64,000 nt of DNA from Clavaria fumosa (Eukaryota; Basidiomycota; Agaricomycetes; Agaricales; Clavariaceae): assembly GCA_951802425.1 (NCBI GenBank), contig OX637799.1:1302001-1366000 (forward strand), in the 5' to 3' direction. The position numbers and the translations under genes are program-made. Below the pieces are notes generated by a model that saw only the letters and a list, made by a program, of their open reading frames with translations, did not search any database and had not been told where the DNA came from. Positions within the stretch are counted from its first letter, which is position 1. The number at the start of each line of letters is the position of its first letter. Of this stretch, positions 1-64,000 are shown in pieces.

Positions 1-59
1 AGGTAGGGTTCAATGCTAGTTACTTGACGCAAGGCAGAGCAAAAGGTCGGGGCAGACGC

Positions 60-1903
60 TCATCGAATCAGTTTGGCCGGATCCAGTTTGCTGTCTTTGA
101 ACACGTCAGTTTCAGTCAGCTGGAACGCGTGCCAAAATCGCAACGTCTCGTCGCCGGCACCGGTGACAATCGTCTCCCCGTTCGGGCTCATCGCGAGATA
201 AAGCACACGATGGCTATGGCCGGTGAGGGATGCTATCATGTTGAGGGTCGGGTATTTCCAAATGCAGATTTGGTTTTGCGCCGTGGTCGACGAGAAGCCA
301 TGCGTCGATACAAGCTCGTATGAGGTGCGAGACCAGATGAGATTGCACACCTTAGACAAGCTCTGTGAGTCAGGGATCTCGAAAAAGGCGACGACACACT
401 CACCTGACTACCCGTATCTAGGGCGCTTAGCATGGTACCGTTGCCTACATTCCAGAACCGGATGTGCTTGTCTTGCGTACCTCCGCCAGTGGCCAGCCTC
501 CTAGCTACATGGGGATCCCAAGCCAGAGCTTTTACGGCCGCCGTGTGCTCATTGAACTTCCAGAGCGGCGAATCGCCTTCTTCGCTTGCACTTCCGCCTC
601 CCGCTGGGTTCGAAATGCTGGCTCGACCGTTGCGGGCTCTGGTGGACCCTCTCAGATCCCAAATGCACACTTTGTTGTCATTACCACCGCTTGCTAGTGT
701 CGCCGTCTGCGGGCCATCGTCGTAACTCCACTTCAATCCGCAAACCTCTTGTCCATGTCCGGCACACCGCTTAAACGGCCGCTGTGTCGCTTCGCGCACG
801 TCCCGGTGTTGGACAGTGCGGTCGCGCGAGCCTGAGCTGAGGACATGTGCATTCCAGGCCAAAGCACCAATGCGCTGGCTGTGCGCTGGCTGATAGGTCC
901 GCAGTAGTTGCAATGTGCTTCCATCATAGATGTATAACAGTCCAGCCAGAGTGCCAACAGCCAGAGTTGTACCCTTCAGGAGGGGTCAGCGGAACGTGGC
1001 GGGAACGGATGAGGAGAACAAAGTACCTTCTGCACCCATGAGACTGAGCTGACGGTGTCTCCAGAGCTCGTCAAGTCACACAACTTGGACACCGCCGCGT
1101 TGTATGCCGTCCAGAGATAGACACATGAACCTAAACCGACCCCCAACACGTTTGTGCTTGACCAGTCGACTAAGTTGAGATAGAAATCGTCCGCGAGGTC
1201 GGGAGCATCCAAGACTCGGAATGGGGTTTTAGGAACCGAGCGGATGGTGCGTCGAGGGCTTTCAAGAATATAACGGCTCTCTGCGCGTATGGGACTGAGT
1301 GAGTACGCTTCGTCCGTGGTTGTGTCGAGCCGCCGACTAGGTGTAGCCGGATTGGAGGCAGCGGGAGAATTGAACGAGAATAGACGATGTCGTGTGGGAG
1401 TGGAAGGCAGGCCGGAAGCGTTTTGGCGAGTTGGGGACGAGGGTCGTTGGGGAGACGAGGGAGTGACTTCAGTGTGAAGGATCGACGTAAAAATAGCATT
1501 AGCTTGCTCTGTATGCAGTCGTCAGAAAAGTCGTATGTAGGACGCGTTGTGGGCGGGTACCTTTGAACGCGTCTGACTCTGACGGTATGATCCTGTTCCT
1601 TGTAGGAGTCGACGGTCTTTCATCCGCAAGATGGTAGGATGTTCGCAAGTCGCCTGATTCTCTTGAAGGCACGAATCTGTCCCCATAGTCTCGATTGAAC
1701 CTGGGTTGGTCAACCGGGGGCTCAGAAGAGCCAGTTTCGAGTGTGGCTGAGGATGGTCTTGATGATTCAAGCGAAGATGGAGGAGGATTGATGGAGAATA
1801 TCGAATTGAAGCGCGGTCGATTCCTCCTTGGTGCGTCCTCATCCGTGTCCTGGTGAGAGGCTCGAAGGCGCTTGCCAAATTGCGAGTTCTTGAGAGCGGA
1901 CAT
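60..1903 (-). CDS. CDH1: Cdh1/Fizzy-related WD40 activator of the APC/C
   Basis: Substrate-recruiting activator of the anaphase-promoting complex, a nuclear/cytosolic ubiquitin ligase that drives mitotic exit and G1. My model has four exons (1903-1561, 1508-1027, 973-404, 362-60). All splice sites are GT..AG and the phases agree, giving 565 residues. Seen in the protein: a C-box (DRFVPSR) near residue 75, a Cdh1-type linker ending in PFRVLDAPDLADDFYLNLVDWSS, then seven-bladed WD40 signatures (SSGSRDRTVQHRDVR, LASGGNDNKVCIWD, RLATGGGTQDKHIRFW, GAGDETLRFW). The last two residues are Ile-Arg, the IR tail that docks on the APC/C. The linker and the phrase HSHRVLYLAMSPNGETIVTGAGDETLRFW fit Cdh1/Fzr better than Cdc20. 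Start chosen at the first ATG of the open exon that holds the C-box; no other ATG lies upstream in that exon. Confidence 0.93.
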
Positions 1904-2257
1904 GGCGGTTAGGCGATGTTGACAGAGGTTAGAAATGGAAGCAGGTGTGTTGTTCGATGATTGAAGGGGGAATAGGAGAAAAGGGAATCAGAAAATACGT
2001 AACATGTACGACTGTTGCAGCTGCGCCCAAGCAGAGGGCCGTGTTGGCGTTGGGACGGTGAAAGAGCAAACGGAATGTCGCGCGTCGTGGTGGCTGACCA
2101 ATGTCTCACTTTATCCTCAGTTACAGCAGCCCTTGACTCTGGTATTAGTCCTTGATGTAATGAATTGACTTGTCTCCACCTAAGGTATGCATTCTTCTTT
2201 GGCTCCAATTACTAGAGGGCAGGGCTGATCTTCAACAGCAGTGACTAGATTTTTCAC
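1904..2257. other. Upstream region of the Cdh1 gene
   Basis: No coding region recognised. This stretch holds the 5' flank of the minus-strand Cdh1 gene and reaches the degraded left edge of the retrotransposon nest. A 99-codon open frame here has no recognisable domain and is not called. Confidence 0.5.
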
Positions 2258-2845
2258 ATGTTATGGTGATCCTGGGTGCATGACTGGCTAAAGCAACATA
2301 ATCCAGATATCAACTGGAAGAAGGCAGAACTGAACCTTACTCTTCATCCCCATGAGCCCCCACACCCCTGAAAACAAGTACCCTCACATCTGCAAGTATC
2401 CTGGACACCTGTTTTCCCAACACTGGCCCCACCCCAGATTGGCCCAGCCTCCACCCCATGGTCTTTAGTGAAGCAAAGTGGGATGAGCTTCCCTGCTCCT
2501 GCCTGGACTTCAACATTAAAATTGGGTTCAAAAGGACCTTGGGCACCTTTATTCTAAGCTATACTCACTGACACAAGAGGAGATGGTGGAGATGAACCAT
2601 TGGATGGATGAGCAGCTAGCTTCTGGACAAATCTGGCCCTCAAAATCCCCATATGCCAGCCCCTTCTTCTTCAAACATGAGAAGAACAAGCTGTGGCTGA
2701 TTATTGACTACTCAAGGCTGAATGTGCACCTGAGCAAGACAAGTACCCCCTCCCCCACATCTGAGACACAGTGGATGTGCTTAAGGGAGCATTGATCTAC
2801 TCTAAGATCAATGCAAAGGGAGGTTTCCCATTCATGCAGGTCTGG
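2258..2845 (+). mobile_element. B0: left part of an old gypsy pol fragment (protease end to RT)
   Basis: Degraded pol of the A/B chromovirus group. It begins within the end of the protease domain (ILGHDWLK-like) and runs into the RT N-terminus (motifs SPYASPFFFKHEK and IIDYSRLN, 2640-2730). Frames are broken. It is cut at 2845 by insertion of A1; the 5 bp TCTGG (2841-2845) is repeated right after A1 (8722-8726), where the same RT sentence continues. The left end is fuzzy, with no LTR seen. The sequence is closest to family B, by eye. Confidence 0.8.
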
Positions 2846-3148
2846 TGTCAGGATCGCTTACATAAGCACATGAGAAAGGTCAGGATGGGATTACAAAAGA
2901 GTTGTGGGAAAATTGTGGGAAAGTCATGTGATCGGAATGGTTGCCGGATTACATAATGGTGCATCACATGACCCAGGCCTCAGGCGCATCACGTGATGTT
3001 TGGGTCCGAGCATGGGAAAACCGGCAATGCCCGACTGTCTGCTATATATACTATGACTTTTTCTGTCTTATACCCTTTTCCCCTTATGTTAGTATCGTCA
3101 TCATCAACCTTACATTAAGTTGTGTGAACTGTGAGACTAAGTCTGACA
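2846..3148 (+). repeat. A1 5' LTR
   Basis: Begins TGTCAGGATCGC and ends AAGTCTGACA. It holds a TATA box (3043-3050), a pyrimidine stretch and ATGTTAGTAT (3086-3095), the likely RNA start (see the PBS). One CACGTG box survives in the U3 part; the other expected positions have decayed to CATGTG/CACATG forms. Confidence 0.9.
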
Positions 3149-3150
3149 CA

Positions 3151-3160
3151 ATACTAACAT
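3151..3160 (+). promoter_or_regulatory. A1 primer-binding site, self-priming type
   Basis: ATACTAACAT lies 2 nt inside the 5' LTR and is the exact reverse complement of ATGTTAGTAT in the LTR (3086-3095), 36 nt after the TATA box. In Tf1-like chromoviruses the folded 5' end of the element RNA primes reverse transcription instead of a tRNA; this arrangement fits that mechanism. No tRNA-type TGG start is seen here. Confidence 0.7.
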
Positions 3161-3797
3161 CAACCCCTGCCCTAGCCCCATGTCCTAACCCAGCTAGCCT
3201 GGACCCCTATCTCAAACTGTCACACTCTGTGACAGCTTATCCCCCTCATCCTCTTTCTCTTTACCCTGCCCATGGTGTGCAACAGAACTGTGTGAAATTT
3301 TTACTGTGTGTAGATACATGTGACCAGACCTGGAGGAAGTCTACTGTGACCCTCCCCAAGAGATACCGAGTGCCAAAGGCCCAGAACTTTGCTTTACAGC
3401 TACATACCAGTGAATCGTGTAGTGTACAGGGCACGGAAAGGCCCTATACATAGTTTTTCTGTAGTTTCCTGGTCCAGTGGACAGGGCCCTTGCTCTGTGA
3501 CCATTGTCAGAAGGGCACACGGGCAACTCACTAGGAGTTGTGGAGTGACCACCTGGGACACCATTCAGGCCCCACGCTAGCAACAGGTTTTATAGAATAA
3601 GAGTTCTATAAGTACCTAGATACATAGAGAGCAGCCTGAGAGGACAGGACTGCTAAGAGATCGAAGAAATCCTGAGTGCCCAAGGCCTGGAATTTTATTT
3701 ACAGCATCTGCATCCAAGACCAGGTCGAGCCCAGCTCCCCCCTGATTCCCCCGTTACTGATGTCCCCGAAACCCCATCACCACCACCAGGGTCTGTG
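3161..3797 (+). other. A1 untranslated leader
   Basis: About 640 bp with no coding frame of its own. It contains an imperfect direct repeat of about 32 bp (3368-3400 and 3674-3705), each ending in a pyrimidine-rich TTTACAGC that looks like a 3' splice site. The same leader occurs in B1 and A2. Confidence 0.6.
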
Positions 3798-4799
3798 ATG
3801 GCTGACCACGTTGCCCTGCCTGCAGCCCAACCAATGAGGCTTGACTTATCTGTTGCCCCCTTCGATGGGCAGAAAAAGAATTTCCACACATTCCTCTGTT
3901 CACTTCACCTCCAGTTTATGGCAAATCTGGTTATCTATGCCATGGACCCGGCAAAGGTCCTCTACACCCTCAGCAAGATCACTGGGGATGGGTTTGCCAC
4001 TGAGTGGGCAAATATGAAGGGAGAAGAGATCCTGGGAAATGATGAGGCTGGATCCTGGGTAGACTTTGTGGAGGAGATGAAACGGGCATTTGATGACCCG
4101 AATGACTGTGTGACCGCCCTTGCAGACATTGCGAGGCTGAAACAGGCCTCTGCGACAGCCCCAGAGTTCTTTGCAAAGTTCGAGACACTGTTCCGCCAAG
4201 CAGGAATGGCTGAGGCAGCTGATTCGGATATCTTGGTTCACTGGCTAGAGTTGAACCTGAGTAGGAGATTGGTGGGGAAGATCTATAGCATCTCGCTGAT
4301 GCCTGAGACCTATGTGGAGTGGAAGGCACTAGCAGAAAAACTTGATGCCCAGCAGCGCTGCCTTGATGGAGTCATCATGCAGCAGAATTCCGTCCGCCCA
4401 GCTCTGCCCATAGCCAGCCGACCCCTCCCCCAACCAACCCGCTTCACCACAGCCCCTCGCCCCTTCCTGGCCCAGCCACGGGCCCGCACCCCTGCCCCTC
4501 CTGTCATGCCGCGTCCCGCCAGTGCTGGTGATGCCATGTTGGTCAATCGTGCACGTGCCCCTGGAGTAGGACGCACCTGTTTCTGATGTGGCCAAGCTGG
4601 CCACATGGTGAGAGACTGTCTCCTCCCAGACACACGCCCACAGATCCCGAGGCTGCAGGTCTGCGCTGTGGAAAGCCAGGCACGAAGTGCCGAGGACTAC
4701 AAGAATCAGATTGCTTTGCTCTTAGACTGTGTGGCATTGTTGGAGAGAGAGAAGAGGGCTCCTACTGAGGAGCTGGATTTTGGAGATGAGGCCCAGTGA
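3798..4799 (+). pseudogene. A1 gag (capsid/nucleocapsid), one nonsense codon
   Basis: Structural protein of the element. The retrotransposon gag domain is near the N-terminus (PFDGQKKNFHTFL, then an alpha-helical capsid region), followed by a Pro/Ala/Arg-rich linker and a CCHC zinc knuckle. The knuckle is interrupted by TGA at about 4584, exactly where the intact A2 copy has CGA (CFRCGQAGHM). After that the frame runs on to TGA at 4797-4799, where pol begins in the -1 frame. Start: ATG at 3798, matching A2. Confidence 0.85.
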
Positions 4800-7700
4800 G
4801 TCCGAACTGGCATCTCAAGAGTAGTCACCCCAGCCCCCCTTCCGTCCCTGTGTCCGCAGTGAGTATACCCAAATATACAATCTTGCAGTGGAGACATACC
4901 CGAATTGAGGCTGAGGAGAAGGACAAAGTGGAAACAGAAACCACTGATAATGAAATACTGCAAAAGGAAAGGGTGGCTAGCAGGAAAGCAGAGCTGATTA
5001 AGCACCTTGTGGAGGTGCTGAAAGACTCCCTGATATGCACCCCCCGAGAGCTCTCTATCCGGGTGCACCTGGAAGCTCTCAGCACTGGCAGGGGGGCAAC
5101 CACGAAAGCCCTTGTCGATTCAGGCTGCACCAACTGCTTTATGGACTTGGAGTGGGCTAGAAAAGTGGGATTAGAGCCATCCCCCCTGTTGAACTTGATC
5201 ACCATGTACAATGTGGATGGGACACAGAACAGGGATGGCAAGATCCAGTATGGGATAGAGCTGCTTGTGACAGTTGGCGATCACCGGGAACGGATCCACT
5301 TCCTGCTAGGGAAGACCCAGTCCCACATGGCGATCCTTGGGCATGATTGGTTAAAACATCATAACCCAGAGATCAACTGGGTGAAAGCTGAAGTAAAGCT
5401 CACTCGCTGCCCCCATGCCTGTGCCTCTTCCCTGTACAGCCGCCCAATGCCTAAACGAGCCCCTGCACCCCCGAAAATGAGTACCCTGGCCTCCACCAGT
5501 ATTCCAGACACCCGTTTTCCCAATGCTGGCCCCACACCTGATTGGCCCAGTCTCTACCCCACAGTCTTTAGTGAAGCAAAGTGGGATGAGCTCCCCTGCT
5601 CCCGCCCTGACTTTGACATTAAAATCGAGTTCAAAACTGATCCTGGGCACCTCTCCACCAAGCTGTACTCACTAACATGGGCAGAGATGGTGGAGATGAA
5701 CTGATGGGTGGATGAGCAGTTAGCATCTGGACGTATCCGACCCTCAAAATCCCCGTATGCAAGCCCATTCTTCTTCAAACATGAGAAGGACAAGCTGCGG
5801 CCAATTATCGACTACTCGAGGCTAAATGCACATCTGATCAAAGACAAATACCCCCTCCCATGCATCAGAGACACAGTGGATGTGCTTAAGGGAGCGTCTA
5901 TCTACTCCAAGATAGATGCAAAGGGTGGCTTCCCCTCAATGCAGGTTTGGCTGGAACACCAGCACTGTTGCGCTTTCCTAACACCTCGCAGACTCTTTGA
6001 ACCAGCCATCATGTGGTTTGGGCTACAGAATGCACCTGCAACCTTTCAGTGCTTCATGAATCATGTGCTGAGAGAGGAGATTGCAGGAGGACATGTCTGG
6101 GCCTATGTTGACGATGTCATAGTGTTCGCAGAGGACTTGGCTACTCACCAGTACTGGATGGATCGAGTTTTGGAGAAGTTTGGAAAGAATGGGTTGTGCC
6201 TCAGACTCAGTAAATGCGAGTTTGAAAAAAGTGAGATGATGAAGATCTCTCACAACTGCTTGGAACACAATCTGGCAAAGGGTGAAGCAGTGCAGAACTG
6301 GCCATGACCTAGGAAAGTGAAGGAGGTGCAGAGGTTTAATGGGATGCTGAACTACCTATGTCGGCACATCCCAAATCTCTCAGCCCAAGCCAAACCCTTA
6401 TTCCAGCTGACTGGGAAGGTTCCATGGAAATGGGAAGTGGAGGAAGAAAAGGCCTTCCAGGACCTCCGCCTAGCACTAGTATCAGCACCTGTCTTGGCTC
6501 TACCACAAGACAAAGGGAGGTGGAAGGTAGAAACGGATGCGAGTAACCTAGTGACTGGTGGAGTGCTCTCGCAGCAGCAGATGGATGGGACCTGGAAAGT
6601 GGTGGACTACATCTCCCAAGCCCTCACTGCAGCTGAGAAGAATTACAACGTGTATGACAAAGAGTTCTTGGCAGTAATCCGGGCATTTCACAAGTGGCAG
6701 GCATACCTCATCGGAGTGGAAGAGACAATTGAGATCTGGACAGACCACGCAAACCTTCAGTACTTCCGAAAACCCCAGAAGCTGAAGCCGAGGAAGGTCT
6801 GTTGGGTTGGCGAGCTCCAGTGCTTTGACTTCGGGATCAAGTACCACACTGGAAAATCGAACACAAAGGCAGATGCACTCTTGCGGAGGCCAGACTATGG
6901 AGAAATGGTGGAGGAGGATGCACCAGTGCAAGTCTTCCCAGAAGTGGAGACCTGCACGTCATTCATGTCGGAAATGGAGACGCTGCTCCAGAAAAATAGC
7001 GCAGTACATGTGCAGAAGCCAGAAGAGCTGGATGATGAGTGGACAAGAGATCGAATGGGACTCTGGCGGAAGGCCAAAATCACCTGGGTGCCCCCAGAGG
7101 CACGTGAGGCAGTGCTTGCCTTCGAGCATGACCTTCCCATCGCTGGTCACCCAGGCCCCCAGAAGCTGAGAGCAGTGTTGCTGAGGTCCTACTGGTGGGT
7201 GGGGATGGTGAAGGACTCAGATTGGTATGCGGGAGGGTGTCAGATGTGCCAGAAAGTGAAGCCTGACCGCACTAGGCGTGCCACTCCGCTCCACCCTCAC
7301 CCTGTGCCCGAAGGGCCTTGGGCAGTGATCTCTTGGGACATTGTGGGCCCTTTCCCCCTCTCCTGTGGGCACAATGCCATCCTGGTCATTGTGGACAAGT
7401 TCACAAAGCAGACCCTCATCAAGGCTATCGGCCTTGACCTCACTGGACTTGGTGCTGCTCGTGTCCTCTGAGACCGGGTCTTCTGTGACCATGGAGTTCC
7501 GCAGAAAGTTGTGAGTGACCGGGGCACACAGTTTGTGTCTAAGTTTATGAAGGAGTTTTATGGGATGATTGGGGTTAAGGCAAACCTGAGTACAGCCTTC
7601 TACCCCCAGACAGATGGACAGATGGAATGGGTCAACCAGGAGGTTGAGGTGTATCTCCGGGCCTATGTGGACCACCTACAGGATGATTGGGCAGAATGGC

Positions 7701-8406
7701 TGTCTACTGCTGAGTTCGTGCTCAATAACCATGAGCATTCAGCCACTGGATTCACGCCCTTCTACCTAGAATATGGCCGGCACCCATGGAATGGTGGAAT
7801 CCGGCCACCCTCGGAGGTGAATCCTGCAGCAGATGAGTGGATGGCCAAACTCACAGAGTCTTGGAGAGCAGCCAGGGAAGCAATGGGGAAAGCGGCAGAT
7901 GCGATGAAGGCCAGCTATGATAAAGGAAAGCAGCTGAGTCAGAAATACTCGAAGGGAGACTTAGTCTGGTTGGACACACGGAACCTAAAAATGGATCAAC
8001 CCTCCAAGAAGCTTGACAACAAGTGGGCTGGACCCTTCATGGTTGAGGAAAAGGTTGGACCAGCAGTGTACCAGCTCAAGCTCCCCCGAGCATGGTGCAT
8101 TCATCAGGTCTTCAATGAGCTGCTACTCACTCCGTATATCGCACCCTCTTTCCTTTCTCAGAGTCTACCTCCGCCCCCCCTCCCATGATTGATGATGACC
8201 ACTTGGAGTATGAAGTTGAAGCCATCCTTGATGTCAAAAAGGTGGGACATGGGGTGAAGTACCTGGTGAAATGGTTGGGGTACCCTGTGGAGGAGAACAC
8301 TTGGGAACCTCGTTGCAACCTCACTAACATCACGCTGTTGCTCCAAGACTTTTTCCAGCAACACCCCGACAAGGCAAAGTTAGCAGGTCGGGATGCCCAG
8401 CCTTAA
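4796..8406 (+). pseudogene. A1 pol (protease-RT-RNase H-integrase-chromodomain), broken
   Basis: The -1 frame begins by overlapping the gag stop. Domains in order: aspartic protease (ALVDSGCTNCF, about 5105), RT (YVDD at about 6105), RNase H (VETDASN, about 6530), integrase zinc finger and DDE core (7120-7650), and a C-terminal chromodomain (YLVKWLGYPVEENTWEP, about 8262-8310). Breaks: TGA at 5702-5704, 6305-6307 and 7469-7471, all where A2 or the consensus has CGA; a 15-bp in-frame deletion in RT at about 6237; and a 1-nt loss in a C-run at about 8180 that puts the chromodomain out of frame. Not functional as it stands. Confidence 0.88.
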
Positions 8407-8417
8407 GAGGGGGGTGA

Positions 8418-8721
8418 TGTCAGGATTGCTTACATAAGCACATGAGAAAGGTCAGGATGGGATTACAAAAGAGTCGTGGGAAAATCGTGGGAAAGTCACA
8501 TGATCAGAATGGTCGCTGGATTACATAATGGCGTGTCACGTGACCCAGGCCTCGGGTGCATCACGTGACGTTTGGGTCCGAGTGTGGGAAAACTGGCAAT
8601 GCCCGAACTGTCTGCTATATATACTACGACTTTTTCTGTCTTATACCTTTTTCCCCTTATGTTAGTATCATCATCATTGACCTTACGTTAAGTTGTGTGA
8701 ACTGTGAGACTAAGTCTGACA
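8418..8721 (+). repeat. A1 3' LTR
   Basis: Begins TGTCAGGATTGC directly after the polypurine tract and ends TCTGACA. It is followed by TCTGG (8722-8726), the second copy of the target-site duplication, and then by the interrupted B0 RT. Confidence 0.9.
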
Positions 8722-8891
8722 TCTGGCCAGAGCACCAGCACCCCTGCACCTTCTTGACACCTCATGGACTCTTTGAACCAGCTGTCATGTGGTTTGGACT
8801 GCAGAATGCACCTGCCACCTTCCAACATTTCATGAATCATGTGCTGAGGGAGGAGATTGTGGGAGGACATGTCTGAGCTTATGTGGATGAT
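8722..8891 (+). mobile_element. B0: right part of the old RT fragment
   Basis: Continues the RT of B0 after A1 (WPEHQH..FLTPHGLFEPAVMWFGLQNAPATFQ). It stops inside the catalytic YVDD sequence (a TGA precedes it at 8875) because B1 starts at 8892. No continuation of this RT is found after the right end of B1, so a deletion or recombination has removed it. Confidence 0.8.
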
Positions 8892-9180
8892 TGTTAGGAT
8901 TGCTTACCTAAGCCATCCCAAAAAACAGGAGCTGTGGAGAAACTAGAGAAGATAGTTGGAAGGTCACATGACCTGTGGTGGAGGATTATGTAATCGAGAG
9001 ATCACATGACTTGGGCTTGGGCATGTCATGTGATCCGAGAGGTCTGAGCATGGGAACACCAGCAAATGCCAAAGCTCTTGCTATATATACTACATTGTTT
9101 CCATTTTTGTACTCTTTTCCCCTTATCTTAGTATTGTCATCATGACCTTACCCCTAAGTTGTGTGAGACCCAGTCTGATA
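8892..9180 (+). repeat. B1 5' LTR
   Basis: 289 bp, TGTTAGGATT..CAGTCTGATA. TATA box at about 9083-9090; ATCTTAGTATT (9125-9135) is the reverse complement of the PBS. The CACGTG boxes of family A appear here as CACATG/CATGTG, consistent with CpG loss. Confidence 0.85.
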
Positions 9181-9181
9181 T

Positions 9182-9192
9182 AATACTAAGAT
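9182..9192 (+). promoter_or_regulatory. B1 primer-binding site, self-priming type
   Basis: AATACTAAGAT, 1 nt inside the LTR, pairs perfectly over 11 nt with ATCTTAGTATT (9125-9135) in the LTR. Compared with family A, one position has changed in both strands of the pairing (G to C and C to G), so the complementarity is kept. Confidence 0.72.
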
Positions 9193-9745
9193 CCACCTGT
9201 CTGCCCTAGCCCCATGTCCTAACCTGGCTAGCCTGGACCCTTAATCTCAAACTGTGACATGTTGTCACAGCTCAGCCCCTATCATCCTCTTCTTCTTTAC
9301 CCTGCCCGCAGTGTGTAACAGAACTGCACGAAATTTTTACTGTGTGTAGATACACATGACCAGACCTGGAGGAAGTCTACTGTGACTCCCCAAGTGATAC
9401 CAAGTGCCCAAGGCCCAGAACTTTATTTTACAGCCACCATACCCCTCCCAGTGAATCATGTAGTGTACAGGGCAAGGAAAGGCCCTCTACATAGTCTTTC
9501 TGTAGTTTCCTGGTCCAGTGGACAGGGCCCTTGCTCTGTGACCATTGTCAGAAGGGTGCATGGGCAACTCATTAAGAGTTGTGGAGCGACACCATTTGGG
9601 CCCCATGCTAGCAATAGTTTCATAGAATAAGAGTTCTATAGGTACATAAGTACCTAGAAGAGCAGCCTGAGAGGACAGGACTGTTAAGAGATTGAAGAAA
9701 TCCTGAGTGCCAAAGGCCTGGAATTTTATTTTACAGTGCTACAGA

Positions 9746-10660
9746 ATGCTGGACCTAGCTGTTGCCCCCTTTGATGGGCAGAAAAGGAACTTCCATACAT
9801 TCCTCTGATCCCTTCGCCTCCTGTTTATGGCAAACCTGACTGTCTATGCTGTGGACCTGGTGAAGGTCCTTTTTGCTCTGAGCAAAATTACTGGAGAAGG
9901 ATTCACTGCAGAGTGGGCAAATATGAAGGCAGAAGAGATCCTGGGTAGTGGCGAGGCCAGAACCTGGGCAGAGTTTGTGGAGGAGATGAAGCGCACATTC
10001 AATGACCCAAATGACTGTGCAACTGCCCTTGCCGATATTGCAGGGCTGAAACAGGGTGCCATGACAGCACTGGAGTTCTTCACGAAATTCGAGACACTGT
10101 TCTGACAGGCGAAGTTGAGTGCAGAGAAGGACTCAGGAATCCTAGTCCATTGGCTGGAGTTGAACCTGAGTAGGAGGTTGGTGGAGAGAATCTATGGTGT
10201 CTCCCTGATGCCAGAGACATATGGAGAATGGAAGGTGCTGGCTGAGAGGCTTGATGCCCAGCAAAGGCGACTGGATGGGATACTCACGGAACAGACACTG
10301 CGACCCACTGTGACCCCTGCGCGACCCACCGCGACCCTACTGCGACCTGCCGTGACCGTTTTGTGACCTCCTGTGACCCCTCTGCTGCATACTCCAGATG
10401 TGGTCATGGCCCGAGGATGGGCCCCTGCTGATGAGAGATGTTGTTTCTGATGCCACCAGACTGGCCATGCTGTCCATTTCTGCCCCCTGCCTGATACACG
10501 TCTGCAGGTCCCAAGGGCCCAAACCCAGGCAGCACCATGTGCCCCCCAAATGGCAGAGGGATATGAGAAAGAGATTGCATGGCTCCGAGCCTGCATAGAG
10601 CTGTGTGAGAGAGAGAGGAGGACTCCCGCTGGGGAGAAGAAGTGTGCCAGCCCCCTTTTC
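9746..10660 (+). pseudogene. B1 gag remnant
   Basis: Starts at ATG 9746 with the gag motif AVAPFDGQKRNFHTFL. It is broken by a TGA after that motif, a TGA at about 10103 (CGA in relatives), and several others in the linker and at the zinc knuckle (CF*CHQTGHAV, about 10440-10475). The linker is enriched in repeated RPT/VTP codons. Limits are approximate. Confidence 0.75.
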
Positions 10661-13600
10661 GTCCCTGTGCCTGCTGCAAGTATACCCCGATATACTATCT
10701 TGCAGTGGAGACATACCCAAATTGGGGCTGAGGTGAAGGAGGAAGTGAGACTGGCAGAGCGCCTAACCAGAGTGCGGCCAGAAGTGCAGAAACATGTGCC
10801 ACGAGAGCTAGCCATCCAGGTGCACTTGAAAGCTTTCAGCACTGGCAAAGGGACCACAATGAAGGCCCTTGTTGACTCAGGGTGCACCAACTGCTTCATG
10901 GATTTGGAGTGGGCAAAAGGAGTGGGACTGGAGCCATCTCTCCTGCTGAACCCAATCACCATGTACAATGTGGATGGGATGCAGAACAGGAATGGAAAGG
11001 TCTGGTATGGGATAGAGGTGCTGGTGAGAGTTGGTGACCACCAGGAGCAGATCCACTTTCTGCTGGGAAAGACCCAGTCCCACAAGGTCATCCTTGGGCA
11101 TGACTGGCTCAAGCGGCATAACCTGGATATCGACTGGCAGAAGGCAGAGCTGAGCCTTACCCACTGCCCCCCACAGTGTTCCCCATCCCCTCAAGCCCCT
11201 GCACCTCTGAAAATGAGTACCCTCGCATCCACAAGTATTCTGGACACCCGTTTTCCCAACTCTGGCCCTACCCCCGATTGGCCCAGCTGCTACCCTTTGG
11301 TGTTTAGTGAAGCAAAGTGGGATGAACTTCCCCGCTCCTGACCAGACTTCAATATTAAGATCAAGTTCAAAAAGGACCCTGAGCACCTCTCTTCCAAGCT
11401 GTATTCTTTGACACAGCAGGAGATGGTGGAGATGAACTGTTGGGTGGATGAGCAGCTTGCTTCTGGACGAATCCAGCCCTCAAAATCCCCATATGCCAGC
11501 CCCTTCTTCTTCAAACATGAGAAGGACAAGTTGCGGCTGATCATTGACTACTCGAGGCTGAATGCACACCTGATCAAGGACAAGTACCCCCTCCCCTCCA
11601 TCCGAGACACAGTGGATGTGCTTAAAGGAGCGTCGATCTACTCTAAGATTGATGCAAAGGGAGGTTTCCCATCTATGCAGGTCTGGCCTGAGCACCAGCA
11701 CTGCTGCGCCTTCCTGACACCCTGTGGACTCTTCGAACCAGCTGTCATGTGGTTTGGACTGCAGAATGCCCCTGCTACCTTCCAACGCTTCATGAATCAT
11801 GTGTTGAGGGAGTAGATTGCAGGAGGACATGTGAAGGCCTATGTGGATGATGTCATTGTGTTTGCAGAGGACTTGGCTACACACCAGTACTGAATAGATT
11901 GGGTCTTGAGGAAGTTTGGAGAGAATGGGTTGTGTCTCAAACTCAGTAAATGTGAGTTTGAGAAGAGTGAGATCATCTTCCTGGGGATGAAGATCTCCCA
12001 CAACAGACTAGAGCATGATCCGGCCAAGGGTGTGGCAGTCCAAGATTGGCCATGTCCTAAGAATGTGAAGGATGTCCAGAGGTTCAATGGGATGCTGAAC
12101 TACCTCCGCTGGCACATCCCGAATCTTTCTGCCCAGGCAAAGCCACTCTTCTGGCTGACTGGGAATGTTCCATGGAAATGGGAGGAGGAGGAGGAAGCAG
12201 CCTTCTGAGATCTCCATCAGGCACTTGTATTGGCCCTGGTCTTGGCTCTGCCTCAGGACAAAGGGAGATGGAAGGTAGAGACAGATGCAAGTAACCTGGC
12301 AACTGGTGGAGTGCTCTCGCAGCAGCAGACAGATGGAACCTGGAGAGTTTTTGACTATATCTCCAAGGCCCTCACTGCAGCTGAGAAGAACTATGACATG
12401 TATGACAAGGAGTTCTTAGCTGTGATTTGGGCACTTCGTGAGTGGCAGGCATACCTCATTGGAGCAGATGAGATGATTGAGATCTGGACAGACCATGCAA
12501 ACCTCCAGTACTTCCGGAAGCCCCAGAAGTTGAAACCAAGACAGGTCCATTGGGTTGGGGAGCTCCAGTGCATTGACTTTGAGATAAAGTATTGCACTGG
12601 CAAGTCAAACACAAAGGCAGATGCACTCTCCTGGAGACCAGACTATGGAGAGATGGTGGAGGAGGATGCACCGGTGCAGGTTTTCCCAGAAACGGAAGTG
12701 TGTGTGTCATTCACATCAGAAATGGAGATGCTACTCCAGAAAAATAGCATGGTACACATACAGAAGCCAGAGGAGCTTGATGATGAGTGGACACGAGATC
12801 GTGCTGGACTCTGGCAAAAGGGGATAGTCACTTGGGTCCCCCTAGGAGCTCGTGAGGCCGTTCTCGAGTTTGAGCATGACCTCCCTGCTGCTGGACACCC
12901 TGGGCCCCGGAAGTTGAGAGCAGCACTAGTGAAGGGTTATTGGTGGCCGGACATGGTAAAAGATGCGGATCGGTATGCCCAGGGGTGTGAGACATGCCAG
13001 CGGACGAAGCCCGACCATACCAAGCGTGCTGCCCCACTGCACCCCCATCTGGTGCCCGATGGTCCCTGTTCGGTGATCTCATGGGACATAGTTGGTCCCC
13101 TCCCCCTCTCCCATGGACATAATGCCATCCTTGTTATTGTCGACAAATTCATGAAACGGACACTGCTCGAAGTGATCGGGCTCGACCTCACAGGACTTGG
13201 AGCAGCGCGTCTCCTCCGGGATCGAGTGTTTCATGACCATGGAGTCCCTCATAAGGTTGTGAGTGACTGAGGCTCCCAGTTTGTGTCTCAGTTCATGAAG
13301 GAGTTCTACTCTATGATCTGAGTAAAGGCAAACCCAAGTACGGCCTTCCACCCACAGACTGATGGACAGACAGAGTGGGTGAATCAGGAGATGGAGATCT
13401 ATCTCTGGGCCTATGTGGACCACCTCCAGGATGATTGGGCTGAGTGGTTGTCAACTGCTGAGTTTGCTCTTAACAATCGTGAGCACTCCATGATAGGACA
13501 GACACCTTTCTTCCTCAATTATGGATGACACCCTTGGAATGGGGGACTCCGCCCACCTTCTGAGGTGAACCTGGCAGCAGATGAGTGGATGGCTAAGCTC

Positions 13601-14155
13601 ATGGAGTCCCGAAGAGCAGCCAAGGAGGCGATGGAGAAAGCGGCAGCAGCAATGAAGAAGAGCTACAATAAGGGGAAATGCCCGAGTTGGGAGTACTCTG
13701 AGGGAGATTTGGTCTGGCTGGATACTAGAAACCTGAAGATGGACCGGCCCTCTAAAAAGCTTGACAACAAGAGAGCAGGCCCCTTTGCAGTTGAGGAGAA
13801 GGTGGGACCTGCTGGGTATTGCCTCAAGCTCCCTCGGGCCTGGCACATCCATCGGGTCTTCAATGAGTTGCTGTTGACACCATACCATCCCCCTTCCTTC
13901 CCTTCCCAGAATCTACCTCCCCCTCCACCCCCTACAATTGAAGATGACCACCTGGAGTATGATGTGGAGGCAATCCTTGATGTCAAGAAGGTGGGGCATG
14001 GGGTGAAGTACTTGGTGAAGTGGTTGGGATACCCAGTGGAGGAAAACACTTGGGAGCCCCGTAGGAACCTCACCAATGTAGCGCTGCTGCTCCGGGACTT
14101 CTTCCTTGCCCACCCTGACAAGGCCAAGCTAGCTGGTCGAGATGCCCAGCCTTAA
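10660..14155 (+). pseudogene. B1 pol remnant with chromodomain
   Basis: Same domain order as A1. Open pieces: protease to RT start (10550-11341, ending at a TGA); RT 11408-11815, ended by a TAG just before the YVDD (11839-11850); RNase H to integrase 12230-13270; integrase C-terminus and an intact chromodomain 13565-14155 (VKYLVKWLGYPVEENTWEP). Several TGA stops at 13268-13530 interrupt the integrase core. Not functional. Confidence 0.82.
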
Positions 14156-14166
14156 GAGGGGGGTGA

Positions 14167-14451
14167 TGTTAGGATTGCTTACCTAAGCCATCCCAAAGGA
14201 GGAGTTGTGGAGAAATTAGAGAAGATTGTTGGAAAGTCACATGACCTGTGGTGGAGGATTACATAATTGGGAGATCACATGACTTGGGCCTGGGCGCATC
14301 ACATGATCTGAGAGGTCCGAACGTGGGAACGCCGGCAAATGCCGAAGCGTTCGCTATATACTACGTCTTTTCCATTCTTGTACCCTTTTCCCCTTATCTT
14401 AGTATTGTCGTCATGACCTTACACTTAAGTTGTGTGAGACCCAGTCTGATA
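14167..14451 (+). repeat. Family B LTR at the B1/B2 junction
   Basis: 285 bp, preceded by the polypurine tract of B1 and followed directly by the pre-protease part of B2. It differs from the LTR at 8892 at roughly 10% of positions, so the pair is old or comes from two different elements. Confidence 0.8.
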
Positions 14452-17400
14452 GATATACTACACTGTATCTTGCAGCAGAGACATACCCGAATTGGGGCTG
14501 AGGTGAAGGAGGAAGTGAGGCTGGCAGAGTGCCCAACCATGGTGCAGCCAGAAGTGGGGAAACGCATGCCATGAGAGCTAACCATCCAGGTGCACTTGGA
14601 GGCTCTCAGCACTGGCAAGGGGGTTACAACAAAGGCCCTTGTTGACTCAGGATGCACCAACTGCTTCATGGACTTGGAGTGGGCAAGAAGAGCGGGACTG
14701 GAACCATCTCCCCTGCTGAACCCAATCATGATGTACAATGTGGATGGGTCACAAAATAGAGAGGGTAAAATCCAGTATGGAACCGAGCTGCTGGTGATGA
14801 TGGGTGACCATCATGAATGGATCCACTTCCTGCTAGGGAAGATCCAAACCCACAAGGTCATCCTTGGGCATGACTGGCTCAAGTGACACAACCCCAACAT
14901 TGACTGGAAGAAGGCAGAGCTGAGCCTTACCTGCTGCCCCCCACAGTGTTCCCCAGCTCCTCAAGCCCCTGCACCCCCAAAAATGAGTACCCTCGCATCC
15001 ACGAGTATTCTGGACACCTGTTTTCCCAACTCTGGCCCTACCCCTGATTGGCCCAGTTGCTACCCTTCAGTTTTTAGTGAAGCAAAGTGGGATGAACTTC
15101 CCCGCTCCTGACCAGACTTTGATATTAAGATCGAGTTCAAAAAGGACCCTGAGCACCTCTCTTCCAAGCTATACTCACTGATGAGGGCAGAGATGGTGGA
15201 GATGAACTGTTGGGTGGACAAGCAGCTTGCTTCTGGATGAATCCAGCCCTTGAAATCCCCATATGCCAGCCCCTTCTTCTTCAAACATGAGAAGGACAAG
15301 CTGCAGCCGATTATTGACTACTCGAGGCTGAATGCGCACCTGATCAAGGACAAGTACCCCCTCCCCCACATCTGAGACACAGTGGATGTGCTTAAAGGAG
15401 CATTGATCTACTCCAAGATTGATGTGAAGGGAGGTTTCCCATCTATGCAGGTCTGACCTAAGCACCAGCACTGCTGTGCCTTCCTGACACCCTGTGGACT
15501 CTTCGAACCAGCTGTCATGTGGTTTGGACTGCAGAATGCACCTGCCACCTTCAAGCACTTCATGAATCATGTGTTGAGGGAGGAGATTGCGGGAGGACAT
15601 GTCTGGGCTTATGTGGATGATGTGATTGTGTTTGCAGACGATTTGGCAACACACCAGTATTGGATGGATCGTGTCTTGAGGAAGTTTGGAGAGAATGGGT
15701 TGTGTCTCAAACTCAGTAAATGTGAGTTTGAGAAGAGTGAGATCATCTTCCTGGGGATGAAGATCTCTCACAACCAGCTAGAGCATGACCCAGCCAAGGG
15801 TGCAGCAGTCCAAGATTGGCCATGTCCTAGGAATGTGAAGGATGTCCAGAGGTTCAATGGGATGTTGAACTAGCTCCACCAGCACATCCTGAATCTTTCT
15901 GCCTGGGCAAAGTCACTCTTCCAGCTGACTGGGAATGTTCCATGGAAATGGGAGGAGGAAGAGGAAGCAGCCTTCTGAGATCTCTGCCAGGCACTTGTAT
16001 CGGCCCCAGTCTTGGCTCTGCCTCAGGACAAAGGGAGATGGAAGGTAGAGATGGATGCAAGTAACCTGGCGACTGGTGGAGTGCTCTTGCAGCAGCAGAC
16101 AGATAGAACCTGGAGAGTCATGGACTATATCTCCAAGGCCCTCACTGCAGCTGAGAAGAACTACAATGTGTACGACAAGGAGTTCTTGGCCATGATTCAG
16201 GCACTTTGTGAGTGGCGGGCATACCTCATTGGATCAGATGAGATGATTGAGATCTGGATGGACCATGCAAACCTCCAGTACTTCCGGAAGCCCCAGAAGT
16301 TGAAACCGAGGCAGGTCCATTGGGTTGGAGAGCTCCAGTGCTTTGACTTTGAGATAAAGTATTGCACTGGCAAGTCAAATACAAAGGCAGATGCACTCTC
16401 CCAGAGACTGGACTATGGAGAGATGGTGGAGGAAGATGCACCAGTGCAGGTTTTCCCAGAAACAGAAGTCCATGTGTCATTCACATCAGAAATGGAGACA
16501 CTACTCCAGAAAAATAGTGTGGTACACATACAGAAGCTGGAGGAGCTTGATGACAAGTGGATGTGAGATAGTGCTGGACTCTGGCGAAAGGGGATAGTCA
16601 CTTGGGTCCCCCTAGGAGCTCGTGAGGCTGTCCTTGAATTCGAGCATGACCTCCCTGCTGCTGGACACCCTGGGCCCCAGAAGTTGAGAGCAGCACTGGT
16701 GAAGGGTTATTGGTGGCTGGACATGGTGAAGGATGTGGATTGGTATGCCCAGGGGTGTGAGACATGCCAGAGGATGAAGCCTGACCATACCAAGTGTGCT
16801 GCCCCACTCCACCCCCACCCTGTTCCCAATGGTCCCTGGTCAGTGATCTCATGGGACATAGTTGGTCCCCTCCCCCTCTCCCGTGGACATAATGCCATCC
16901 TTGTCATCATCGACAAGTTCACAAAATGGACACTGCTCAAAGTGATCGGGCTTGACCTCACAGGACTTGGAGTGGTGCACCTCCTCCAGGATCAAGTGTT
17001 TCGTGACCATGGAGTCCCTCACAAGGTCATGAGTGACTGAGGCTCCCAGTTCATGTCCCGTTTCATGAAGGAGTTCTACTCCATGATTTGGGTAAAGGCA
17101 AATCCAAGTACAGCCTTTCATCCACAGACCAATGGACAGACAGAACGGGCAAACCAGGAGATGGAGATCTATCTCCGGGCTTATGTGGACCATCTCCAGG
17201 ATGACTGGGCTGAATGGTTGTCCACTGCAGAGTTTGCTCTTAACAATTGTGAGCACTCAGCAACAGGACAGATGCCTTTCTTCCTCGATTATGGACAACA
17301 CCCTTGGAATGGGGGACTCTGCCCCCCTTCAGAGGTGAACCCAGCGGCAGACGAGTGGATGGCTAAGCTCACGGAGTCCTGAAGAGCAGCCAAGGAGGCA

Positions 17401-17725
17401 ATGGAGAAAGTGGCAGCAGCGATGAAGAAGAGCTATGATAAGGGGAAGTGCCCAAGTCAGGAGTACTCTGAGGGAGATCTGGTCTGGCTAGACACTAGGA
17501 ACCTGAAGATGGACTGGCCCTCTAAAAAGCTTGACAACAAGCAAGCAGGCCCCTTCACAGTTGAGGAGAAGGTGGGACCAGGAGGATACTGCCTCAAGCT
17601 CCCCCATGCATGGCGCATCCACTGTGTCTTCAACAAGCTGTTGCTCACCCCTTTCATTGCCCCCTCCTTCCCTTCCCAAAATCCTCCACCGCCTCCCCCC
17701 ACCACAATTGATGATGACCACCTGG
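14452..17725 (+). mobile_element. B2: family B element lacking leader and gag, pol remnant
   Basis: Starts abruptly with the pre-protease stretch (CILQ.RHTRIGAEVKEE), so gag and leader are missing. Then come decayed protease (14640), RT (15517-15873, YVDD at 15611), RNase H (16012-16566), integrase (16684-17382) and the GPY/F region (17401-17725), with many TGA stops. At 17725 element C is inserted; CCTGG (17721-17725) recurs at 32582-32586 where the chromodomain sentence continues. Pol is inactive. Confidence 0.85.
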
Positions 17726-17958
17726 TGTAAGGCTATAGGCCTTTTCTATTCTTTTATTACATAATATACATACTATAATAGTCTACTAGCATAGCCGCTT
17801 AGGCCATGCTTACATCAGCGGCCCCTAGAGGGCCGCTCACCTATATATATATATATATCGCATCGTGACTGTACAGAGAGGGTAGATCCCTCTACATAGA
17901 ACTACCATACTCAATATACAGTTGAGTCCAGTTCTTTTGAGGGATAGAAAGTATTACA
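17726..17958 (+). repeat. C 5' LTR
   Basis: TGTAAGGCTATAGGCC..GAAAGTATTACA, 233 bp. It contains a strong hairpin (AGCGGCCC 17817-17824, GGGCCGCT 17830-17837) followed by an alternating TA run (about 17842-17858) that may act as TATA element. Confidence 0.9.
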
Positions 17959-17995
17959 ACTTTTTTGAACCTTCAACACAACGAGTGTGGCTAGA

Positions 17996-18935
17996 AATGG
18001 GTTACACCCATATAGCCGCGCAGAAGAAGCACAACAGGAAGGGAGGAGAAACTCCTCCCTTGGTAGGACCTCTGCACGACACAGGCGTCGTGCAGCCAGA
18101 GGGAATAGGACCCTCTGTCGAGCCCAGCGGTGAACCCCCGCTAAGGGCTGACGTGGCGTCACCGGCCCCTGACGACGGCATTAGGTCCGAAACGCCGTCG
18201 ACATGTGGCAATCGCCACGAGGAGGGCGCCACAACGCGCCAAGTCACTGGCGAAGCGCCATCGCTCGAGAAGGCCGGACCTTCAAAAGGAAAGGGCAGAG
18301 AGCCCTTAGAAACCTGCGAGAAGTGGCCGCAAGAGCGGTCAAGCTCGCGGGCTCCCTCCAATAGTGGAGATGAGCCCACAGCGATAGCGCAAGCTAACGC
18401 TGTAGCCGAGAGACTCTCGGACATTCAGGCGGAACTTTCCCGCCAGGACGAAGAGTTTGAGGCTCTTGTAAGGGTGATGAAAAATCGCCAAGCCACTATT
18501 CGGCAACAGCTAAGCGAGGAGGCTACCCATGTTAGGCGGGTGCTGGACTCGCTAGATGAGCAGGGAACCGCGCTAGCGGCTCCCTTACGGCGGCAACGCT
18601 GTGATTCGGTGGAACCCGAAGTGGGGCCTGCCCCGCCGAGTCAGGCGCCAGCCGACCGCGAGGAAGGGTGGCGAAGGGAGAACCGCGTGGATGGTTCTCG
18701 AACCCCTGGCGAACAAGGAATGGAGGGCGGTAGCCCTCGAGAAATAGCGGGGCCGGAGCTGCGGCTTATGTCGCGCTACCCACAGCTGGGCCACAGCTGG
18801 GTCAGCGAGAGCCAACGGGCCGGATGGGTCTGTTTGGATGGATGGAACCGCCCCAGAAGGGGCGGGAGATTACTCGGGAGGTGTCCCCGAGTTCTACAAG
18901 CTACCAGAGTGATGTATTACATTGCTACCTCGTGA
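17996..18935 (+). CDS. C N-terminal ORF, coiled-coil protein (part of gag?)
   Basis: ATG at 17996 (MGYTHIAAQKKH), about 313 codons to TGA at 18933. The first part is Pro/Gly/Ser/Glu-rich and without known domain; residues about 130-215 form a likely coiled coil (AERLSDIQAELSRQDEEFEALV and onward). The frame stops next to the start of the gag frame, which is in +1 relative to it. It may be the N-terminal part of gag separated by a 1-nt indel or by a programmed frameshift; I cannot decide. Function unknown. Confidence 0.55.
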
Positions 18936-19687
18936 TAAAACCTCGCTATTGCCTGAGGCAATAGCTGAGATTAGGGGGATTAAGATTGACCCCCCTGAGC
19001 TTTATGACGGACGAGACGACCTTGTCATCTGGGAAAGGTGGCTCGATGGCCTCCTTAATTACTTCTACTTCTATAGAGTAGTCGGCCCACAGTTGGAGCA
19101 CCAACGTGTTATGCTAGCGGGGTCACGTTTAAGCGGAATAGCCGCTACTTGGTATACCCAAGAAGTAACGGGTCTATCCTGTGCTCCTCGAAGGTGGACC
19201 TTCGAGGAATTGATAACCGCTATGTTTAAGCGGTTCCTGACCGAGGTAACGGCGCAGAAGGCAGTGGATGCCTTCTATCAGGTGAAGTTTACAAAGGCGA
19301 AGGGCGCCTTGGGCTTCTGGAACGAATTGGCCCAGGCGGCAGAGAGAATGCTCACCCCACCTGACGCCGGTACGATGAAAAGGCAGTTCCTTAACGGACT
19401 GCCTAACGAGATGGTGGAGGCCATCTTCAAAACTTGCGCGATTAGCATCGAGTTATCCTCGGTTGAGGATATTATCGACGCTAGTCGCCAAGTGGAAGCG
19501 ACCCTCCACTACCTCCAGCAGCAGAGGGCGGTGCCTTTGGTAGGGAACCAGGCAGGTCCCAAAGGAAACCCGCCTACAGGCAGAGTGCCTGTGGGGCAGA
19601 GGTTTGTGAGACTGCAGCTGTATCGGCCGCACACAGACCGTAGGCCAGGGGAACCTGTTCCCCTGCGGATCGACTGCGCGCGAGACG
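18913..19687 (+). pseudogene. C gag, capsid part, interrupted by A2
   Basis: Retrotransposon gag domain: LVIWERWLDGLLNYFYFYRVVG followed by an Ala-Thr-Trp-Tyr motif and a Phe-Leu-Asn-Gly-Leu-Pro sentence, typical of gypsy capsids. It opens after TGA at 18910-18912; no ATG at the start, so it is probably a continuation of an upstream frame. At 19687 A2 has inserted. Removing A2 and one AGACG copy joins this frame directly to 25589 without a stop. Confidence 0.78.
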
Positions 19688-19992
19688 TGTCAGACTTAGT
19701 CTCACAGTTCACACAACTTAACGTAAGGTCGATGATGATGATACTAACATAAGGGGAAAAGAGTACAAGTAAGAAAATGACAAGGTATATATAGCGAACG
19801 GTTCGGGAGTTGCCGGCGTTCCCACGCTCGGACCCCGTGCGTCACGTGATGCGTCCAAGCCCGGGTCACGTGATTTTCCCATTATGTAATCCACCACCCA
19901 TTCGGGTCACGTGACTCGTCCGCAAACTTCCCACAACTCTTTCACAATCCTTTCTTGGCCTTTCCGACCTGCTTATGTAAGCGATCCTGACA
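19688..19992 (-). repeat. A2 3' LTR (left end)
   Basis: Preceded in the element by the polypurine tract AAGAGGGGGGTGA (minus strand, 20005-19993). It carries three CACGTG boxes, TATA box and the RNA-start motif. Confidence 0.92.
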
Positions 19993-20003
19993 TCACCCCC
20001 CTC

Positions 20004-23000
20004 TTAAGGCTGGGCGTCTCGACCTGCCAACTTCGCCTTGTCAGGGTATTGCTGGAAGAAGTCCCGGAGCAACAGTGCAACATTAGTGAGGTTGCGGCGA
20101 GGTTCCCAGGTGTTCTCCTCTGCAGGGTATCCTAACCACTTCACCAAATACTTCACTCCTCGTCCAACCTTCTTGACATCAAGAATTTCCTCCACCTCAT
20201 ACTCCAAGTGGTCGTCGTCAATCGTGGGGGGCAGGGGTGGAGGCAAGTTCTGGGAGGGGAAAGAGGGAGCAATATACGGGGTGAGTAGCAACTCATTGAA
20301 AACCCGGTGAATGCGCCATGCTCGGGGGAGCTTGAGTCGGTATGCTGCTGGTCCAACCTTCTCTTCGATAGTGAAGGGTCCAGCCCGCTTGTTGTCAAGC
20401 TTCTTGGATGGTCGATCCATTTTCAGGTTCTGGGTATCCAGCCAGACTAAGTCCCCCTTTGAGTATTCACGGCTCAGGCGCTTTCCTTTATCATAGCTAG
20501 CCTTCATCGCATCTGCCGCCTTCCCCATTGCATCCCTGGCTGCTCTTCGGGATTCCATGAGCTTGGCCATCCACTCGTCTGCTGCAGGGTTCACTTCAGA
20601 AGGCAGCCGGATACCACCATTCCAAGGGTGCCGGCCATACTCCAGATAGAAAGGTGTGAATCCAGTGGCTGAGTGCTCATGGTTATTGAGCACGAACTCG
20701 GCTGTGGATAGCCACTCTGCCCAATCATCCTGTAGATGGTCAACATAGGCCCGGAGATACACTTCAACCTCCTGATTGACCCGCTCTGTCTGTCCATCTG
20801 TTTGTGGGTGGAAGGCAGTGCTCAGGTTCGCCTTAACTCCAATCATCCCATAGAACTCCCTCATGAATCTGGACACAAATTGGGTTCCCTGGTCACTCAC
20901 AACTTTCTGCGGGACTCCATGGTCGCGGAAGACCTGGTCTCGAAGGATCTGAGCAGCACCAAGTCCCGTGAGGTCAAGGCCAATAGCTTCGATGAGAGTT
21001 CGTTTTGTAAACTTGTCGACAATGACAAGGATCGCATTGTGACCACGTGAGAGGGGGAAAGGCCCAACAATGTCCCAAGAGATGACTGCCCAGGGGCTCT
21101 CAGGGACAGGGTGCGGATGGAGCGGAGCAGCGCGCCTGGTACAATCAGGCTTGATTTGTTGGCATGTCTCGCATCCACCTGCATACCGATTGGAATCCTT
21201 CACCATGCCCACCCACCAGTAGGACCTCAGCAGAGCCGCCTTCAGTTTCCGTGGGCCAGGGTGCCCTGCGATGGGGAGGTCATGCTCAAAGGTGAGCACT
21301 GCCTCATGTGCTTCTGGGGGCACCCAAGTGATTTCTGCCTTCCGCCAGAGTCCCATCCAATCTCTCGTCCACTCATCATCAAGCTCCTCCGGCTTCTGCA
21401 CATATACCACACTGTTTTTCTGGAGTAGCATCTCCATCTCCGATGTGAACGATGTGCAGGTCTCAGCCTCTGGGAAGACCTGTACTGGTGCATCCTCCTC
21501 CACCATCTCTCCATAATCTTGCCTCTGTGAGAGCGCATCAGCTTTCGTGTTTGACTTCCCAGTACGGTACTTGATCTCGAAGTCAAAGCACTGGAGCTCT
21601 CCAACCCAACAGACCTGCCTCGGTTTCAACTTCTGGGGCTTCCGGAAGTACTGGAGGTTAGCATGGTCCATCCAGATTTCGATAGTCTCTTCCACCCCAA
21701 TCAGGTAAGCCCGCCACTCGCGTAGTGCCCGGATTACAGCCAGGAACTCCTTGTCGTACACATCGTAATTCTTCTCAGCTGCAGTGAGGGCTTTGGAGAT
21801 GTAGTCTACAACTCTCCAAGTCCCATCCACCTGCTGCTGTGAGAGAACTCCTCCAGTGGCCAAGTTGCTCGCATCCATTTCTACCTTCCATCTCCCTTTG
21901 TCTTGTGGTAGAGCCAAGACTGGGGCTGATACTAGTGCCAGGCGGAGATCTTGGAAGGCTGCTTCCTCCTCTTCCTCCCATCTCCACGGGACTTTCCCTG
22001 TCAGCCGGAAAAGTGGTTTTGCCCGGGCAGAGAGGTTCGGGATGTGCCGGCGGAGGTAGTTCAGCATCCCGTTGAATCTCTGTACCTCCTTCACATTTTT
22101 CGGTCTGGGCCAGTTACGGATCGCTGCACCTTTAGCTGGGTCATGCTCTAGATGGTTGTGGGAGATCTTCATCCCCAGGAAGAAAACCTCACTCTTCTCA
22201 AACTCGCACTTGCTGAGTCTGAGACACAGGCCATTCTCCCCAAACTTCTTCAAGACCCGATCCATCCAATACCGATGTGTAGCCAAATCCTCTGCAAACA
22301 CTATAACATCATCGACATAGGCTCGGACATGCCCCCCTGCAATCTCTTCTCTCAACACATGGTTCATGAAGCGCTGGAAGGTGGCAGGCGCATTCTGCAG
22401 CCCAAACCACATAACTGCCGGTTCGAAGAGTCCACGAGGCGTTAGGAAGGCACAGCGGTGCTGATGTTCTGGCCAGACTTGCATTGATGGGAAACCTCCT
22501 TTTGCATCAATCTTGGAATAGATGGTCGCCCCCTTTAACACATCCACAGTGTCTCGTATGAGGGGGAGGGGGTACTTGTCTTTGATTAGATACGAGTTCA
22601 GCCTAGAGTAATCGATGATCGGCTGCAGCTTGTCCTTCTCACGTTTGAAGAAGAAGGGGCTTGCATACAGGGACTTCGAAGGTCGGATTCGTCCAGAAGC
22701 TAGCTGCTCATCCACCCAGCGATTCATTTCCACCATCTCTTCTTGCGTCAGAGAGTATAGCTTAGAGGAGAGGTGTCCAGGGTCTGTTTTAAACTCGATT
22801 TTGATATCAAAGTCAGGGCGGGAGCGGGGGAGCTCATCCCACTTTGCTTCACTAAAAACCAAAGGGTAGCGGCTAGGCCAATCAGGGGTAGGGCCAGTGT
22901 TGGGAAAGCAGGTGTCCGGGATACTGGCTGAGGCCAGGGTACTCGCTTTTGGTGGAACTGAGGGTCGAACAGGAGACCGGTGGCTGTGTGGGGAGGAGGC

Positions 23001-23627
23001 ACAGGTGTTGGGGCAGCGGGTGAGCCTTACTTCAGCTTTCACCCAGTCAATCTCTGGATTATGACGCTTTAGCCAATCATGCCCAAGGATCGCTGTGTGG
23101 GACTGGGTCTTCCCTAGCAGGAAGTGGATCCGCTCCTGGTGGTCGCCAACTGTCACAAGCAGCTCCATCCCATACCGGATCCTACCATCTCTGTTCTGCG
23201 TTCCATCCACATTATACATGGTGATTGGATTCAGCAAGGGAGATGGTTCCAATCCCACTTTTTTTGCCCACTCCAAGTCCATAAAGCAGTTGGTGCAGCC
23301 TGAGTTGACAAGGGCTTTCGTAGTTGCCCCTTTGCCAGTGCTGAGAGCCTCCAGGTGCACCTGGATAGAGAGCTCTCAGGGCATACGCAATAGGGTGTCC
23401 TTCAGCACCTCTGCAAGGTGCTTTGTTGGCTCCACTTGGCTGCTAGTCCCCTTTTCTCTTTTCAGTATTTCACTTTTAGCAGTTTCTGTTTCCGCTTTGT
23501 CCTTCACCTCAGCCCCAATTTGGGTGTGTCTCCGCTGCAAGATAGTGTATTTTGGGATACTAGCTGCGGGTACAGGGACGGGAGGGGGGCTGGGATATCT
23601 ACTCCTGAGACTCCAGTTCAGACTCAC
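20004..23627 (-). pseudogene. A2 pol: protease-RT-RNase H-integrase-chromodomain, one TGA
   Basis: Begins in the -1 frame at the gag stop (GTG 23627) and would give about 1200 residues. After 83 codons TGA at 23376-23378 interrupts it, where A1 has CGA (PRELSIRVHL). From 23375 the frame is open to 20004; an ATG at 23360 gives 1118 residues. Motifs: protease ALVNSGCTNCF, with Asn where relatives have the catalytic Asp (ALVDSG), so the protease is probably dead; RT with AYVDDVIVF (22299-22325); RNase H EMDASN (Met-Asp, usually Thr-Asp); integrase HHCC finger (HPGPRK..CETCQ); DDE core (SWDIVGPFPLS, VVSDQGTQFVS, HPQTDGQTERVNQ); chromodomain KYLVKWLGYPAEENTWEP. Confidence 0.9.
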
Positions 23628-24625
23628 TGGGTCTCGTCTCCAAAATCCGGCTCTTCAACAGGAGCCCTCTTCTCTCTCTCGAGCAAATCCAGGCGGTCTC
23701 GGAGCAGTGCGATCTCGTTCTCATAGTCCTCTGCACTATGTACCTGGCTTTCCACGGTGCGGACCTGCGGCCTCGGGATCTGCGGACGTGTGTCCTGGAG
23801 CTGGCAATCTCTCACCATGTGACCAGCTTGGCCACATCGGAAGCAGGTGCGCAACACTCCAGGGGCACGGGCACGATCCACCACCATGGCATCACCGGCA
23901 TTGGTGGGACGCGGCATGGTGGGAGGGGCAGGGGTGCGGGCCTGCGGCTGGGCCAGGAAGGGACGGGGGGCTGTGGCGAAGCGGGTTTGTTGAGGGAGGG
24001 GGCGGCTGGTTGCAGGCAGAGCTGGACGCACAGAGTTCTGCTGCGCGATGACTCCATCGAGGCGGCGCTGCTGAGCATCTAGCTTTTCGGCAAGTGCCTT
24101 CCACTGCACATAGGTCTCTGGCATTGGCGAAACACCATAGACCTTTCCCACTAGCCTCCTGCTCAGATTCGACTCCAGCCAATGGACCAGGATGTCCGAA
24201 TCGGCCACTTCTGTCATCCCCACTCTTCGGAACATCATTTCGAACCTTGCGAAGAACTCAGGTGCCGTCATGACACCCTGTTTCAACCTTGCAATGTCTG
24301 CAAGGGCAGTCACATGGTCATTCGGGTCATCGAACGCTCGCTTCATCTCTTCCACAAATTCTGCCCAGGTTCCAACCTTGTTGTTACCCAGGATTTCCTC
24401 TCCCTTCACATTTGCCCATTCTGCGGCAAACCCCTTGCCAGTAATTTTGCTGAGGGTGTAGAGGACCTTTGCCAGGTCCGTGGCATAGATTATCGGATTC
24501 GCCATAAACAGGAGGTGGAGTGACCGGAGGAATGTACGGAAATTTCTTTTTTGCCCATTGAATGGGGCAACGACTAAATCCAGCCTCGTGGCATGGACTT
24601 CAGGCAGGGCGACGTGGTCAGCCAT
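23624..24625 (-). CDS. A2 gag with CCHC zinc knuckle
   Basis: ATG at 24625; 333 residues. Capsid domain at the N-terminus (VVAPFNGQKRNFRTFLRSLHLLFMAN), acidic/aromatic helices, a Pro/Arg/Ala-rich linker (about residues 185-255), the zinc knuckle CFRCGQAGHMVRDC, and a C-terminal Glu-rich helix. It ends with TGA at 23624, overlapping the start of pol in the -1 frame; no slippery heptamer is obvious. It packages the element RNA. Intact. Confidence 0.9.
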   Translation of the reverse strand: MADHVALPEVHATRLDLVVAPFNGQKRNFRTFLRSLHLLFMANPIIYATDLAKVLYTLSKITGKGFAAEWANVKGEEILGNNKVGTWAEFVEEMKRAFDDPNDHVTALADIARLKQGVMTAPEFFARFEMMFRRVGMTEVADSDILVHWLESNLSRRLVGKVYGVSPMPETYVQWKALAEKLDAQQRRLDGVIAQQNSVRPALPATSRPLPQQTRFATAPRPFLAQPQARTPAPPTMPRPTNAGDAMVVDRARAPGVLRTCFRCGQAGHMVRDCQLQDTRPQIPRPQVRTVESQVHSAEDYENEIALLRDRLDLLEREKRAPVEEPDFGDETQ

Positions 24626-25266
24626 CACAGACCCTGGTGGTGGTGATGGGGTTTCGGGGACGTCGGTAACAGGGGAATCGGGGGGGAGCTGGGCTCGACC
24701 CGGTCTCGGACGCAGGCGCTGTAAATAGAATTCCGGGCCTTGGGCACTCAGGATTTCTTCGATCTCTTAGCAGTCCTGTCCTCTCAGGCTGCTCTCTATG
24801 TATCTAGGTACTTATAGAACTCTTATTCTATAAAACTTGTTGCTAGCGTGGGGCCCAAATGGTGTCCCAGGTGGTCACTCCACAACTCCTAGTGAGTTGC
24901 CCGTGTGCCCTTCTGACAATGGTCACAGAGCAAGGGCCCTGTCCACTGGACCAGGAAACTACAGAAAAACTATGTATAGGGCCTTTCCGTGCCCTGTACA
25001 CTACACGATTCACTGGTACGTAGCTGTAAAGCAAAGTTCCGGGCCTTTGGCACTCGGTGTCTCTTGGGGAGGGTCACAGTAGACTTCCTCCGGGTCTGGT
25101 CACGTGTATCTACACACAGTAAAAATTTCACACGGTTCTGTTGCACACTGTGGGCAGGGTAAAGAGAAAGAGGATGAGGGGGATAAGCTGTCACAGAGTG
25201 TGACAGTTTGAGATAGGGGTCCAGGCTAGCCGGGTTAGGACACGGGGCTAGGGCGGACAGGGGTTG

Positions 25267-25276
25267 ATGTTAGTAT
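25267..25276 (-). promoter_or_regulatory. A2 primer-binding site, self-priming type
   Basis: On the minus strand ATACTAACAT, just inside the 5' LTR, pairs with ATGTTAGTAT of the same LTR (plus-strand 25332-25341), located shortly downstream of the TATA box (plus-strand 25377-25385). Confidence 0.7.
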
Positions 25277-25278
25277 TG

Positions 25279-25583
25279 TGTCAGACTTAGTCTCACAGTT
25301 CACACAACTTAATGTAAGGTCGATGATGACGATACTAACATAAGGGGAAAAGAGTACAAGTAAGAAAACGACAAGGTATATATAGCGAACGGTTCGGGAG
25401 TTGCCGGCGTTCCCACGCTCGGACCCCGTGCGTCACGTGATGCGTCCAGGCCCGGGTCACGTGATTTTCCCATTATGTAATCCACCACCCATTCGGGTCA
25501 CGTGACTCATCCGCAAACTTCCCGCAACTCTTTCACGATCCTTTCTTGGCCTTTCCGACCTGCTTATGTAAGCGATCCTGACA
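25279..25583 (-). repeat. A2 5' LTR (right end)
   Basis: 305 bp. Three CACGTG palindromes at 25434-25439, 25458-25463 and 25499-25504 upstream of the TATA box. It is followed by AGACG, the duplicated target site in C gag. Confidence 0.92.
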
Positions 25584-28500
25584 AGACGAGCGCGTGCAAA
25601 CCGGAGGAAGCAAACCCCGGCTAGAACCGCCTAAGGCGGTGCCCAAGATTGGGGTACGAGGCGGAGAGGAGCAGAAAGCTCCTCTAACATGCTATATGTG
25701 CGGGAAAGCAGGGCACTACGCAAATGTGTGCCCTCAGTCACAGCGAAAGCCAGAGGCTTTGAGGGGAAATGTAAGGAACTACGCCTTACAAGAGGAGCCG
25801 GGCGAGTTGGAGCCCGAGGAACCGCCGGAAACACCGGCAGTTGAAAGCGAGGAGCCAGAGGGTGAAGCCCTACCGGAGGAAGTCGTGGAAGACGACTATG
25901 CTGGTCGCGGGGACCAGTACGATTCGGATGAGCTCGAGGAGGAGGCAGAAAGCGACCAGGTCGCTGGAATCCGGGAATTAGAAGAGGATGAAGTCCTCTA
26001 CATGACAGAAGTACGTGTCGGCCATGTCGACGACAGGCCATTTCGGGCGCACATCCGGAAAGAGCGGACAGGATCGCACCTGGTAGTAACAAAGGAGGCT
26101 AGGCAATGCCTTGCGGCCTACATCACCATGAACAGTGTAAAAGCGTATACGCTTTTCGATTCTGGAAGTACTCCGGACCTGATGAGCCCAGACTTTGCCC
26201 GGGTGACGAAGGTACCAACCTTCCAACTGGATAATCCAGTTCCTATACAACTCGGCTGTATCGGCAGCTGATTGACGATCACACACGGATGCCACGTAGC
26301 GGTGGATTTGGGAGGAATACTGGTGGAGGACCAGTATTTTGATATAGCGAACATCGACCACTATGATATCATAGTCAGAACGGCGTTCATGTATGACCAC
26401 CATGTGATACTGGATGTGCACTGACGTGCAATCCGGATTGGCGAAGGGAAGGGAAAAACCCTTCAGGCGATGTCGCCCAGTGAGGAGATGGAAGCATTAC
26501 GCGTCCATATATCGGCTAAGAACGCGCCAAGGAAGGGAGCTCAAAAGAGCTGACTACACTTGGGCCCCCGGGATGCGGGTGAGCCCTGGAAGGGGGGAGA
26601 GGCTAACGCCTCTGTAAAGATAGACGACGTCTACCTCGAAGGCAGGCGTGAGTACTGGTTTAACCAGTACACTGAGCTCTTCAGGGGAGTTCCCCCCAGA
26701 CCACCGCCGTTTCGGGCGGTGAACCACCGCATACCCTTAATAGACGAAAAGCAAGTCTATAATTATTACCTGCCTCGGTGTGCTGAGGCATTTAAGGAAC
26801 AATTCCTTGAGAAAGTGAACCGTTATATTACTAACGGTTGGTGGGAAGCAGGAGTGGCATCGCAAGCAGCTCCTATGTTATGCATACCAAAAAGCAGCCG
26901 GAACCCGCTGCTACGGACAGTCGTGGACTGTCGGAAATGGAATGCGAACACAGTACGGGATATTACCCCGTTGCCTGATCAGGATCAGATCAGGCAGGAC
27001 GTGGCTAGAGCCGCGTATAGGTCAAAGATTGACCTATCGGATGTGTACAAGCAAGTACGCATAGAGCCTGAGGACGTGTGGAAGACGGCGTTCGCGACCG
27101 TCTTGGGCACCATGTTCTCACAGGTTATGCAGATAGGGGATTGTAATGCCCCTGCTACCTTCCAGCGCCTGATGACGCATATATTTCGTCATCAATTGGG
27201 AAAGTACATGCATGTGTACTTAGACGATGTATTCGTCTTCTCCAAGACCCTGGAGGACCATGAGTGTCACTTAAAGACGGTCTTTGAGACCCTCAAAGGC
27301 GCAAGCCTTTTCTTGAGCAAGAAGAAGTGCTCGTTATACGCGAAGAGCGTAGATTGCTTAGGGCATATTATAGATGCCCGAGGAATCCACGTCACAGTGG
27401 ATAAAATGGATAAAATCCGTAACTGGAAAACGCCAACAAGCGTTAACGAGGTGCAGAGGTTCCTCGGATTAGTACAGTACATCAGACAGTTCATGCCCGA
27501 TCTGTCCGCTTACACTGGCCCTTTGGCTAGTCTGTGTAGTGAAACGTGAACGTTTCACTGGAGACCACTCCATGACAAGTGCATGGAGATGATTAAGGCA
27601 TTGGCATGTAAAACGCCAATATTACGCCCAGTAGATGCGGCAGTACAGGAGCCAATCTGGCTCGTGTGCGACGCGTCAGTGTCGGGCGTAGGGGCCATGT
27701 ATGGCCAGGGAAAGACATGGGAAACCTGCCGTCCGGCGGGGTTTATGTCTAAAAGGTTTAGCCTGGCCCAGTTTAGTTACAAAACCTGGGACCGGGAGGC
27801 CTTAGCGATTGTCGAATCACTACAGAAATGGGAGGATAAACTCCTTGGTAGACGAATCAACGTGGTCACAGACCACGAAGCGCTGGGGTTCTTTAAGAAC
27901 CAAACACACTTGTCTGGCTGGCAGGCCAGGTGGATGGAATATATAAAGAGGTTTAACTACTCCATCACTTACATTAAAGGCAAGAGCAACAAAGTTGCAG
28001 ATGGCCTTTCGTGTTACCATATGAGTGATGCGACGGATGAGATTCATCCGGATCACGAGTACGTAAAGGCGGACGTTCGCCTTGACCCGGAAGGGGACGA
28101 GTTGCCCCGCGGACGCCTGGAGGAGGTGCGCACACTACGAGTACGAGCACCTGCCGCGGACCAGGAGACCGAGCAGGAGCAACGGCCGCCTATGCCCCAA
28201 GCGGACAGGGATGTGAGGGACGAGACGCTCATGCCCTTAAGGCCCCGCGTGGAAGGGGGGGATAGCAGGATGCTGCAAAGCATCCATGACGGCTATGAAC
28301 AGGATCGCCTGTTCAAAATAATTTTGGAGAAACCGGGAAACTACACTGGTTTTAAGATCAGGGATGACCTGATCTTAGCTGAGAATAAAAAAGGAGACGA
28401 GGTGCTCTGTGTGCCTCGTACCCTTCATGAAGGGAAAAGCATCCCTGGGAGAATAATCCAGGAAGCCCATGCGGTCCTAGGACACATGGGGGCGCGGATA

Positions 28501-29817
28501 ACGATGGATTACATCCGCCGTTACTACTGGTGGCCATCGGTGTCTAAAGACATCGATAAGTTTTGCTTGTCGTGCGGCGTGTGCCAGACGAGCAAGACTT
28601 CCCCTCAGAAGCCACAGGGGCTTCTACACACCCTTCCGATCCCCAGGCGGCCCTGGGAATCAATAGGAATGGACTTCGTAGGTCCATTTCCTATGTCGAA
28701 AGAGGCAGACTACCTCTGGGTGGTGATCTGCCACCTCACTTCACTGGTACACCTAGTACCAGTTACCGTTTTGGTAACAGCAGCAGAGCTAGCCTGGCTC
28801 TTCCTAACCCATGTAGTGAGACTGCATGGGTTGCCAGGATCGATTGTGTCCGATCGTGATCCGAGATTTACATCTGCCTTTTGGCAGGAAACACACTGAC
28901 TACTCGGTGTCAAGCTGCGGATGTCCACAGCTTTCCATCTGCAGACGGATGGAGCGATGGAACGGTCGATCCGATCCGTGTCTCAGATCCTCCGATCGGT
29001 GGTCCAACTGGACCAGACAGACTGGGCGGAGCGAATCCCAATGGTCGAATTTGCCACCAACACATCAATAAGCGCGTCGACGGGGTTTGCCCCGTTTGAG
29101 CTCACCTATGGGTACATGCCCCAGATGATGGCAGAGTTGCCAGACGACCTCCAGGCGGTGCCCAGAGGGGTACGGATGTTCGCAGAGAAAGCCGCGCTCA
29201 ACCTTGCAATGGTGCACAACGTGATTATAGAAAGTCGCGTCCACCAAACATTTTACACTAACCAGCGTAGACAGGCAGAGCACCCGTTTAGAGAGGGAGA
29301 ATTAGTCTACCTCTCAATGGAGAACTTGAATCTCCCTAAAAAACGAGCTAGAAAGCTCATGCCGAAGTTTATTGGGCCATACCCAATACGGTCATGTAGA
29401 CCGGAATCGTCTACGTACAAGCTGGAGCTCCCTGACTCGCTAAAGTCGAGGAGAATCCACCTGACGTTCCATGTCAGCCAGTTGCGGCGACATGAACCAA
29501 ACGATGACGCGTTGTTCCCACGTCGTGAAGTGAAAGTCTTTTATGACTTTGGTGTGGATCCAAAGGAGGAATGGCTAGTAGATGCCATTATTGGCCATAG
29601 GTGGGAAGGCCGCCACCTGGAATGCGAGGTTCGATGGAACCTCGGGGATATGACCTGGGAGCCGTACATGGGGGTCAAAGAGCTGGCTGCTCTAGACCAT
29701 TACCTTGAACTACAAGGTGTAGACTCGTGGAGGGCACTACCTAGGCGCCCTCAAACAGAGCGTGGAGTAGTAAACGCGATCGAGCCAGACCGCTGGGTCG
29801 TTAGCCACAGTGACTAA
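25584..29817 (+). pseudogene. C gag zinc knuckle-protease-RT-RNase H-integrase-chromodomain, five TGA codons
   Basis: One frame from the A2 boundary to TAA at 29815. Domains: CCHC knuckle CYMCGKAGHYANVC (about 25690), protease-like TLFDSGSTPDL (26152), RT with VYLDDVFVF (27214-27240), RNase H (about 27655-28010), integrase finger (H..H..CLSCGVCQ, 28480-28590), DDE core (GMDFVGPFP, IVSDRDPRF, AFHLQTDGAMERS), chromodomain (about 29545-29720). Five in-frame stops (ending at 26271, 26424, 26552, 27549 and 28899) are all TGA; no TAA or TAG occurs. CGA would fit the protein at each place. Polyprotein inactive unless the stops are read through. Confidence 0.85.
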
Positions 29818-29904
29818 GTCACGTGGTGGCTCCACCGTAAGGTACAAAACCTTAAGAGGGCCCGCCCTCTTTTTCTCTTTTTTCCTCATCAGCCATTTGT
29901 TACA

Positions 29905-32052
29905 ATGGATGATCCGATGGGGGAAACCCCATCTCCTCGCGCTACCTGTGCCGCTGCTGCTACCGCCGCTGCCTCTACCACTACCGCCGCCATCCCTGGC
30001 CTTGCGCCAGGGAACTCGCTGCCGACGAGCATCGTCGGAACGGCTGGGTTGTCCCAGCCATCGTTGTCACAAGGGGAGGAAACTCTCCCCTGGGTTCAGG
30101 ATCGCATGATCCATGCGATCACCCATGAATCCCGGTGCACTCAGTGTATCGGATTCCGTCATCACATCTTCGAGTCGCTGCTGCACTCGGACGAAGCGTT
30201 TCAACAAACGCTTAAGGAAGCGCAGGAAAGCGCTAAGCGTGAGCTCGAGCCGGAGCTCGGAATGATACAATGCAAGTTGGATGACTTGCATGAAGAGTAT
30301 GAGAAGGGCAATGCCCTTTGCGCTGGGCACCAGCAAAAGCTTGAAAAAGCTTACGATAGCCTGGATAAGGTCGAGGCCGACCTTAGAAAGGCGAAGGAGA
30401 AGGTTCTCTCCTTGACAGAAAAGTTGGCAAGTGCCAACGAGGAGCTCGCCGCGGTGCGAATGGCGGCGAAAGGGAAGGGACCTGACAGGGATCCCTTGGA
30501 GCAGGACCCTAAAAGAGCCCGCACTGCTGTCTCATACGCGGACATAGCACCGCCTATGGGGGACGTGGACGTCCCCATGAACATTGAGGAGGGGTATCCC
30601 CCTCTTCCACCTGCTGGTGTTAGCCAGCAGAACCCCGATGCCTCACTGAGGCATAAACGAACGTTTGCGGAGACGGTGCTTGCGCCTCTGACAAGGGGTT
30701 ATCCCTTTAATGCCCCCCGCCCGGACAGGGCTCCGGATGGATATCCCTGGCCATCGGGGATGTCCATCAAGCCTGGGGCGTGGGCTGTTGAGTTGAAGAC
30801 GGTTGAAGAGGTGATAGCCCTCAACCAGCAGGCGCACCATGGAGCACCTGACGGCAGTTATGATATGACTGCCATAATGAAGATGCGATGGGCTGTTAAG
30901 GAGGCCCAAAAAAACGCGGCAGCGGGAAAGCTACCTACGCCAGTTGAGGACTGGCTGTTGAGGAACTGGAGAGTTCCTGCTGGCGTCGAGAAATTGGCAG
31001 ACTGGGTGGCACGCCATCTGCAGGGGCAGATGTTGCGAGAGAGCGGAGGGATGGGCGACCCATCCCTGAGGGCAGGACCCTTGGAAGTCGCAGGAGGGGG
31101 AGCACCCTCCTATCCATCGTACCAGACATTGCCGCTGACAGTGGCAAGAGTGGTTGCGCCTCCCATTAGGGAGTTTGTAGAGACTGGGGAGCCGTTGCTC
31201 CCCCAAGAGCTGTGGCTCTCCTTTGTAGGGGAGAAGGGAGAAATTCCCCCTATGAACCCGAAAGGCGACAGAGGCGCAGTGTCAGACCTGTGCTGCTGGG
31301 CTGCCGACATAAGGATGGGCAGAGCGGCCGTCCTTGGTATTGATAAGGACGGGGACTCACCCCTGTCCTTTGCACGTAAGGTGGCTATCTGGCGTACCAT
31401 AATGGCGTGCGCACCGTCCCAGGCCCGAATGCGGCGCCTGTTTCTAGCAATGGCTGTAGCCCTCTTTGTGTCAAAGGGGGTGTACGCGCAGGCCATTAAA
31501 GGGAGAGTCCTCCCTGCACGACGTTCCAGGCACTGGAACACAAAGATAACGCCAACCGTCGCACAGACGATTGAGGCATTTGTAGATGCCAGAGTCTCCG
31601 TTGGGGAAATGGAGCTCTGGGACGAGTTTGTACTCGCGTGGGCACACGAGTACGTGCGAAAGGGGAATGCCCCCTTGGACGATGATATCCAGCTAGCGCT
31701 GGGTGAACGGGAGAAGCCTCCCATACCGCCCCGGGCATATGCACTGCTAGAGTGCATAGGGCGTGGGGCGCGTCCATGCCGTCTTCGGTTAAGCGAGAAG
31801 GCAGGAGACGAACGGAGGGGCGATGCACCCCTGGAAGACAGTGGAAGCACGTCCACCATTAGAAACCCCCTAGGGCTACCTATTGGGGGTTTAACAATAT
31901 CCCAGACAGAGGGTGCGGGGCCCTCTCAAAAACAAAAGAAAGCGGCTAAGTCATCAGCCACTAAGGCTGCGAAGGGGCCTGTTGTGTCGTCGCCCGACTG
32001 GAGCAACGACGAGGGCGAGCCGCCGTGCGACTACGAGCAGGGCTCGGACTAA
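29905..32052 (+). CDS. C extra ORF of unknown function (715 codons)
   Basis: Intact sense ORF between integrase/chromodomain and the 3' LTR, ATG 29905 to TAA 32050. Seen: an Ala/Thr-rich start, a His/Cys pair region (CTQCIGFRHH, residues about 80-90), a long coiled coil (about residues 100-190), a basic motif (DPKRARTA) that could be a nuclear signal, a middle region with conserved-looking Trp/Pro (AWAVELKTVEEVIALNQQAHHG; WLLRNWRVPAGVEKLADWV) and a Lys/Ser-rich acidic tail. No signal peptide or membrane segment, so not an envelope protein. I do not recognise the family. It is free of stops while pol has five. Confidence 0.75.
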   Translation: MDDPMGETPSPRATCAAAATAAASTTTAAIPGLAPGNSLPTSIVGTAGLSQPSLSQGEETLPWVQDRMIHAITHESRCTQCIGFRHHIFESLLHSDEAFQQTLKEAQESAKRELEPELGMIQCKLDDLHEEYEKGNALCAGHQQKLEKAYDSLDKVEADLRKAKEKVLSLTEKLASANEELAAVRMAAKGKGPDRDPLEQDPKRARTAVSYADIAPPMGDVDVPMNIEEGYPPLPPAGVSQQNPDASLRHKRTFAETVLAPLTRGYPFNAPRPDRAPDGYPWPSGMSIKPGAWAVELKTVEEVIALNQQAHHGAPDGSYDMTAIMKMRWAVKEAQKNAAAGKLPTPVEDWLLRNWRVPAGVEKLADWVARHLQGQMLRESGGMGDPSLRAGPLEVAGGGAPSYPSYQTLPLTVARVVAPPIREFVETGEPLLPQELWLSFVGEKGEIPPMNPKGDRGAVSDLCCWAADIRMGRAAVLGIDKDGDSPLSFARKVAIWRTIMACAPSQARMRRLFLAMAVALFVSKGVYAQAIKGRVLPARRSRHWNTKITPTVAQTIEAFVDARVSVGEMELWDEFVLAWAHEYVRKGNAPLDDDIQLALGEREKPPIPPRAYALLECIGRGARPCRLRLSEKAGDERRGDAPLEDSGSTSTIRNPLGLPIGGLTISQTEGAGPSQKQKKAAKSSATKAAKGPVVSSPDWSNDEGEPPCDYEQGSD

Positions 32053-32348
32053 GTGTCCGAGCCCTTTAAAAACATATGCCTACCCCGCAGGATGAGACAG
32101 CGGCACTTGGGGCACCCCCCACCGGGGCGTGCCACTCGTGACACGCTGTCCAACTGGGGGCAGGTCACGCAGACCACCGGGTAGGACCCATCAGCACCAG
32201 GCGAAGGCCCCAGGAGGGGATCGCGCCCGGTGACATGCGGTAACCCTGCCCAAGGGGATGCGCCCCTTGTAATGCTATTCTACTTCTGCTCGTCGTCCCG
32301 CGCCGCCCACGTGTTGCCTCTGGTTGGGGCCTCTCCAGAGGGGGAGCG
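32053..32348 (+). other. C 3' untranslated region and polypurine tract
   Basis: About 300 bp, GC-rich, non-coding, with further hairpins (e.g. AAGGGG/CCCCTT near 32252-32270). It ends in a purine-rich AGAGGGGGAGCG just before the LTR, the likely plus-strand primer. Confidence 0.65.
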
Positions 32349-32581
32349 TGTAAGGCTATAGGCCTTTTCTATTCTTTTATTACATAATATACATACTATA
32401 ATAGTCTACTAGCATAGCCGCTTAGGCCATGCTTACATCAGCGGCCCCTAGAGGGCCGCTCGCCTATATATATATATATATCGCATCGCGACTGTACAGA
32501 GAGGGTAGATCCCTCTACATAGAACTACCATACTCAATATACAGTTGAGTCCGGTTCTTTTGAGGGATAGAAAGTATTACA
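32349..32581 (+). repeat. C 3' LTR
   Basis: 233 bp, three transitions different from the 5' LTR. Followed by CCTGG (32582-32586), the second target-site copy. Confidence 0.9.
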
Positions 32582-32881
32582 CCTGGAGTACGAGGTGGAG
32601 GCAATCCTTGATGTCAAGAAGGTGGGGCATGGGGTGAAGTACTTGGTGAAGTGGTTGGGATACCCAGTGGAGGAAAACACATGGGAGCCCTGTAGGAACC
32701 TCACCAATGTAGCACTGCTGCTCCGGGACTTCTTCCTCGCCCACCCTGACAAGGCCAAGCTAGCTGGTCAAGATGCCCAGCCTTAAGAGGGGGGTGATGT
32801 TAGGATTGCTTACCTAAGCCATCCCAAAAACAGGAGTTGTGGAGAAACTAGAGAAGATAGTTGGAAGGTCACATGACCTGT
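32582..32881 (+). mobile_element. B2: chromodomain end and start of its 3' LTR
   Basis: Continues B2 pol after C: the chromodomain YLVKWLGYPVEENTWEP, stop TAA at 32783-32785, polypurine tract, and the first 84 bp of a family B LTR (32798-32881). The LTR is cut by D1; CTGT (32878-32881) matches CCGT at 49006-49009. Confidence 0.85.
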
Positions 32882-33787
32882 TGTAAGGATAATATGCAGT
32901 TTAAACATAGAAACATGACAGATACCGATCATCCAGATATTTTGGGATCCAAAGCAATCGCATCCGATACGATCCGATAACAATCCGACACCATCTGATA
33001 ATGACCGATACTTATCCGACATCGGACTCTCCGGTCTCTGACTCCTTGTGAAGATCACAGCCCGCAGGTCACACATACCGCCTACACCCCTCTATTTCAT
33101 CACTCCAGCATGGTCAGCGCTCGACATACTCACTATTCCACCCCCATTCCTCTATTTCATATACATGCTGTAAATTTCATATTGTGATCCCTTTCAACCA
33201 TCCAATCATTGGAACGTTTCAAACCCTTTGCAGTGCCTTGTCCATTGTTTCTAGTACCCCTTTGCTGTACCAGTCTCACTCTCCTTGATTTTACGAGTGG
33301 TCCAGATGTACACCGATCATCGGACACTTCATTCCTCCGAACCACATAACTCTTTTATGATACATGACCTCTATATGACCTTGCACACGATACCGCATTA
33401 CCTTCTGTAGCTTCCGGAAACTTCCGTAGAACCGGATTTGCTGTACTTACGAAAATGTACTTAAGTATGTACCAGGTTCTATGGTAATCCAGCTTTTTGA
33501 ACGCCCACATCGTGCTGTGATTTTTAGCAAGCTCACCCTTCGTCGTACCTATTGATCCGCTGGCCTTCGTCGTCACCGGCCCCTCAAACCTTCGATCCAA
33601 ACATCGGACTCTATCGGATCTGATACCGGATACTCCGGACAACGTATATTTTCACTCTCTGAACCTTTTGCACTCAACCTCTACATCCTCCAAGGTTCTG
33701 TCTAGTGTACCCGTTGTGTAATAAGACCCCCTGAAGAACCTGGCCGCGAACATCTATTTGCAGCCAACACCTGTACAGCCTACTACA
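32882..33787 (+). repeat. D1 5' LTR
   Basis: TGTAAGGATAAT..CAGCCTACTACA. AT-rich compared with the internal part, with many short CCGATA/GATACC motifs near its 5' end. No coding content. Confidence 0.88.
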
Positions 33788-33791
33788 ATTT

Positions 33792-33808
33792 TGGAGCCCA
33801 CCGCGAGG
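33792..33808 (+). promoter_or_regulatory. D1 primer-binding site, tRNA type
   Basis: TGGAGCCCACCGCGAGG starts 4 nt after the LTR. It begins with TGG (complement of the CCA end of a tRNA); the rest would match an acceptor stem GGUGGGC-U-CCA preceded by a T-stem strand. The same site occurs in D2 at 38922. I cannot name the tRNA. Confidence 0.6.
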
Positions 33809-34174
33809 GTCGTAACAACGTCTTCACTACAGCCTTCAAGGATTCCCAGAGGCTCCTCCGCTTTCCAGCCTCGACGCTCCGAACATCTGAGAAGTTGAAA
33901 CCCGGATCGAATCACAGAACCACCGCACTCCGAACCTCCCGGAGAAGTAATTGAAACTTCCCACTTTCTTCCGTCGGACATTCCCAGTATCTCATCCATT
34001 GTCTACTCCCACACGAGCTTCACAACCCTGGCTATCTCATTACCACTGATCTTCAAAGAACCGCACTCGCCACTCACACCACTACCCCTCGAACCGAACA
34101 CCTTACAATTCCCAACGGACGGACCACTGAACCCTCTCGACGTCGCACAAGAACTTCCCCACGCACCATTACTA

Positions 34175-36172
34175 ATGGCTAATCAACCAAGATATCCGCT
34201 CCGTGGCGCTCATGGGGCCCCTGCCTTTGATGGAGTACCGACACACCTCAACTGGTACTTCGAGGACATCGACATTGTACTCACCGGCATTAATCCAGAC
34301 ATTCCGGAAGCCGATTTAATTCGGTACGCAAAGCACTACCTCGACACAGACACATGTCTCCTCTGGGAAACCCTCACACCAGCCCCGGATCCGGAATGGA
34401 CTTGGGAAACCTTCAAAGCAGCTGTCCGACGTCTCTACCCAGGTTCCGATGGCGGCTGTTTGTTTTCTATTGCCGATTTGGACCGTTTCATATCGGACTC
34501 GGCCCATAAAGGAGTTTACATGCGTGCAGAACATGGAGAATACTATCGGGACTTTCTCCGGATCACTTCGCACTTGATCACTTCCCAACGTATGTCTACA
34601 AATGACAGAAACCGACTTTACATCCTCAGATTTGGGGATCACACAAGATGCCGGATCGAAAGCCGGCTTGCTATCATACTACCAAATCACCATCTGGAGG
34701 ATCCATACCCCATGAACGAGGTACATGCTGCAGCCGAGTTCCTACTCTCCTCGACGTCCCCGCACTCTGCGACAACCGATCAATTCTCCGGACCTGTCCG
34801 TTTCACATCCCCAGCCCCCGGGAGAGAAACGAAACCAGTGATCAAGAAGGAAGAATTTGATATGTCCACAGCCTTGGCAACATTCGCCTCCACAATGGCT
34901 CACCTCGAATCAATTTTATCAGCCCAGTCTCTCGAACAGGCAAAATGTTCTGCTCCTCGGACGACGAATTCCCCTGCAGGCCGGACGTGTAATTTCTGTT
35001 TGGAACCAGGTCATTTTGTTAGTGCCTGTCCGAAGGCCCTCGAATACATCAAGTCCGGTAAATGTATACAGAACACCAAAGGCAGAATTCGCCTTCCCTC
35101 CGGACGATACTTGCCAGGCACTATTGTGGGAAATAACCTATCAGAGCGCTTTGACAAGTACTACGCCACCTACCAATCCCAGAATACGCAACCGGCGACA
35201 ACCGCGGTATTTGAAGCACAGCCGATCGGACCATCCGCTCACCTCCAGGACATGGAAGACGAATCAGAAGAAGAAGATAACGAGAGGACCGCGTTGGAAA
35301 ACATGGTCCGCACCTTTGCAAACGATGTGGCGAAGAAAGTAGATAAGGGCAAAAGGAAAGCGCCCACACCCAGGAATAACGATCCACAGCCATCTAGGTT
35401 ACCTCCTCCACCCGCTGTTGTCATCACCTCGCCTCCGGTCACGCGCCCATCGAAGCCGGAAAGAATCGAACGATCAGACATCCAGTATCATTACCAAGCT
35501 CTGATAGAAAATACGGTAACCGTTCAACAAGTTTTCGATCGCGCACTCAACATTCCGGTCCGTGTAACACCCCGTGAATTACTCGCCATTTCCGGAGACA
35601 TCCGCAAAAAGATGAAGGATATGGTTACCACCTGCTGAGTTCCGGTCACCGCGTCCATCGTACAGGATATGCTCTACACAAACGTTACAACCCCGGACAC
35701 CTCCAATCTTGTCGTAGCTGTCGATGCCGCTCCGCTCTGCATCGTAGAAGGCATATTGGATAGCCGGATCGCTGCGGAGTGCTTGCTCGACCAAGGCAGC
35801 TCGATCGTGGCAATGCGAAGAGACGTTTGGGAGAAGCTCGGTAATCCGCTGCTCTCCGAGTGCATAATTCATATGGAGTCCTCACACGGTACCATCGCCC
35901 CGACGCTCGGACTGATAAAGAACTTTCCCTTGCAGATCGGTCCATGCACATTTCATGTCCAAATGCAGGTCACCGATACCCTACCGTGCGAGGTCCTCGT
36001 CGGACGCCCGTTCTTTATGCTTACTGGCTCCCAAACTATCGACCATCCTCATGGTGCCCAAGACCTGATCCTGAACGATCCGAACACTGGAGAAAGGATC
36101 ATCGTACCGACAAAGGAGCACATCCCGATCCGGAAAAACCTCAAACTTCAGAAAATGCATCCGGATTTTTAA
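34175..36172 (+). pseudogene. D1 gag-protease, one nonsense codon
   Basis: Closely related to the intact gag of D2 (MANQPRYPLRGAHGAPAFDGVPTHLN). CCHC knuckle CNFCLEPGHFVSAC. TGA at 35636-35638 interrupts the frame (D2 has Arg there); the frame then continues through the protease motif LLDQGSSIVAM to 36172. Confidence 0.83.
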
Positions 36173-37999
36173 TAGCTGGAGCCCCGGATCACCGCAACAT
36201 TCCGGAGCCATCTCCAATCAAAGCAGACATGGAAGCTATACACAAACACGAGTCTCCAGCTATTCTATCTACTTCCGTTCACAATCTCTTATCTCCTTCT
36301 CTTGAAAATTTAGTTCCTGTCGATCCCCTTCCTTTTGCCGATATTTTGGGCACTTCATGTGAAGCCTTGGTCAGCACCGGATACACACCGGTGTACCACG
36401 ATACCACACACATAATGTACCCCAATAACTCACAAACAAATACACCGTCTCTGGACATCGTTATGCCAGTTTACCTTGGAAAGAAATACAAGAAAGTCGC
36501 AAACCATGTCAACCCGATCAAAGCAACTCTACCCGAAGAATTTCGGATTGTCCGATGACAACACCCCGATCCCCTCTCCGATATCCCCACTCTTCCGACA
36601 CACCCCCCCGATTTCACCCCCGGTCCCGATATACTCAAGACCGGAAAGAAGCGCATAACGCAAATCCCACTGGATTTTTATGGCCAGAGGAAGAAAAACT
36701 TGTTCATTATCTTATTAAAGCCCAGGAAGATGCCTTCGCTTGGACGGAGACCGAAAAAGGACGATTCGATGCAAAATACTTCGATCCCATTATCATCCCG
36801 ACAGTCGAACATGTCCCTTGGATCTTCAAAAATATACCGATTCCTCCCGGCATCTACGACGAAGTTCTGAAGGTTATCCGGGACAAGATAGTGGCTGGAG
36901 TCTATGAAGAGTCCAACTCTTCCTATCGGTCCCAGTGGTTTTGCGTGTTAAAGGACGGAAAATCTCTCCAACTTGTACATAATCTCCAGCCATTGAACAA
37001 AGTCACTATCGGCGATTCTGCGGTTCCCCCAATAATGGAGGTTTTTGCAGAATCTTTCGCCGGACGCGGATGCTATGGATCTCTTGATCTATTCGTCTCC
37101 TTCGATCAACGATCTCTTGACGAACAGAGTCGAGACCTTACCATGTTCCAAACCCCTCTCGGAGCCAAATGGCTCACTTGCGTCCCCATGGGATACACCA
37201 ATGCGACGCAGATTATGCATGGAGACGTCACGCATATACTACAAGACGAAATTCCACATGTAACCATCCCATTCGTAGACAATGTAGCGATTAAGGGCCC
37301 GGAAACTCGATACAAGCTTCCGGATGGCACTTACGAGACAATCCCGGAGAATCCACAAATACGGCGGTTCATTTGGGAGCATTTGAATAATGTCAACCGG
37401 GTGCTCCAACAAGTCAAAATAGTCAGAGGAACCTTTAATGGCAAGAAAACAACAATTTGCACCCCCAAAACAATCATTACCGGACACACGTGCACATATG
37501 AAGGGCGAGTTCCGGACGCTTCCAATGTTCAGCGCATTCGAGACTGGCCTCCGTGCGAGACACTTACAGATGTACGATCATTTTTAGGCGTCTGCGGACT
37601 GCTCCGGATATTCATCAAAAACTACACCGTACTTGCCCGACCACTTGTCAGCCTAACTCGTAAGGACGTTCCATTCAGGTTCGAAGAAGAAGAGCAAAAT
37701 TCGATGGACCGACTTAAACACGCAATAGTCAACTCAACCACCATTCGACCGATCGATTACCGCTCTGGACGGCCCGTAATTATGGCCGTCGACTCGTCCA
37801 ACATCGCTGTCGGCTTCGCGCTATTTCAAATTGGACAAGATGGAATCCGATACCCATCCAGATTCGGCTCGATTACCTGGAACGAACGCAAGGCCCAATA
37901 CTCTCAAGCAAAAATCGAATTATACAGACTCTTCCGCGCACTTCAGTCGTACCGGATTTACCTTATCGGCCTTCCGAAATTCACCATTGAAATGGACGC
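36173..37999 (+). pseudogene. D1 pol (RT and partial RNase H), inactive
   Basis: Pieces open from about 36200 and from 36555 to 37999. The RT active site reads FVDN instead of FVDD (37277-37288), the loss of a catalytic aspartate by a G-to-A change. One Lys codon of VLKKDGK is missing. The RNase H domain is cut at IEMDA by D2. Confidence 0.82.
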
Positions 38000-38917
38000 T
38001 GTAAGGACCATATGCGATCTAAACACGGAAACATGACAGATACCGACTATCCGGATGTTTTGCGATCCAAAGAAATTACGTGCGATACGAACCGATAACG
38101 ATCCGACACCGTCCGATAACGACCGATAGTATCCGATACATGTCCGATGTCGGACACTTCGGTCTTCAATCCCCCGTGACGATCACAGCCCACCGCTCTC
38201 ACACACCGCCCACGCCTCTCTATTTCACCTCTCCAGCACGGTCAGCGCTCGACATACACACTATTCCATTCCCATTCCTTTATTTCATATACCATGCTGT
38301 AAATTTCATATTATGATCCCTTTCAACCATTCAATCGTTTAAACGTTTCAAACCCTTTGCAGTACCTTGTCCATTGTTCTTAGTACCCCTTTGCTGTACC
38401 AGCCCCACTTTCCTTCAGTTTATGAGCGGTCTGGACATTTGCTAGTTATCGGACATTTCATTCCTCCGAGCTACTCATTTCCCTTGTGATATAACTCCTT
38501 CATGTAACCCTTCACGCGACATGGCGCTGTTCCATGTGTTTTCCGGACATTTCCGTACATTCCAATTTGCTGTACTTACAGAACTGTACTTAAGTACACT
38601 CCGGACCTCTCTGAAATACAGCTTTCTGAACCCCTTCTCTCTGTTAGAAACCTCACCTAAGCTCACCCGTCGTCGCAACCTTCGATCCGTTGGCCTCCGT
38701 CGTTGCCGGCCCTTCGTCTTATCGCACCATCCTTATCGGATTTTATCGGACACATAGCAGAATATCCCGGACACCGTATATTTCTATTTCTCACACATTT
38801 TGAATTCATACTCCACATCCTCAAGGGTGTTTGGTGAATCTCTAACGCCTTACAGGAACCCCTGAAGGACTTGACTGTAATCAAGCAGTTGCAGCAAGAA
38901 CCGTAATACCCACTACA
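38000..38917 (+). repeat. D2 5' LTR
   Basis: TGTAAGGACCATATGC..CCCACTACA, 918 bp. Homologous to the D1 LTR but clearly diverged from it, so D1 and D2 are separate insertions. Confidence 0.9.
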
Positions 38918-38921
38918 ATTC

Positions 38922-38939
38922 TGGAGCCCACCGCGAGGG
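38922..38939 (+). promoter_or_regulatory. D2 primer-binding site, tRNA type
   Basis: TGGAGCCCACCGCGAGGG begins 4 nt after the LTR, identical to the D1 site over 17 nt. Confidence 0.62.
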
Positions 38940-39306
38940 GTTCAACAAGACGTCTTCACTACCACCCTCAAGGATTCCCAGAGGCTCATCCGCTCCTCAG
39001 CCTCGACGCTCCGAACGCCTGAGAAGTCGAAACCCGAATCTGATCACAGAACCACCGCCCTCCGAACCCCCCGGAGAAGTAATTGAAACTTCCCACCTTC
39101 TTCCATCGGACATTCCCAGTATCTCATCCATTGTCTACTCCCACACGAGTTTCACCACTCCGGATCCCTCACTACCACAGACCTTCGAACAACCACACTC
39201 ACCGCTTACACCACTTCCCCTTGAACCAGACATCCTTCATTTCCCGCCCGAAACACCTCAGAATTCACCAGACAAAGTTCACTCACCGCCCCACGCACCA
39301 ATACAA

Positions 39307-41304
39307 ATGGCCAACCAACCGAGATATCCGCTCCGTGGCGCCCACGGGGCCCCTGCCTTTGACGGAGTACCGACACACCTCAACCGGTACTTCGAGGACA
39401 TCGACATCGTGCTCACCGGCGTCAACCCGGACGTTCCAGAACCCGATTTAATTCGGTACGCCAAGCACTATCTCGACACCGATACGTGTCTCCTCTGGGA
39501 GACTCTTTCACCTGACCCGGACCCGGTATGGACGTGGGATACCTTCAAAGCGGCCGTCCGACGACTTTATCCAGGATCTGATGGAGGTCGCTTATTTTCC
39601 GTCGCCGACCTGGACCGTTTCATATCGGACTCGGCCCAAAAGGGAGTTTACACGCGCGCAGAACACGGAGAATACTATCGGGACTTTCTCCGGATCACCT
39701 CGCACTTGATCACATCACAGCGTATGTCCACAAATGACAGGAACCGACTTTACATCCTCGGATTTGGGGATCATACAAGGCGTCGGATCGAAAGCCGACT
39801 CGCTATCATACTACCAAACCACCATCCGGAGGATCCTTACCCCATGAATGAAGTACATGGTGCAGCTGAATTTCTTCTCTCCTCGACGTCCCCCCACTCT
39901 GCGACAACCGATCAACTTTCCGGACCCGTCCGTCTCGCATCTTCAGCCCCCGGGAGAGAAACGAAACCGGTAGTCAAGAAGGAAGAATTTGATATGTCCG
40001 CAGCCTGGGCAACATTCGCTTCCACAATGGCTCGCCTGGAATCGATTTTGACAGCCCAATCTCTCGAACCGGCAAGACACTCCGCTCCCCGGACAACGAA
40101 CTCTCCCGCAGGCCGGACGTGTAATTTCTGTTCGGAAATAGGTCATTTTGTTAGTGCCTGTCCGAAGGCCCTCGAATACATTAAGTCCGGCAAATGTATA
40201 CGGAACACAGAAGGCAGGATTTGTCTCCCCTCCGGACGATATTTGCCAGGCACTATCTCAGGGAACAACCTATCCGAGCGCTTCGACAAGTACTACGCTA
40301 CATACCAATCCCAGAACACGCAACCGGCGACAACCGCGGTATTTGAAGCACAGCCGATCGGACAATCCGCTCACCCCCCGGACATGGAAGACGATTCGGA
40401 CGAGGAAGATGACGAGAATACCGTGTTGGAAAACATGGTCCGCACCTTTGCAAACGATGTCGCGAAGAAAGTAGACAAGGGCAAAAGGAAAGCACCCACA
40501 CCCAGGAATACCGATCCTCAGCCATCTAGGTTACCGCCCCCACCCGCCGTTGTTATTACGCCACCTCAGGTCACTCGTCCATCAAAGCCGGAGAAAATCG
40601 AACGACCCGACGTCCAGTACCATTACCAAGCTCCGATCGAAAATCCGGTAACCGTTCAACAAGTATTCGATCGCGCACTCGACATGCCAGTCCGCGTCAC
40701 ACCTCGCGAACTACTCGCCATTTCCGGAGACATCCGCAAAAAGATGAAGGATGTGGTTACCGCTCGTCGCGTTCCGGTCACCGCGTCCGTCGTACAGGAT
40801 ACGCTCTATACAAACATTACGGTCCCGGACACCTCCGATCTTGTTGTCGCCGTCGACGCTGCTCCGCTCCGCATCGTAGAAGGGATATTGGACAACCGGA
40901 TCGCCGCGGAGTGCCTGCTCGACCAAGGCAGCTCAATCGTGGCAATGCGAAGAGACGTTTGGGAGAAACTCGGCAACCCACTACACTCCGAGAACGTTAT
41001 TCACATGGAATCCTCTCATGGCACCATCGCTCCGACCCTCGGACTCATCAAGAATTTCCCCCTACAGATCGGTCCGTGCACATTCCATGTTCAAATGCAA
41101 GTAGCAGACACGTTGCCCTGCGAGGTTCTTGTCGGACGACCGTTTTTCATGTTAACCGGTTCCCAAACGATTGACCATCCCCACGGGGCCCAGGACCTTA
41201 TTCTCAACGATCCAAACACCGGAGAAAGAATCATAGTGCCAACGAAGGAGCGAATCCTGATCCGCAAATCCTTGAAGAACAAGAAACCGCATCCGGATTT
41301 TTGA
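39307..41304 (+). CDS. D2 gag-protease polyprotein
   Basis: 665 residues, ATG 39307, intact. N-terminal capsid-like region (residues about 15-200, with LLWETLSPDPDPVWTWDTFKAAV), Ser/Pro linker, CCHC zinc knuckle CNFCSEIGHFVSAC (about residue 275), a basic/acidic linker (DDSDEEDDE; KKVDKGKRKAPTP), then a retropepsin-like domain with LLDQGSSIVAM (Asp about 539). Gln replaces the usual Ser/Thr after the catalytic Asp. It ends in TGA at 41302, overlapping pol in the -1 frame. Here protease is fused to gag, unlike families A and B. Confidence 0.9.
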   Translation: MANQPRYPLRGAHGAPAFDGVPTHLNRYFEDIDIVLTGVNPDVPEPDLIRYAKHYLDTDTCLLWETLSPDPDPVWTWDTFKAAVRRLYPGSDGGRLFSVADLDRFISDSAQKGVYTRAEHGEYYRDFLRITSHLITSQRMSTNDRNRLYILGFGDHTRRRIESRLAIILPNHHPEDPYPMNEVHGAAEFLLSSTSPHSATTDQLSGPVRLASSAPGRETKPVVKKEEFDMSAAWATFASTMARLESILTAQSLEPARHSAPRTTNSPAGRTCNFCSEIGHFVSACPKALEYIKSGKCIRNTEGRICLPSGRYLPGTISGNNLSERFDKYYATYQSQNTQPATTAVFEAQPIGQSAHPPDMEDDSDEEDDENTVLENMVRTFANDVAKKVDKGKRKAPTPRNTDPQPSRLPPPPAVVITPPQVTRPSKPEKIERPDVQYHYQAPIENPVTVQQVFDRALDMPVRVTPRELLAISGDIRKKMKDVVTARRVPVTASVVQDTLYTNITVPDTSDLVVAVDAAPLRIVEGILDNRIAAECLLDQGSSIVAMRRDVWEKLGNPLHSENVIHMESSHGTIAPTLGLIKNFPLQIGPCTFHVQMQVADTLPCEVLVGRPFFMLTGSQTIDHPHGAQDLILNDPNTGERIIVPTKERILIRKSLKNKKPHPDF

Positions 41305-44300
41305 GAGCTGGAGCCTCGAATGTCCGCAAACCAACGGACTTACCTCCGATCAATGCGGACATGGAAGCTATACCCAGATACGAGACTCCAGCCATTTTTC
41401 CTACTTCCGTTCACGTTCCCTTATCGTTTTCCCTTATAAACCCAGTCTCTCTCGACCCCTTCCCCTGTATCAGTATCTCGGACGTTTCTCTCGATTCCGC
41501 TGATTCCCCAGTCGCTATCGGACGTGAACCGTCGCGTCCAAATGTTGCAACCCCCTTGTACAACAAAACCCCCGAAATAAATTCCCTGTCTACGGACGCC
41601 GTTCTTCCAGTTTACTTGGGAAAGAAATATAAGAAAGTCGCGAATCGCGTCAATCCGATCAAAGCGACAGTACCCAAAGAATTCCGGATTGTCCAACGCC
41701 GACACCCGGACCCCCTAGCCGATATGCCAACTCTTCCGACCCATCCCCCCGATTTCACCCCCGGTCTTCGATACACTCAAAACCGGAAAGACACGCACAA
41801 CGCCAACCCCACCGGATTCTTATGGCCGGAGGAAGAAAAACTCGTTCACCATCTTATTAAAGCCCAGGAAGACGCCTTCGCTTGGAAAGAGACCGAAAAA
41901 GGACGATTCGACGCAAAATACTTCGATCCGATTATTATCCCGACAGTCGAACATATCCCTTGGATCTTCAAAAATATACCGATTCCCCCCGGTATTTACG
42001 ACGAAGTTCTCAAAGTAATCCGGGAAAAGATCGCAGCCGGCGTTTATGAAGAATCCAACTCTTCTTATCGGTCCCAGTGGTTTTGCGTGTTAAAGAAAGA
42101 CGGAAAGTCTCTCCGACTCGTGCACAACCTCCAGCCGCTTAACAAAATCACTATCGGCGATTCCGCGGTCCCCCCGATAATGGAGGTTTTTGCAGAATCA
42201 TTCGCCGGACGCGGATGTTACGGATCACTCGACCTTTTCGTCTCCTTCGATCAGCGGTCTCTGGACGAACGAAGCCGAGACCTCACCACGTTTCAAACCC
42301 CTCTCGGAGCAAAACGGCTCACCTGCGTCCCCATGGGATACACCAACGCGACGCAGATTATGCATGGAGACGTCACGCATGTTCTACAAGATGAAATTCC
42401 GCACGTAACCATCCCATTCGTAGACGATGTAGCGATCAAGGGCCCGGAAACCCGATACGAGCTTCCGGACGGCACCTACGAGACGATCCCTGAGAATCCG
42501 CAAATACGACGATTTGTTTGGGAGCATTTAAATAACGTCAACCGGGTGCTCCAACGAATCAAGAAAGTCGGAGGAACCTTTAACGGCAAGAAAACGACAA
42601 TTTGCGTTCCCGAAGCAGTCGTTACCGGACATACGTGCACATACGAAGGACGAGTTCCGGATGCCTCCAACGTTCAGCGTATCCGGGACTGGCCTCCTTG
42701 CAAAACCCTGACCGATGTCCGATCATTTTTAGGGGTTTGCGGACTACTCCGGATATTCATTAAAAACTACGCCGTACTTGCCCGACCTCTTGTCAGTCTA
42801 ACTCGCAAGGACGTGCCATTCAGATTCGAAAAAGAAGAACAAAACTCGATGGACCGACTCAAACACGCGATTCTGAACTCATCCGCCATCCGACCAATCG
42901 ACTACCGCTCCGGACAACCCGTAATTCTCGCCGTCGACTCATCAAATATCGCCGTTGGTTTCGCACTCTTCCAAATTGGAGAAGATGGAATACGATATCC
43001 CTCCCGCTTTGGCTCCATTACCTGGAACGAACGCGAGGCCCGATACTCACAAGCAAAAATCGAATTATACGGACTCTTCCGCGCACTTCGGTCGTACCGG
43101 ATTTACCTTATAGGCCTTCCGAAATTTACTGTCGAAATGGACGCGAAGTTCATTAAGGGTATGCTAAACAATCCGGACATTCAACCCAACGCTGCCATGA
43201 ATCGATGGATTGCCGGTATACTACTCTTCGATTTCGATCTTGTTCATATTCCCGCAGATAAGCACACCGGAGCCAACGGACTATCACGCCGACGTGCCGC
43301 AGATGGTGAAGAAGATACCGAGTCTGAAGATCACGAAGAATGGATCGATCGGAGCTACGTATTCGCCATGGAACACATGAATCGAGCACCGGACGCTTCC
43401 TACACATCCGAGACACGACTCGCCGGCATCACCCATACTCGCTTCAAAGTTTACACAGGATCGACGCTACTCAATTCGACGGTACCACCCGAGGAATCAC
43501 CGACCCCGAACGAATCTTCCGCCGTCCTTATACCCCGATCCGATGCAGCAAACAAAAGAGAAGAACAGATTCGCAAAATTGAATCTTTCCTTCGAAACCC
43601 GATCCGTCCCTCCGGCATTGACGCAAACCAGTTCCGACGACTGGTCCGCTCCGCATCCGAGTTCTTCATCCTAGATGACAAATTATGGCGTCGCCGACCT
43701 AACGGATACCACCAAGTAGTACCTCCGGACCACAAACGTCTCGCAATTATCACAGAGGCACACGATTCACTCGGCCACAAAGGCGTTTACGTTATCCGGA
43801 CACGTATTCTAAATCGGTTCTGGTGGCCGGTGCTGGATCAAGACGTAAAATGGTTTGTCAAAACTTGTCACCAATGCCAAACTCGGCAAATCCGGAAGAT
43901 CTTCATTCCACCGACGGTCGCTACACCGGCCGGTCTTTTCCGTCGAGCGCACATTGATACTATGTTCCTACCAAGAGCCCGCGGTTTACGACTTCTCGTC
44001 CACGCCCGATGCTCGTTATCCGCATATCCGGAAGCAAGACCGCTACGAAACGAGACCGCCCGACTTCTCGGAACCTTCATATTCGAAGATATACTATGCC
44101 GATGGGGAGCAGTAGAAGAGATTATCACGGATAACGGAGCCCCATTTATCAAAGCCCTCGATTTCCTTAAGAAACGGTACGGAATCCATCACATCCGTAT
44201 ATCCGGATACAACTCCCGCGCTAACGGCGTCATCGAACGTGCCCATCGATCGGTCCGTGAGTCGTTAATCAAAGCAGCAGATGGAGACGAATCGAAATGG

Positions 44301-45038
44301 CCGGACGTTTTACCCTCAGTCATTTGGGCAGAACGAACCACGATCCAACGGTCCACCGGCCACTCCCCATTTTACATCGCACATGGCGTCGAACCGCTTT
44401 TCCCCTTCGACATATCCGAAGCAACATATTTAATTCCGACCGCCGACGCCCCGATGACCACTCCGGAACTGATAGCCCTTCGTGCCCGCCAACTGCAAAA
44501 ACGAGAAGAAGATCTAGCAACAATCGCCGATAAAGTGCTCGCTTCCCGCAAACAATCCGTCAAGCAGTTCATCGACGCACACCGGAAGTCTATTATCGAC
44601 TACGACTTCCAACCCGGATCGTTGGTATTGATCCGCAATTCGGCCGTTGAAATGGAATTAAATCGAAAAACAAAACCGCGATTCTTCGGACCGATGATCG
44701 TCGTTCGCCGAACACAATATGGCGCCTATATTCTCTCGGAACTCGACGGCGCCGTTTCCAAAATCCACTACGCAGCTTTCCGCATCATTCCCTACTATCC
44801 GAGGTCGCAAACATCGATTCCGGTCACTTCTATCATCGACCAAACGACGGAGATAAACGAGGACATCTCTCCCTATCAAATACACGAGGCGTCACCCAAC
44901 TCTATCGACAGAGAAGATGAGCAAAACCAAGCGGCTGACCTATCCGATGAATCCGATAATGAAACCACCGACGACGACACTGCAGAAACTCGTCCGCAAC
45001 GCTCCGGAGCAACCCGGAACCTTCGGCCTCGCCATTAA
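41301..45038 (+). CDS. D2 pol: RT-RNase H-integrase, intact
   Basis: 1245 residues, expressed by -1 frameshift or reinitiation at the gag stop (no ATG at the start). RT with WFCVLKKDGKSLRLVHNLQPLN and FVDDVAIKG (about residue 375), RNase H (AVDSSNIAVGFALFQ), integrase HHCC finger (HDSLGHKG..CHQCQ, about 820-860), DDE core (AHIDTMFL, IITDNGAPF, GVIERAHRSVRESL), a C-terminal GPxI-like region (FFGPMIVVRRTQYGAY) and an acidic tail. There is no chromodomain, so this is a different gypsy lineage from A, B and C. Confidence 0.92.
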   Translation: MRAGASNVRKPTDLPPINADMEAIPRYETPAIFPTSVHVPLSFSLINPVSLDPFPCISISDVSLDSADSPVAIGREPSRPNVATPLYNKTPEINSLSTDAVLPVYLGKKYKKVANRVNPIKATVPKEFRIVQRRHPDPLADMPTLPTHPPDFTPGLRYTQNRKDTHNANPTGFLWPEEEKLVHHLIKAQEDAFAWKETEKGRFDAKYFDPIIIPTVEHIPWIFKNIPIPPGIYDEVLKVIREKIAAGVYEESNSSYRSQWFCVLKKDGKSLRLVHNLQPLNKITIGDSAVPPIMEVFAESFAGRGCYGSLDLFVSFDQRSLDERSRDLTTFQTPLGAKRLTCVPMGYTNATQIMHGDVTHVLQDEIPHVTIPFVDDVAIKGPETRYELPDGTYETIPENPQIRRFVWEHLNNVNRVLQRIKKVGGTFNGKKTTICVPEAVVTGHTCTYEGRVPDASNVQRIRDWPPCKTLTDVRSFLGVCGLLRIFIKNYAVLARPLVSLTRKDVPFRFEKEEQNSMDRLKHAILNSSAIRPIDYRSGQPVILAVDSSNIAVGFALFQIGEDGIRYPSRFGSITWNEREARYSQAKIELYGLFRALRSYRIYLIGLPKFTVEMDAKFIKGMLNNPDIQPNAAMNRWIAGILLFDFDLVHIPADKHTGANGLSRRRAADGEEDTESEDHEEWIDRSYVFAMEHMNRAPDASYTSETRLAGITHTRFKVYTGSTLLNSTVPPEESPTPNESSAVLIPRSDAANKREEQIRKIESFLRNPIRPSGIDANQFRRLVRSASEFFILDDKLWRRRPNGYHQVVPPDHKRLAIITEAHDSLGHKGVYVIRTRILNRFWWPVLDQDVKWFVKTCHQCQTRQIRKIFIPPTVATPAGLFRRAHIDTMFLPRARGLRLLVHARCSLSAYPEARPLRNETARLLGTFIFEDILCRWGAVEEIITDNGAPFIKALDFLKKRYGIHHIRISGYNSRANGVIERAHRSVRESLIKAADGDESKWPDVLPSVIWAERTTIQRSTGHSPFYIAHGVEPLFPFDISEATYLIPTADAPMTTPELIALRARQLQKREEDLATIADKVLASRKQSVKQFIDAHRKSIIDYDFQPGSLVLIRNSAVEMELNRKTKPRFFGPMIVVRRTQYGAYILSELDGAVSKIHYAAFRIIPYYPRSQTSIPVTSIIDQTTEINEDISPYQIHEASPNSIDREDEQNQAADLSDESDNETTDDDTAETRPQRSGATRNLRPRH

Positions 45039-45095
45039 GTATTTTTTCTCCATCATATCCTTCATTTTTCTATACTTCACATTGATTCACACCTT

Positions 45096-45096
<1 letters not shown>

Positions 45097-45131
<35 letters not shown>
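45097..45131 (+). repeat. Poly(A) tract inside D2
   Basis: 35 consecutive A residues, 58 bp after the pol stop codon and about 140 bp before the 3' end of the antisense gene. It could be a relic of a polyadenylated RNA joined by template switching, or a simple slippage tract. Confidence 0.85.
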
Positions 45132-45133
<2 letters not shown>

Positions 45134-45274
45134 CGAAATTTCGGACAAGTCCAAACTTTATACCCGACGTTCTTTCAACCATTTTCTCACATTCTCACAT
45201 TCCTCACTTATCCCACACGACATACCATACCAAATAGAAAAAGAAAAACATATATAAAAACAAAAACAAAATAT

Positions 45275-46825
45275 TTACTTAGAAGACGACTCGCCAAGGA
45301 GGAGCATCCGGAGCAGCTCCGCTCCGGCCTTCACCTGGTCCGCCCCCCTCTCCATCATCTCCAGCGCCCTATCGAGCGCCTCCCTCCCGGACACCCCTCG
45401 CGCCACCTCCCGCTCCTTACCCTTCCGACTTGGTCCCGCCTCCGCCTTCTTCTTCTTTGCCGGCGGCTCCTCCACCAGCTCCACACTGGTATCCTCCTCA
45501 ATCTCGTCCTCCTCCTCCGGCGTCGTCTCCTCGCGAACCGGTACCCGCGTCGCACCTCGCCTCGGCCTCTTACTTCCGCTCGCTCCCGCCGCCTTCGGAC
45601 CTGTTCCGATACGTTAGCAAATGCGGACCCGATACCTTCTCGACATACCTTCCGTTCCGGACACCGCCGCTCTCTCTGTTTTCGCTCCTGAAACACACCT
45701 ATCATTTGTCTCATCATGAAAAATAAAAAGAATACCACTTACCTCGCACAGCCGACAGACTGCACGATACCTTATACGTCCGGCACCACCGGCACGCTAT
45801 CCCCTCCACTCCGTAGCACGCCCGCCACTTCCGGGTGCACTCCTTGCACCCCGGAACGTGCTCCTAATCATTATATCAGACGTCGAAAAAGCCTCACATA
45901 TCTTAATTAACCACTCACCTTATCTCCAGGCTGCCGCGCAGCCCGGGACTCTATGTCGCTCTTCGCCCCGCCTCTCCTCCCTCGCCCTCGCTCCGCTGCC
46001 TTCCGCCTCGCGATCTCCACCCACACCGGAGTCGCCATCATCCGCGCACCGTCCCGGTGCACGAACATCGGCTCCTCCACCGACTGCTCGCCTCCCCCGG
46101 CCACCGCACTCACCGCCGCCGCCTCGATAACACCGACGGGCGTCACCCCGTCGGTTCCCCACACGGTCCGATGACCGTCCGGATCCTCCCCTGCCGCCAC
46201 CTCGTCCACACGCAGCTCTCCGGCGTCCGGTGATATCGTCGTCGTTGTTACCGCCGCTGCACCGGACTCCGCCGCTCCCGTCGTCGTCGTTGTTGCCGCC
46301 GCCGCCGCCTCGCCCTCGTCGTCGCTGTCACTTACGACAATTAAGCGCGCCCGGGCAAGGCGCGCCCTCTTCTCGGCAGCCCTCGCCGCCTCCGCCCGCC
46401 TCTCCTCCGCCTCCGCCTCTGCTGCGGCCCGCTCAGTAGCCGCCCTCTCCTCGCTCGTGCGCTGTTTCTCGGCCTCGACCTCCTCCCGCCTTCTCGTCCG
46501 CTCAGCGGACCACTCGTCCCCGCGGAGCTTCCGCCACTTCTTGAGCCTTCGCGCGACCCGGACGAGTCCCTCGTCCACCTCCACGTCGTCGTCGATCGCT
46601 GCCACATATCCGGCAAGAAAATCGTCCTAAAAACGTTGTCAGTGCGATACAAAAAAGTACGAAAGATTCTCGTTCACGCACCGCGTCACCCGCATACGTC
46701 CCCACCCACTCCGCGCACTCTCCATCCTGCCCCCGATCCGGCAACTCCTCGCCCGGCGCCATGGCCTGCGCCTCGGTCATCGCCTGGACTGCGTTTCGAA
46801 AGATTGAAGAATCGAAGTTTTCCAT
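45275..46825 (-). CDS. Antisense spliced gene in D2: Cys-rich coiled-coil protein
   Basis: Unknown function. My model has six exons... five introns are not all needed: exons 46825-46682, 46626-45919, 45863-45743, 45687-45649 and 45600-45275 (five exons, four introns), all GT..AG with agreeing phases, 445 residues, ATG 46825 to TAA 45275. Seen: a Met-Glu-Asn-Phe-Asp start, an Ala/Glu/Arg-rich coiled coil (residues about 75-130), a Ser-Asp-Ser-Asp acidic patch, Val/Thr runs, then a Cys cluster (CKEC..WRACYG..CRWC...KVSC, about residues 290-318), two basic patches (KRPRRG, AKKKKAEAGPSRKGKERE; likely nuclear signal) and a C-terminal helix. The Cys cluster suggests metal and nucleic-acid binding. 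The start is conserved in D1. Confidence 0.72.
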
Positions 46826-46982
46826 TGTCGGAGAGTTGACGTGTTGCTGTCGCTGGAGAAAACACAAGGGTGTGTTTGGACCTATGTGCACCCACACGAC
46901 GCGTACTTCACGATCAACAAACCGTTATTTGGCCTTGTTTGGTTGCAACCGAGGGCGGTTGCATTTTCAGCCCCCGGGAGAA

Positions 46983-47900
46983 TGTAAGGACCATATGCGA
47001 TCTAAACACGGAAACATGACAGATACCGACTATCCAGATGTTTTGCGATCCAAAGAAATTACGTGCGATACGAACCGATAACGATCCGACACCGTCCGAT
47101 AACGACCGATAGTATCCGATACATGTCCGATGTCGGACACTTCGGTCTTCAATCCCCCGTGACGATCACAGCCCACCGCTCTCACACACCGCCCACGCCT
47201 CTCTATTTCACCTCTCCAGCACGGTCAGCGCTCGACATACACACTATTCCATTCCCATTCCTTTATTTCATATACCATGCTGTAAATTTCATATTATGAT
47301 CCCTTTCAACCATTCAATCGTTTAAACGTTTCAAACCCTTTGCAGTACCTTGTCCATTGTTCTTAGTACCCCTTTGCTGTACCAGCCCCACTTTCCTTCA
47401 GTTTATGAGCGGTCCGGACATTTGCTAGTTATCGGACATTTCATTCCTCCGAGCTACTCATTTCCCTTGTGATATAACTCCTTCATGTAACCCTTCACGC
47501 GACATGGCGCTGTTCCATGTGTTTTCCGGACATTTCCGTACATTCCAATTTGCTGTACTTACAGAACTGTACTTAAGTACACTCCGGACCTCTCTGAAAT
47601 ACAGCTTTCTGAACCCCTTCTCTCTGTTAGAAACCTCACCTAAGCTCACCCGTCGTCGCAACCTTCGATCCGCTGGCCTCCGTCATTGCTGGCCCTTCGT
47701 CTTATCGCACCATCCTTATCGGATTTTATCGGACACATAGCAGAATATCCCGGACACCGTATATTTCTATTTCTCACACATTTTGAATTCATACTCCACA
47801 TCCTCAAGGGTGTTTGGTGAATCTCTAACGCCTTACAGGAACCCCTGAAGGACTTGACTGTAATCAAGCAGTTGCAGCAAGAACCGTATTACCCACTACA
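46983..47900 (+). repeat. D2 3' LTR
   Basis: 918 bp, about six differences from the 5' LTR, preceded by GGGAGAA. Confidence 0.9.
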
Positions 47901-48119
47901 CCGCGCCTCCATCATCGCCTGGGCCGCGTTCCGGAAAACGAGAGTGTCGAAGTTTTCCATTTTTTTTGGATGGTTGATGCATTGCTGTTATTGGAGAAGA
48001 CACAAGTGCGTGTTTGGACCTATGTGCACCCACACAACGCATACTTCACAATCAACAAACGATTATTTGGCCTTGTTTGGTTGCAACCGAGGGTGGTTGC
48101 ATTTTCAGCCCCCGGGAGA
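47901..48119 (+). mobile_element. D1: remnant of the antisense-gene start and 3' flank
   Basis: The piece of D1 just before its 3' LTR. On the minus strand it holds the first about 20 codons of the antisense gene (ATG 47960; MENFDTLVFRNAAQAMMEAR), clearly homologous to D2 (MENFDSSIFRNAVQAMTEAQ), and the promoter side (47961-48119), which matches 46826-46982 of D2. Confidence 0.8.
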
Positions 48120-49005
48120 ATGTAAGGATAATATGCGGTTTAAACATAGAAACATGACAGATACTGATCATCCAGATATTTTGGGATCCAAAGCAATCGC
48201 GTCCGATACGATCCAATAACGACCGATACTTATCCGACATCAGACTCTCTGGTCTCCAACTCCTTGTGAAGATCACAGCCCACAGGTCACACATACCGCC
48301 TACACCCCTCTATTTCATCACTCCAGCATGGTCAGCGCTCGACATACTCACTATTCCATTCCCATTCCTCTATTTCATATACATGCTGTAAATTTCATAT
48401 TGTGATCCCTTTCAACCATCCGATCATTGAAACGTTTCAAACCCTTTGCAGTGCCTTGTCCATTGTTTCTAGTACCCCTTTGCTGTACCAGTCTCACTCT
48501 CCTTGATTTTACAAGTGGTCCGGATGTACACCGATCATCGGACACTTCATTCCTCCGAACCGCATAACTCTTTTATGATACATGACCTCTATATGACCTT
48601 GCACATGATACTGCATTACCTTCTGTAGCTTCCAGAAACTTCTGTAGAACCAGATTTGCTGTACTTACGAAAATGTACTTAAGTATGTACCAGGTTCTAT
48701 GGTAATCCAGCTTTTTGAACACCCACATCATGCTGTGATTTTTAGCAAGCTCACCCTTCATCGTACCTATTGATCCGCTGGCCTTCGTCGTCACCGGCCC
48801 CTCGAACCTTCGATCCAAACATCGGACTCTATTGGATCCGATACCGGATACTCCGGACAACGTATATTTTCACTCTCTGAACCTTTTGCACTCAACCTCT
48901 ACATCCTCCAAGGTTCTGTCTAGTGTACCCGTTGTGTAATAAGACCCCCTGAAGAACCTGGCCGCGAACATCTATTTGCAGCCAACACCTGTACAGCCTA
49001 CTACA
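48120..49005 (+). repeat. D1 3' LTR
   Basis: 886 bp, TGTAAGGATAAT..CCTACTACA; closest to the LTR at 32882, lacking 20 bp present there. Followed by CCGT and the interrupted family B LTR. Confidence 0.88.
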
Positions 49006-49213
49006 CCGTGGTGGAGGATTACATAATCGAGAGATCACATGACTTGGGCTTGGGCACATCATGTGATCCAAGAGGTTCGAGCATGGGAACACCAGCAAAT
49101 GCCAAAGCTCTTGCTATATATACTACATCATTTCCATTTTTGTACTCTTTTCCCCTTATCTTAGTATTGTCATCATGACCTTACCCCTAAGTTGTGTGAG
49201 ACCCAGTCTGATA
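49006..49213 (+). mobile_element. B2: rest of its 3' LTR
   Basis: Continues the family B LTR from 32881, with TATA box (about 49114) and CTTATCTTAGTATTG, ending CTGATA. This is the right edge of the recognised retrotransposon nest. Confidence 0.85.
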
Positions 49214-51366
49214 GTTCCAAGCAGTTGTGAGAGATCTTGGAGTTGTAGAAAAGGCAACTTGTATGAAACAAGACTTCACAGTTTTGTAAAGTCAAGAGAA
49301 ATCAGAGTATCAGAGTATCAAAACAGAACAGAGGAACATAAGGAGTGTAGCAATATAGGAAGGGCACAGAATTTCAGAATTTTGGAGGATTTGGAGGATC
49401 AGAGCAGGGTGGAGGTTCAGATTTTTGGAGGTTTTCAGAGATGTGGAGAATGGAATGTGACTGAAGGAGTGTGGTAATCAAGCAGTAGAATGGAGTTTCA
49501 GAGATTTCAGAGATTTCAGAGGATCAGAGTATGGCAGAATTTCAGAATCTCAGAGAATCAGAGTTGGAGAATGTGAGTGTGGAGTGGTCCAGAGAAATGC
49601 AGAGACATGGTGTCAAGGTCCAAGACCATGTCAGAGAAGTTTGGAGTAGCAAGGATCATGTGAGCAACCTCACTGGACAGATATGTTCACAAGATAGGGT
49701 TCCTGAGAACTGGTGATGCCAACACAGTGGGCAGCATCCAGAATTGGGTCCAGATTCAGCCTTGCTGAGCACAAGGAAAGCTCAAACAAGAGCAAGTTTG
49801 GAGATCCAGAGTTCAGAGGTTCAGAGTTTTGGGAGTCTGGAGCTTGGAGTTTGGCATTTCCTGTTTCAGAGTTTCACAAGGAAAGCTCAAACAAGAGAGC
49901 AAGTTCAGAGATCCAGAGTTCAGAGGTTTGGAGTTTTGTGAGTCCAGAGCTTGGAGTTTGGCATTTCCTGTCTCAGAGTTTACAACATGGTAATCCACAA
50001 AGGAAATGAGCACAGGGAAAGCTCAAACAAGAGCCAGAGACTGGATATCCAGCATTCCCCATCTTGAAGTGGCCAGAGACAGAGTCTGGATATCTGGAGT
50101 TTGGAGTTTCCTGTCTCAGAGCCTCACAACATGGGATATGAAGGAGGCAAGCCAAGGAGAACCCAGGAATGGGCCAAAGTTTGGAAGTCCAGCATTTGGA
50201 GTTTTCCTGCCTCAAATCTCTCAACATGATACATGAAGGAGATGAGCTAAGGAGCACTAGGAATTGATGGCTGGAGTTCAGAAAATGTACTGATTTGTAT
50301 CACCATGGACAGACAGCTTGTGGTCCAGAGCAAATGCACACAAAGTGTACTCAAATGGGCCAGAGTTTTGGAGTGGAGTTTCAGATTGGAGGTTCAGATT
50401 GGAGGTTCAGATCAGAGGCACAGATCAGAGGTTCAGATCAGACCTTTGGCTTTTGCAGCAAGGAGCACAGCAGGCAGCAGCACAAAGGGCAAGCAAAGGA
50501 CCAGTTGTATATATGAGGTTGTAGTTTGAATATACTGTTAAAACCTGGTACCAATGCTCCAAAAAGGTAGATGAGGCAAAGGTGAAGCAGGAGTGGAGCA
50601 GAGTCCAGTTGGAGTCTGGAATGGAGTTTCACAAGGAATGTCTCCTCCACACAAAAGGAGGCTAGAGGGTCAAAGTGTGGGACTGTAGCCTCAACTTATG
50701 GGTTGTGCCACTATGTGTATATGTGTCCCAATTTAACCTTGCTGGTACTTTGCTTTCCAGGACAAGGAAGGATGACGTCTGAAGGGAAATCACCCAGAGT
50801 CTGTCAGAGTCCACTGGAGTTTTGCAGAACTTATCAGGACTATCAAGAACAGTGAGGATGAAGTCCCTTAATGCACAGGCCAAGTGACCAGGACCAGAAA
50901 TAATGTTAATATTCAAACTGAGGAGCATGGAGATACACAGGGGCTTATATGCTACTAGGGTAGGGAATAGGGCAGACTGTGAAATATGAGTATATCAAAT
51001 ATCTATAGTAATTTCACTTGAGGAGTGGGAAAGCATAGATGTGATACATGTAATACAAAGAATATGTTCCCATGGGTAGTGAGCATCATCCCAATGGTTA
51101 CCAACCATGGACTAGCACCAAGGAACATACTAGAAACAAGGTCCATACAGTCCAAAGGACTGATATCAAAGTCTGACAAAAGTCCAGACCAGACTTTTGG
51201 AGCCTGGAGCAGAGCTGGAGCAGAGCTGGAGCAGAGTTGCATCAGAGTTGTCAGAATTGGACCAGAGTTGCCAGAGTCCAAGCAGAGATGCATCAGAGCT
51301 ATTTTGGAGGGAACTGGAGTCATAGCAGAGGTGATCAGAGATAGATTAGGTGACTGGATAGGGCCA
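49214..51366. repeat. Non-coding, repeat-rich region with degenerate tandem units
   Basis: No gene recognised. The text is dominated by CAGAG/TTCAGAG/TTTGGAG words. Between about 49780 and 50250 four diverged units of roughly 105-125 bp follow each other, each with CTCAAACAAGAG, a GGAGTTTGG..TTTCCTG core and a TCAGAG end. A further short repeat (GATTGGAGGTTCA / GATCAGAGG) lies at 50380-50440. Its origin may be a degraded transposon. Confidence 0.6.
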
Positions 51367-51669
51367 TGACACTAACCTAACTGAGCTCTCCCCTTGGGCT
51401 GCCAAGACTGTGCCAAGCATTTCCTCTGTTACTTCCCCTTATCTCCCCCTCACCAATCCCTTCCCAATTTAGAATTCCCTTTGCCTCTCCCCACTTCTAT
51501 AACTCCTTGCAACTCAGTGTGTGTAGCCTTGTTCCTATTCATGTAACTCACACTTTGTGCTGCCCTGTCTCTTAGTATATATAGTGGCCATGTAATAGCT
51601 TTAGTTCCCTACATTGAAATCAAGCTCTTTCCCCCTTATGTTCTTGGTGAGGGACCTGTACTGACAGGT
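51367..51669 (+). repeat. Possible solo LTR or LTR-like sequence
   Basis: About 303 bp with TG..CA ends (TGACACTAAC..TACTGACA), a TATA-like GTATATATAG at about 51577 and a pyrimidine-rich CTTTCCCCCTTATG after it, similar in layout to family A/B LTRs. No target duplication was found, so this is a weak call. Confidence 0.3.
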
Positions 51670-51704
51670 TAAATGACTAGTCACTAATGAATCAACTACC
51701 AACA

Positions 51705-54700
51705 CTACTTGCAAGATGGGACAAGCCCTAAAACCTCCATCACATGTAGTTGAAGCTTCTTTGCCTCATTGTACTTTCCCTGTGCTAAATATGTCCTTGC
51801 CAAATTGGCAGTAATTGTCAGTGTGTCAGGATGCTCTGGTCCAAGCAACCTTTTCCTGGCTTCCATCACATGTAATTCCAGCACCTCTGCCTCATTGTGC
51901 TTTCCATGTGCTGAATATGTGCTTGCCAAATTGGTAGTAATTGTCAGTGTGTTAGGATGCTCTGGTCCAAGCAATCTTTTCATGGCTTCAATCACATGTA
52001 ATTCCAGCACCTCTGCCTCATTGTACTTTCCCTGTATAAAATATGTGCTTGCCAATTTGGCAGTAATTTTTAGGGTGGATGGATGCTCTGGTCCAAGCAA
52101 TCTTTTCATGGCTTCAATCACATGTAATTCCAGCACCTCTGCCTCATTGTACCTTCCCTGTATGGAATATGTGCTTGCCAATTTGGCAGTAATTTTCAGG
52201 GTGGATGGATGCTCTGGTCCAAGCAATCTTTTCATGGTTTCCATCACATATAACTCCATCACCTCTGCCTCATTGTACTTTCCCTGTGCTGAATATGTGC
52301 CTGCCAAATTTGCAGTAATTGTCAGTGTCTCAGGATGCTCTAGTCCAAGCAATCTTTTCATGGCTTCCATCACATGTAAGTTCAGCTTCTCTGCCTCATT
52401 GTGCTTTCCCTGTGCTGAATATGTGCATGCCAAATTTGCAGTAATTGTCAGTGTCTCAGGATGCTCTGGTCCAAGCAATCTTTTCATGGCTTCCATCACA
52501 TGTAAGTTCAGCTTCTCTGCCTCATTGTACTTCCCCTGTACTGAATATGTGCCTGCCAAATTGGCAGTAATTTTCAGTGTGTGAGGATGCTCTGGTCCAA
52601 GCAAACTTTTCCTGGATTCCATCACCTGTAAGCTCAGCTTCTCTGCTTCATCATACTTTCCCTGTGCTGAATATGTGCCTGCCAAATTTGCAGTAATTGT
52701 CAGTGTGGATGGATGTTCTGGTCCAAGCAATCTTTTCATGGCTTCCATCACATGTAGTTGAAGCTTCTCTGCCTCATTGTACTTCCCCTGATCTGAATAT
52801 GTACTTGCCAAATTTGCAGTAATTGTCAGTGTGTCAGGATGCTCTGGTCCAAGCAACCTTTTCCTGGCTTCCATCACATGTAATTCCAGCACCTCTGCCT
52901 CATTGTGCTTTCCCTGTGTGGAATATATCCCTGCCAAATTGGCAGCAATTGTCAGTGTGGATGGATGCTCTGGTCCAAGCAACCTTTTCCTGGCTTCCAT
53001 CACATATAAATTCAGCACCTCTGCCTCATTGTACTTTCCCTGTGCTGAATATGTGCATGCCAAATTGGCAATAATTGTCAGTGTCTCAGGATGTTCTGGT
53101 CCCAGTAATCTTTTCTTGGCTTCCATCACATGTAATTCCAGTACCTCTGCTTCATTGTACTTTCCCTGTGCTGAATATATCCTTGCCAAATTGGCAGTAA
53201 TTGTCTGTGTGAATGGATGCTCTGGTCCAAGCAATCTTTTGCCAGATTCCATCACCTGTAATTCCAGCTTCTCAGCCTCATTGTGCTTTCCCTGATCTGA
53301 ATATGTGCCTGCCAAGTTGGCAGTAATTGCCAGTGTGTATGGATGCTCTGGTCCAAGCAATCTTTTCATGGCTTCCATCACATGTAATTCCAGCTCCTCT
53401 GCCTCATTATACTTTCCCTGTGCTGAATATGTCCTTCCCAAGATGGAAATACTTGTTAGTGTGTTTAGATGTTCTGGCCCATGCATTCCTTTCCTAATTT
53501 TTACTATGTTGACCCCCAGTTGCTCAGCCTCTTTCCAATACCCACACTCATAATAAGCTTGTGAGAACTTTTCTTTCTGATCCACATTCTCAATTGTACA
53601 TGTTGTATTTTCCTGGTGCTTGCACATGGCAACAATGTGCTGTAGCAATGATTGCCGAAATGCAAAGGATGCACTATCCCCTCTCAATGTGATGGAGTTG
53701 CACACTAGCATTTCTACTATGTTCCATGTTGGCTGCCTCTCACTGTTAGGCAACCTTCCTTGACACCATAGATGTACCAATGGATGCATGTTATATAATC
53801 TTCCAGGAGTACTCTTCACAAGTGAAAATGATTCCAGCAATTGAATTGCTCTCCTGAATGGCAGTAAATCCCAATGCCCTTCATTGTCAACCTGTAGTAT
53901 CTTGGACCAATGCACAGAATGCCTTTGGAACTCCTTCCAATCTTGTTCAACACTGTCCTTCTCTACCATTGCTTCAGATGCATGTCTAAATATACCTTCT
54001 GGAATGTTGTCATGGTGGAGGAAGGCAAACACCTGCAACACAAGCATTGCACAAGATGCTGCTTGTGCATTATCACTTAGACTTGTTGACAAAGCCCTGG
54101 CTTGAATCTCTTTCATGGAGAGTTCCCATGTCCCATAAACTGCTTGACCATAAGCAGATGCTCCTTTGAAAGAAGGATCATCCAATAACTCATGGTGATG
54201 CTTCTGATAGATCCCAAGATATTCATCAAGTTCACATAGACCACTTGCAATGGATGCACCAGCTTGGTCCACAGCAAGAGGCAAGCAGCACAAAGTCTTC
54301 ACAATAGGAAGGGCTGCATCCCTCAGTTCCGCAGAAGTCACATCACAGAAGGCAGCACTCAGAAGGAGTGAGACTGCCTCCTGATCCCTCAACTCTCCAA
54401 CTTCAGCCCAAGATTTAGAACCAACAATCCGCTGCATGCTAGGATTACGGCTAGTGATCAGGATGTTGCCCTGGCTATGTGTTGGCATGAACTGAAGGAG
54501 AATAGCAGGATCTCCTGCATTATCATACACCAGCAACCATTCCTGTGCGAGAAAAGATATCCATTGAAGGACTGAATGCATCGAGTCTTGAACTCCAGAT
54601 GCTTGTGCAGCCGAATCATTCGCAATGTCACGGATGGATTGTTGAGTTGTTTCAGCATTGGTCGCATCTATCCAGAAGACACGCCAGAACCTGTGGGGGA

Positions 54701-54937
54701 TGGTCAACAATGTAATAGTTAGACGAGAAGGATGGTTCTGACGAACAGCTCTGGGTTTTCCTCAATGAATTTGAGACAAATTTGAGTCTTCCCAACACCT
54801 CCCATTCCATACAGAAGAAAAAGCCTTCTCGAGTGGGGTTGACCTGGGCGCATACTGAAATGGGTACGCAACCTCTCGAGGTAACCTTCTCGTCCTGTGA
54901 AATTTGGGCTAAAGGGGGGCATTCGCTTGAATGTCAT
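51705..54937 (-). CDS. NLR-type protein: NB-ARC with 14 near-identical TPR repeats
   Basis: Probable cytosolic STAND ATPase of the fungal NLR class, a family linked to non-self recognition. Exons 54937-54747 and 54690-51705 (intron GTTCGT..CACAG) give 1058 residues from this ATG. NB-ARC: P-loop GMGGVGKT, Walker B LLVYDNAGD, ILITSRN, CLPLAVDQAGA. Then a helical linker, and from about residue 470 fourteen 42-residue TPR_12/kinesin-light-chain-type units with consensus LLGPEHPxTLTITANLAxTYSxQGK. The last unit ends in VLGLVPSCK. An upstream exon near 55080-55020 (AGGHVGSNNISIEHF on the minus strand) may belong to the N-terminus, so the true start may lie further up and an effector domain could be missing from this model. 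Confidence 0.85.
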
Positions 54938-55666
54938 GTGTAAATCTCGAGGCGGAAAAGTACGAAGACCCGGTGCTGTAATACTGTGTCAGCCAAACTT
55001 GGCGGGATGCTTGCTCACACTCACTTTGGTGAAGGTGAAAATGTTCGATACTAATGTTATTAGAACCAACATGTCCACCGGCATCTGTAAGAGTCAGGGT
55101 GAGGAGACAGTGAGGAAGACAAAATTTGAACACACAGATAGTCGCATGACTGTAATCTTGGTTCATGGGTGAAAACGACATGCTAGTAGCGTTATCGATG
55201 CCAGCGAGAGATAGTATTTGCAAATGAGCTTGGCATTGATTATTTTATCATGAGAGACTCACGGCTTGTAGCTGAAGGGTCTTCTATCTGCTCGCTATGC
55301 AACGGTTATTGCTATCGTCCAAATGACGGTGGGCAGAAGACGACGATGCTCGCGCTTATCGATGGTCGAGAGCCGAACGGCTGCGGTGACAGCAATGACC
55401 ATCAGGTCATGTGCAGTCATGTGCAATGTGCCCAGAATCACGTGTCCGCTTCCCATCTGATGTTGCTTATGTAATGGTATGATGAGTTATGTACATCAAT
55501 ACAAAATGAAAAATGATGTCCAGTGTACTGAATGATATCTAAAGCTTCAACTCGGACATCCTCATCGGCAACCCCCCAAATCACTTATGTCCATGATTAT
55601 GCAATAAATGTACATGTGTCTGTAAGTAAGTGGTAATCAGCAGGCTCAGATTGGCCGACTATAGAA
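54938..55666. other. Interval between NLR and MAP kinase genes
   Basis: It may hold 5' exons of the NLR gene (best candidate at about 55080-55020, minus strand, preceded by a CTTACAG acceptor). The rest, 55230-55666, shows no recognisable gene and contains the 3' flank of the kinase gene. Confidence 0.45.
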
Positions 55667-57781
<2,115 letters not shown>

Positions 57782-58983
57782 ATGGCATCCACCTGCGATA
57801 ACTGTAATAAAGGCTCCATTCTGCCTGGGGAGCCTAAAGGCACAATCGACCCTTCCACGGGCGCCTATCTCGCCAAAGCGCCCGACCAATCAGGGACAGA
57901 GCGAGTTGTCGTACTGCTGACTGACGCCTTTGGGCTGCCACTCAAAAACTCCAAGATCATCGCCGACGTCATCTCTGAGCAGCTGGGATGCGATGTGTGG
58001 ATCCCTGACATATTTGACGGTACGTACTTCCTTCAGTTTGGGCAGGTCCAACCACTTTTGTTCATGCACGAGTCTTTGTCGTTTACGATTTCTTCGGGTC
58101 AGGTCGTCCACTGTTCGCCGTTGGTGAACTGACACAGCATTTGCCCCAGCACGCGGGTGAAAAGATGACCTGGGGAGCCATATTCAAAGTCGTGTCCCTC
58201 ATCTTTAGGAGGTTACCCAACGTCATCCACTCGAGGCCTTCCCTGGTCGACGCGAGGATTGATACTGTCCATATTTCACTTTCCCTTCTCTCGTATGATT
58301 CTGATGACTAGAGCAGTTCCTTCAAGGGCTGCGAAGCAGCGAGAATAAGTATCAGAAGATTGGTGCGGTCGGGTACGTGCAACACTGTGGCAGTATGGTC
58401 CAACGTTTCATGTACGCCAAACCATCTTAGTTACTGCTTCGGAGGTTCAGCGGTCATCCGCCTCGGAGGCAGGGGACTCGTTAACAGCATCGCCATCTGT
58501 CATCCAGGTGGTTTTACGAACGCTCAGGTCAGAGCCATTTTGGTAAGCTCGCCGTTTTTCTTTCTTTTCTAAGACATCAGTTAATGTTATAACATTAGGT
58601 GCCTAACTCTTGGGTCTGCGCCGAAGGTGAATTTGTGTCACCTGGATACTTTAGAACACGCCTTTTCTCATGATGCGCTTTCCTTTTTGGAAAAAAAAAA
58701 AGAGGACATGTTTGTCACCCCGAAAATGCGCGCTGCCGCGGAGAATGAGTTCGCCGGACGCAAGGATAAAGACAGTTATGTCGATTATGAGTTCCGGGTA
58801 TATCCAGGTTCGCAGGGGGTCCCTCTGTCAGGCTGGCTTCCCCCGTTCACATTCTGTCCCTTCTCAGGCACGACTCATGGATTCGCTGCTCGACCTGATC
58901 TGGCGTATCCCGATGTGAAGGAAGCTTACGAAAGGGCACTTGACCAGGTAGTAGAGTGGTTCAAGAAGACGTTGACTCTGTGA
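57782..58983 (+). CDS. Dienelactone hydrolase family protein
   Basis: Alpha/beta hydrolase, probably cytosolic. Seven exons (57782-58019, 58103-58266, 58317-58372, 58431-58542, 58599-58626, 58703-58807, 58868-58983), phases consistent, 272 residues. The intron after 58266 begins GTCCAT, an unusual but acceptable donor. Catalytic triad visible: Cys in GYCFGG (the dienelactone hydrolase nucleophile elbow), Asp in CAEEDMF, His in GTTHGF. The N-terminus CDNCNKGSILPGEPKG is typical of fungal members. The natural substrate is not known; it could act on lactones or other esters. Confidence 0.9.
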
Positions 58984-60543
58984 ACCCTCTTGTCCCCGAC
59001 CTTCATTTCACCAACAAACCTACTCGTCGTGATGCAATGTGTCGTCTTGCCGTTTTACTCAGACGCTCTTCTGTTCTGTTCCTTATCCCAGGATCTGAAT
59101 TCTCATTCTTACCTTTATCTTCTCTTCTACTCTGACGCTATCGCTCGCATCTATATTCAAGGCAAGCTGAAGAACAAACACACAATCTCTTCCAGGTAGC
59201 AATAAGCGCCAGCCCTCAAGCCTCGAGGCGTCAAATCACTTCTGCTTGTAATCTTCAGTGCCGTACTCCTCGGCTGGCGTCTCAACCTCCCGTCATTCTG
59301 TCACAGACTTTTCATTTACAAGAGGACTTGTACCCGCATGGATTTCCCGGTCATTACGTTGTCCTAAACGTGGGAACGAACCAGCCTTTCTCTACCAACC
59401 AGGATGTGAATCTCCAGGCGATCGAGGCTAGCTCGAACCCGTATCCACCTAGACGGACTTCCACCTCACCGGCCCGAGCAGACAGTATCCCCGCTCTTTT
59501 ACCGCGGACCTCCACGTTGCGACCCGTCGTCTCCTGACGTCACTTCCAACTTCAATACTCATCCTTATGCGCGAGCGTCGCACGCGTTCTCAGCCCGCCC
59601 CTGAGGTGTGAGGGTTGTGCCCACCTTTTGTGCTTCGCTGTTTGGCGGGGAGGAACGGTTAGGCGGCACTCCCCCGGAATGCGAATACCGCAGACTCACT
59701 TCCTCGCGCACATCACCCTCCGCATGCTTCCCGCATGGGAAGCATGCACCTCGTCAGCACACGCGAAGGAGCGAAGAAGCAGTGGTTGCTCCTGAATGAC
59801 ACTTCGATGAAAGTCCCATACCCGCACATCCCCCATGTAGCACACAGTGGAGACGATATATGGAGCAGCTACTTGAGAGTTGAGAGGGTCCAAGTTCTCG
59901 GGGTCTAGCCACTTCCTAGCTTTCCTCCGGGAACTTGGACTGACTTCGGCGAGAGACGGGGTTCGGTCCAATGAACCGTAATTGCACATGGTTTCCCTTA
60001 CCTCCGCTTCGTAACACCGCGGCGTCTCTTGTCGTGATCGCTTACTGCGTTGCACCCGAAATGCACAGCTCACCTGATCCCGTCTTATCTCACCGCAGGT
60101 ACACATTTGGAACCCTCTTCTTTGCGCCGCTCAAAACCCTGGCTGACCACGAACACGAGGACTTTCCCCGCTTAGAAGCACAGAGAACTTACCCTTCAGA
60201 TGAAAATCAGAGGCCCCACGAAAATGTTACGGCTCGCGGAAAGGAAAGCGAGCAGAGATTGATTGGGTTTGATGAGGAATTACTGTGATGTGGTATCTCA
60301 TAATATTTTGAAATGCCATAAGTAGTCATGAACGGATCTTGGCAATGATGATGGATGTGGAAATGTAACAATGTGGACATGGAAGTAGAAACGTCCCTAT
60401 GGGGTCACGAAGCTGGTTGATTGTTAGATGGGAGATACGGGAGAGGCAGTCAACAGTTCTGCTGCTGCTGTATTGCCAAAGAAAGAGATAGCTCTCACAT
60501 TCCTAACCCAACACGGTGATCTCAATCATCGACATTGACATCG
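58984..60543. other. Intergenic region, no gene recognised
   Basis: 1.56 kb between two converging 3' ends. Several short open frames (60-136 codons) show no domain or plausible splicing. It contains a perfect 11-bp hairpin at 59722-59747. Confidence 0.5.
59722..59747. repeat. Perfect inverted repeat, 11-bp arms
   Basis: GCATGCTTCCC (59722-59732), loop GCAT, GGGAAGCATGC (59737-59747). Role unknown. Confidence 0.8.
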
Positions 60544-63211
60544 TCACATCTCCCCAAAAGAACTGTCTTCCTCGTACATCGGAAGGTACGTCCGGACGTG
60601 GATGCAAGCGACCCTCGCAATGCGCTCGGCAAGCGATCGAATCTCATCTGCAAGAGGCTCCATCCCCGTCTGCTGACCGCAAGCAGCCCCGGTGCCGAAC
60701 ACCAACGGCACAGTCGATGCCGCAGCCGCGACTGCGCCGAGCTCAATCGTCGAGGGCCGCCCGGTGAGCGGGTCGCGCCCGGGGAACGCAAGCTCGACGA
60801 CGGCGCGGAAGACGACATCCCGCAATCGGTCGCGCAGCAGCGCACTTAGCACAGGCACCGACGGCGGAGAGGACGAAGGCGCCGACGCCGCCCAACGAGG
60901 GCGCATATTCGAGTCTGACCAGCGGGTCGCCAACTTGAGCAAGTGCTCGCTGGGCGCGTTTCGAAGCAGAGGAGAACAAGACGACGAATGCTCCTCCAGA
61001 GAGCCTGAAGAGGCGGAGGAAGACGATACGCGGTTGCGGGCTTCTTGGACACGCATAGACACCTGTAAGACGACAGCTTCGTTTGAGATGCGCCATTTAT
61101 TCCACGCCTCCGATTCCTCTGGCGCAGCAGCAGCACCGCCGGCCCATTGGAAACAGAACCCTAGATGACCCGCCCCAGCAACATCGCGGATCTCGCGTTT
61201 CAACTGTAGTAGGTCAACGCTGTCCACTTTGGCGAATCTTTGGGTGCGATGGCTTGACCCGTCGGTAACGTCGGAAGAGAAGGAAGAGAAGACTAGCTGT
61301 CGATACAGCATGATGTACATGTAGAGCGCAGTTGCGTCCGCGGCATCCGCGCTGAGAATGAGAAGACGGGTGTTGTCTAGGTAAGATGTCTCTGGGTATC
61401 CGGGTAACGAGGAAATGGCCAATGCTGAAGGGCATTGAGGCGACGAGATGGGAGATACGGGTGCTAATGACGTGGATGAGGGCGGGAATGAAGGCGGCGT
61501 AAAGACAAGGTCAGTAAAGGCTTTGAGAACGGCGAGGTAGATTCGCTGGCTCCGTTGCAGACAAGAGTACACCAGGGGGGAGGGATAAAGCGAGTGCGGC
61601 AAGGGCTGCGTCGATGCCAGTAGTGCCCGGTGCGCACCAAGAAGCCAGTCGCGCGTAAGCTCGAGAGATCCGCTTGAAGTTTGCTGACGCGACTTGAAGG
61701 TTTTGAGGTGAAACGGGCCTGACGTCCGTATCAGGGAAGGGCGAAGAGTCTGGAGCTGATGATTGGCCACATCCTGAGTGTTAGTTTCGATTAGATGTGT
61801 TTTGCTCGATTAGATGTGAACATCGTTCGGACGCTCACAAGTTTCATAATTTCCAGGATATCCAAACACATGCGAACCGCTTTGAGAGCATCCGATTTGC
61901 GGCCGCCGCGACCGGGAGCACAAGAATCCGCGATTTGGACCATCTCTTCGACGGCACTGTCTCGCATGGGGGCGCAATGGCTCTTGAGGGTGTCGCTGAT
62001 CAACCGGAAGAGCCCGGATGGATCAAATACGCCGTGCTTCAGCTCTTGCTCGATCAGCTCCGGATCGAATATAGAACGGATATATGCTGCTTGCGCGGCG
62101 TGGACGCGTATCTGCGACTGAAACGTACTGACGTGTACATACACTTCTGATATGGTCGCTAAGGGCTGAATGACGGAAAGGAGAACTTCCAAGAATTCGG
62201 AGAGTAACGTTCGGATACGTGAAGGCATTCGGAGGGTATAAACACGTGACGCGGGCATCAAGGCAAGCATAGATGTGTGCAGAGGCAGAGGACCAATCTT
62301 GCAAGCACACACAAGCTTGTGAGGTTCACCATGCGAATCGAAAGAGATACAGGTGCACCCAGTTTCGAGCTCTCGGACCAGGGCGCTCCAATAATGTTCG
62401 GAGAGTTCCCGCTTCCGACGCCTGGACGTGACCGGTCTAAATTGGAGGCCGGAATCAAAAAGTAAGTCATGTCCTGGAATGCATGGTGAGTGCAATGCGA
62501 ACAGGGGGAAAAAGAAGGGAGAAACGTACGGAGCTGAGGATTGCGAAGAATAGCGTCTAGGTCGAGAGCTTTAAGAGTTTGCCTATTGATTAGCGGTAGG
62601 AGAGGGGGTATATGCGGTGAATGAAGGTCGAATGGGATGCGGAGGACATTGGAAGACTGTATGGGATGATGGCTCGGGACGAGTAGCGAAGGTCCGAGAA
62701 GGGACCCTTTTGTGCCTGCAGCACCTCCTTGAGTGACCACCCCCATATCAATCATATCGTGAATACGAGAGTGGCGCCTTGAAGAAAATGGTGGATTAGA
62801 CCTCGAGGGGGCCTCACGTTTGCGGCGACATCGACGGCAAGGATCTTGGCAAAGCTGAGTATATCTGGGAAGAGTATCGAGGCGAGGGCGTTTGGCCGGT
62901 CCATGAAGGATATCTTCGCGGGCCTTTGGAGTCGCAGCGATGGGGGGCTCCGGCTGCAGAGGAATGACTGGTGGATCCGAAGCAGACCAAACTTGAGATG
63001 GAGTTGAGTGGGAAGGAATCCACGATGTAGACGACGGTTGCCTCGGAGCATTTGACTGCGAGCAAGAAGCGGTGGTATCTACGAGAATTGGCGTTTGCGT
63101 CAAAGGGCGTTTTCCGGCGTTGCAGTCGCCTTGAAGCTGGTCCTTCGGATCTGATTTTCTTTTCCGGGAGTTCAAAGATTGTACTGGATGACCATGAGTT
63201 GGATCGTCCAT
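60544..63211 (-). CDS. TCP11/Sok1-domain protein
   Basis: Three exons (63211-62530, 62473-61839, 61773-60544), GT..AG, phases consistent, 848 residues. The N-terminal about 190 residues are Ser/Pro/Arg-rich and probably disordered (possible nuclear signals RKRK and AKRPRLD). From about residue 215 a TCP11-like region follows: LLFDSGLQFRPV..YW.ALVRELETGCTC, helices around LLSEFLEVLLSV, and the signature IEQELKHGVFDPSGLFRLISDTLKSHCAPMRD (about residues 380-415). The rest is helical. The family includes yeast Sok1, linked to cAMP/PKA signalling; the exact role here is unknown. Start: ATG at 63211. Confidence 0.83.
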
Positions 63212-63246
63212 GGAAGGGGCTAATTAACGAGAGTGAACTTAAAGAG

Positions 63247-63284
63247 GGAGGAGGAGGAGGAGGAGGGGGGGGGGGGGGAGGGTC
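63247..63284. repeat. G-rich microsatellite (GGA)n / poly-G
   Basis: (GGA) repeats running into 14 G, about 40 bp upstream of the TCP11-type start codon. On the minus strand it is a C/T-rich promoter tract. Confidence 0.8.
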
Positions 63285-64000
63285 GAGGCTGGCTCAGACG
63301 AAGGGGGGTTAGATATTTGTAGTAGTTGGAAAGGAGGGACAAATTATTATAAAATATAAAAAAATAGCGCGTGGCTTCAGACTTGCCCTCCGACACGTTT
63401 TGGTCTCATCGTCCGGTCAGTCGGTCGCTCAAACTGTACCCGTGGGGGGGTTACTTGCACCTAATGCGTGTAAGGTGCCACCATCCACATCCACGGTGCG
63501 AGATTGCGGGCCTGGCTACTCTCTCTTGCCAAGACTAGTAAAACCTCCATGCGTTTCGCCGGCGTCGCTCACGTTGCACCCGCGCAAGCTCATCTGACCC
63601 ACCCACCCATCGATCAGCCCTCATTTATACCGAAAATATGGCATGAAAATGTTTTCAGAGATCAAGAAATGCATGGTAAATGCATCTGCGTCCCTCCGAG
63701 CGCCATACGTGCCGCCAAATGATAGGAAAACCTTGCCGTACTGAGATTTCATCTCAGGTGTGGTCAACCTGACAGAAGCGGCATTTCCCTGATCCGCTGG
63801 TTGAAGCCGGGCTTTCGATATTCTCACCCCATACGGCGTGCCACCCACGCACACGCACACGCACGTCTGCTCCCATAACATTCCTCAGGGCCTTATTATG
63901 ATAGCGATAGCACTCCCCTCCCTAAGCCTGGTACAGTGTCAATGGGCTGGATAATGCGAGGGCGGTCTTCAACGTGGCGCGAATCCAAGCTCACGAGACT
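63285..64000. other. Right-end interval, no gene recognised
   Basis: Upstream flank of the TCP11-type gene. Short open frames at 63400-63597, 63504-63722 and 63621-63881 have no domain and no consistent exon structure. A short (CA)n-like stretch (ACGCACACGCACACGCACG) occurs at about 63848-63866. Confidence 0.4.

What the first reader, a model, noticed from the sequence alone, without database searches (positions are those of the whole stretch)
17726..32581. Element C is tiled end to end with short perfect inverted repeats, inside coding sequence
Seen directly. Outside the nested A2, element C contains perfect hairpins every few tens of bases. Examples (left arm/right arm): 18039-18048/18052-18061 (10 bp), 18072-18080/18087-18095 (9), 19185-19195/19198-19208 (11), 19646-19654/19657-19665 (9), 26139-26156 (18-bp palindrome), 26225-26232/26234-26241 (8), 26316-26323/26331-26338 (8), 26360-26375 (16-bp palindrome), 26652-26660/26662-26670 (9), 26818-26825/26832-26839 (8), 26972-26980/26988-26996 (9), 27017-27025/27029-27037 (9), 27538-27546/27551-27559 (9), 28743-28750/28756-28763 (8), 29625-29632/29637-29644 (8), 30100-30108/30112-30120 (9), 30194-30201/30206-30213 (8), 30270-30277/30284-30291 (8), 30366-30373/30378-30385 (8), 31328-31335/31345-31352 (8). 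Rough estimate for random sequence: with loops of 0-9 nt, about 0.3 stems of 9 bp or more in 9 kb; I found at least 10 by eye. They lie in gag, pol, the extra ORF, the 3' region and the LTR, so codon function does not explain them. Ideas (inference): a reverse transcriptase that converts imperfect palindromes into perfect ones by template switching; selection for a densely folded RNA (packaging, escape from or entry into RNA silencing); or a packaging code read by gag or the extra ORF.
Basis: partly seen in the sequence, partly recalled or inferred. Interest (0 to 1): 0.95.

Follow-up and report, generated by a model that had tools for sequence, protein, structure and literature searches.

The report
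Retrotransposon tiled with perfect hairpins
A fungal jumping-gene family carries short perfect mirror-image hairpins along its whole length, genes included, and differences between its copies show the copying slip called template switching at some of these hairpins, so its sequence may be shaped by how it is copied and not only by what it encodes.

Summary
Confirmed. All 20 listed hairpins are exact. Outside nested A2, element C (Ty3/gypsy-type, 17726-32581) holds 157 perfect stems of 6 bp or more against about 24 in shuffles, and 40 of 8 bp or more against about 1.2; A2 and the flanks are near chance. All seven ORFs exceed codon-preserving shuffles.

The stems are ancestral to a family of dozens of copies and mostly decay there by C>T/G>A. 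Comparing copies caught template switching directly: spacer inversions inside perfect hairpins at four sites in five copies, and one hairpin pair that is A-T in three copies, C-G in ten and mismatched in twelve.

Inside helices G.U is not favoured over A.C, folding is strand-symmetric, and amino acids in arms are as conserved as elsewhere. This fits recurrent template switching during the element's own replication, filtered by protein function, somewhat better than selection for an RNA fold. Against it, single-base changes show no overall palindromising bias. Whether the element's reverse transcriptase or host polymerases made the recent events is unresolved. New variant of a known kind.

The parts
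17726..32581 (+). Element C, Ty3/gypsy-type LTR retroelement interrupted by A2; 5-bp target duplication CCTGG at 17721-17725 and 32582-32586
   Evidence: sequence, LTR pair, Pfam domains
17726..17958 (+). 5' LTR (TG...CA)
32349..32581 (+). 3' LTR
19687..25577 (-). Nested element A2 (limits from its 300-nt terminal repeats), stem density near chance: internal control
17922..18935 (+). ORF1 (no Pfam match), 11 stems >=6 bp vs 2.9 codon-shuffled
18922..19686 (+). gag-like ORF by position, up to the A2 insertion (no Pfam match), 12 vs 2.5
25594..26271 (+). ORF with CCHC zinc knuckle, 12 vs 2.2
26560..27549 (+). Reverse transcriptase (RVT_1), 24 vs 3.6
27583..28899 (+). RNase H and integrase zinc-binding domain, 19 vs 3.9
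28921..29817 (+). Integrase C-terminal part (SH3_Tf2-1), 12 vs 3.0
29905..32052 (+). Extra ORF, 715 aa, no Pfam match, one distant homolog found; 35 vs 9.9
18083..18086 (+). Spacer inversion in copy L028 (hairpin 18072-18095); exact relative to the spacer as it stands in copy L010, one transition away from the commonest spacer
27547..27550 (+). 4-nt spacer inversion in copy L047 (hairpin 27538-27559), exact relative to the spacer of 12 other rows
29923..29926 (+). Exact 4-nt spacer inversion in copy L043 (hairpin 29916-29933)
31641..31642 (+). 2-nt spacer inversion in copies L020 and L022: two independent events, or one event spread by descent or recombination
25823..25839 (+). Hairpin whose pair 25826/25836 is A-T in 3, C-G in 10 and mismatched (C.T 8, T.T 3, C.A 1) in 12 of 25 rows

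Best explanation
Element C belongs to a replicating retroelement lineage whose DNA has been palindromised by recurrent template switching. Where a short quasi-palindrome with a hairpin-sized loop exists, a polymerase that has copied one arm switches to that arm (nascent strand) or to the complementary strand, copies it, and returns. This makes the arms identical and sometimes inverts the spacer. Changes the proteins cannot bear are lost, so what accumulates is a dense tiling of perfect hairpins, mostly of 6-11 bp, through coding and non-coding parts. SHOWN here: the excess, its restriction to C among the elements examined, its ancestry to the family, spacer inversions in single copies, one pair matched in two ways. 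INFERRED: that this process made the bulk of the stems, and that it acts during reverse transcription, because other retroelement loci in the same genome do not have it.
For: Spacer inversions with two or more changed bases at four hairpins in five copies; the control transformations gave 0 (reverse) and 1 (complement, the same GG>CC site); single-base cases are no more than the control, 3 vs 3. Pair 25826/25836 is A-T in 3, C-G in 10 and mismatched in 12 of 25 rows. Private transversions that create a stem of 6 bp or more: 18 (two of them in one cluster of L027), against 10 had the other transversion occurred; shared ones 4 against 0; of 198 and 70. Interior mismatches fixed in 80% of rows are A.C 9 and G.T 4 of 18 (one A.C site is counted in both LTRs). 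MFE z is alike on both strands: -3.9 and -4.1 in C right, -4.9 and -4.2 in C left; A2 -0.3 and -0.6. All codon registers are enriched: 4.7, 5.5, 6.9-fold. Ten other 2-kb loci with RT hits in this genome: 68 stems vs 45.4 shuffled (1.5-fold), C 6.6-fold.
Against: Over all 198 private transversions the derived base does not give longer stems than the alternative base (69 vs 71, p=0.93; shared 34 vs 26, p=0.37), so most recent mutation is ordinary. Non-coding parts, where protein function cannot filter, are not denser than coding ones: 11.9 vs 15.1 per kb without the TA run. Amino acids in arms are as conserved as elsewhere (extra ORF 40 of 59 in arms vs 207 of 357 outside), so no damage to proteins is seen. 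Resident copies show no arm homogenisation: where both CpGs of a paired step changed, pairing was kept 120 and lost 148 times (uncleaned 178 and 168). At stem ends G.T exceeds A.C (25 vs 9). The arms are purine-rich on the 5' side (79 vs 33 stems), which the model does not predict. No DNA of a related element from another species could be examined.
Confidence: 0.52

Rival explanations
1. Selection for a densely folded nucleic acid (packaging, protection from silencing, or a gag/extra-ORF code), with template switching only as one supplier of perfect stems and spacer inversion as a side effect.
For: Lineage (shared by 3 or more) transversions are sparse in arms: 4 in 1921 arm sites vs 27 in 5677 others (p=0.15); shared T>C/A>G 8 vs 52 (p=0.04), at third positions 2 vs 37 (p=0.0008), but polarity there is confounded by C>T decay; shared among older copies 4 vs 26 (p=0.07). 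Arms keep conserved residues. Sense-strand loops are purine-rich, 360 of 573. At stem ends G.T exceeds A.C, 25 vs 9 of 128. Non-coding parts are not denser. Genome-scale ordered RNA structure is known in RNA viruses (listing with starts of abstracts).
Against: No preference for G.U over A.C inside helices: 6 vs 8, 4 vs 9. MFE excess alike on both strands. No common loop motif seen by eye (list). All codon registers enriched. No compensation in resident copies, which is expected of dead copies either way. Arm copying would also slow change in arms, so the depletion does not separate the two.
Confidence: 0.27
2. Host DNA polymerases did the switching during chromosome replication; C copies merely offer many hairpins.
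For: The recent inversions are private to single copies or possibly recurrent, as post-insertion events would be. Template switching at inverted repeats is known for cellular DNA replication (PMC8604942, abstract; PMC8794818, abstract and passages). The L028 inversion is equally explained by CpG decay before inversion.
Against: It would act on all families alike, but A2 and ten other loci with RT hits have at most a mild excess. It cannot by itself explain stems already present in the replicating lineage of one family.
Confidence: 0.13
3. Ordinary consequence of base composition, codon use or decay (RIP-like or CpG deamination), or an assembly artefact.
For: C>T/G>A dominates differences between copies (1484 of 1865 minor-allele counts).
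Against: Dinucleotide and codon shuffles fail to reproduce it. C>T decay changes stems in copies where others keep them. Each of the 30 rows examined has 38 to 51 stems of 6 bp or more in a 2.2-kb core.
Confidence: 0.02

Closest known systems
Coding palindromes of Nematomorpha mitochondrial genes (PMC6649704; abstract and Discussion read)
   Same: Perfect inverted repeats inside coding sequence with conserved amino acids in the arms; the authors name template switching as one possible mechanism
   Different: Arms there reach 284 bp in organelle genes; here mostly 6-11 bp, in an LTR retroelement, with spacer inversions seen between copies
Template switching at inverted repeats in S. cerevisiae (PMC8604942; abstract read)
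   Same: Arm homogenisation and spacer inversion as mutation signatures
   Different: There events in 39 protein-coding genes of a cellular genome; here a whole element carries the presumed outcome
Template switching that creates and maintains RNA hairpins (PMC8794818; abstract and passages read)
   Same: Perfect stems and loop inversions explained by intra- or interstrand switching
   Different: There in rRNA and microRNA genes, with conserved loop sequences; here a mobile element with no loop motif seen by eye
Genome-scale ordered RNA structure of RNA viruses (listing and starts of abstracts only)
   Same: Folding energy below shuffles along the genome
   Different: Here the excess is alike on both strands and G.U is not favoured inside helices
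Ty3/gypsy elements of basidiomycetes
   Same: LTRs, zinc knuckle, RT, RNase H, integrase zinc-binding and SH3_Tf2-1 domains; named protein relatives from Serendipita, Pisolithus, Meripilus, Amanita, Trametes, Sparassis, Grifola among the 120 of 839 hits listed
   Different: Hairpin tiling; extra 715-aa ORF after pol

Membership tests
Ty3/gypsy LTR retroelement | Two LTRs with short target duplication | tested here: met
   LTR pair 98% identical, CCTGG on both sides
Ty3/gypsy LTR retroelement | Order RT-RNase H-integrase | tested here: met
   RVT_1, RT_RNaseH, Integrase_H2C2, SH3_Tf2-1 in order on 26560-29817; the integrase core model itself was not matched in this copy but is present in homologs
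Ty3/gypsy LTR retroelement | Primer binding site | tested here: inconclusive
   Sequence after the 5' LTR read by eye: no obvious tRNA match; not searched systematically
Template-switch palindromisation | Excess of perfect short inverted repeats with short spacers | tested here: met
Template-switch palindromisation | Spacer inversion in individual copies | tested here: met
   four centres with two or more changed bases vs 0 and 1 in the two control transformations
Template-switch palindromisation | Arm homogenisation: new changes tend to perfect stems | tested here: inconclusive
   One pair matched two ways; stem-creating transversions 18 vs 10 and 4 vs 0, but overall 69 vs 71
Template-switch palindromisation | Event occurs during the element's reverse transcription | not testable with these tools
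   needs unintegrated cDNA or an in vitro assay
Genome-scale ordered RNA structure (GORS) | Folding energy below sequence-order shuffles along the genome | tested here: met
   mean z about -4 to -5 in C, 23 windows of 200 nt
Genome-scale ordered RNA structure (GORS) | Structure is that of the sense RNA (G.U tolerated, sense stronger than antisense) | tested here: inconclusive
   Both strands alike; inside helices A.C 9 vs G.T 4, at stem ends G.T 25 vs A.C 9

The most novel reading that the evidence does not exclude
The reverse transcriptase of this family habitually folds back on hairpins during DNA synthesis, so that replication cycles rewrite the genome towards perfect palindromes and restore damaged arms from their partners: a retroelement that carries a built-in local copy of part of its own sequence and evolves under a self-templating, palindromising mutation pressure.
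Probability: 0.33. Interest if true: 0.88.

Novelty: new variant of a known kind. Interest (0 to 1): 0.75.

Why it matters
Template switching at inverted repeats is known as an occasional mutation. Here a whole 9-kb multi-gene element seems to carry its accumulated result, and dozens of copies in one genome form a natural record of it. It would make testable how far a mutation mechanism, rather than selection on RNA, can create and keep hairpins in coding sequence, and it warns that dense perfect hairpins are not in themselves evidence of a functional RNA fold.

Tried and rejected
Wobble test: no G.U preference inside helices, mixed at helix ends. Arm-copy test on proteins (one arm conserved, the other deviant): no significant asymmetry (RT p=0.22, RNaseH-IN p=0.94, IN p=0.17). 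Compensation of paired CpG decay: none (178 kept, 168 lost, but 34 of the 178 come from one hairpin that is TG/CA in nearly all rows and overlapping pieces were counted twice; cleaned, or 77 and 76 distinct patterns). A sister subfamily near contig ends (L063, L064) proved to carry largely the same hairpins decayed by C>T, so it gave no deeper view. The 5'-purine asymmetry of arms was first taken as a strand signal and dropped: a hairpin's 5' arm is the same on both strands. The idea that non-coding parts are denser was dropped: the raw 22.1/kb falls to 11.9/kb without the TA run. The 27369 T/A variant was considered as a spacer inversion and rejected on reading the rows. The model of the extra ORF is poor (mean pLDDT 42; a long helix at 79-188 is its clearest feature), so no fold search was made. 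Literature: among the papers listed (15, 15, 12, 15, 1 and 1 shown) none is about hairpin-tiled LTR elements; only listings were seen except where stated.

Limits: in the first copy alignment minus-strand loci had not been turned; only its per-copy stem counts are used (these do not depend on strand), and repeats the alignment correctly. leave out L064 and L068, and one search leaves out L064 and masks part of L068, because of large deletions or misaligned ends. Copies were kept for a piece only if over 90% of it was covered: 13, 24, 29, 27 and 12 for pieces p1, p3, p4, p5, p6; piece p2 (one copy) was dropped, and 30251-30879 was not compared between copies. Neighbouring pieces overlap; searches count overlapping positions once, one search does not.
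Full report
Check of the observation. All 20 arm pairs in the finding are exact. Counting every perfect Watson-Crick stem with loop 0-12, the two parts of C hold 157 stems of 6 bp or more, 89 of 7, 40 of 8 and 15 of 9 or more; the means of 20 dinucleotide-preserving shuffles sum to 23.8, 5.9, 1.15 and 0.35. Nested A2 has 20 against 14.7, the left flank 56 against 55.0, the right flank 95 against 78.6; the flanks have a mild excess of longer stems (left 8 of 8 bp or more against 3.7, right 32 of 7 bp or more against 19.6). Codon-preserving shuffles give an excess for each of the seven ORFs of C, and none for A2 pol, 9 against 8.5. Twelve of the 157 are overlapping readings of one TA run in the LTRs; removing them changes nothing.

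What carries it. C is an LTR element with TG...CA LTRs of 233 bp, a CCTGG target duplication, a CCHC knuckle, RT, RNase H, an integrase zinc-binding domain and a Tf2-1-like SH3 domain, followed by a 715-aa ORF for which one homolog was found among the 7,994 candidates scored, P0121, 59% over 53% of the query. The genome is 48.8 Mb in 17 contigs. Named protein relatives of the pol are from basidiomycetes (120 of 839 hits listed). The RT query gave 123 matches, all listed at 70% identity or more; the pol DNA query 41; the extra ORF 63. These counts are lower bounds and include partial matches.

History of the stems. In 30 aligned rows (the window and 29 copies) of a 2.2-kb core the stems are shared, and 38 to 51 stems of 6 bp or more occur in every row. 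Differences between copies are mainly C>T and G>A (1484 of 1865 minor-allele counts). So the stems existed in the replicating ancestor and now mostly decay. Decay is blind to pairing: where both CpGs of a paired CpG step have changed, pairing was kept 120 times and lost 148 times, 77 and 76 distinct patterns over 92 steps (the uncleaned count was 178 and 168).

Template switching seen. A scan of the copies for hairpin interiors replaced by their own reverse complement found four centres with two or more changed bases; the same scan with plain reversal gave none, and with plain complement one, the same GG>CC site. Single-base cases were 3 in the scan and 3 in the complement control, so they carry no weight. 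The four are L047 (CGAA to TTCG), L043 (GAAA to TTTC), L028 (exact relative to the spacer of copy L010, one transition from the commonest spacer) and L020 with L022 (GG to CC). For the last, the nearest relatives of each carrier by pol transversions (L035 for L037, L040 for L038) belong to elements whose 3' ends, L016 and L021, lack it, so it is either recurrent or spread by recombination (the assignment of LTR loci to pol loci is by coordinates). In hairpin 25823-25839 the pair 25826/25836 is A-T in L060-L062, C-G in ten rows including the window, and mismatched in the other twelve; the direction of change is not settled.

Results against a strong version. Of 198 private transversions, 69 give a longer best stem than the other possible transversion would and 71 a shorter one; for 70 shared ones it is 34 and 26. 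Only the tail favours stem creation: 18 against 10 (two of the 18 lie in one cluster), and 4 against 0. Shared transversions are fewer in arms (4 of 31, where a quarter of sites are arms), but p is 0.15, and 0.07 among older copies. Non-coding parts are not denser than coding ones, 11.9 against 15.1 per kb without the TA run; free of a protein filter, they would be expected to be.

RNA fold as rival. MFE z-scores are about -4 to -5 on both strands of C and near zero in A2 and two flank stretches. Mismatches inside otherwise perfect ancestral helices, fixed in 80% of rows, are A.C 9, G.T 4, others 5. At stem ends G.T is not above its background in the window copy (21 of 144 against 16.3%), while among ends fixed in 80% of rows G.T is 25 and A.C 9 of 128, so ends are mixed evidence. 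Loops are purine-rich on the sense strand, 360 of 573 against 55% overall. Amino-acid conservation in arms is not different from elsewhere, and all three codon registers are enriched 4.7 to 6.9-fold. On balance sense-RNA selection is possible but not supported by the interior mismatches or by a strand difference.

Specific to C? Ten other 2-kb loci with RT hits in this genome have 68 stems against 45.4 shuffled; the highest single ratio is about 2.2, and L071 and L076 exceed all 30 of their shuffles. C stands alone at 6.6-fold. A process of the host would be expected to touch all families; this is the main reason, an inference, to place the process in the element's own replication.

Mechanism proposed. 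Intrastrand fold-back or strand switching at quasi-palindromes with hairpin-sized loops homogenises arms; interstrand copying inverts spacers, as described for cellular replication (PMC8604942 abstract; PMC8794818 abstract and passages) and named as one possible mechanism for hairworm mitochondrial coding palindromes (PMC6649704 Discussion). That reverse transcription offers ample single-stranded and displaced DNA for this is general knowledge of LTR elements, recalled, not from a call. Purifying selection then keeps the protein-compatible outcomes.

Change made on checking. The recount of non-coding density removed an apparent support for the mutational model, and the stem-end G.T count is now set beside the interior one; the odds were moved from 0.55 to 0.52 for the best explanation, from 0.25 to 0.27 for the RNA-fold rival, and from 0.35 to 0.33 for the novel case.

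Verdict. A real and very strong feature, not the subject of any paper listed in the searches made here, best read as palindromisation by template switching, with the polymerase still to be identified.

Noticed in passing
element C, stems with loops 3-9: The 5' arm of the hairpins is purine-rich: 66 stems against 22 with loops 3-9, but 13 against 11 with loops 0-2; nine other RT loci 25 against 26, codon shuffles 1361 against 1253, and A2 the opposite, 0 against 11. The same on both strands by construction; unexplained.
   Followed up: partly
window 29905-32052: Extra 715-aa ORF after pol with a predicted long helix (79-188) in a poor model; one distant homolog (P0121) among the 7,994 candidates scored.
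   Followed up: partly
L063, L064 and similar hits: A subfamily at about 78-81% RT identity, with stops, has many hits near contig ends (judged by eye), as if subtelomeric.
   Followed up: no
G000:C3:4648343-4649008 (in L072): An RVT_1 match inside an open frame of 4352 aa in AT-rich DNA (31% G+C); nature not examined.
   Followed up: no
window 46000-47000: A G+C-rich kilobase (64%) with 8 stems of 6 bp or more, the densest bin beyond 33 kb.
   Followed up: no
copies L034-L062, core 26600-28800: C>T/G>A excess between copies, consistent with CpG deamination or RIP-like decay.
   Followed up: partly
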